This document shows, one piece after another, positions 1-33,829 of a stretch of DNA of 33,829 nt. A program made the position numbers and the translations under genes. Position 1 is the first letter of the stretch, and each line of letters opens with the position of its first letter. The notes under the pieces were generated by a model. That model searched no databases, was not told where the DNA came from, and worked only from the letters and a program-made list of their open reading frames with translations. The DNA is taken from assembly GCA_014727925.1 (NCBI GenBank), contig WJMN01000034.1:1-33829 (forward strand), written 5' to 3'. This stretch comes from Microcaldota archaeon (GTDB lineage Archaea > Micrarchaeota > Micrarchaeia > Anstonellales > Bilamarchaeaceae).

Positions 1-4
1 AAAC

Positions 5-1135
5 ATGGCAACAGTAACACCATGGGAAGTAACCGGCTCTATGGATTATGATAAATTGATTGAAGAGTTCGGCACAAAAAAAATCTCACCTGCATTGAGG
101 GAAAAACTGGTTTCGCTTGCAGGAGAAGACAACGTGATGCTAAAGCGGGACTTTTTCTTTTCCCACCGGGACCTGGACCTTGTCCTCAAAGACTATGAAG
201 CAGGAAAGGGATTCTTTCTTTACACCGGGCGGGGGCCTTCCGGGGACATGCACATAGGGCACTTAATCCCCCTTGTATTTACAAAATGGCTGCAGGAGCG
301 GTTCAAGGTTAACTTATACATAGAAATTACGGATGATGAAAAATTCCTCCATAAAAAGAACCTGAAGTGGGAGGATGTGCAAAAGCATTCCGCGAATAAT
401 ATTGCGGATATTGCAGCTGTGGGCTTTGATCCAGAGCGCACCTTCATTTTCAAGGACAGCGAGTATGCAGCAAATGTGTATCCTCTGCTTATGCAGACTG
501 CAAGGAAGGTTACTTTTTCCACCGCAAAGGCAGTTTTTGGGTTCACAAACGAAACCAACATAGGGATGGTACAGTACCCGGCCTACCAGGCAGTCCCGAC
601 CTTCTTTGAGAAAAAGAGGTGCCTGATACCTGCAGCAATTGACCAGGACCCCTACTGGAGAATCCAGCGGGATATTGCAGAGTCACTCGGGTTCTACAAG
701 ACAGCTGCAATCCACTCCAAGTTCTTCCCGCCCCTGCAGGGGATGGAAGGGAAAATGAGCGCAAGCGTAGGGGAAAGTGCAATCTGGCTTACAGACACAG
801 AAAAGCAGGTGAGGAAAAAAATAATGAAGTATGCATTTTCCGGGGGGCAGGAAACAATAGAAGAGCACCGGGAGGAAGGGGGGAACGTGGATGTGGATGT
901 GAGCTTCCAGTGGCTGAAAATGCTTTTTGAGCCAAAGGATAAGGAATTAAAGCGTATCGAATCCGAATATACCTCCGGCAAGCTGCTTACCGGGGAACTC
1001 AAACAAATCCTTGTGGACAAGCTAAACGCTTTTCTTGCAAAGCACAGGGAGATGCGTGAGCGGGTTGATGTTAACCAGCTGATGTACGAGGGGAAGCTTG
1101 CCAAAAAAATGTGGGAAACTACCCACAAAGCATAG
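5..1135 (+). CDS. trpS: Tryptophanyl-tRNA synthetase, archaeal/eukaryotic type
   Basis: This class I synthetase charges tRNA-Trp with tryptophan in the cytoplasm. The 376-residue product carries the HIGH signature as HIGH (residues 83-86) within a YTGRGPSGDMHIGH context, and the KMSKS loop as KMSAS (250-254). Both are in the form and spacing seen in archaeal and eukaryotic TrpRS rather than bacterial TrpRS. The N-terminal stretch VTPWEV (4-9) is also typical of archaeal members, so ATG at 5 looks like the true start. Only four bases precede it, so its promoter or ribosome binding site cannot be judged. It heads a plus-strand cluster; the next gene begins 27 bases after the TAG stop and lies in the same frame. 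The family assignment is secure. Confidence 0.97.
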   Translation: MATVTPWEVTGSMDYDKLIEEFGTKKISPALREKLVSLAGEDNVMLKRDFFFSHRDLDLVLKDYEAGKGFFLYTGRGPSGDMHIGHLIPLVFTKWLQERFKVNLYIEITDDEKFLHKKNLKWEDVQKHSANNIADIAAVGFDPERTFIFKDSEYAANVYPLLMQTARKVTFSTAKAVFGFTNETNIGMVQYPAYQAVPTFFEKKRCLIPAAIDQDPYWRIQRDIAESLGFYKTAAIHSKFFPPLQGMEGKMSASVGESAIWLTDTEKQVRKKIMKYAFSGGQETIEEHREEGGNVDVDVSFQWLKMLFEPKDKELKRIESEYTSGKLLTGELKQILVDKLNAFLAKHREMRERVDVNQLMYEGKLAKKMWETTHKA

Positions 1136-1162
1136 CTCTGCAAAAAAAGCAGGTGGATAAAT

Positions 1163-1987
1163 ATGGGACGGAAAAATGGAAAGTTTGGTGCGGGCATTGA
1201 CCGCTCAAAATACATAACAAAAGCAAAGGAAAAGACGACAGAGGTCCTCAGAAGCAGGGACATGTATCTTGCCTACCTATCAAACTGCATAGAGGAAGAA
1301 GAGCGGGTTGCAAACCAGCTGGGTGAGCGCCTTGAAGAAATATACGGGCTTTATTTTCCCGAGCTTGATGTAAAGGACAGGAGAAACTATGCGCTTATTG
1401 TAGCCAGCATAAAAAGGGAAAGCGTAGAAGAGGAAAAAATCTCAACGTACGTGGGGGAAGGCAAGGCAAGGCAGATAGCAGAAAAAGGAAAGGAGAGCAT
1501 CGGCGGGGACTTTTCGGAAAAGGATGTCCAGAATATGCAGAAGATGGCGGAGGAAATTGAAAACATTTATTCGCTGATGAACAGGCATGAAAAATACCTA
1601 GACGATGTTGCGCAGGAAGTCTGCCCCAACCTCCGGTACGTTATTGGAGCAAAACTGGCAGGGAAGCTTGTTGCGGCTTCAGGCGGGTTAAGAAAGCTTG
1701 CGGACATGCCCGCAAGCACTGTACAGGTAATGGGGGCAGAAAAGGCCCTCTTCAAGCACCTTAGAAACAAGGGAATTGCTCCCCCAAAGCATGGCCTGAT
1801 ATTCCAGCACGCCTCAATCTCAACTTCCCCGAAAAAAGTAAGGGGAAAGATTGCCCGGGCCCTTGCAACAAAAATAACCCTTGCTGCAAAGGCCGACTCA
1901 TATACAAAAAGGTTCATCGGGCCACAGGTAAAAGACAAGTTTGAAAAGCGGCTGAATGATGTGCTCGAAAAGGCAAAAAAGAAGTGA
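1163..1987 (+). CDS. nop5: Nop5/Nop56-family box C/D RNP protein, short form
   Basis: Nop5 is the scaffold of archaeal box C/D ribonucleoproteins: it bridges L7Ae-bound guide RNA and the methyltransferase fibrillarin. Residues from about 30 to 150 match the coiled-coil region (for example ERLEEIYGLYFPEL). Residues about 150-274 are a full Nop domain, including GAKLAGKLVAASGGLRKLA, the GAEKALF motif and HGLIFQH. At 274 residues it is well short of the roughly 380-420 usual for archaeal Nop5. The missing part is the N-terminal domain that normally contacts fibrillarin. The start cannot move far upstream because the in-frame TAG at 1133-1135 (the trpS stop) blocks it, and AGGTGG at 1151-1156 sits six bases before the ATG. 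No fibrillarin gene is adjacent, unlike many archaea. Family membership is firm; whether it still works with fibrillarin is open. Confidence 0.9.
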   Translation: MGRKNGKFGAGIDRSKYITKAKEKTTEVLRSRDMYLAYLSNCIEEEERVANQLGERLEEIYGLYFPELDVKDRRNYALIVASIKRESVEEEKISTYVGEGKARQIAEKGKESIGGDFSEKDVQNMQKMAEEIENIYSLMNRHEKYLDDVAQEVCPNLRYVIGAKLAGKLVAASGGLRKLADMPASTVQVMGAEKALFKHLRNKGIAPPKHGLIFQHASISTSPKKVRGKIARALATKITLAAKADSYTKRFIGPQVKDKFEKRLNDVLEKAKKK

Positions 1988-1992
1988 TTCTT

Positions 1993-2604
1993 ATGAAAAT
2001 TCTCCTTCTTGCTGACCTGCACGGGGAGGAACATATCCTAGACCGGCTGAGGGCCATTGGAAACGATTATGAAATGGTCATTCTGGCCGGTGATATAGGC
2101 AATGAAGAATACCGGGAAAAAATCCTCTCTGCTTCAGAAAACATCTACTGGATTCCCGGGAACATAGAGCCTAGGAATTCCTGCACAGGAGAAAGGTGCA
2201 TACACAAGAAAGTGCTGGAAACAGGGGAGGGGATGAATATAGTGGGGTTTGGATTCAGCTCCCCGACTCCTTTTGGAACCCCCGGTGAGCTGGAAGAAGA
2301 CGAAATATATAGTGAGATGGAAAGCCTGCCGATAGATGGCAAAACAATACTGGTCACCCACTGTCCGCCCAGGGGGACACTTGATGATGTAGGAGAGGGT
2401 GTGCATGCTGGAAGCAACTCCATAAAAAAGATAATGGAAGAGAAAAAGCCGAGAATAGTAGCATGCGGCCATATCCACAACATCGAAGGCAAGGAAAAGG
2501 TGGGGGAAACCACCGTAATCCAGATTCCGCAGGGCAACACCCTCAGGGGAGTGGTGCTTAGCATAAGCAGCGGACATGTAGGAATAAAGATGGAGAGCAT
2601 ATGA
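1993..2604 (+). CDS. Calcineurin-like metallophosphoesterase
   Basis: This predicted cytoplasmic phosphoesterase has the complete metal-site motif series: ADLHG near the N-terminus, AGDIGN, the GNIE element, THCPPRG, and GHIHN near the C-terminus. These are the Asp, His and Asn ligands of the dinuclear site. It resembles the archaeal COG2129-type (Icc-related) phosphoesterases of about 200 residues; the substrate cannot be read from the sequence. A GTG in the same frame at 1984 would give three more residues, but it overlaps the nop5 stop. The ATG at 1993, preceded by GTGAT and giving MKILLLADLHG, is the better start. The gene ends in ATGA, overlapping the following acetyltransferase start by four bases, which argues for translational coupling. 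Confidence 0.88.
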   Translation: MKILLLADLHGEEHILDRLRAIGNDYEMVILAGDIGNEEYREKILSASENIYWIPGNIEPRNSCTGERCIHKKVLETGEGMNIVGFGFSSPTPFGTPGELEEDEIYSEMESLPIDGKTILVTHCPPRGTLDDVGEGVHAGSNSIKKIMEEKKPRIVACGHIHNIEGKEKVGETTVIQIPQGNTLRGVVLSISSGHVGIKMESI

Positions 2605-2996
2605 GCGTGGGAATACGCATATCCAGGTCAAAAGACAGAAAGAGGATATTCCGGATAATCCACAGGATATTCCCAAGAGCAAACCAATCATTTTCCAAGA
2701 ATAATCTTTACTTTTTAGCAATAAAAAAAGGAGATGATGCGGGTTTCCTCCATTTGGTCCTGGAAAAAAAGGAAATCCTTCTGCAGGGTATTGGGGTAAA
2801 AAAGGAATGGAGGGGGCAGGGAATAGGAACAGAACTGCTTGAAACTGCAGTAGAATACGCAGAGGCGCAGGGAAAGGACATGCTCCTAAAGGTAAGGCCA
2901 GAAAATGCAGCCGCCCTAAACCTGTACGCAAAAAAGGCATTCACTATAAAAAAACTACGGGACTGTTATATCCTCCAGAGAAAAATAAACACTTAG
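2601..2996 (+). CDS. GNAT-family N-acetyltransferase
   Basis: This 131-residue protein has the acetyl-CoA-binding motif A of the GNAT fold: GVKKEWRGQGIGTELLETA, with the RGQGIG pyrophosphate loop at about residues 73-78. A motif B-like segment follows (ENAAALNLYAKKAFT), as in RimI-type acetyltransferases. The acceptor could be a protein N-terminus or a small molecule; nothing here decides. The start overlaps the phosphoesterase stop as ATGA, so it is probably translated from the same mRNA as trpS, nop5 and the phosphoesterase. Its TAG stop (2994-2996) shares its G with the first base of the downstream tRNA-Pro gene. Confidence 0.88.
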   Translation: MSVGIRISRSKDRKRIFRIIHRIFPRANQSFSKNNLYFLAIKKGDDAGFLHLVLEKKEILLQGIGVKKEWRGQGIGTELLETAVEYAEAQGKDMLLKVRPENAAALNLYAKKAFTIKKLRDCYILQRKINT

Positions 2997-3068
2997 GGGG
3001 AATGAGCCAACCTGGCAAGCTGCAAGCTTTGGGAGCTTGTTATCTGAGTTCAAATCTCAGTTCCCCCA
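2996..3068 (+). tRNA. tRNA-Pro (anticodon TGG)
   Basis: The cloverleaf folds cleanly. The acceptor stem is GGGGGAA (2996-3002) with TTCCCCC (3061-3067), and the discriminator is A3068. The anticodon stem CAAGC/GCTTG encloses loop TTTGGGA, giving anticodon TGG at 3030-3032. The T stem CTGAG/CTCAG encloses TTCAAAT. The D stem is three pairs (AGC/GCT). CCA is not encoded and there is no intron. The 5' base is also the last base of the upstream acetyltransferase stop codon, and the convergent DUF460 gene stops at the very next base after the discriminator. A TATA-like ATAT-rich stretch inside the acetyltransferase gene (about 2964-2971) could drive it independently. Confidence 0.96.
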
Positions 3069-3800
3069 TCATCTCTTTTTCTTTCTCCTTTTCTTTAGCC
3101 TTGAGATATATATCTGGAGCCTTGCGACCTGCCCCTGCAATCTCTGCACTTCCCGGTCCCTGCTTACTTGAGTAGTTCTGGAGGATTTTGATTTCTCCAG
3201 CCTGTTCTTCAGGCGCATGCGTTCCTGCTTCTCAGAATCCAGTGCCTTGCGGAGATTCTCGTTTTCGCTAAGAAGGGAAAGGACGCGCTGGTCGCGCTTT
3301 TCCTTCCGGGGAGAAGGAGCTTCCTGCTTTGCATCCCTCTCAAGCTTCTCCCCGCCCTTTTTTGCAAGCATGAACTCGGCATCGGCAACCTTGTGGCCCT
3401 GCAAAAACAGGTGCTTGAGGAGGTCCTTATCAAGCACAGTATCCGAGTTTTCTATTTTCCTTAGGGTATTGTCATATTGGCGGTATGCCTTTACTGCAGC
3501 CGCATAAGCATCCCGGATATGGGGGTTCTGGATGCTTTTTCCTATCCTCTTTTTCTCCTCAACAGGAATATTGTTTTCCGGGGAAAAAAGGCGGACATGA
3601 AAGCGGGAGGCAATTCTTGCAACAAATGCAGGGGCAGGAGAAACATCTGTTGCAATCAGGGAGGGTCTTCCTAAAGAAGAGATTATGCGGACTAAATCCT
3701 CGTGTGAAAGTTCCTTTTCGCACCCTCCTTCAACCAGTTCCCCATTCAGGTCAAAAACCGCATATGCAGTATAAACTCCCGGGTCAATGCCTACAATCAA
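3069..3800 (-). CDS. DUF460 (RNase H/RuvC-like fold) protein, short form
   Basis: The N-terminal half matches the archaeal DUF460/COG2433 family, proposed to be an RNase H-fold nuclease related to RuvC/YqgF. Candidate acidic catalytic residues are D6 in GIDPG, D52 in ATDVSP and D97 in HIRDAYAAAVKAY. Residues about 150-235 are charged and coiled-coil-like, and the last ten are strongly basic (LKKRRKKKR), suggesting nucleic-acid contact. At 243 residues it is much shorter than the 600-plus-residue euryarchaeal members. The start is TTG at 3800, because the only in-frame codons before the upstream stop are CTG and CAC. GGTGAG lies nine bases before TTG, overlapping the end of glmU. It is the last gene of the minus-strand glmU group and abuts tRNA-Pro. 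Its biochemical role is not established here. Confidence 0.87.
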   Translation of the reverse strand: MIVGIDPGVYTAYAVFDLNGELVEGGCEKELSHEDLVRIISSLGRPSLIATDVSPAPAFVARIASRFHVRLFSPENNIPVEEKKRIGKSIQNPHIRDAYAAAVKAYRQYDNTLRKIENSDTVLDKDLLKHLFLQGHKVADAEFMLAKKGGEKLERDAKQEAPSPRKEKRDQRVLSLLSENENLRKALDSEKQERMRLKNRLEKSKSSRTTQVSRDREVQRLQGQVARLQIYISRLKKRRKKKR

Positions 3801-3806
3801 GTGCAG

Positions 3807-5033
3807 CTACTCACCCTGCTCCTGGTAAACGTAATCCTGTTTGGCAAATATGCGGGTATTGGGTTTCACGTTCCTTGTTACATTAACGTTGGAGCCAATC
3901 CAGCATCCGTTCCCTATTGTTTTTCCGGGCATTGTGCAGGCAAGAACCCCGAATTTTACATTGTCCCCAATGATGCATCCTAGTTTCTTCCTTCCGGAAT
4001 TAATCCATCCCCTGGGAGTCAGCACGTTTATATTCTGGGCATCAAAGCGGTAGTTTGCAATCTGGGTGCCTGCGCCAAAATTAACTCCTTCACCTACTAC
4101 TGAATCCCCTATGTATGAAAGATGCTTTGCACTTACATTGTTGAATAGTATGGAATCTTTTAGGGTGGTAGATTCGCCCACATTGCAGTTTTCCCCAATG
4201 GACACGGAGCCGCGCAGGTAAGAGTGCGGGCCGACCCTGGAGTTCTTCCCGATGTATGCGATTCCTTCAATCCGGGAATCCACGATTTCCGCGCCCTCCT
4301 CCATTATTATTTTTCCGTTTATGCTGGAGTTCTCTACTTTTTCAGTAGATGCTTCCATGTCCCCAAGGAGCTTTTGGTTTAATTCAAAAAGATGCCAGGA
4401 GTAGCCTGCATCCATCCAGAAGCCTTCCACTTCCACTGCTTTTGCGCCCTTGAATACATCCACGACTTCATATTCTCCGCGGGAAGTGGGATGGAGGGAA
4501 GTCAGTTCTTCAAAGATAGATGGGGAGAAGCAGTATATAGAAACATTGGCAAGGTTGGAGGGTGGTTTTTCCGGCTTCTCAATAAAATCAGTAATAATGG
4601 AATTTTCAATTTTTGCCACCCCAAAGCGGGTGGGGTTTTCAACCTTTTTCACAGCAATGGTCTTTCCCCCCTCGTGCTCAGCCATGACCTTTTTGTAGAA
4701 CTCCGGGTCGCAGATGTTGTCTGCTGCAACCATCAGAAAATCATCATCCGCAAAATCCCGGGCATCCAACAGGGCAGCTCCAGTGCCCTGATTTTCCCCC
4801 TGCTCTATGAATGTGATATCAGGGCCCGGACTGTTTTCCCTGAGGTAATCAATAACCATTTCCTTTCTGTATTTTACAACTACTCCCGCTTCTGAGATGC
4901 CTGCTTCCTTAAGTCTGGAGAGCACATGCCATATCAGAGGCTTTCCTGCGACCTGCAAAAGCGCCTTTGGCCTCGTATGGGTTAGGGGGCGCATTCTCAC
5001 CCCTTCTCCGCCTGCAAGAACTATTGCTTTCAA
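3807..5033 (-). CDS. glmU: Bifunctional sugar-1-phosphate nucleotidylyltransferase/acetyltransferase (GlmU-like)
   Basis: The 408-residue protein has an N-terminal nucleotidyltransferase domain with the signature LAGGEGVRMRPLT (6-18), RPKAL, NQGTGAAL (81-88) and AADN (103-106). A left-handed beta-helix of hexapeptide repeats runs from about 235 to 395. H304, Y307 and N327 in the helix match the spacing of the acetyltransferase residues described for the Sulfolobus ST0452-type enzymes. The likely role is acetylation of glucosamine-1-phosphate and formation of UDP-GlcNAc; other sugar nucleotides are possible. The start is TTG at 5033, supported by AGGTGG four bases upstream. A TATA-like TTTTAAACC (about 5064-5073) suggests its own promoter. 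glmM-like lies two genes upstream on the same strand, consistent with the pathway. Confidence 0.9.
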   Translation of the reverse strand: MKAIVLAGGEGVRMRPLTHTRPKALLQVAGKPLIWHVLSRLKEAGISEAGVVVKYRKEMVIDYLRENSPGPDITFIEQGENQGTGAALLDARDFADDDFLMVAADNICDPEFYKKVMAEHEGGKTIAVKKVENPTRFGVAKIENSIITDFIEKPEKPPSNLANVSIYCFSPSIFEELTSLHPTSRGEYEVVDVFKGAKAVEVEGFWMDAGYSWHLFELNQKLLGDMEASTEKVENSSINGKIIMEEGAEIVDSRIEGIAYIGKNSRVGPHSYLRGSVSIGENCNVGESTTLKDSILFNNVSAKHLSYIGDSVVGEGVNFGAGTQIANYRFDAQNINVLTPRGWINSGRKKLGCIIGDNVKFGVLACTMPGKTIGNGCWIGSNVNVTRNVKPNTRIFAKQDYVYQEQGE

Positions 5034-5099
5034 AATCCCACCTGGTAGTTTTCTGCATATTAAGGTTTAAAATAAAGAGGGGAAAAAAGAAAGATGGGG

Positions 5100-5828
5100 C
5101 TATTCCCGGGAAACCGAGAAAAGGGAGGCGCCCAAAATGGCGAGCAACACAAATGCAGGGCCGCACAATGCACCTATGGGGTCTGACTCTTCAGAAGTGA
5201 CTTTTATTGTCTGCTTCTCTTCCATCAGGTCAAGGACATCATACACTGCCTCCCCCTCATCATTTATTATGCCGTTCCTGGCTTCAGTTATTTCCCCTGG
5301 CATAATTATTGTGTAAGTAATATCAACACTCATCATCTTCATTGATGCAGCTGTCTGGGGAGCATCGGAATCAGTAAACCGGATAGTCTCTTCCTCCATG
5401 TCTTCTGCCTCCCCGCCTGCCTCACCCCCTAGCTCAAGATTGACATCAATTTTAGGGAGCTGGTCAGTCTGGAAAACATACTTTACATTCGGGAAATCTG
5501 CTTCCTGTGTAAATGTATATCCCCCTTCTTCAGGGGTAATCTCCTTGGAAACAGTTAGTGTATAGTCCTGCAGTGAATATGTGCATTCTGTTTCCGGATC
5601 ATCCTGGAAAGGCTCACATGCCTCTAATGCCATTTCTTCAAAATCCGAAGCTGAAGTTGAGGAATCGTTTCCCATCTCTGAAGCTGCGGATATGAAACCC
5701 GAAAGGTCTATCTCTTCAGTAACTAAAGATGTGCCATCTTTGTTCAGTTCCTGCTCAAGGCCGATGGAAACACAGCCAGAAACAAGAACAAGAGCAACGA
5801 AGGCAACGGCAAAAGCTATCCTTTTCAT
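5100..5828 (-). CDS. Membrane-anchored lipoprotein, LppM/DUF3153-like
   Basis: The protein begins with a lipoprotein signal peptide (MKRIAFAVAF, then LVLVSGC, lipobox Cys at 19). It has an extracytoplasmic domain and a C-terminal hydrophobic segment ending in a short charged tail (LCGPAFVLLAILG). The domain opens with a DGTSLVTEEIDLSG-like strand and later has a TIIMPGEITEARNG segment followed by an acidic loop and VYDV. This order recalls LppM/DUF3153 lipoproteins, but the match is by pattern only. A TTG one codon upstream (5831) is less likely than ATG at 5828, which has AGGTG five bases ahead. A TATA-like ATATTTAAG (about 5860-5869) overlaps the glmM stop. It sits between glmM and glmU on the same strand; no enzymatic role is visible. 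Confidence 0.75.
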   Translation of the reverse strand: MKRIAFAVAFVALVLVSGCVSIGLEQELNKDGTSLVTEEIDLSGFISAASEMGNDSSTSASDFEEMALEACEPFQDDPETECTYSLQDYTLTVSKEITPEEGGYTFTQEADFPNVKYVFQTDQLPKIDVNLELGGEAGGEAEDMEEETIRFTDSDAPQTAASMKMMSVDITYTIIMPGEITEARNGIINDEGEAVYDVLDLMEEKQTIKVTSEESDPIGALCGPAFVLLAILGASLFSVSRE

Positions 5829-5867
5829 CAAAACACCTGGAAAAAATAAGCGGGCAAGGCTTAAATA

Positions 5868-7175
5868 TCAGATGGCTTCAGTGATCGCTGTTTCTGCCCG
5901 TTTCTTTATCGCAGAAAGGGTGCCGTGGTCTTTTGCTTCCAGCGTAAGGCGGACTATTGGTTCAGTCCCCGATGGGCGGATAAGCAACCAGTAATCTTCG
6001 GAATCTATGCGGATTCCATCTACTCTGCTTACCCTGCCCTCTATATATAAGGAATCCAGGATTTTTTCCATTGCTGCTTTCTTATCTTGGGTTTTGTATC
6101 TTTCCCGGGCCATCGGGTAGGGGCTAAACCGGGAAGCCGGCTCGGAAATCCCGCCCGTTTTTGAGAAGAGCTCTACGAACTTGGCGGCCCCGAGGATCCC
6201 GTCCGGGACATGTACTCCATCTGCATAAACGAATTCCCCTGCGGGCTCTCCCCCAAAAACCGCACCTTCCTTTTCAAGCGTATATCCTACGTGGGTGCTG
6301 CCTACTGGAGTAATAATTAATTTACCCCCGCCCTGCTCAACTGCCTCTCTTGCCAGAAGGGAAGCCTCAACAGTGCTCACAACCTTTCCTTTTTTCTTCT
6401 CAAGCTCATGGAGAATCATCAGGGAAAGCTGCACATCCATATTCACAAATTCGCCTTTTTCATCAACGAGTGCAATACGGTCTCCATCACCATCATGGGC
6501 CAGCCCCAGGTCAGCGCCGGATTCCCTCACCTTCTCCTTTAGCTGGGCAAGGTTTCTGCCTGAAGGTTCTGAAGGGCGGGAAAAACCCTGCTCCTGCATA
6601 TTTATGGCAATCACTTCGCAGCCAAGCCTCTCAAGCAGAATAGGGGTGACTGCCCTCCCTGCACCATTGCAGTCGATGACTACCTTGGGCTTTTTGCTGC
6701 GGATAATTTCTGTATCTATCTGGGGAAGAATAAAATCAAGGTAAGAACCAATTATGTCTTCATCATAAACCTTCCTGCCGTTCCTGTCCCAGGGGGCAAG
6801 CTTCATCCCCGCCTGATAAGCCGAAACTACTTTTCTTTCTTCTGCTTTGTTTATTTCCCTGCCCCCGGAAATCAGCTTCAGCCCGTTGTATTCGGAAGGA
6901 TTGTGGGAAGCAGTAACCATTATTCCATTGCATTTGTGCTTTAGGGTGGCGAAGGCAAGAACAGGAGTGGGAACAACCCCCAGGCAAACTGCATCCTTTC
7001 CTAAAGCCATTGCACCGGCCGCCGCAGCTTTCTCCAGTACGGGGCTGGTTTTGCGGGTGTCCATGCCCAGGGCAAGGCCTGAATCAGAAAATGCATTTGC
7101 AACGCGCAGGGCCAGGGAAGGGGTAATTTCATGGCCGTAGAGCCCTCTGATTCCTGAAGTTCCAAAAGAAAGCAT
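5868..7175 (-). CDS. glmM: Phosphoglucosamine mutase / phosphomannomutase family
   Basis: This alpha-D-phosphohexomutase interconverts sugar 6- and 1-phosphates through a phosphoserine. All four active-site elements are present: the phosphoserine loop TASHNP (S90 from the ATG start), the metal loop DGDGDR (about 228-233), a sugar-binding loop GGEPAGE, and the phosphate-binding RPSGTEP near the C-terminus. The length of 435 is normal. A TTG 15 bases upstream (7190) would add five residues; ATG at 7175, giving MLSFGTSGIRG, fits the family start better. A TATA-like TTTAAAT at 7201-7207 sits about 29 bases before it, as expected for leaderless transcription. Its place near glmU favours glucosamine-6-phosphate as substrate, but mannose or glucose phosphate cannot be excluded. 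Confidence 0.9.
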   Translation of the reverse strand: MLSFGTSGIRGLYGHEITPSLALRVANAFSDSGLALGMDTRKTSPVLEKAAAAGAMALGKDAVCLGVVPTPVLAFATLKHKCNGIMVTASHNPSEYNGLKLISGGREINKAEERKVVSAYQAGMKLAPWDRNGRKVYDEDIIGSYLDFILPQIDTEIIRSKKPKVVIDCNGAGRAVTPILLERLGCEVIAINMQEQGFSRPSEPSGRNLAQLKEKVRESGADLGLAHDGDGDRIALVDEKGEFVNMDVQLSLMILHELEKKKGKVVSTVEASLLAREAVEQGGGKLIITPVGSTHVGYTLEKEGAVFGGEPAGEFVYADGVHVPDGILGAAKFVELFSKTGGISEPASRFSPYPMARERYKTQDKKAAMEKILDSLYIEGRVSRVDGIRIDSEDYWLLIRPSGTEPIVRLTLEAKDHGTLSAIKKRAETAITEAI

Positions 7176-7216
7176 TGAAAAATAAGACAAGGAGAAGGGG
7201 ATTTAAAGGTGACGGG

Positions 7217-10200
7217 CTAGCGTTTTTTCTTCTCCTTCATGGCTGCTTTTCCCCTGGCTTTTTTTCCGAGCAGGTAAATTGCGAGTGCACCCAGTATTAC
7301 CAGGATAAGGAAAATCCACAGGTATTCCTGCTGTACTGCCTCCTGTTTTTCAGTTACCGGCTGCTTGGGCTCTTCAACTGAGGGGACTTCTGCTTCACCG
7401 GTAAGCTTGCCAAACTCCTCTGGCTCCTCTTCTGGGGGAATCTCCGGCATTCCTCCTGGCTCTTCTTCAGGCTCCTCTTCTGAGGGCTCGGGCACGGTCT
7501 CCTCTTCTGCAAGCTCAGAAACCTTAAGACGACCCTCCCAGTCCTCGTAGCCTTCTGCTGTGGCATATACTGGATAATTCCCTGCAGGGAGGGTGAAGCA
7601 GCCCCCTCCGGATTCGTCTGTCTCTTTCACAAACCCTGCAATGGAAAGAGTAGCGCCCCCGACAGGGCTTCCCTGCCAGTAAGCAAAAATACAGAACTCA
7701 TCATTTTCCACTGGGGAAAAAGGAAGTTCCATATCAAACTGCCTGAGGGAAATCTCAAAACGCACGGTGTTGGAATCCTTGTATCCCCCCTCAGCTGCAT
7801 ATGCTGAATAAAGCCCGGCAGCAACCGGAGTAAATACTGCCATTCCCTCACCATTTGTGACTACTGAAGTCACCTCTTCTCCCCCAAGTCCAATATGCAC
7901 GCGGGCATCCTCAGTCTCGTGCCCATCAGAAGTAACAGTAAAGAGCACACCATCAAGTGTGTAGCCTGAAGATTCCTCCTCAAGGAGAAGACGGTCCTTT
8001 CCACCGCCCTCTCTTTCATCTTCGGAGGGCTCGTAATCCGTGCTGTTTTCAAACAGGGCAAAGGTGCTAAACGTGCTGTGGTTGTAAAACACCACTGTCC
8101 CTCTGGTTGGGCCAGGGGGGGCAAGAAGAGAAAACATTGTTCCGTTCTGGGTTTGGTTCGCAACCACTGTCCAGGTTCCAGAATCATATTCAAGAATTTC
8201 CAGGTTTGACTGGTTTCGTCCAGCGGCATCTGCGGGAGTGTAATGTATCGCAGTCTGGTTCAGGATTTCCCCTGTGCTGCTATCAATATCAATGAAACGG
8301 TAAAGCGGGTCATAGGTTGCGATTCCCGGGCCGGGCATGCTTGTCCTGCTGTTCAGAGAAAGGTCAATGGGTGTTTCGTTTGTGGTATATGCAAGTGAAA
8401 TGTTGGTGTCACCAAAAGTTGTGTTCTGGATAATTGCCCCGGTAATAGCCGTGATGTTGTCATCATTGGGGAAACTGAATCCCACATCATTTGTGTTTCC
8501 ATCAAGGAATGAGTGCCGAATGATGAATATCCCATAAGGATAAGGTCCCCCACGTGCGAAATCAGAGGAGGGGTTTGACAGTTTTACTCCTACGGAATTA
8601 GAATACGCAGAAACATTCTCCATCCAGGTTGCCCCTGCCCCGAGTATTATTCCGCTTTCTCCATTGTTGTATAATTCGGTGTTCTCAATGGTTGGAGTTG
8701 GGAAACTTGGCACCCGGACAAGTCCGCGAAAAGAAATCCCGTGCCCGGTGTTTCCATAAACTTCGCTGTTGTTTATTACAGAAGCTGTCGTATTGTTGAC
8801 TTTTATTCCGTCCATTCCATTTCCATGGAATCGGCTGTAGGATATGTTTATGTCCATCCTGTCAGCAAAGAGGCCGTATTCGCCATTATTGTAGCAGTCT
8901 ACTAAAACAAATGAATCTGCAGGCGGGGCAGCTGCACCGGAAGCAGATCCAACGCTTATTCCTGAGCCAGTATTGCTGTAAATTGAAACATTTACAAAGA
9001 GCGGGAATGAAAGGTTCTGCCCACCGATTCCATTTCCCCCGTTGCTGTAGATTGAAAGGTCATCAAAAACCAGGTAGGTTGGCGCGGGGGTCATTGCCCC
9101 GTTGTAATTATGCAGGCTGATTCCATTTCCCCCGTTGCTGTAAATCTCAGAATTATTCATCAGCACTCCAACCAGCATTGTCTGGGGCTGCATTGAAATT
9201 CCATCTTCACCATTATTGTAGATGTGCGTGTCGTTGAACAAAACTCCTATTGAGTTGTTTATCCACACTCCTGAATAATCATTATCATGAACGGTTGAGC
9301 CGGTCATTTCAGCTCCTGCAACACCGAGTATAAGTAACCCTACCGGGCTGTCCCTGAACTCCGCATCCCTCAATGTTCCCATTTCAGAATTATTGAAGCT
9401 GCCAGTCATGAAGCTGGTTATGAATGTTCCGGAAAGCCCGACAAAGCTTCCGGCAAACCTGGAATCATTGGTGAGATTTATGCAGAAGCCTATGCCCAAG
9501 GGGTCGCAGATGGCTGAAAGGTTTATGTCCCAGTAGTTCTGGCCCGTATTATACGCCTGAAGGTTTGTTATGTTAGAATGGTTCATCACTACAGGAAGGG
9601 CGCCTATCCAGCCATTTCCATAAGCAGTGATGTCATATGCCTCAGCCGGGCCCTCATCTTCAGGGCCCCATAGTGCAGGGAGGGAAGGGGCGAAGGGTAT
9701 GGATGAAAGATTCTCCAGCCCGGCAACCAGCACAATTCCGCCCATCCCGTTGTCATAAGCTAGGAAGTTCCTTCCGGTGGATGCGTTTCCCAGGATTGTG
9801 CCAATTCCGCTCATCTTGCAGTCGTGTGCAGTGATGTTTTCAACCATGCCGTACGAGACAGAAAGTCCGACGCACCCGGAGAGATTGGTTGCGTTTGCAT
9901 AAGAGCGGCTTGCCTCAATATTCCACACGTTGGTGTTAGGGGCCGGGTCAAAATAGCCCAGGGGCCCATGGACAGAAACAAACCCGTCCGTTCCCGGAGA
10001 ATAAGAACCATAGTCCGCAACCACATCGTGCAGGTCGCAGTCGCTTATGTTCCAGAGGTAAACGGCAAGGGAGGATGTATTGTAAATATTTATGTCTGAA
10101 ACCTCGCAGAGGTTCACCCCCTTCACAAGAATTCCGGTTCCCCTGTCTGTTGCACCTGAGAGGTTTGCCGCTTCAACATCCCGGATTGTGAGGTTGTATG

Positions 10201-10714
10201 AATCCTCAACCTGTATCCCCGTGTCCGCATTGTAGAAATAAAGATTTGATACGCTTATGTTTTCGGAATTAGTAAAGTAGGCGAGCTTTCCGTTTCCCCC
10301 CGTTCCTTCAAAGCCGTCCAGACTGACTCCGTAGGCCTGGTCGAAATAAAGCCCCTCGCTGTTTATTGAAGAAACAGAAATATTGCTTAGGGAGGTGTTG
10401 AATGTGCTGGCGAAATGTATCCCGTTTTCAAACTCCTCTATTGTGCAGTTCTCAATCGTGGTTCCGTTATAGCCGCTGTTATATATCGCAGTTCCCCCTC
10501 CTGCACCTGTGCCGTCTATGTGGTTTCCGTTGCAGGCAAAGGTAATGCTGTTATTTGTAATATTGAAACAGCGGCCCCCCACATTGTCCAGATTAACATT
10601 CAGTATATATGTTTCGCCGGAAGTGCTCAGGTTCTGGCAGCTGTTTAGCGGGGTAAGGGAAAACACAAAGCCCGCTGCCAGGACAAGGAAAAAAAGTGTT
10701 TTGATTTTGGACAT
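7217..10714 (-). CDS. Cell-surface right-handed beta-helix protein with C-terminal membrane anchor
   Basis: This is a 1165-residue secreted protein with an N-terminal signal segment (IKTLFFLVLAAGFVFSL). Residues about 30-770 are repeats of the parallel beta-helix (PbH1/NosD-like) type, seen as recurring Ile/Asn/Gly rungs such as IYSNGGNGI and VYGNTGHGI. Two carboxypeptidase-regulatory-like Ig modules follow (about 905-1070), then a Glu/Pro-rich stalk, one transmembrane helix (1131-1150) and a basic cytoplasmic tail. There are dozens of N-x-S/T sequons, so heavy N-glycosylation is likely. It probably stands on the cell surface and may bind or modify polysaccharide; no catalytic residues are recognisable. 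ATG at 10714 has a TATA-like TTTATAT centred 27 bases upstream. It lies just upstream of glmM on the same strand. Confidence 0.85.
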   Translation of the reverse strand: MSKIKTLFFLVLAAGFVFSLTPLNSCQNLSTSGETYILNVNLDNVGGRCFNITNNSITFACNGNHIDGTGAGGGTAIYNSGYNGTTIENCTIEEFENGIHFASTFNTSLSNISVSSINSEGLYFDQAYGVSLDGFEGTGGNGKLAYFTNSENISVSNLYFYNADTGIQVEDSYNLTIRDVEAANLSGATDRGTGILVKGVNLCEVSDINIYNTSSLAVYLWNISDCDLHDVVADYGSYSPGTDGFVSVHGPLGYFDPAPNTNVWNIEASRSYANATNLSGCVGLSVSYGMVENITAHDCKMSGIGTILGNASTGRNFLAYDNGMGGIVLVAGLENLSSIPFAPSLPALWGPEDEGPAEAYDITAYGNGWIGALPVVMNHSNITNLQAYNTGQNYWDINLSAICDPLGIGFCINLTNDSRFAGSFVGLSGTFITSFMTGSFNNSEMGTLRDAEFRDSPVGLLILGVAGAEMTGSTVHDNDYSGVWINNSIGVLFNDTHIYNNGEDGISMQPQTMLVGVLMNNSEIYSNGGNGISLHNYNGAMTPAPTYLVFDDLSIYSNGGNGIGGQNLSFPLFVNVSIYSNTGSGISVGSASGAAAPPADSFVLVDCYNNGEYGLFADRMDINISYSRFHGNGMDGIKVNNTTASVINNSEVYGNTGHGISFRGLVRVPSFPTPTIENTELYNNGESGIILGAGATWMENVSAYSNSVGVKLSNPSSDFARGGPYPYGIFIIRHSFLDGNTNDVGFSFPNDDNITAITGAIIQNTTFGDTNISLAYTTNETPIDLSLNSRTSMPGPGIATYDPLYRFIDIDSSTGEILNQTAIHYTPADAAGRNQSNLEILEYDSGTWTVVANQTQNGTMFSLLAPPGPTRGTVVFYNHSTFSTFALFENSTDYEPSEDEREGGGKDRLLLEEESSGYTLDGVLFTVTSDGHETEDARVHIGLGGEEVTSVVTNGEGMAVFTPVAAGLYSAYAAEGGYKDSNTVRFEISLRQFDMELPFSPVENDEFCIFAYWQGSPVGGATLSIAGFVKETDESGGGCFTLPAGNYPVYATAEGYEDWEGRLKVSELAEEETVPEPSEEEPEEEPGGMPEIPPEEEPEEFGKLTGEAEVPSVEEPKQPVTEKQEAVQQEYLWIFLILVILGALAIYLLGKKARGKAAMKEKKKR

Positions 10715-10811
10715 AAATAAAGGTAATAATGCAAATAATATAAATATTGTGAGGGCGTGGGGGCAGAGGAGTTTTAATTATATCCAAAGTAAGTAGTTTC
10801 GGGTAATTTTC
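10715..10811. promoter_or_regulatory. Divergent promoter region between the beta-helix surface protein and thrS
   Basis: For the minus-strand gene, TTTATAT (plus coordinates 10738-10744) is centred about 27 bases from its ATG, the distance expected for a leaderless archaeal transcript. For thrS, TTTTAATTATAT (10772-10783) is centred about 34 bases before ATG 10812, implying a very short leader. No inverted-repeat operator was noticed. Confidence 0.55.
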
Positions 10812-12683
10812 ATGAAAGAGCTGATTGTGCACGCAGAAAAAATATCATATGAAGCAACCAAAAAAACAAAGCTTGCAGAAGAGATTCCTGACGAGATGAA
10901 AAAGGGGGAGATGGAAAATGCGCTCTGGGTGAGGATTGCGGTGGAAGAAGGAGACGAAGGAAAAACAGATGAGCTTTCAGAAAAAGCAGTCAGGGATATT
11001 GAGGATGTTGCAGGAAAGGTAGGAACAAAGAAGGTTATGCTGTACCCTTATGCCCATCTGCTGATGGGCTCAACGCCATCCTCGCCAAAGGAGGCAATTT
11101 CACTCATAAAAAAGATGGAGGAAGCTCTTGAGGAGAAGGAGTTTGAAGTGATGCGCTCTCCTTTCGGGTGGTACAAGAAATTCCGGGTTTCCTGCCCTGG
11201 CCACCCCCTAAGCGAACTTTCCCGGGTATTCAGCGCAGAGAAAAAGGATGAAGTCAGCATATCCGAATCTGCAAAGGCAGAGGAAAAGATAGAAAACAGT
11301 TTTCACATACTTGCACCGGGGAAAGGGCTGGTGCCGGTGGAGGAATTTGATTTTTCGGGCCATGAAAACCTAAAGAAATTCGCAACCTATGAAACAAAGA
11401 AAACAAGGGCATACGAGAAGGAGCCCCCGCACATAAAGCTGATGCAGGAGCAGGAACTGGTGGATTATGAAGAAGGGACAGACCCGGGCAACTTCCGCTG
11501 GTACCCAAAGGGGCGGCTCATAAAAAAATTATTGGAAAAATCAATAACCGATTTTTGCGTTGGGTATGGGGCAATGGAAGTTGAAACCCCTATTCTCTAT
11601 GACTATGAACACCCTGCGCTAAAAGCCTACCTTAACAGGTTCCCGGCAAGGCAATACGTAGTCAAAAGCGAGAATAAAGAATTCTTTTTGAGGTTTGCCG
11701 CCTGCTTCGGGCAGTTCCTGATGGCCCAGGACATGGTCTTCAGCCACAGGCAGCTCCCCATGCGCATGTTCGAGCTTACCAAGTACTCTTTCAGGCGGGA
11801 ACAAACAGGTGAGCTTGCCGGGTTAAAGAGGCTCAGGGGCTTCACCATGCCCGATATGCACGCATTCCTCAAGGACATGGACCAGGCAAAAAAAGAGCTT
11901 GAGCAACAGCTTGAAATAAGCATGGACTGGCTGGAAGGAGTAGGGCTGCTCAGTGGGAGCGAAGTAGGCTTCAGAGTGCTCAGGGAGTTTTATGAAGAGA
12001 ACAAAGAATGGTATGCCTCCCTTGTGGAGAAAATAGGGAAGCCCATATTGCTTGAGATTTTTGATGGGAGGTATGCATATTTTATTACCAAATTTGAATT
12101 CAACTTTGTGGATGCGATGGACAAGGCAAGCGCGCTGACCACTGTGCAGATAGATGTGGAAAATGCAGAAACTTATGATATATCCTTCATAGATGAGGAC
12201 GGGGAAAAGAAACGCCCATTGCTGACCCATGCATCAATATCCGGAAGCATAGAGAGAGTAATATATGCTCTTCTTGAAAAAGAGGCAATCAAGATGCAAC
12301 GGGGGGAAAAGGCAATGCTCCCCCTGTGGCTCTGCCCAACGCAGGTAAGGATAATTCCGATCTCAGAAAAGCACCTGGATTTTGCCCGGGAATTGCTTAG
12401 GCAGCTCGGGGAAAGCGTGCGTGCGGACATAGACGATACACAGGAAACCTTGGGAAAGAAGATACGGGGGGCCCAGAAAGAATGGATCCCCTATACTGCA
12501 GTAATCGGGGATAATGAAGTAGAAAGCGGAAAGGTATCGGTTTCAATAAGGGAAACCGGAGAGAAAAAAGAGATGGGCGGAATTGAGCTTAGGAGCATTG
12601 TGGAAGGAAAAACCCAGGGAATGCCCTTTGAAGTTCTGTCTCTCTCAAAAAATCTCAGCAGGCGGCCTAGATTCAGGGGCTAG
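10812..12683 (+). CDS. thrS: Threonyl-tRNA synthetase, archaeal type
   Basis: This 623-residue class II synthetase charges tRNA-Thr. The N-terminal about 140 residues form the archaeal ThrRS editing domain (YPYAHL, FGWYKKF, CPGHPLSELSR), related to D-aminoacyl-tRNA deacylase, which clears Ser-tRNA-Thr. The catalytic domain has motif 2 as FRREQTGEL (from 327) and motif 3 around LTHASISGSIERV. C298, H350 and H473 match the spacing of the three zinc ligands that recognise threonine. The anticodon-binding domain follows (PLWLCPTQVRIIPI to the end). Editing and catalytic parts are in one chain, unlike archaea with split ThrRS genes. Its stop codon overlaps the convergent gene's stop. A TATA-like box precedes ATG 10812. 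Confidence 0.96.
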   Translation: MKELIVHAEKISYEATKKTKLAEEIPDEMKKGEMENALWVRIAVEEGDEGKTDELSEKAVRDIEDVAGKVGTKKVMLYPYAHLLMGSTPSSPKEAISLIKKMEEALEEKEFEVMRSPFGWYKKFRVSCPGHPLSELSRVFSAEKKDEVSISESAKAEEKIENSFHILAPGKGLVPVEEFDFSGHENLKKFATYETKKTRAYEKEPPHIKLMQEQELVDYEEGTDPGNFRWYPKGRLIKKLLEKSITDFCVGYGAMEVETPILYDYEHPALKAYLNRFPARQYVVKSENKEFFLRFAACFGQFLMAQDMVFSHRQLPMRMFELTKYSFRREQTGELAGLKRLRGFTMPDMHAFLKDMDQAKKELEQQLEISMDWLEGVGLLSGSEVGFRVLREFYEENKEWYASLVEKIGKPILLEIFDGRYAYFITKFEFNFVDAMDKASALTTVQIDVENAETYDISFIDEDGEKKRPLLTHASISGSIERVIYALLEKEAIKMQRGEKAMLPLWLCPTQVRIIPISEKHLDFARELLRQLGESVRADIDDTQETLGKKIRGAQKEWIPYTAVIGDNEVESGKVSVSIRETGEKKEMGGIELRSIVEGKTQGMPFEVLSLSKNLSRRPRFRG

Positions 12684-14347
12684 AATGAATCGCTGTCATC
12701 CATTTCGCTGAATGCGGCCTCCAGGTCATCCTGGTTCAAATCAACTAGTGTGCTGCTCCTTGCCCTCCCCTCAAGTCTGCGCAGAACTTCTTCAACATGG
12801 TATTTTATCAGGTGGTCATCATCTGTGCGAAAAGCTGCTATCGTATGGGGGTGGTTCTCCATGTCCTTCCTGTCCATAAAAAGGCTCATCCCAAATATTT
12901 TGTAGAATGTTCCCCCATTGCTTTCTAGGGGGTAATTTGCAAGGAAGTGGTTTATGAACAGTTTCTTTGCCTCACTGTTTTCTCTTAGGAGGTACATGTA
13001 GTCAAGTATTGACTCTAGGGCGTCAAACACGTCATCCTGGTAGCCATACACAAGGCGGCCTGGCCCGGTTGCGGCTTTCTCAAATATTTCCTGGAGGGGA
13101 GTCTCATCACGGAGCCCATCGTGCCTTTCCCGCTGGAGAAGCTGGAAAAACATCTCTGCAGTAAATCCGGCTTCTGAAACAGAATTCTGGAAATCTTTAA
13201 GTTCATCCCTCACAAAGCGCTCAAATCCCTCCACTACTCTTTCGTCTCCCGGCCAGAGGAGTGCTGCCTTCTGAATCCATTTTATCAGGTGTGTAAGGTG
13301 GGCCTCAACCGCAAGCTGGAACACCGGGCCGATATGGCTTGAGGAAAGGGAACTAGGAGACCTGCCCATCTGCTTGGCGGTTCTCTCAATCTTGTCCAGG
13401 TCAGGAAGCTCAAGCCCCACATAAACACCAAGAGCTTCCATCCCGCCAAGCTTCTCATAAGGGCGTGAGATCTCAGGGTGATCAAGTGCGTAGAACAGGT
13501 CCTTTGAACGCCTTTTGCCTAGGACCATGAAGGAAACGCATTTAGCCCATGCATCAAAAAGGCACATTTCCTTGCTTTCATTTTCTTTATAGGAACTAAT
13601 AACTGTGAAAAGAAAATCACGCTCAACTTCTTCAGGAGTCACTACTCCTTTCTTGGAATATTCTTTCCGGTTCTTGTAGCGCCTTATAGCCTCGTCTTTC
13701 ACCATCTTCTCAAAAATATGGCTTATGTCTCCCATTGCAAGGCCTGCAGACTGGATAATGCGCTCTTCCCTCCCCCACTTCCAGCGCCTCTCTGCAACCA
13801 TCTTGTCAATAAGGGAATCAATACCTTCATAATTGGAGGCAAGTATTTCCATTGCATTATCTATGTATTCTTGGAAACGTACCGGTGTCCGGAGTTTCAG
13901 CTCTTCTACCCTGCTCATAACTGTGCTTTCTTTCCTGAATTCAACTCCGGAAAGCGGTTCTTCTGCCCGCCTTTCTTCAGGGGTCATGCTGTCAAATCGC
14001 TCCCTGGTCCGAGCAGTTATCTCTTCCCCTTCCCGGGGCGGATAGCTGGAGGATATCTCTTCAGGGGGAGAACCAGGAAGCAAAGCTGTGCGCCTTTCTC
14101 CCCCTTCCCCCCTAAATTCTCCATCGGGCACCCGAACCCGGGGAATAGGCTGTGGAATCGGTTGTTCCTCGCTTTTGGGCTTTGAAGCAGTAAATGGGGT
14201 TTGGGGTGAAGGGCGCCCCTGGGAAGAGTTAGGGGTCTGCTCACACCTGCGCCCTTCTCTTTCGCGCCTTTCTTTGGCCAGGTCTCCGACAAGAGCGAGA
14301 AAACCTATGGAAACCCTGGGGCCGTTAGAGGAACCTTTTTTTGACAT
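12680..14347 (-). CDS. Unrecognised 555-residue protein, disordered N-terminus and helical body
   Basis: I do not recognise this family. Residues about 1-130 are rich in Pro, Ser, Glu and Arg and look disordered. Residues about 130-520 are predicted from composition to be mostly alpha-helical (for example RFQEYIDNAMEIL, SLIDKMVAERRWKWGREERI, LFINHFLANYPLES), and the C-terminus is acidic (ending DDSDSF). There is no signal peptide, membrane segment, Walker motif or recognisable catalytic motif, so it is probably cytosolic. ATG at 14347 is supported by TTTATAAATATAT (14370-14382) about 28 bases upstream, suggesting leaderless expression as a single gene. It converges on thrS and the two stops overlap. 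Length, intact frame and a promoter argue that it is a real gene despite the lack of recognised homology. Confidence 0.75.
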   Translation of the reverse strand: MSKKGSSNGPRVSIGFLALVGDLAKERREREGRRCEQTPNSSQGRPSPQTPFTASKPKSEEQPIPQPIPRVRVPDGEFRGEGGERRTALLPGSPPEEISSSYPPREGEEITARTRERFDSMTPEERRAEEPLSGVEFRKESTVMSRVEELKLRTPVRFQEYIDNAMEILASNYEGIDSLIDKMVAERRWKWGREERIIQSAGLAMGDISHIFEKMVKDEAIRRYKNRKEYSKKGVVTPEEVERDFLFTVISSYKENESKEMCLFDAWAKCVSFMVLGKRRSKDLFYALDHPEISRPYEKLGGMEALGVYVGLELPDLDKIERTAKQMGRSPSSLSSSHIGPVFQLAVEAHLTHLIKWIQKAALLWPGDERVVEGFERFVRDELKDFQNSVSEAGFTAEMFFQLLQRERHDGLRDETPLQEIFEKAATGPGRLVYGYQDDVFDALESILDYMYLLRENSEAKKLFINHFLANYPLESNGGTFYKIFGMSLFMDRKDMENHPHTIAAFRTDDDHLIKYHVEEVLRRLEGRARSSTLVDLNQDDLEAAFSEMDDSDSF

Positions 14348-14411
14348 GGTGTATTAGGGCGCAGAAAGGTTTATAAATATATCCACAATAAACCACAATT
14401 AAATACAGCCC
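14348..14411 (-). promoter_or_regulatory. TATA-like promoter for the 555-residue gene
   Basis: On the minus strand ATATATTTATAAA lies at 14370-14382, centred about 28 bases before the ATG at 14347. Little other sequence remains before the tpiA stop at 14412. Confidence 0.5.
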
Positions 14412-15071
14412 CTACATGAACTTCTCAAATGGCTTTGCAAGCTTCTGGAGGAATTTTAAGGGCTCATTTGCCTTGACAAAAGCAGATGCAAGCAATACTC
14501 CTGAAGCTCCGAGTGCAAGACCTTTTTCAACATCCTTGGGTGTGCTTACCCCTGCGCCCACCAGTAAGGGGATTTCCGTGCTAACTGAGTGGACTGCATC
14601 AAGGGACTCGGATATCACCTTGGGCTTCTTGCTGGAAATGCTCTTGCCTGAGCCGATCAGTTCAGGCGGCTCTATTGCTATGAAGCTTGGGCGGTATCTC
14701 GCAAACTTTTTGCATTCTTCCGGGCTCTCCGCGCACACAAGAGATTCTAGGTTGAGCTTCTTGAGCCGCTTTACTGCATCTTTAACCAGTTCGGGGCAGC
14801 GCTTTTCAGAATGATTAATCATGGAGCCCTTTATGCGCAGGTCCTTGACTGCCTCGGGAAGTACCTCCCCAGTATGGGAACCCGGCTCAACTGGGCTCAC
14901 ATGCTGGGCAAACACCTCCTTGTTTGCATAGCGGGCACGGGAGAGATGAGTACATGGGGGCACAACCACCACGCGGACCCCCGTGGTCTGCATTGCCTCT
15001 CTCGCTGAATCCACCAGAAGGTCAATCCTCCTGTAAGTTTCCTCGTAATTCTTAAGGTTCAGGACAATCAT
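14412..15071 (-). CDS. tpiA: Triosephosphate isomerase, archaeal short form
   Basis: TIM interconverts dihydroxyacetone phosphate and glyceraldehyde-3-phosphate in glycolysis and gluconeogenesis. The 219-residue chain has the archaeal length (about 220-230, against about 250 in bacteria). N5 and K7 lie in LNLKNY, the catalytic His87 in INHSE, and the catalytic Glu134 in AIEPPELIGSG. The phosphate-binding loop GAGVSTPKDV and LGASGVLLASAF complete the barrel. ATG at 15071 is preceded by a TATA-like TTTTTATAATA (15091-15101) about 25 bases upstream, which fits a leaderless mRNA. The antiporter gene ends 41 bases upstream on the same strand. Confidence 0.95.
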   Translation of the reverse strand: MIVLNLKNYEETYRRIDLLVDSAREAMQTTGVRVVVVPPCTHLSRARYANKEVFAQHVSPVEPGSHTGEVLPEAVKDLRIKGSMINHSEKRCPELVKDAVKRLKKLNLESLVCAESPEECKKFARYRPSFIAIEPPELIGSGKSISSKKPKVISESLDAVHSVSTEIPLLVGAGVSTPKDVEKGLALGASGVLLASAFVKANEPLKFLQKLAKPFEKFM

Positions 15072-15112
15072 GGTGGGGTTTCCACAGCAATATTATAAAA
15101 ACCTCCTGAAGC

Positions 15113-16351
15113 TCAATCTTTTTTCCTCCCATAATACCTGGCGTAGAATGCGCTTCCGATGATTGCTAGTATTGTAGTGACAACAACCATGACCACTATG
15201 ATGTCGCTGAGCAGGGGAATCTCAATTCCCTCTTGTGCAGGGACAAATGCAAGCACTGCGGCAACGTAACCCCTGGGAATCATCACGGTTATGAGACCGC
15301 GATACTGGGAAAAATAAGAGTCCATCCAGGAGAGGACCTGGGAAGATAGCAGCCGGGATACAAGGATGAGTGCGAGGATTCCGCCTATCAGGAACACTGA
15401 AACTGTCTGCAGCAGGGCAGGATTCAGGGTAAGCCCAAGCAGCACGAAAAAGAAGGATGCTATGAAGAAGGTAAAGTCCGTTTCCACTGAATGGATGGAG
15501 TCCAGAACATCCTGAAATGATTTCCTCTCCTCCTTTTTTATGGGCCGCTTTATCAGGTCATATATCTTGTGGTAGTTGCCCAGGAAGAGGCTGAAAGTGA
15601 ATATTGCAATTATTGAGTTTCCCCCGAGGTATGCAGCAATATAGTAGAGGACAAAGCAGAAGCCTATAGTAGAGATATAGTTCAGGGCACGCTCCCGGTT
15701 GAAATCCTTGAGCACCCTCCTCCACAAAAATCCAAATGCAAGCCCGAGAAAAATTGCAACAGAAAGCTCGGAAAATGCTGTTTTCAGCCCCGCCTCCATG
15801 CCAAACCCGCTGACCTTCATGAACTCCACTATAATAAATGTGCCAAGTATCAGGGTGAAATCATTGATTATCGTTTCAAGGAGTATGAGCCTCCGGAGCT
15901 TGTCCCCGACTTTCATCCCTTCAAGAAGGGCCATGGTGGTTATGGTTGTGGTGCCGCTGCAGATGAGCCCCAGGAGCACTGCATGCAGAAGCGGCCATCC
16001 ATAAACATATACCAAAAGGAGAGAAATTAGAATTGTTGTGGAAGCTGCAACCATAAGGGTAAATGCAACTGCTGTTTCCAGTGCAGACTTAAGTGCAGAA
16101 ACATCAAAGCCTATCCCAGCCTCAACAAGGATGGTTACCATGGCAGCAACTGAAACCACCGGAACGAATTCCATCAGGGCTTCCCCTGGCACAACCCCCG
16201 TAAGCGGGCCGAGCACAAGGCCCAGAGAAATTAGCAGCAGCGATTCGGGTATCTGTGTCCTCTGCCGAAAAAGTCGGCCCAGGAAACCAGTGAGGAGGAC
16301 TGCACCAATCATGAGAAAGAAATATTCAATGTCCATTTGTTCCCCGTTCAT
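15113..16351 (-). CDS. Cation/proton antiporter, CPA1-like (Na+/H+ exchanger domain)
   Basis: This integral membrane protein of 412 residues has about 12-13 hydrophobic helices and matches the Na+/H+ exchanger fold. The core carries an Asn-Asp pair, N163-D164 in ETIINDFTLI, which is typical of electroneutral CPA1 exchangers rather than the Asp-Asp of electrogenic ones. A conserved-looking basic segment near the C-terminus (TVMIPRGYVAAVLAF) is also typical. It would exchange Na+ or another cation for H+ across the cytoplasmic membrane; ion specificity cannot be read. ATG at 16351 is given, but ATG at 16336 (MDIEYFF) fits better with the TATA-like TTTAAA at about 16366-16371. No C-terminal regulatory RCK domain is present. 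Confidence 0.88.
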   Translation of the reverse strand: MNGEQMDIEYFFLMIGAVLLTGFLGRLFRQRTQIPESLLLISLGLVLGPLTGVVPGEALMEFVPVVSVAAMVTILVEAGIGFDVSALKSALETAVAFTLMVAASTTILISLLLVYVYGWPLLHAVLLGLICSGTTTITTMALLEGMKVGDKLRRLILLETIINDFTLILGTFIIVEFMKVSGFGMEAGLKTAFSELSVAIFLGLAFGFLWRRVLKDFNRERALNYISTIGFCFVLYYIAAYLGGNSIIAIFTFSLFLGNYHKIYDLIKRPIKKEERKSFQDVLDSIHSVETDFTFFIASFFFVLLGLTLNPALLQTVSVFLIGGILALILVSRLLSSQVLSWMDSYFSQYRGLITVMIPRGYVAAVLAFVPAQEGIEIPLLSDIIVVMVVVTTILAIIGSAFYARYYGRKKD

Positions 16352-16393
16352 TTTCTGTGGGGGGGTTTAAATTGCTTTCCCGGTTTTCCTATG

Positions 16394-17167
16394 CTATTTC
16401 TGGTGGCCGGGGCAGAAGTAGGTGGGCCTTCCAAGATGGGTTTTCTTCTTTATCTTTCCATTGCAGATGCCGCAGGGGGTTCCCACTTCCCTCCTTCCTG
16501 CAAGATAGCGGTCCGGGAATTTTTTCCTCTCTCCCTTATGCCTTATTGCGGTCTTCAGGATTCTTTTCATTGCAGAATACATCTTATCAAGTTTGCTCTT
16601 GTCCAGATGCCTGGCCTTCTTTCCGGGAAGCAGACCTTCCTGGTAAAGAATCTCATCCGAATAAACATTTCCGAGCCCTGCAACCAGCCCCTGGTCCATA
16701 AGCGCGCCCTTTATGCTCCCTCTGTATCCGCCAATTCTTTCAGCGAACTCATCCTTGCCGATTTCAAGGGCATCGGGGCCAAGTCCCTTTTTCTCAACAA
16801 AAGAATCAATAGATTCGGCTATTGAAACCCTGCCAAACTTCCTCATAGATATGTAAGCAAGTTTTTTTCCAGAAGAAAAGAGCAGGGCAAGGTGGGTATG
16901 TTCCGGCAATCCTTCTTTAATGTAATCAAGATAGCCGCTCATGCCAAAGTGCAGGGAGAGAACATAGCCATCATTTATATTCAGGAAAAGGTATTTTCCA
17001 TGGCGGCTGCAGGATTCAATGTTGTTGCGGAGGAGGTGTCTGCGGAGGGTGCTCTCTGATACTTCAAGCACCCTGCTGCTCCCTGTTTTCACTGTTTCAA
17101 TCTTCTTTCCCAGGGCAACTCTGGAGCACTGCCTACAATACTGCTCAACTTCCGGGAGTTCTGGCAT
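16394..17167 (-). CDS. mutM: Formamidopyrimidine-DNA glycosylase (Fpg/MutM)
   Basis: This base-excision repair enzyme removes oxidised purines and nicks the abasic site. The N-terminus MPELPEVE supplies the catalytic P2 and E3. K58 in RHGKYLFL is the conserved lysine. The likely intercalation triad is M76, R109 and F111. The helix-two-turn-helix spans about 150-175 (IKGALMDQGLVAGLGNVYSDE, with N167). The C-terminal zinc finger is present but reads C232-x2-C235 and C252-x2-H255, with His replacing the usual last Cys, and keeps R247. The intact finger and triad mark it as Fpg-like rather than a finger-less Nei. Fpg is a mainly bacterial family and uncommon in archaea, so transfer is likely. A TATA-like AATTAAAAT (17189-17197) lies 26 bases before ATG 17167. 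Confidence 0.93.
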   Translation of the reverse strand: MPELPEVEQYCRQCSRVALGKKIETVKTGSSRVLEVSESTLRRHLLRNNIESCSRHGKYLFLNINDGYVLSLHFGMSGYLDYIKEGLPEHTHLALLFSSGKKLAYISMRKFGRVSIAESIDSFVEKKGLGPDALEIGKDEFAERIGGYRGSIKGALMDQGLVAGLGNVYSDEILYQEGLLPGKKARHLDKSKLDKMYSAMKRILKTAIRHKGERKKFPDRYLAGRREVGTPCGICNGKIKKKTHLGRPTYFCPGHQK

Positions 17168-17236
17168 GGGTGCTACATCATCAGTAAGAATTAAAATCAG
17201 GGCGATTGAAAGTGGATAATGGGAGGAATGGATTGA
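17168..17236. promoter_or_regulatory. Divergent intergenic region between fpg and the translin-family gene
   Basis: On the minus strand, ATTTTAATT (17189-17197) is a good TATA match centred 26 bases before the fpg ATG. On the plus strand GGAGG at 17222-17226 lies ten bases before the GTG start of the translin-family gene and decides that start. No clear plus-strand TATA box was seen. Confidence 0.5.
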
Positions 17237-17773
17237 GTGGATATTGAAAAAGTTGAGGAAATCCTGCTTGAAAGGGAAAAGGCACTGGACTCATACCTCA
17301 GAGAAGAGAGGGGGATTGTAAGGTTATGTGCAAAGGCGATAAAGGAAGTGCACAAGGGTGATATAGAAAAAGCAGAAGAATATGTTTCAAGGGCAAAGGA
17401 GAAGTTCTCTTTCCTCCCTGAAATTCCAAAAAGCAGGGCAAAGCATTCTGAGCAGGAATACGTAGAAGCCCTATCGCTCATCGCAATATACAAAGCGGAA
17501 GATGTCCCAGGACATCAGGAAATGGGGGTCGGGCCGGATGCCTACCTCCTGGGAATCCTAGACTGCATGGGGGAGCTGAAGCGCCTGATGCTTGAGAGCC
17601 TCCGCAAGGGAAAAAAGGAAAACGCAGAAGAATATTTTTCAAGAATGGAGGAGATATACACTGAAACCGGGCACCTGCATTTCTCTTCTGCGCTGATTCC
17701 TGAATTCCGGAAAAAGCAGGATGTTGCAAGAATCCAGCTGGAAAATGCCCGGGCAAAAATAATATGGGAATAA
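17237..17773 (+). CDS. Translin-family RNA-binding protein (archaeal COG2178 type)
   Basis: Translin-family proteins form helical oligomeric shells that bind single-stranded RNA or DNA, and some archaeal members have RNase activity. The 178-residue all-helical sequence carries the hallmark second half: EYVEALSLIAIYK, GPDAYLLGILDCMGELKR (like YLLGLLDLTGEL in translins), and a C-terminal SALIPEFRKKQDVARIQLE segment. The start is GTG at 17237. The nearby ATG at 17228 runs into a stop after two codons, while GGAGG (17222-17226) has a proper spacing to GTG. It is followed 24 bases later by a metallo-beta-lactamase lipoprotein gene and may share its mRNA. Confidence 0.85.
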   Translation: MDIEKVEEILLEREKALDSYLREERGIVRLCAKAIKEVHKGDIEKAEEYVSRAKEKFSFLPEIPKSRAKHSEQEYVEALSLIAIYKAEDVPGHQEMGVGPDAYLLGILDCMGELKRLMLESLRKGKKENAEEYFSRMEEIYTETGHLHFSSALIPEFRKKQDVARIQLENARAKIIWE

Positions 17774-17797
17774 AAAAGGTATGTTGATGGTGAAAAA

Positions 17798-18799
17798 ATG
17801 CTGAAAAAAATGCTTGTGTTGTTTGTGGCTTTTGTGTTTATTGCAGGTTGCCCTTCAGAGAGTGAAAACGAGGGTGAAAAAGTATGGGGGGAAAACGGAG
17901 GGGAAGTGGAAAACGGAGGCACCCAGGAATACCTGGATATCCAGGAAGGAAGCAGCTCACAGGCTGCGTCAGGCACTGGAGGAAATGGGGAAGACGTGGA
18001 AACTACCCCTGCAATCGAATATTCAGAAGACGTAAATGGGAACCTGTTTATTTACTTCATCAACGTAGGATATGGGGATATCCAGGGGGACGCGATACTT
18101 GTGAAAAAGGGGGATTTTGACATGGTTATTGATGGGGGTGCAGATGCAAAAAAGCACGAAGTTGTGAATTTTCTTTTTGAAAAAGGAGTAGATGACATTG
18201 AAGTGCTTGTATCTACACATGAAGACCCTGAGCATGAGGGGGGGCTTGGATACATAGGAGAAAACTTCAGAATTGGGGAAGTGTGGAGGCCTGCAGAGGG
18301 TTCGGAAGGATATGGGCAAATGCTTGAATCCCTGGGCGCGGAAAACGGGGTAAAGTACCTGGGCCGGGGAGATGAGCGCACCTTCAACGGGATACGGATG
18401 CTGGTGAGGAACCCCCTGCTCGGAAACGAGAGATTCTTTGATTCTGACAATGATGCAATCGTGCTGAGGCTGGAGGACAGGGGGTTCTGCACCCTCCTGA
18501 CTTCAGATATAGATGGGAGTGCACAGACCCAGATACTTATGGACTCTGCGCCCTGCGAAGTGGTCCAGATGCCCTGGCACGGGATGAGTGAGGGCCTGAG
18601 CAGCCTTGACTTCTTCTTTGACAAGCTGGAGCCTGAAGCAGTAATAATCAGCGGCAGCTCAAAGGACTGGACAAACACCAGGCAGACAGTATTCAACAAG
18701 GCAGAACTCAGGGGGATAGAAGTTTATCCCAACTATGAAGGGGAATCTGCAAAAGTGACTTTCAACGGAAATGAATACAGCATAACTATTGAGGAGTGA
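17798..18799 (+). CDS. Secreted lipoprotein with ComEC-like metallo-beta-lactamase domain
   Basis: The protein starts with a lipoprotein signal (MLKKMLVLFVAFVFIAGC, lipidated Cys18). A Gly/Glu/Asn-rich linker runs to about residue 75, followed by a metallo-beta-lactamase fold of the kind at the C-terminus of ComEC. Matching elements are FINVGYGDIQGDAILVK, VIDGG, THEDPEHEGG (140-149), LLTSDID and MPWHG. The metal motif is unusual: the usual Asp in THxDxDH is Glu145, and the usual HHG is WHG. Free-standing ComEC-like domains are thought to act on nucleic acid or phosphoesters outside the cell, but catalysis is not assured here. ATG at 17798 has GGTGA four bases upstream. A glycosyltransferase gene follows after 25 bases. 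Confidence 0.85.
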   Translation: MLKKMLVLFVAFVFIAGCPSESENEGEKVWGENGGEVENGGTQEYLDIQEGSSSQAASGTGGNGEDVETTPAIEYSEDVNGNLFIYFINVGYGDIQGDAILVKKGDFDMVIDGGADAKKHEVVNFLFEKGVDDIEVLVSTHEDPEHEGGLGYIGENFRIGEVWRPAEGSEGYGQMLESLGAENGVKYLGRGDERTFNGIRMLVRNPLLGNERFFDSDNDAIVLRLEDRGFCTLLTSDIDGSAQTQILMDSAPCEVVQMPWHGMSEGLSSLDFFFDKLEPEAVIISGSSKDWTNTRQTVFNKAELRGIEVYPNYEGESAKVTFNGNEYSITIEE

Positions 18800-18824
18800 G
18801 GGTTTTCTGGCCTGAAGGGATTAT

Positions 18825-19910
18825 ATGAAAATAACACAGGCGGTGCATTCTTTTCCCCCGGAAATAGGCGGGGTTGAAAGGCACACCTATGAATTATCCG
18901 GATACCTAAGCAAGATGGGAGAGGATGTTGTGGTCCATACCACAGTAGAGAGCAAAAAGCAGGAAAAATTTGCTGTAAAAAGCCACTGGGGGCTGAGATT
19001 TCCCTTCTTTTCATCAGTGATATGGGTCCCTTTTCTCGGGCTTAAGCTTGCGATGGAAGACACAGATGTTTATGTTTCACATGGGTATGGGTCGCTGATG
19101 CCATTCTGTACAGCCCTAGCCTCCATAATCACCGGGAAGCCGTTTGTATTTACAGTTCATGGATATCCCCAGCTTAGCGGGCTGGGCAGGATTGCCCAGT
19201 GGATTTACAGGAATACTGTTGCAAGGGTGGTGCTGTGGAGGGCAAAAAAAATAATTGTTGTTTCAAGAGAGGCAAAATACTTTCTGCAGGGGCAGACCAA
19301 CAAAAACAAGCTGGTTTATATTCCAAACGGGGTTGACACAAATGAGTTTCAATGCCCCCCATTTACAGAGGGGGAATACATAACCTATGTGGGGAGGCTT
19401 GACAAAGACAAGCGGGTTGGGATGCTGATAAATGCAATGGGGAAGATGGGGAAAAAGGAAAAGCTGCTGGTTGCGGGAAATGATGAGGGCGAAAGACCTG
19501 GACTGGTGGAACTTGCGGAAAACCTTGGGGTGGATGCGGAATTTACCAGGGTAGAACCTGAAGAGATGCCTAGGGTTTACTGCTATTCCAAAGCTATTGT
19601 GCTCCCCAGCAGATATGAAGGATTTTCCCTGGTCTGGCTGGAGGCAATGGCTTCGGGCAGGCCCATGTTTTCCACTCCTGTGGGCCAGGCACCTGAGCTG
19701 TTTCGGGAAGTATATGGTGAAAACGCAGAGAAATTCCTTTTTCCTGATGAGGAAGGATTGATTAACCGGCTGAATTATTTTATAGAAAACGAGGAAGAGT
19801 TTGCTGAAATTGTGGAAAGGGCGCAGGAAGTAGTTAAGGAAAAGTATTCCTGGAAAGCGATGGCTGAAAAAACACTGAAAGTTTATGAATCGGTGGTAAG
19901 GAGAAAATAA
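18825..19910 (+). CDS. Glycosyltransferase, GT4 family (GT-B fold)
   Basis: This 361-residue GT-B retaining glycosyltransferase has the N-terminal acceptor domain loop PPEIGGVERHTYELSGYL. The inter-domain motif is IPNGVDTNEF. The C-terminal nucleotide-sugar site includes YVGRLDKDKRVGMLI and the E-x7-E signature in RYEGFSLVWLEAMASG. No membrane helix is obvious, so it is probably peripheral at the inner face of the membrane. It would transfer a sugar from an NDP- or GDP-sugar to a lipid or glycan acceptor; neither can be identified. It lies 25 bases after the lipoprotein gene and is probably cotranscribed. It could take part in making the glycan that decorates surface proteins encoded elsewhere in the window (inference). 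Confidence 0.93.
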   Translation: MKITQAVHSFPPEIGGVERHTYELSGYLSKMGEDVVVHTTVESKKQEKFAVKSHWGLRFPFFSSVIWVPFLGLKLAMEDTDVYVSHGYGSLMPFCTALASIITGKPFVFTVHGYPQLSGLGRIAQWIYRNTVARVVLWRAKKIIVVSREAKYFLQGQTNKNKLVYIPNGVDTNEFQCPPFTEGEYITYVGRLDKDKRVGMLINAMGKMGKKEKLLVAGNDEGERPGLVELAENLGVDAEFTRVEPEEMPRVYCYSKAIVLPSRYEGFSLVWLEAMASGRPMFSTPVGQAPELFREVYGENAEKFLFPDEEGLINRLNYFIENEEEFAEIVERAQEVVKEKYSWKAMAEKTLKVYESVVRRK

Positions 19911-19916
19911 AGGAAC

Positions 19917-21572
19917 CTAATCCTCCGCAATATCCTCTACAAGTGCGGCATATGCGGGCCTTGAGATCAGCAGCCCCAGAAGCGAACCCATGATGGTGGA
20001 GATTGCAAAACCTATTACCTCAACCATTCCTGAGAAGAGCAGTGGGACCATTGCAAATATGGCCACAGTTACATTTGTGGTGATTATGTCAAATGCCTTC
20101 TCAAGGCGGTCCTGTTTGCTGCCCTGGTTCTTCTTCATCAGCTCATCAGTAATTACAATCTGGGCATCTACCCCGACACCTATTGCAGCAATTATTCCTG
20201 CCATTGCAGCAAGGTCTATGGTGAATGAACCAAGTATTGAGAGCAGGATGAGGAGTTCAGAAACACTTATTGCAATTATCGGCAGCAGGATGTTTGTTTT
20301 TCGGTACCTGAGAGATACAAATATGGAAATTGCCACAAGGGCTATGAAAATCCCGATCATGCTGAGATTAAGAAATTCCTTTCCAAGTGGGGCGGGTATG
20401 GTGGTTTTGCTGCCTGTGGATATCTGGATAGGGAGTGCCCCTCCCTTAAGAATAGATTCTATGCTCTTGGATTTTTCATAGGCATCCATCTGCTTCTGGC
20501 TTCCTGTTCCTTCTGCACCCCCACTTATCACATACCCATAGTTGGGGGTCCCCACTGTTACGCTTGGGTTGAGAACAGGTGAGGAGAGCAACCCCACAGC
20601 CTTCCATTCACTGACTATGAACTCTCCTGTCCCGGTCTGGGTTATGGCAGGGGCTATCTCTTCGTCATCCACAACCATAAGCTCAAAGCCCTGCCCTTCA
20701 AGCTCCTGCCCTACTTCCGGCTCAAGAGACTGGGAAACTATCGCTTTTGTTTCATTGGAGCGGGGCTCCAGTTCTGAAATCTCCAGTTCATCAAGAATAT
20801 ATGCAGTTATGTTTTCGTCTTCAAGCTCCAGGGCCTTTGAAAACGCAGAGCTGACCAGCTGGCGGTCCTTTACCTCTACCTCGCTGCTTGCCTCTTCCCA
20901 GCTGAGCAAAACAATCGCATTTGATGGCCTATCCAGATACATATATAATGGGTAATTAGCCTTGCCTTCAGCTGTGGAAGCAAAATGCTCTGCTCCTTCT
21001 CGGGTAACCGAAAACTGCACACCCCAGTCAGAGCCCCTGCTTAAGTAACCGGATGGAACAGACTGGATAGTACCGGGAAGTATTGCATCACCGGAGAGGG
21101 CTGTATGCCCATCAACAACTCCCTGGAAAACGCCCTGGTGGGAAAGAAGCCCTTCTACCGAATCAATAAGAGCGGGGTCTCCGCTCGGGACTTCAACATT
21201 TATCTGGGATTCCCCGACTGCCCTGACTTTTACTTCTGTGAGGCCAAATGTGGAGGCCCGCTTCTTGATTATGTCCACCATCTCATTCATAGTAGACTGG
21301 GAAGCAGGAGATTCTAGTATTACAGGAATCCGTGTGCCCCCGCTGAAGTCAATTCCGAACTTCATCCCGTTTAGACCCATATTAAGCAGTGCAAGCAGGA
21401 CTATGGATGCAAGGGCAAGCAGCTTGAGGTCCCTCTCCTTCCAGTAGCTAGAGAGAGCCCCAAATATTATCAGGGAAAAGATTATGATCAGGCCTGCATA
21501 TGATGAATAGAATATGACTCCTGCTGCAAAAAGCAGGAACAGGATTCCGAGGATGTATTTGTGGTTTATCAT
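19917..21572 (-). CDS. secD: Protein-export membrane protein SecD
   Basis: SecD works with SecF to use the proton gradient to finish protein translocation through SecYEG. The 551-residue chain begins with hydrophobic helices, followed by the family signature KFGIDFSGGTRI at about 71-82. A large extracytoplasmic domain follows, then five C-terminal helices with IAAIGVGVDAQIVITDEL, the conserved GVGVDAxIVI element. It lies directly after secF: the secF TAA and the secD ATG are separated by one base, so translation is likely coupled. Its TAG stop (19917-19919) converges on the glycosyltransferase gene with a six-base gap. Confidence 0.95.
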   Translation of the reverse strand: MINHKYILGILFLLFAAGVIFYSSYAGLIIIFSLIIFGALSSYWKERDLKLLALASIVLLALLNMGLNGMKFGIDFSGGTRIPVILESPASQSTMNEMVDIIKKRASTFGLTEVKVRAVGESQINVEVPSGDPALIDSVEGLLSHQGVFQGVVDGHTALSGDAILPGTIQSVPSGYLSRGSDWGVQFSVTREGAEHFASTAEGKANYPLYMYLDRPSNAIVLLSWEEASSEVEVKDRQLVSSAFSKALELEDENITAYILDELEISELEPRSNETKAIVSQSLEPEVGQELEGQGFELMVVDDEEIAPAITQTGTGEFIVSEWKAVGLLSSPVLNPSVTVGTPNYGYVISGGAEGTGSQKQMDAYEKSKSIESILKGGALPIQISTGSKTTIPAPLGKEFLNLSMIGIFIALVAISIFVSLRYRKTNILLPIIAISVSELLILLSILGSFTIDLAAMAGIIAAIGVGVDAQIVITDELMKKNQGSKQDRLEKAFDIITTNVTVAIFAMVPLLFSGMVEVIGFAISTIMGSLLGLLISRPAYAALVEDIAED

Positions 21573-21573
21573 T

Positions 21574-22656
21574 TTATCCCTTCTTTTCCTTATAATAGAG
21601 AACCATCACTGCGTTGATTCCCCAGGTTGCAAAAAGGTCGCCCACCAGGCCTGCAAGGGCAACAGATGATATTTCATAATAGGTTGAAATATGGGTTAAT
21701 GCCGCAAGTATGAAAAGTGCGGAGAAAGCAATTATCGCAGTCAGGCTCATAGTCATTCCTGTCTTCATTGCATCAAATGCATTTTCCCTCGGGTCCCCCC
21801 TCCTCTTCAGGATCCTCATGGTAAGCAGGATATCTGTATCCAGAGAATAACCTATGAGCATCAGGAGTGCGGCAAATGAAGGCAGGGAAAGAGGTATTCC
21901 AAAAAGGCTCATCGCACCCAGTGCAATCACTATATCGCTGAAGGCTCCCACCAGCACTGCCAGGCTTGGCACAGGTGCACGGAAAAAGAAGAAAACAAGA
22001 ATTACGCTGATTATTGCAGAATAGAACACCACCATGCCCGCCTGGTCTATGAAATGCAGGCTAAGAGCAGGGCTCACAGTTTCGGTTGAATAGCTTGAGT
22101 ATTCTGCATGCTCCGAAACAATATCTATTATTCTTTCTGTGTTTCTGCTGTAAACCTGCAGGTATGCATCGGAAAATTGTTTCTTCAGCTGGTTGAGATT
22201 GGGCTGGAGCTCCGCTTTGGTATTTGAACCGGCAAGCTCAAACATTCTGTCGGCTTTATGGTGGAGCTCATCCTTCTTCTCCTGGTATTCGGGTTCAACA
22301 GAAGGCTCATCATAGGATTGGGCCTGGAGTATGGAAACTTCATCAATAAGGGTGTTGAACTCTTCCTTGAGGGAATCGGCCTCAAGCATATCTTCTGTCT
22401 GGGAAACTTCTACCTCCGCGGTTCTTCCCATGCTTCCCTCAAAAACTTTTACTTCTGCATCAAATCCCTGGGCAAGCAAATCAGACTTCAGGGCATCTGC
22501 ATCAAGATTCCCGGTTAGCTGGAGGGTTATTAGGGTGCCTCCCCTGAAGTCCACACCAAATTTAAGGTTGGGAATTAGAATTAGGGAGATTAGTATAAGT
22601 ATTGCAGGGAGTATAGTCAGCAGGCGATAGTCCCCCTTGTAAATATTCGGAATCAT
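21574..22656 (-). CDS. secF: Protein-export membrane protein SecF, with an enlarged extracytoplasmic domain
   Basis: This is the partner of SecD in the membrane translocation complex. The first helix is followed by LKFGVDFRGGTLITL (FRGG at 37-40), and the later helices contain LIGYSLDTDILLTMRILKR, the SecF signature. The usual strand before helix 2 is seen as YSTETVSPALSLHFIDQAG. At 360 residues it is longer than typical archaeal SecF (about 280-300). The surplus is a charged, helical segment between about 105 and 190 in the first extracytoplasmic domain. ATG at 22656 has GGTG eight bases upstream and a TATA-like element (about 22683-22690). secF precedes secD in the operon. Confidence 0.94.
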   Translation of the reverse strand: MIPNIYKGDYRLLTILPAILILISLILIPNLKFGVDFRGGTLITLQLTGNLDADALKSDLLAQGFDAEVKVFEGSMGRTAEVEVSQTEDMLEADSLKEEFNTLIDEVSILQAQSYDEPSVEPEYQEKKDELHHKADRMFELAGSNTKAELQPNLNQLKKQFSDAYLQVYSRNTERIIDIVSEHAEYSSYSTETVSPALSLHFIDQAGMVVFYSAIISVILVFFFFRAPVPSLAVLVGAFSDIVIALGAMSLFGIPLSLPSFAALLMLIGYSLDTDILLTMRILKRRGDPRENAFDAMKTGMTMSLTAIIAFSALFILAALTHISTYYEISSVALAGLVGDLFATWGINAVMVLYYKEKKG

Positions 22657-22735
22657 TGGAATGCACCAAAAAATGTGAGAGGATATTATTGTGCAACGTT
22701 TAAAAATTGAACTAAATTAGAAATAATCCCTGTTA
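22657..22735. promoter_or_regulatory. Divergent promoter region between secF and tRNA-Gly(TCC)
   Basis: TTTAAAAATT at 22699-22708 is centred about 32 bases upstream of tRNA-Gly. For secF (minus), AATAATAT (about 22683-22690) lies about 30 bases before the ATG. These fit archaeal TATA-box spacing. Confidence 0.5.
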
Positions 22736-22806
22736 GCGACCGTAGTCTAGTGGTAGGATCTTGGCCTTCCAAGCCAATGACCCGGGTTCGAACCCCGGCG
22801 GTCGCA
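22736..22806 (+). tRNA. tRNA-Gly (anticodon TCC)
   Basis: The acceptor stem GCGACCG (22736-22742) pairs with CGGTCGC (22799-22805), and the discriminator is A22806. The anticodon stem TTGGC/GCCAA encloses CTTCCAA, giving anticodon TCC. The T stem CCGGG/CCCGG encloses TTCGAAC. It is 71 bases, without intron or CCA. A T-run (22808-22812) follows immediately and can serve as the archaeal terminator. Confidence 0.97.
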
Positions 22807-22912
22807 ATTTTTCTCCTTGTTCTGCTAGTTGTTCGGTTTTAGGCCAGTAACAGATACAACTTTTTAAGGAGAATAGGTCTAAATCACACGAAGAAACTTA
22901 AGAAACTTCAAA
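22807..22912 (+). promoter_or_regulatory. Terminator and promoter between tRNA-Gly and tRNA-Ser
   Basis: A T-run at the start is a probable terminator for tRNA-Gly. ACTTTTTAAGG (about 22859-22869) is a TATA-like element some 48 bases before tRNA-Ser, implying a 5' leader of about 20 bases removed by RNase P. Nothing else was recognised. Confidence 0.4.
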
Positions 22913-22996
22913 GCCAGGATGACAGAACCCGGTGATCGTGCTCGTCTCGAAAACGAGTCCCGCAAGGGATTGCAGGTTCAAATCCTGCTCCTGGCG
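22913..22996 (+). tRNA. tRNA-Ser (anticodon CGA)
   Basis: The acceptor stem GCCAGGA (22913-22919) pairs with TCCTGGC (22989-22995), and the discriminator G22996 is typical of Ser. The anticodon stem CTCGT/ACGAG encloses CTCGAAA (anticodon CGA). It has a long class II variable arm (TCCC GCAA GGGA) and a T stem GCAGG/CCTGC. It is 84 bases. Only one base separates it from tRNA-Thr, so the two are surely one transcript. Confidence 0.97.
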
Positions 22997-22997
22997 C

Positions 22998-23070
22998 GCC
23001 TCCGTAGCTCAGCTGGTAGAGTGGCCGCTTCGTAAGCGGTAGGTCGAGGGTTCAAATCCCTCCGGAGGCT
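22998..23070 (+). tRNA. tRNA-Thr (anticodon CGT)
   Basis: The acceptor stem GCCTCCG (22998-23004) pairs with CGGAGGC (23063-23069), and the discriminator T23070 is usual for archaeal tRNA-Thr. The anticodon stem GCCGC/GCGGT encloses TTCGTAA, giving anticodon CGT. The T stem GAGGG/CCCTC encloses TTCAAAT. No intron and no encoded CCA. Confidence 0.96.
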
Positions 23071-23100
23071 CTGCACTCCAAGTGCCCGGAGCTTGCAGGC

Positions 23101-23107
23101 AAAAAAA
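23101..23107 (-). terminator. Oligo-T terminator of the 163-residue gene
   Basis: On the minus strand the TGA stop is followed after three bases by seven consecutive T residues, the usual archaeal termination signal. Confidence 0.6.
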
Positions 23108-23110
23108 GTT

Positions 23111-23602
23111 TCATTTTTCCATGTTCTCAAAGAACCTTCGGATGGAATCGCGGTTGTTTCCTGCATACTTGACATAAAGCATGAGCTTGGAGAAAACTTT
23201 CTTGGGAAGGATATGTACCATGTCTTCGGCCCTGAGGTTGGGGTTGGATTCCACCATCTCCATTACTTCGCTTATTTTCTTGCTGCTGGAGCGCTTTATC
23301 TTATTCTGGGCTTTTTTCCTAGATTTTATCCTTTCTATTTCATCCCACATGTTGGAAACATGCCCCAGCATAGCCTTCTCGTAAAGCTGGAACCTCTGCT
23401 CCTGGGAAAGCCGGTCAAAATCCTCCTTTTCTCCGTTAAAATTACTGCGAATAAATGGGATGTAAGTAAATACGCTCTGCTCCTTGTGTTTTGGATGCAG
23501 TTCCTCATAATCATCCTGGTGGAAAGGCGGTGCTGCCTCTGTTTCCATGGGCAAAACAAGGGGGCTTTGTTTTACTCTTTCCTCTCTTTTTTGCTGGAAC
23601 AT
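23111..23602 (-). CDS. Unrecognised 163-residue charged protein
   Basis: I do not recognise this protein. It has a polar N-terminus (MFQQKREERVKQSPLV) and a stretch with HPKHKEQSVFTYIPFIR. A highly basic helical middle follows (IERIKSRKKAQNKIKRSSSKK), then a C-terminal helical region including VESNPNLRAEDMVHILPKK and KYAGNNRDSIRRFFENMEK. The basic centre suggests nucleic-acid or ribosome contact, which is only inference. It has no signal or membrane segment. ATG at 23602 is preceded by AATTAAAACC (about 23636-23646), a TATA-like element about 38 bases upstream, and an oligo-T terminator follows the stop, so it looks like an independent gene. The reductase gene ends 47 bases upstream. Confidence 0.7.
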   Translation of the reverse strand: MFQQKREERVKQSPLVLPMETEAAPPFHQDDYEELHPKHKEQSVFTYIPFIRSNFNGEKEDFDRLSQEQRFQLYEKAMLGHVSNMWDEIERIKSRKKAQNKIKRSSSKKISEVMEMVESNPNLRAEDMVHILPKKVFSKLMLYVKYAGNNRDSIRRFFENMEK

Positions 23603-23649
23603 TCTGGGACCACCGTTTGGATAGAATTAGAGCACAAGGTTTTAATTGC

Positions 23650-24714
23650 TTATTTTTGCAGAAGGGAGCGCAGGGGGTGGAGAAGCAGGTTTGGGCCAAG
23701 CATTTTTGTCGGTCTGTCCATGTTCCCCTCTTTTTTGAGAAACTCCTCTATCCTGAAAGCAGAAGAAACAGATGCGAGAGCTCTGAGGGAATCTCCGCTC
23801 AGCCTTCCAAGGGCATAGTGGATGTGGTAGTGGGCGTCAAGGTCCTTCGCGTGGGCGGCCCTCCATCTTTCTTCGTATTCATTAGGTCTGCCTGCAAGCC
23901 TTCCGGCTATCCTTGCGCAGGAAGTCCCAAAAACAACCCCGCCCCCTGTAGTGGACTTAACCTGTCCTGCTGCATCCCCGACAAGCAACACATTTCTGGA
24001 ACCAGAAGAAAGTGCAGTCCTGTGGCGCCTTGCCACTGGGATAATTGAGTGCTTTCTCTCTTTTGGGAAAAGGATTCCTGTGTATTTTGAGAGGGCATTT
24101 AGCGCCCGGTCTGAATTTCCGGGAAGGACACAGCCGGCGCCTGCTTCGGCCTCTTCCTCGTTCTGAGGTATCATCCAGGCAAAAAAACCAGGAAACATCT
24201 CGTTTGAGAGAAAAACCCTCACATGATCGGGCATCTCCCCATCATACCTTACCCTGCATTGTGAAGTGCCAACAAACCTGCTTATCCCGGGAAAACCAAA
24301 CCCGGAGGCAACAGAAGAAAGGGGGCCATCTGCACCTATCAGGTTGCCTTTGGGAAATGAGGTAATGCGTTTGCCGAAAAAAAGTTTTGCGCCTTCCTCC
24401 TCAGCTTTTTGGGCAAGCGCACCATCAAAGGATGCCCTGTCAAGCACATAAGCAATATCCCTTCCTGAATCGACTAGGAGGCGGGAACCGGCACAATCAA
24501 TCACCGCCCCTTTTATCCTATTTATGGTGTGCCTGCGAAAATCTACGATATCTGAGAGAGAGCTTAGCCCCTCTTTTGAAATAAGCCCTGAGCAGTTAAC
24601 CGGAAACCCTGCCTTTTCGTGCTCTTCATAAAGGCAGACATTGTGCCCTTCACGAAGGGCGGAAACCGCAGAAACAGAGCCTGAGGGGCCGGCGCCCACA
24701 ATCTGGACACGCAT
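23650..24714 (-). CDS. Geranylgeranyl-reductase-family FAD-dependent oxidoreductase
   Basis: This flavoprotein family reduces the double bonds of geranylgeranyl chains in archaeal ether lipids; related members reduce other isoprenoids. The N-terminal Rossmann loop is VGAGPSGSVSAVSAL, followed by an acidic residue (LYEEHEKAG). The family-specific PVNCSGLIS segment (about 38-46), GADGPLSSVA, and the FAD motif LLVGDAAGQVKSTTGGGVVFG are all present. The length of 354 is slightly short of the usual 390-450, the C-terminal lipid-cavity region being compact. ATG at 24714 yields MRVQIVGAGPSG. It is expected at the cytoplasmic face of the membrane. The archaeal context supports a lipid role, but another quinone-type substrate cannot be excluded. 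Confidence 0.9.
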   Translation of the reverse strand: MRVQIVGAGPSGSVSAVSALREGHNVCLYEEHEKAGFPVNCSGLISKEGLSSLSDIVDFRRHTINRIKGAVIDCAGSRLLVDSGRDIAYVLDRASFDGALAQKAEEEGAKLFFGKRITSFPKGNLIGADGPLSSVASGFGFPGISRFVGTSQCRVRYDGEMPDHVRVFLSNEMFPGFFAWMIPQNEEEAEAGAGCVLPGNSDRALNALSKYTGILFPKERKHSIIPVARRHRTALSSGSRNVLLVGDAAGQVKSTTGGGVVFGTSCARIAGRLAGRPNEYEERWRAAHAKDLDAHYHIHYALGRLSGDSLRALASVSSAFRIEEFLKKEGNMDRPTKMLGPNLLLHPLRSLLQK

Positions 24715-24756
24715 AAAATGTAATTAAAAGAAAAGCAATAAGAAATGGGCAGGAGC

Positions 24757-26487
24757 CTAATCCTCATTATCAAGGGGAATCTCCATCAATCCCCGGATAG
24801 AGGGCCCATCTTCATAAGCGTACTCCATGTTCTCCGGGTTTGTAATGAAACCGCCAGCACCGGGCTGGGGCATCTCCTCTGTTGCAGGGAGTGGTTCCTC
24901 TTCTCCAGAGCTGCCTTGCTGATTATCTGGTGCCTGTCTGGGTGTGGGAGCCATGGATGCGGGCATCTGCTGTGTGGGCGAAACATCCTTCAACTTTTCA
25001 AACACCCGTGAACCCAGATCTGCAGCCGTTTCTGTAATTTTTTTTGCTGAGCAGGCAATTCCCCGGCCTGCAGCTGCTGCCCCATATCTAATCCCTTTTG
25101 CAATCTTCCTAAACGGCCAGGCAATCCCCTTGCCGAGGTAACTGGGAATTGCCTTTAGCGCGTTGCCCACTTTTCCTTCAGGCATCTCTGTATCCGGGAC
25201 GCACTTTGAAGCCACGTAGGATACAGTTGAAACTGCAGCAAGCGTGAGGCTGTCGCTGAAATCCACCACCTCAAGCATATTGCGGGCCCCGGTAGTTGCG
25301 TTGTGGAACATGTCCATGGCCGCAGTTGAGGTGGCCATGATTGCCGTGCCCAATGACATCCTCTTTAATTTTTTGCTGGGTGTAGGCTGGAAAACCCCGG
25401 TTGCTGTCCAGAAGGCTCCGAGGCCACAGGAAACCTCAAATGCGTGATTATAAATGAAATTTGCTCCATCAAATGATAAGTCCCGGACTGCCTTGAGGTT
25501 CTCAACACTGTTATCCCAAAGGTTTTTTCCAAAGCTAGACCAGGTTGCAGACCCGGGATTTTTGAGCGCATTGTTTCCTGCACCCCATCCTGAAACCCCG
25601 GCTATGCCTGCGACTCCCAAAAGGCCCAGTTTGATTATCCTTCCAGGGCCTTTGAATACCAGGCCGAGGGCATATCTCACAGGCTTCTCCATGAATTTTG
25701 AAAATTGCGGGGATGCTGATTTAATGGCCCTTAGAGCAGAAATGCTTGGAATGAAATCTGCAGATTTGCCTGGTTTCTTCTTTTTGGGCATCCCTTCTTC
25801 TAAGCGTGCCTCATTCTCAAGATCTGCGCGCCTTGCCGCTGCCTGCTCTGCATAGTATCTCTCTTCTTGGCTTACGCCAAAGGAGGGCTGGTTGTGCTTC
25901 TCAGGGCCGGATGCATCTTCAGGTTCAGCTTCTGTTTTTTCATACGGGAAAACCGGACCTCCCGCAAATTCAAGGTGCTGCTCCAGAAGGACAATTCTGG
26001 AACTATTAACCTGAAGCCTGTTTTCAGCCAGATCAATACGGGCAGCCACAACATTGTATTCTGATGTCTTCTGCTCCAGTGTTTCAAGAGTCTTAGATAG
26101 GTGGTGGTAGCAGGAGTCCATCTCCCGCTCCAGTTCTTCTCTATTTTCAGTGGAAAGCGGGGATTCTAGGCGGGACTGCAAATCCTCACTGTATGCAATC
26201 TGGTTTTGCAGTGTTTCGTTTAACTCCTGGATTTGCGGCTCCATGGACAAAAGCATTGCAGTTCCTTGTTCTGCCTCTCTTTGGAAGGTATTTGCTTCCC
26301 GTTTCAGCCCTTCTAGCTTTCCCTGGAGGTGCTTCCTAAACTCAATTTTCCCAGGGGAAGCCTGCTTCCCTCCGGGAATAGATGTCAGGTGTTTTTTCCT
26401 AAATGGGCCTTTTTCCCCGTAGGGCCCCTTGCCCCTGGGAGTATTCCCGTTCCTGTTGCCTCCGTTGCCGCCTTGCTTATGGACCAT
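24757..26487 (-). CDS. Unrecognised 576-residue coiled-coil protein with hydrophobic central region
   Basis: No family is recognised. From ATG 26487 the order is: a Gly/Asn/Lys-rich start (MVHKQGGNGGNRNG); a long coiled coil of about 45-190, including LKREANTFQREAEQG and LETLEQKTSEYNVVAARIDL; a charged linker with a Lys run (PKKKKPGK); hydrophobic or amphipathic stretches such as IIKLGLLGVAGIAGVSGWGAG and SLTLAAVSTVSYVASKCV; basic helices; and a Pro/Glu-rich acidic tail ending DNED. The longer frame to 26607 would add 40 residues, but it crosses the promoter-like TTTTTAAAC (26524-26532). ATG 26487 has GGTG eight bases upstream, so it is preferred. The pattern suggests a membrane-associated structural protein, unproven. 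Confidence 0.7.
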   Translation of the reverse strand: MVHKQGGNGGNRNGNTPRGKGPYGEKGPFRKKHLTSIPGGKQASPGKIEFRKHLQGKLEGLKREANTFQREAEQGTAMLLSMEPQIQELNETLQNQIAYSEDLQSRLESPLSTENREELEREMDSCYHHLSKTLETLEQKTSEYNVVAARIDLAENRLQVNSSRIVLLEQHLEFAGGPVFPYEKTEAEPEDASGPEKHNQPSFGVSQEERYYAEQAAARRADLENEARLEEGMPKKKKPGKSADFIPSISALRAIKSASPQFSKFMEKPVRYALGLVFKGPGRIIKLGLLGVAGIAGVSGWGAGNNALKNPGSATWSSFGKNLWDNSVENLKAVRDLSFDGANFIYNHAFEVSCGLGAFWTATGVFQPTPSKKLKRMSLGTAIMATSTAAMDMFHNATTGARNMLEVVDFSDSLTLAAVSTVSYVASKCVPDTEMPEGKVGNALKAIPSYLGKGIAWPFRKIAKGIRYGAAAAGRGIACSAKKITETAADLGSRVFEKLKDVSPTQQMPASMAPTPRQAPDNQQGSSGEEEPLPATEEMPQPGAGGFITNPENMEYAYEDGPSIRGLMEIPLDNED

Positions 26488-26631
26488 GATAACACCAATA
26501 GTAATTAATGTGTGATAGTAAATGTTTAAAAAGGTATATTGTTGCTCCTGTTGCTGCTTTTCCTGCCCTGTCTGGTTGGATGGGATTGAGTTTTTAAATA
26601 TTTTCAATATAACTATTTGATTGCAACTTTT
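26488..26631. promoter_or_regulatory. Divergent promoter region between the 576-residue gene and tRNA-Gly(GCC)
   Basis: On the minus strand TTTTTAAAC (26524-26532) is the likely TATA element of the 576-residue gene, giving a leader of about 14 bases with GGTG. On the plus strand TTTTTAAATATTTT (26591-26604) lies about 35 bases ahead of tRNA-Gly. The rest is unremarkable. Confidence 0.5.
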
Positions 26632-26703
26632 GCGGCCGTAGTCTAGTGGTTATGATTCGAGATTGCCAATTTCGAGGCCCGGGTTCAATTCCCGGCGGCC
26701 GCA
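26632..26703 (+). tRNA. tRNA-Gly (anticodon GCC)
   Basis: The acceptor stem GCGGCCG (26632-26638) pairs with CGGCCGC (26696-26702), and the discriminator is A26703. The anticodon stem CGAGA/TTTCG (one G-T pair) encloses TTGCCAA, giving GCC. The T stem CCGGG/CCCGG encloses TTCAATT. It is 72 bases with no intron or CCA. It is the second glycine isoacceptor in the window. Confidence 0.96.
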
Positions 26704-26806
26704 TTTTCCCGGTACTATGAGGGGAAGTGTCTGATTAATTCTGGTAGGGCCTTGTGCCAACCTGTACTGTTTTTATTGCTAATCCAAGATTCCTCATTGT
26801 GATAAA
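26704..26806 (+). promoter_or_regulatory. Promoter region of the small coiled-coil gene
   Basis: GTTTTTATTGC (26769-26779) is a TATA-like element centred about 32 bases before ATG 26807. A short T-run (26705-26708) follows tRNA-Gly. No other element was recognised. Confidence 0.4.
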
Positions 26807-27142
26807 ATGGAGGAAAAAGAAGCTGGAGAACCTGAAAGGAGTTTTGAGAGGGAAGAGGACCTGTTGACATTCGTTGAAGAGCGGGTAAAGCAGATTAACA
26901 ACAAGCTGGATGACCTAGAAAGGATTCAGTTTAGCGAAAGTCAGGAGGAATTCGAAAAACACGCAGAAGAAATAGGTGGGGGAATTGGCAGGCTCCAAAA
27001 AAACATAAAACAGAATTACATAAAATTCTCCGGTGGGAAAAATGTGGTGGAAAACTGGGAGGAGATACCAATGTATTCCTGGACTGTCCGTCTGCAGGAA
27101 AGGCTTACTGAGATAAAAGATACCAACACTGTGGGAGTATAA
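26807..27142 (+). CDS. Unrecognised 111-residue acidic coiled-coil protein
   Basis: I do not recognise this small protein. It is strongly acidic at the N-terminus (MEEKEAGEPERSFEREEDLL), then forms a likely coiled coil with heptad hydrophobics (VEERVKQINNKLDDLERIQF and EKHAEEIGGGIGRLQKNIK). It ends with a short region containing WEEIPMYSWTVRLQERL. There is no signal peptide or membrane segment. It lies 39 bases before the 525-residue gene on the same strand and may be cotranscribed and act with it. A TATA-like element precedes its ATG. Confidence 0.65.
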   Translation: MEEKEAGEPERSFEREEDLLTFVEERVKQINNKLDDLERIQFSESQEEFEKHAEEIGGGIGRLQKNIKQNYIKFSGGKNVVENWEEIPMYSWTVRLQERLTEIKDTNTVGV

Positions 27143-27181
27143 AGCAAAAACAATAATAAGCTCTGATGAGATATTGGTTAA

Positions 27182-28759
27182 ATGGCCCAAAAAAAGAAAC
27201 GGGAGGTTGAGGGACCGCCCGAACCTGTGCAGAAAGCAGAAACTCCTAAAAAACTTGGAACTGTTCCGGTTAAAGTTGAAAAAAACTGGTTTGTAGAACA
27301 CATAGAGGCAGAGCTTTTCCGGGCAGGATTCAGCAGTGCAGGGGACGTCGTAGGTGGAGAACTGCGGCTTACGGAGATGGGGCCTGTATTCCTGGGCATA
27401 CGGGGGGGCGCAATACTTCACCAGATGATGGGGGAGATGCCATTCTTGGGGGGAAGGCTAGGTGTTGAAAAAGCAACAGAAGATTGGGATTTTTACTCCA
27501 CCATAAATTTTACCGCATTCCGGGGAAGAGAATTGGCAAAGGGAAGCGAATTAAGGATATATTCTGATGCAGGGGTGGTCTGGGAGCCAATAGGTCCAGA
27601 GGAGGCAAATGGATTTAGCATGAAATTGGGTGCAGAAATGAATCTTGACATAGACACTGGCCTCTGGGGGGCATACCTTGAGCCCCTGAAAGCAGGGTTT
27701 GGGACTTCTGCAAGCTATGGCAAAATAACTGTTTATGCAATAGAAGAAGTACTTGCAGGAGGGAAGAAACCCGGCTCTGCAAAAATGGAAGTCCTTGCCC
27801 CGCACCATAAAAAAACAAAGGCCGGGGTTATTATGGACCTGCACCCGACAGAAATAGAACTGATGGGCTTTTTCAGCAAACTGGAGAAGGGGGGAGAGTT
27901 CATAATACGCTCAGAATCAGAGCATTTTGCCCCTGAGGTATATGTGAAAGGTGCAAAAAGGGATGCCATGCTGCCTGATGAACTGACTGTGGGGATGCGC
28001 TTCAGATTTGGTGGAAAACACAAACAGTTTGCAGTAGAGGGGGAGCAGACTTTTGATGAAGAACTGGGTGAGGGCAGGGCCCGGATTATTGATTTGGAAG
28101 GAGAGGGGGATTATCAGCAAGCAGCAGAAAATTTTGCCTCTGCCCTGAGGGATTCAGAAACTTTTGATGAATTTGCAAGCAAATATGAAAATCTATCTAC
28201 ATATGATTTGCTTTATGCAGTTTACAAACTGGGGAGGAAAGCTCTGGAGGGGGCAGACACTGAAACAGCAAAAAAAATGGATGAGGGTGGTGCATTTGCA
28301 GACACTACAGAAAAGCTCTCAAAACTCAGCACAGATGATGTCTATGGAGCCCTCAGAGAATACATAGAAACTGGTGAGATGGGGGGTGTGGGTGCAGGAA
28401 CATGTGCAAACATTTCCATATTGCAGGCCGAACTGCTGAGAAGAGGGGGGCTGGAAGCAAACCCCCTGGGCATAGCTTACTCAGGGCAGGGGCATGTTGT
28501 TGTAACCGCCTTTGACCCTAAAACAAAAAAATCATACCTTATGAACTGGAGCGATATATATGAGAGGGACGGGAGAAATATCTGGCCTCTGATACAGAAA
28601 CTCTCAAAAGAGCGTGGAACACTAATTGGGTGGATAGACATTTACGACAAGAACAATAACCTTGTCGGAAGGTATGAGGGGCCTGAGGGGAAGATGACCA
28701 GAAAAGCTGCGGGGGCTGAGGAAACAAGCGGAAAACTAAGGGACCGCCTCAGTAAGTAA
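27182..28759 (+). CDS. Unrecognised 525-residue protein with possible transglutaminase/papain-like C-terminal domain
   Basis: No family is firmly recognised. After a Lys-rich, disordered start (1-35), residues about 40-310 alternate hydrophobic and polar residues with many Gly and aromatic positions (for example WDFYSTINFTAFRGREL and GAYLEPLKAGFGTSASYGK), suggesting an extended beta-sheet or barrel-like domain. Helices follow at about 310-400. The last 125 residues contain GAGTCANISILQAELLRRGG (C408), GQGHVVVTAFDPKTKKSYL (H438) and MNWSDIYE (N455, D458). The Cys, His, Asp/Asn order and spacing resemble a transglutaminase-like or papain-fold site. There is no signal peptide, so export is not supported. 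The catalytic reading is inference. ATG at 27182 begins MAQKKKREVEG. Confidence 0.7.
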   Translation: MAQKKKREVEGPPEPVQKAETPKKLGTVPVKVEKNWFVEHIEAELFRAGFSSAGDVVGGELRLTEMGPVFLGIRGGAILHQMMGEMPFLGGRLGVEKATEDWDFYSTINFTAFRGRELAKGSELRIYSDAGVVWEPIGPEEANGFSMKLGAEMNLDIDTGLWGAYLEPLKAGFGTSASYGKITVYAIEEVLAGGKKPGSAKMEVLAPHHKKTKAGVIMDLHPTEIELMGFFSKLEKGGEFIIRSESEHFAPEVYVKGAKRDAMLPDELTVGMRFRFGGKHKQFAVEGEQTFDEELGEGRARIIDLEGEGDYQQAAENFASALRDSETFDEFASKYENLSTYDLLYAVYKLGRKALEGADTETAKKMDEGGAFADTTEKLSKLSTDDVYGALREYIETGEMGGVGAGTCANISILQAELLRRGGLEANPLGIAYSGQGHVVVTAFDPKTKKSYLMNWSDIYERDGRNIWPLIQKLSKERGTLIGWIDIYDKNNNLVGRYEGPEGKMTRKAAGAEETSGKLRDRLSK

Positions 28760-28913
28760 CAGGTTTTTAAAGAAAACCTATTCTATTTATTCTTCGCTTT
28801 CTTGTTTTCGGGAAAGTGAAATCTGCTGCTGCAGAAAAACAAAAAAGCCGGAGCAGAAGCGCGTTTTTTGGTGCGGGTTTTTGCTCCGGAGCAAAACAAG
28901 GATAAAAAGCCGA
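28760..28913. other. 154-base intergenic region with terminator-like hairpin and 18-base palindrome
   Basis: No open frame of note is present. Directly after the upstream stop, AGGTTTT (28761-28767) pairs with AAAACCT (28773-28779), followed by a T-rich stretch, which looks like a terminator. Further on, CCGGAGCA (28848-28855) is complementary to TGCTCCGG (28882-28889). The latter lies inside the perfect palindrome TTTTGCTCCGGAGCAAAA (28879-28896). The tRNA-Leu gene begins 17 bases later. Confidence 0.55.
28761..28779 (+). terminator. Hairpin terminator after the 525-residue gene
   Basis: A seven-pair stem (AGGTTTT with AAAACCT, loop TAAAG) starts one base after the TAA stop and is followed by a T-rich run (28780-28800). 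Confidence 0.5.
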
Positions 28914-28997
28914 GCAGGGGTAGCCAAGTGGTCAAAGGCGCTAGATTCAGGGTCTAGTCGGTTAGTCCGTTCGAGGGTTCGAATCCCTTCCCCTGCA
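28914..28997 (+). tRNA. tRNA-Leu (anticodon CAG)
   Basis: The acceptor stem GCAGGGG (28914-28920) pairs with CCCCTGC (28990-28996), and the discriminator is A28997. The anticodon stem CTAGA/TCTAG encloses TTCAGGG, giving CAG. It has a long class II variable arm and a T stem GAGGG/CCCTT containing TTCGAAT. It is 84 bases with no intron or CCA. No convincing TATA box lies at the usual distance; the palindrome at 28879-28896 occupies that position. Confidence 0.96.
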
Positions 28998-29057
28998 AAC
29001 ATATTTTGCTTGGCCGGCATTCCACCTCATAAAACGCTGGGCAGACCTCACTTAATC

Positions 29058-29079
29058 TGAATTTGTCCCCACAAATTCA
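29058..29079. terminator. Nine-pair hairpin at the 3' end of the 1281-residue surface protein gene
   Basis: TGAATTTGT (29058-29066) pairs perfectly with ACAAATTCA (29071-29079) around a CCCC loop. On the minus strand it begins one base after the TGA stop at 29081-29083. No T-run follows on either strand, so it may be an RNA-stabilising or termination structure. Confidence 0.45.
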
Positions 29080-29080
29080 A

Positions 29081-32000
29081 TCAGTGAAGATTCATATAGA
29101 AGAAATATGTTTCAAAAGTGCTCTGTGCATAAGGAGTAGGAACCATCATTTCATAGTCTCCCTGCTCGCCATTGAAGAACTGCCCGTTTTGGGTTATATT
29201 TACACAGAAAACCATTTCATCTTTTGAAGGCGTAAACTCTGATTTGTAAGCACATGTTCTAAATCCTCCGGATGCTCCGGTATCTGCATAATCTGCACCA
29301 GAGAGGAAAATGCCGCCAAAGCTGAGGGTGCAGTTTGGATTGCTAAATGTATTGGCACCCGAATCAGTTGCCCCTGGGGAGAAGCCCCATGCAGAATCGA
29401 TGTCGGCTCCCCTTGCTCCTGTTGCATTCATGGTGGTTACTGCCGAAGCAGTTGAAGCGCAAACCAGCCCCCCACTTGCAGAAGTCCAGTTCCAGGTATA
29501 CATAAACTGTGTATCATTTTCCTCTGCAAGGTGCAGGGTGCCTGTAGTGTTCCCATAAAAGCCTGCCCATTTTTCTGTGGATAGATTTGAATCAAGATTA
29601 ACACTGCTAACATTCCCGCCTTCAGTGGAGATATTTCCCGCAGTGATGTTGGGAATGAACCTCCCGGTTGAAATAAAAGTGACATTGGCAGTCCCAAGGT
29701 GGATGTCCGCAGAATCAAAGGAATAGAAAATATCGGTGAGATTCAGCATTTCATATCCTGGAGCATTGCATGTTACGTTCCAGGCCAGGCTAAGATTTGA
29801 GAATGTGCGGTTGTGGTAGTACAGGCCGCTTGAGGCATTGTAGGACATGGGTGAAGGTCCAAAAGGAGCTTCGGCAAAATAGATGTTGCATGTGGCACCG
29901 GTTATTGTGGAGCCGGAACTTACATTTGTATAATTTGCAAAAAAGAACACGTTATCTCCCGGCTGTTGTTTCTTGTTTCCGCCCTCGGGGTCATTATCAT
30001 CCCAGATCCTCATCTGGGCATTGGGACCTGCAGTATAATTGGAAAACCCTGGAACTTCAAAGTGATATGTCCCCCCTTCATAAGAGATAAACTGGCAGAT
30101 AGCACCGGGGCACTCCTCACCGTTTCTGTAGATAATCGGTTGTGCATTGTAGGGAAGATTGTAAATCCACACTGTAGCAGGCAGATCAAAATTTGATACG
30201 GGAGTAGTGCTGACATCTGCCAGGTTGGATTCAAGGGTTACGAAATTACCTATATTGATTCCTGCAATATCTATGGGCCCGGGCCAGTAAATTTTCCCAT
30301 TGCCAACTAATTCTACTGTAAGGCCGCTAAAGCTGCTTGTGTTTATTATACTGGAAACATCAGTGGTGCTTCCATCAAACCCTCCTGCGCCCGCAGCCGA
30401 ATTCCCTGTGCAGTCCATGTCATTTGCCTTGTTAAAAGTATATTCTTCTGAAAAAGGAGAATCATATGTCCAGGAGTAATCTGAAGATCCGGCAGAGTTG
30501 CAGCTCCATCCTGCAGGAACAGACCAGTATTCTGAAAGGTCACATCCATACGTTCCGTAATCCATGAAATAATACTCTTCTGCTTCCTTGAGAATTGCAA
30601 GTTGCTGGGAAAGGCCTCCGCATCCTGGGGAGTAGCCTCCGCTTCCGCATCCGGGCGCATCTATCCAATAGTCATAGCGGGTTGCAGTAGCATTTGAATC
30701 CCCTTTGACATACGACCAGTTGTAGTTTGAGGGTGTGGCATAGTTGCATACCCATTCTCCTGCTGAGGTGAATGTAGGGAATCCGAAAAGGGCAGAAACA
30801 TTGCAGGTGTATGTGCCGTGTGCATCATAGTAATCAGATTCTGCCACCTGCAGCCCTTCTATATCATCATTGAGATTGTCGTAGCATGCCCCGGGTCCAA
30901 GATTTACATTGATTGTGAAATTGCGTGTTTCTGTGTGGTTGGAGTTCCCATTTGTGTCATAAGCAGTTGCATTCACATAATACCTTCCTGTGTCTAGCAG
31001 TGTAAAGTTCGCAAAAAGGTAGTCTGCAGAATCAGTAAATGCAGTTGAATTAAGAGAGCCATCTTGGGAATAAAGGAAAATTGTTATGTTTTCTATTCCA
31101 AAAAAGTCGGATGCAGAAACATTCATCTGGGCATATCTGCGCTCAAGATAAGCTCCTTCATCCTCACAGCCAGTGCTGAATTCTATTGACGGTCCCCCAT
31201 CATCGGTTATGGTAAAATTCCTTGTTTCGGAACCTGTGCTCGCCCCTGAACCGCTGCAGTTGATGCTCCAGTTGTGGGGCCCCAGGGAAAAACCGGAAGC
31301 CGGGAATACCGTGGTGGTTGCATGAGCAACTGAGGAATTTGTCTGATTAAGGATACTATCTATGTAAAGTGAGCATATCATGCTCTCCGAAATGGAATTA
31401 GTCTGGTTGAATGAAAAATTAACTTCCCCGCCATATGGGTAAGAGTCACCTTCTGCTGGAAGCTCAAGGGTAACCTCAAGGGTTGGGCTGCCTATAGTTA
31501 TGTCCCTGCTCCCTGTGGAATCAATATTGCTAGAAGAGTCTTCTGCATAAACTTCGTAAGTATATGTGCCGTTAAGAAGCCCGGCAGTGGCATTTCCGGA
31601 CTGGTTTGCAAAAAAATACCATTGGGTGCTATTATGCTTATTCAGGTTGGAAACATACTGCTCATAAACTTCTTCAGGGGAGAGGGCGCGGTCCCAGACC
31701 CTAGGTTCGTCTACTGTGCCATCAAATGGAGTTCCTCCGCTCTGGCGCTTACCTATGAGCAGCGGGGTCCCTGAATCAACTATTCCCCCATTGTAATTTG
31801 CGCTTCCTTTCTCCACACCATCTATATACACCTTTATGGTTGAACCATCGTAAGTACCAACTACATAGTACCAGGAATCTGCTAAAAGAGTATTTGAAGA
31901 ACCTGCAGATGCCCAGTTGCTCCAGCTCTGGCCAACTGAAAAACTTAGTGAATTGTCAGTAGCCAGCAACATCTCATATCCTTCCCTGTTGCTTGCGTGC

Positions 32001-32926
32001 ACAAGTTTGGATATAACAGGTTTCCAGTGTATTCCATCGCCTCCGGAATCAGGCTTAATCCAGCTTGCCACGGTTATTGCATCCGTAATCTGCAAGGATG
32101 CATCATCTCCGCAGTTTACATAATCGTCAGAGCCATCTAGCTCCACCCCCTCACGGTATTTGCCCGGTCCATAAAGTGTATCCTCACCTCCTTCATAAAG
32201 TTCCCATTCCTCAACCCTGAGCCAGTTTATCTCAGGGGTGCCATTGAGGATAAGAATGCGGTAGTAGCGGTAGTCCTCAGTGTTGGAAAAAGTTTCATTG
32301 AACCAGGTAAGTTCTTCATCGTGCGTAAAAAAGGTGAGGTTGGCCCAGGTAGAGTTGTCATCTGAAGCCTGGAGGACACCGCCTATAGTAACTGCATCAT
32401 CATGATAAAGGCGGATTTTTGTTACTGTCTTCTCGGAGCCTTCTCCAAAATCAACCATGAGCCAGTGGCCTGTTGCTGCATTTGGGGACCACCACCAGGT
32501 TCCCAAGTTTCCGTCGAATGCAAGGGAAGGATAATACGTAGAGTAAGTACCCGAGGCTGTTTTTGTGGCAGAAGAAGTATCGATCTTGCTGTAACCTGTA
32601 GATTCCATTCCATAGAATGTTCCGTTATTTCCGTAACCTGATATATCTGCTGCGTAAGTTAGGTTGTCCCCTATTGGTGCAACATTGTCAAGGTTTAGGG
32701 CGAGCTTGAGGGAATTATCATAAACTGTATAATTGGTCCCATTCCAGGCATAAGTAATATTATCAAGATTCTGCTCTTCAATTGAAACATTGAAAATGAA
32801 GGAAGTATTGGTAGTGACTGCACCGTCTTGGAGAGTGGGGGGGATAAATTCTGCACTGGGAAGGGAAAGGAGAAGGCCCCACAAAAATACAATGGACAAC
32901 AGGTATTGGGGGCCCCTAAACTGCAT
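29081..32926 (-). CDS. Large secreted multidomain adhesin-like protein (LamG with inserted F5/8C, Ig-like and pilin-like modules)
   Basis: This is a 1281-residue secreted protein with an N-terminal signal (YLLSIVFLWGLLLSLPSAE). Domains in order: the start of a LamG/concanavalin domain (about 76-107, with DISGYGNNGTFYG); an F5/8 type C (discoidin) module (about 109-245, with SLAFDGNLGTWWWSPN and HWLMVDFG); the remainder of the LamG domain (about 250-425, with YVNCGDD, IKVYIDG and VDEPRVWDRALS); two Ig-like domains (about 481-675); two Cys-containing pilin-like repeats (about 681-830); and further beta-rich domains to the end. It has very many N-x-S/T sequons. No C-terminal anchor or sorting motif is visible. 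It probably binds glycans at the cell surface. ATG 32926 has a TATA-like TTTATATAA about 25 bases upstream. Confidence 0.85.
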   Translation of the reverse strand: MQFRGPQYLLSIVFLWGLLLSLPSAEFIPPTLQDGAVTTNTSFIFNVSIEEQNLDNITYAWNGTNYTVYDNSLKLALNLDNVAPIGDNLTYAADISGYGNNGTFYGMESTGYSKIDTSSATKTASGTYSTYYPSLAFDGNLGTWWWSPNAATGHWLMVDFGEGSEKTVTKIRLYHDDAVTIGGVLQASDDNSTWANLTFFTHDEELTWFNETFSNTEDYRYYRILILNGTPEINWLRVEEWELYEGGEDTLYGPGKYREGVELDGSDDYVNCGDDASLQITDAITVASWIKPDSGGDGIHWKPVISKLVHASNREGYEMLLATDNSLSFSVGQSWSNWASAGSSNTLLADSWYYVVGTYDGSTIKVYIDGVEKGSANYNGGIVDSGTPLLIGKRQSGGTPFDGTVDEPRVWDRALSPEEVYEQYVSNLNKHNSTQWYFFANQSGNATAGLLNGTYTYEVYAEDSSSNIDSTGSRDITIGSPTLEVTLELPAEGDSYPYGGEVNFSFNQTNSISESMICSLYIDSILNQTNSSVAHATTTVFPASGFSLGPHNWSINCSGSGASTGSETRNFTITDDGGPSIEFSTGCEDEGAYLERRYAQMNVSASDFFGIENITIFLYSQDGSLNSTAFTDSADYLFANFTLLDTGRYYVNATAYDTNGNSNHTETRNFTINVNLGPGACYDNLNDDIEGLQVAESDYYDAHGTYTCNVSALFGFPTFTSAGEWVCNYATPSNYNWSYVKGDSNATATRYDYWIDAPGCGSGGYSPGCGGLSQQLAILKEAEEYYFMDYGTYGCDLSEYWSVPAGWSCNSAGSSDYSWTYDSPFSEEYTFNKANDMDCTGNSAAGAGGFDGSTTDVSSIINTSSFSGLTVELVGNGKIYWPGPIDIAGINIGNFVTLESNLADVSTTPVSNFDLPATVWIYNLPYNAQPIIYRNGEECPGAICQFISYEGGTYHFEVPGFSNYTAGPNAQMRIWDDNDPEGGNKKQQPGDNVFFFANYTNVSSGSTITGATCNIYFAEAPFGPSPMSYNASSGLYYHNRTFSNLSLAWNVTCNAPGYEMLNLTDIFYSFDSADIHLGTANVTFISTGRFIPNITAGNISTEGGNVSSVNLDSNLSTEKWAGFYGNTTGTLHLAEENDTQFMYTWNWTSASGGLVCASTASAVTTMNATGARGADIDSAWGFSPGATDSGANTFSNPNCTLSFGGIFLSGADYADTGASGGFRTCAYKSEFTPSKDEMVFCVNITQNGQFFNGEQGDYEMMVPTPYAQSTFETYFFYMNLH

Positions 32927-33057
32927 AGATGTAATAAAATAAAAAATTATATAAACTTTATTGCATTTTTAATGAGAATGAACTGTCATTGCATATCCAT
33001 CCAAAAAACTTTCCAACGAGCCAGTCGGCTGGGTGGGGGCCGGCATCTGCCTGTATT
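32927..33057 (-). promoter_or_regulatory. Promoter of the 1281-residue gene and terminator of the Cys-rich gene
   Basis: On the minus strand TTTATATAA (about 32946-32955) lies 25 bases before the ATG at 32926. Upstream of it, AGCC-GACT-GGCT (33019-33030) forms a small hairpin followed by six T residues (minus strand, 33008-33003), a probable terminator for the gene ending at 33058. Confidence 0.5.
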
Positions 33058-33829
33058 CTATTCCGGATACCCTTCAATGAAGAACTCCACTTCATCAGAT
33101 GCTTCGGCTGAATCCTCCCCATATGCTGTTACTGTAAGCTCGTGCTCGCCGTCTCCGTAAAGCTCAGGGAATATTTCCCAGAAAAGAAACGGATCCTCTT
33201 CTTCATAAACCACTTCTCCGTCTATGAAATACTGCACATGCGTTATCGCACCCGGGTCAGAATATTCCACCATCACCGGCTCAACTGCAAAAACCATTGC
33301 ACCAGAAGGAGGATTCATGATTTCTACTGTAGTGAAAGTGTCCATTGGCTCATCAGAAACACCAGAGAGGGGAACACACTCGCACTCTGTTGTGCATTCC
33401 TCGCTGCTTCCGCAGCCTGAAGGATCAGCCTCATAATCGCATTCCTCTGGGCCGTTTACCTCGCCGTCGCCGCACTCATAATCTTTTTCGCAGCTGCATT
33501 CTGAGGTGCACTTGTAGTACTGTTCGCAACCTGTGGGGGATGCCTTGGGGTCACATTCCTCTGCTTTAGAGGAATCAAGCTTCCCGTTTCCGCAGCAGCA
33601 CTCATCCGGGCAGGTGAGTCTGCATTGGCTGAAAATGGCATCAACATGGTGCTGGCACACCTTGGAGTTGGGTCCAACAGCTGCCATGAGGCTGTTGGGG
33701 GGTATCCCTTTTCTAGGTACTGAAAAAACCCATTTCCCATACTTGTTTTTCTGGAAAACTATTCTCTGGCCATCCTGGAGCTTGCCCTCAATCTCCTGCT
33801 TCTTCTTATCAGTGAACTCCTTGGGAGTT
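33058..33829 (-). CDS. Cys-rich surface protein with Myxococcus/DUF4215-type disulfide repeats, partial at the window edge
   Basis: The frame is open to the right edge of the window, so the N-terminus is missing. The methionine at 33687 is internal: sequence before it (ending GKWVFSVPRKGIPPNSL) continues in frame with no stop. At least 257 residues are visible. After a short CQHHVDAIFSQC segment come two disulfide repeats: CGNGKLDSSKAEECDPKAS with its CTSECSC end, and CGDGEVNGPEECDYEADPSG with its CTTECEC end. They resemble the CGDG-x-ECD-GC repeats of Myxococcus-type surface proteins. A C-terminal Ig-like domain follows (VQYFIDGEVVYEEEDPFLFW, GDGEHELTVTAYG), like those that end in a cell-surface repeat. 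It is probably extracellular, but signal and anchor cannot be seen. Confidence 0.8.
   Translation of the reverse strand, partial: TPKEFTDKKKQEIEGKLQDGQRIVFQKNKYGKWVFSVPRKGIPPNSLMAAVGPNSKVCQHHVDAIFSQCRLTCPDECCCGNGKLDSSKAEECDPKASPTGCEQYYKCTSECSCEKDYECGDGEVNGPEECDYEADPSGCGSSEECTTECECVPLSGVSDEPMDTFTTVEIMNPPSGAMVFAVEPVMVEYSDPGAITHVQYFIDGEVVYEEEDPFLFWEIFPELYGDGEHELTVTAYGEDSAEASDEVEFFIEGYPE

Follow-up and report, generated by a model that had tools for sequence, protein, structure and literature searches.

The window, by which we mean the whole stretch of DNA that was analysed (33,829 nucleotides, contig WJMN01000034.1), belongs to a micrarchaeal genome of 1.0 Mb. Between tRNA-Gly(gcc) and tRNA-Leu(cag) it encodes products of 111 and 525 amino acids on the same strand, separated by 39 bases (Table 1). 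As a sequence-only reading of this DNA had claimed, both ORFs are real in size, strand and spacing, with homologues in sister genomes, and C408, H438, N455 and D458 are present at the positions it gave in the 525-aa protein. It was also right that this protein has no signal peptide: the codon immediately 5′ of the ATG is an in-frame TAA, which leaves no room upstream for a signal peptide in this frame, and no Sec signal peptide is found in the protein itself. We refer to this form as leaderless, and the same genome also encodes a leader-bearing form. Between the host species and a sister species (G000 and G001), the identities of the large gene at the three codon positions are 0.92/0.96/0.76; judging from these sequences, the gene is under protein constraint. 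Scans for promoters and terminators gave matches at chance level only.

Table 1. Features of the locus, in window positions
Feature	Positions	Strand	Evidence
tRNA-Gly (gcc), upstream landmark	26631..26704	+	
111-aa gene, kept in 6/6 genus genomes, no conserved partner of the 525-aa gene	26807..27142	+	genus comparison
Inferred insertion with the 525-aa gene, ending at the 525-aa stop; four sister genomes lack it after the 111-aa gene	27143..28759	+	flank comparison
525-aa leaderless barrel/thiol-enzyme fusion protein	27182..28759	+	ORF, homologues, profile comparison
16 predicted beta-strands, outer-membrane-type beta-barrel, residues 41-291	27302..28054	+	model, OmpG match, relative's model, strand alternation
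Helical linker and predicted transglutaminase/papain-like thiol-enzyme domain, residues 308-525	28103..28756	+	model, conservation, profile link
Cys408 codon (TGT), predicted nucleophile, first residue of helix	28403..28405	+	conservation, model
His438 codon (CAT), predicted base, in strand	28493..28495	+	conservation, model
Asn455 codon (AAC), predicted third residue	28544..28546	+	alignment, model
tRNA-Leu (cag), downstream landmark	28914..28997	+	

The 111-aa gene and its large neighbour

The 111-aa gene follows tRNA-Gly(gcc) in all six genomes of the genus, and tRNA-Leu(cag) lies downstream of it in five of them, the contig of the sixth (G003) ending before that point. Its homologues in the other five genus genomes are 44-62% identical, no convincing homologue was found outside the genus (E 0.03 or worse), and its product has weak, non-significant Pfam matches only. 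Other genes at this locus also drew attention. The gene beside tRNA-Gly (window:24757-26607, L059:3389-4555) is transcribed divergently and poorly conserved, with 28.7% identity between sister species, and keeps its position. In three sister genomes a small hydrophobic protein is encoded between tRNA-Leu and a 5S gene (L060:7775-8092, L063:3653-4060, L064:9191-9529), and downstream in the window (29081-32926) lies a gene for a 1281-aa, probably cell-surface protein with laminin-G-like and F5/8 type C domains.

The sequence-only reading had taken the 111-aa and 525-aa products for a two-gene protein-modifying system. The two genes are adjacent in the host genome and in G001, and co-transcription is possible. 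The large gene adjoins the 111-aa gene in only these two of the six genus genomes, and the pair is therefore not a conserved system. The large gene lies elsewhere in three: in G002 tRNA-Leu, another ORF and a 5S gene stand between the two genes, in G005 the large gene is 3.2 kb away, and in G003 it is on another contig, with no start within 131 bases after the 111-aa stop. In G004 the 111-aa gene is present and no leaderless copy was found. The two products also differ greatly in their identity between G000 and G001, which is 89% for the 525-aa protein and 61% for the 111-aa protein. The flanks speak against a joint system as well, since the 55 bases after the 525-aa stop in G000 and G001 match the 55 bases that directly follow the 111-aa stop in G002-G005. 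None of 1000 shuffles scored as high in seven of the eight comparisons, and 1/1000 did in the eighth (G001 with G002), while in G000 and G001 themselves the sequence behind the 111-aa stop did not match those flanks, all eight comparisons being at shuffle level. We consider a two-gene system very improbable, and the gene pair is incidental.

The flank match across the two stops means that an insertion placed the large gene behind the 111-aa gene, ahead of the sequence that used to follow it. When G000 is compared with G001, 57 of 220 fourfold sites differ in the 525-aa gene and 59-67% in its neighbours (two examples being 142 of 234 and 84 of 138), and the amino-acid identity of four conserved neighbours and the 111-aa protein is 61-80%, a range that excludes the poorly conserved 616-aa neighbour (28.7% amino-acid identity, 37 of 56 fourfold sites different). 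The low divergence of the 525-aa gene relative to its neighbours suggests, from sequence comparison, that it was recently exchanged between species. The window copy is flanked by no clear direct repeat. In G002 the leaderless copy (L060:5720-7700) lies between two identical 5S rRNA genes, with a 182-base direct repeat of 96% identity at a spacing of 1799. In G005 a 5S gene stands after a leaderless copy (L064:15262-17186), which is flanked by a 41-base repeat (95% identity, spacing 1797) made up of the end of the 5S sequence and its flank. In both genomes the repeat edge falls within two bases of the last base of the leaderless gene. At the same locus, G004 (L063:4762-4876) has a single 5S gene and no copy, an apparent empty site. 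The leaderless genes thus appear to behave as single-gene inserts at stable-RNA loci.

Two forms of one family

With the 525-aa protein as query, matches were found in 14/59 genomes, and a profile search matched 21 of the 43 genomes of the host's archaeal family. In a draw of 295 genomes from the phylum, 21 matched, all from the host family except for one weak order-level match. The leader-bearing form was matched along most of its length in 19/43 family genomes, G062 having a fragment only and G003 the leaderless form only. At all 15 leader-bearing loci examined, the product shows, as judged by eye, a basic and a hydrophobic stretch and in most cases an A-x-A-like site. Nine leaderless copies are spread over five of the six genus genomes (G005 alone has five), and G033, from another genus, has one related copy. 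In the seven other full-length leaderless copies the open frame leaves room for about 11 codons at the most before the used start. Downstream of the leaderless gene cluster in G005, a 563-aa protein with an apparent signal peptide is encoded (L065:11422-13113).

The two forms belong to one family, as the profiles of the leaderless form (one row of which, L006, is partial at a contig end) and of the leader-bearing form align over 445 columns with an E-value of 2.2e-30. A tree of 30 enzyme domains places each form on its own side of one branch, and support for the leaderless group is 89/70 with the G033 copy and 99/98 without it. Because each form occupies one side of that branch, we abandoned the view that leaderless genes had a repeated origin from leader-bearing ones. 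The gene-neighbour comparison covered 13 of the 15 leader-bearing loci; six of these have, no more than about 3.5 kb from the leader-bearing copy, a deoxyhypusine synthase gene, the family being named from one of them. Deoxyhypusine synthase is an archaeal and eukaryotic enzyme, and its presence therefore speaks against bacterial contamination.

The scatter of the leaderless copies could also mean that they are mobile effectors, namely pore-forming thiol enzymes that reach a kin or host cell through lysis or contact. Their distribution is patchy and multi-copy, they are mostly only 26-31% identical to the window copy within the genus, and the exchange between species and the insertion of single genes at stable-RNA loci would suit such a role. 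On the other hand, no immunity gene was seen with the window copy, the large ORF being the only one of at least 90 aa on its strand within the insert. Pfam, PHROGs and PADLOC left the 525-aa protein without assignment, nothing in PHROGs or PADLOC matched it at E ≤ 0.1, PADLOC did not class it as a known anti-phage defence protein, and searches of viral, phage and plasmid collections found no relative of it. We regard an effector role as improbable. A Pfam match to RPN7 (E 0.081) and matches to PIF6 in the PDB profile search (E 0.1-0.5) were not significant and were dropped.

Predicted barrel and thiol-enzyme domains

The N-terminal part of the protein had been noted as beta-rich, which holds; the predicted outer-membrane-type barrel and the leader-bearing relatives had been missed. 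AlphaFold2 predicted 16 strands between residues 41 and 291 of the window protein, with a mean pLDDT of 68.5 overall and a pTM of 0.71, and a similar meander in the leader-bearing relative L067, with a pLDDT of 88.8 and a pTM of 0.87, both predictions being built on 15-16 sequences. The closed antiparallel beta-meander is strong in the L067 model and of lower confidence in that of the window protein. The window barrel was modelled from alignment rows about 20% identical to the window protein, and pLDDT is low at either end of the barrel and at about residues 91-150, 161-170 and 191-210; its fold is therefore partly borrowed from the alignment, and we are less sure of it than of the fold predicted for L067. 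In structure comparison, L067 matched PelB (Z 16.1, 233 aligned residues, 3.3 Å), CymA (Z 15.7), OmpG (Z 15.1) and BcsC (Z 15.1), and the window model matched OmpG (Z 12.8, 214 aligned residues, 4.0 Å).

Amphipathic strands were found in both forms. In the 15 leader-bearing rows, 2.8% of the residues on the hydrophobic strand face are charged compared to 20.3% on the other face, and the corresponding values in the nine leaderless rows are 7.9% and 32.0%. For each of the two families the two-residue alternation is above that of all 1000 within-strand shuffles, and it is less clear for the window strands alone, where 15/1000 shuffles were as high.

These data also bear on whether the beta-rich part is instead an extracellular beta-sandwich or another soluble fold, wrongly drawn by the predictor as a closed barrel. 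The barrel is a prediction from 15-16 sequences, which would allow this, as would the lack of Omp85 in the family (see below) and the weak scores of Foldseek alone, whose best E-values are 8e-4 to 9e-4 and whose query TM-scores are below 0.3 among the matches listed, which include some GFP-fusion entries. PDB sequence searches with whole-protein profiles likewise gave no match (A5) or chance-level matches only (A1). Against a soluble fold, nearly all 10-residue blocks of the L067 barrel have a pLDDT of 86-96, the two lowest being 77 and 78, the 50 structural neighbours listed for L067 are bacterial outer-membrane proteins or complexes by title, and the alternation is regular, with little charge on one face. 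A soluble beta-fold is unlikely, and an outer-membrane-type beta-barrel is the predicted fold of this region.

A further alternative is that the leaderless copies are soluble cytoplasmic enzymes, in which the barrel would serve as a soluble scaffold or substrate chamber. The stop directly before the start of the window gene and the short upstream frames of the seven other copies agree with this, as does the higher charge on the hydrophobic face of the leaderless rows relative to the leader-bearing ones. Yet this face is still mostly uncharged (5-11%) in all nine leaderless rows, the window copy being at 11%, and the lumen of a 14-16-strand barrel is too wide for side-chain packing, so that such a barrel fits a membrane better than water. 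We consider a soluble enzyme rather unlikely.

The C-terminal domain carries the Cys-His-Asn/Asp arrangement that had led the sequence-only reading to suggest a transglutaminase or papain-type fold, and conservation, the order of secondary structure, spacing and a weak profile link all agree with it. C408 and H438 are invariant in all nine leaderless rows, window included. Across 23 aligned enzyme domains (eight of the nine leaderless rows, L020 with its insert being omitted, and 15 leader-bearing rows), only three columns are invariant, namely a Phe, the Cys and the His, and the third residue is Asp in 18, Asn in three (among them the window protein), Gln in one and Ser in one. In the window model C408 begins a helix (408-421), H438 is in a strand (436-445) and N455 ends a strand (450-455), which is the order of helix and strands expected for such a fold, and the L067 model has the same arrangement with C434, H464 and D479. 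The spacing in the window protein, C-15-G-15-H-17-N, is close to the C-15-G-18-H-15-D of archaeal transglutaminase-like proteins, a comparison set taken from the same archaeal family (19 of 20 loci, L100 being omitted). When the profile of the enzyme domain was compared with that of this set, Cys fell on Cys and His on His with a score of 20.9, compared to a column-shuffle mean of 11.8, and 1/200 column shuffles was as high; the hhalign probability of this link is 6.9%, or 1.9% with a longer alignment.

Among 16 family members, six match Transglut_core (PF01841) at E ≤ 1, with a best E-value of 0.0067 (17.1 bits), none reaches the 23-bit cut-off, and for the window protein the Pfam scan gave no Transglut_core match. 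Since the profile scores are weak and below the cut-off, we treat the domain as working in the manner of a transglutaminase and do not file it under Transglut_core. NCBIfam gave no assignment for the 23 enzyme domains (three families matched one member each, best E 0.023), and a PDB profile search with the domain gave one match, at chance level. Fold searches, with up to 50 matches listed each, showed no transglutaminase or papain chain among them; the matches listed were mostly bacterial or mitochondrial barrels, and the searches are therefore uninformative on the enzyme domain. Taken together, a transglutaminase/papain-like thiol enzyme is supported by the model and by conservation, the sequence evidence for the link being weak.

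Relation to known systems and to the archaeal outer membrane

Outer-membrane-type barrels are a fold of bacteria and organelles. Compared to bacterial OmpG, CymA, PelB and BcsC, the family is alike in its predicted fold, barrel size and amphipathic strands, and its relatives have Sec-type signal peptides (by eye) like those of bacterial outer-membrane barrels. It differs from these barrels in its archaeal host, in having a C-terminal enzyme domain, in the absence of a leader from the window copy, and in that no sequence similarity to solved porins and no Omp85 were found. Compared to PF01841 and papain-like enzymes, it shares the Cys at the start of a helix, the His and Asp/Asn in the following strands, the close spacing and the weak profile link. 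All 16 members scanned are below the Pfam cut-off of PF01841 and are separate from its canonical members, which are found in 40/43 genomes; the third residue is Asn, Gln or Ser in 5/23, and a barrel is attached.

Other Micrarchaeota proteins join a similar Cys...His motif and a beta-rich part in one chain, also with no obvious signal peptide by eye, in the reversed order, with the enzyme part first and the beta-rich part last. These were found in 4/84 genomes (query genome included) of other archaeal families of the order (G162, G051, G150 and G047; L102:2908-4650, L106:1144-2982, L107:1144-2769 and L108:1369-3009) and form their own group in the tree of enzyme domains. Should a barrel be confirmed in them, barrel and enzyme would occur together in either order. 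The family differs in domain order and in organisms from bacterial DUF7840-type barrels, which we take to be barrels fused to a Cys enzyme domain; one leader-bearing member matched DUF7840 within the barrel at a non-significant E-value of 0.17.

No Omp85 (PF01103) was found in any of the 43 family genomes, while 7/14 control genomes matched, and the family genomes therefore have no known insertion machinery for such barrels. We take ARMAN cells to belong to or near the Micrarchaeota. One study reports an inner and an outer membrane for ARMAN cells (PMC4243693), and a survey reports that no Omp85/TpsB proteins were detected in archaea (PMC4104836). The OMPdb paper has the word archaea in its reference list only (PMC9581022), and a paper on cave and gorge deposits contains the terms Micrarchaeota, outer membrane and porin (PMC9653421). 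In the literature searched, which was mainly open-access with few subscription journals or preprints, no paper was found that joins Micrarchaeota, outer membrane and beta-barrel, or Micrarchaeota and transglutaminase.

Our preferred reading, which we hold to be about evenly balanced between right and wrong, is that the 525-aa protein is a leaderless, recently inserted member of a Micrarchaeota-specific barrel/thiol-enzyme family and works as a tethered thiol enzyme. The sequences themselves show the conservation, the missing leader, the kinship of the two forms and the pattern of insertion, and both folds are predicted. For the leader-bearing branch, we infer that the protein would exit through Sec, that its barrel would most likely insert into an archaeal outer membrane, and that the enzyme domain would act at the membrane face as a peptidase or an acyl-transferase (crosslinking) on envelope proteins, with C408 as the putative nucleophile, H438 as the putative base and N455 probably in the place usually taken by Asp. 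The window copy keeps the domain plan and catalytic residues of the family, lacks a leader and appears to move between genomes as a single-gene insert; it would be a tethered thiol enzyme of this same kind, acting on a membrane or complex to which it gains access independently of Sec.

A broader reading is more tentative and falls somewhat short of even: Micrarchaeota may have native outer-membrane-type barrels with a thiol enzyme, Sec export and Omp85-free assembly, of which the leaderless branch would be a mobile insert at stable-RNA loci. Within this lineage-specific fusion family, both the strength and the surprise lie in the leader-bearing branch, and the relatives with export signals may be a type of outer-membrane protein so far undescribed in Micrarchaeota. 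If this is true, there would be an archaeal family of outer-membrane barrels and a route of assembly independent of Omp85. A confidently modelled leader-bearing barrel family, matched along most of its length in 19/43 genomes of one archaeal family, makes the question of which proteins would render such an outer membrane permeable testable by expressing one protein, and the fused Cys-His-Asp domain would provide a measurable activity, while the leaderless mobile branch raises the question of how a barrel works without the Sec route.
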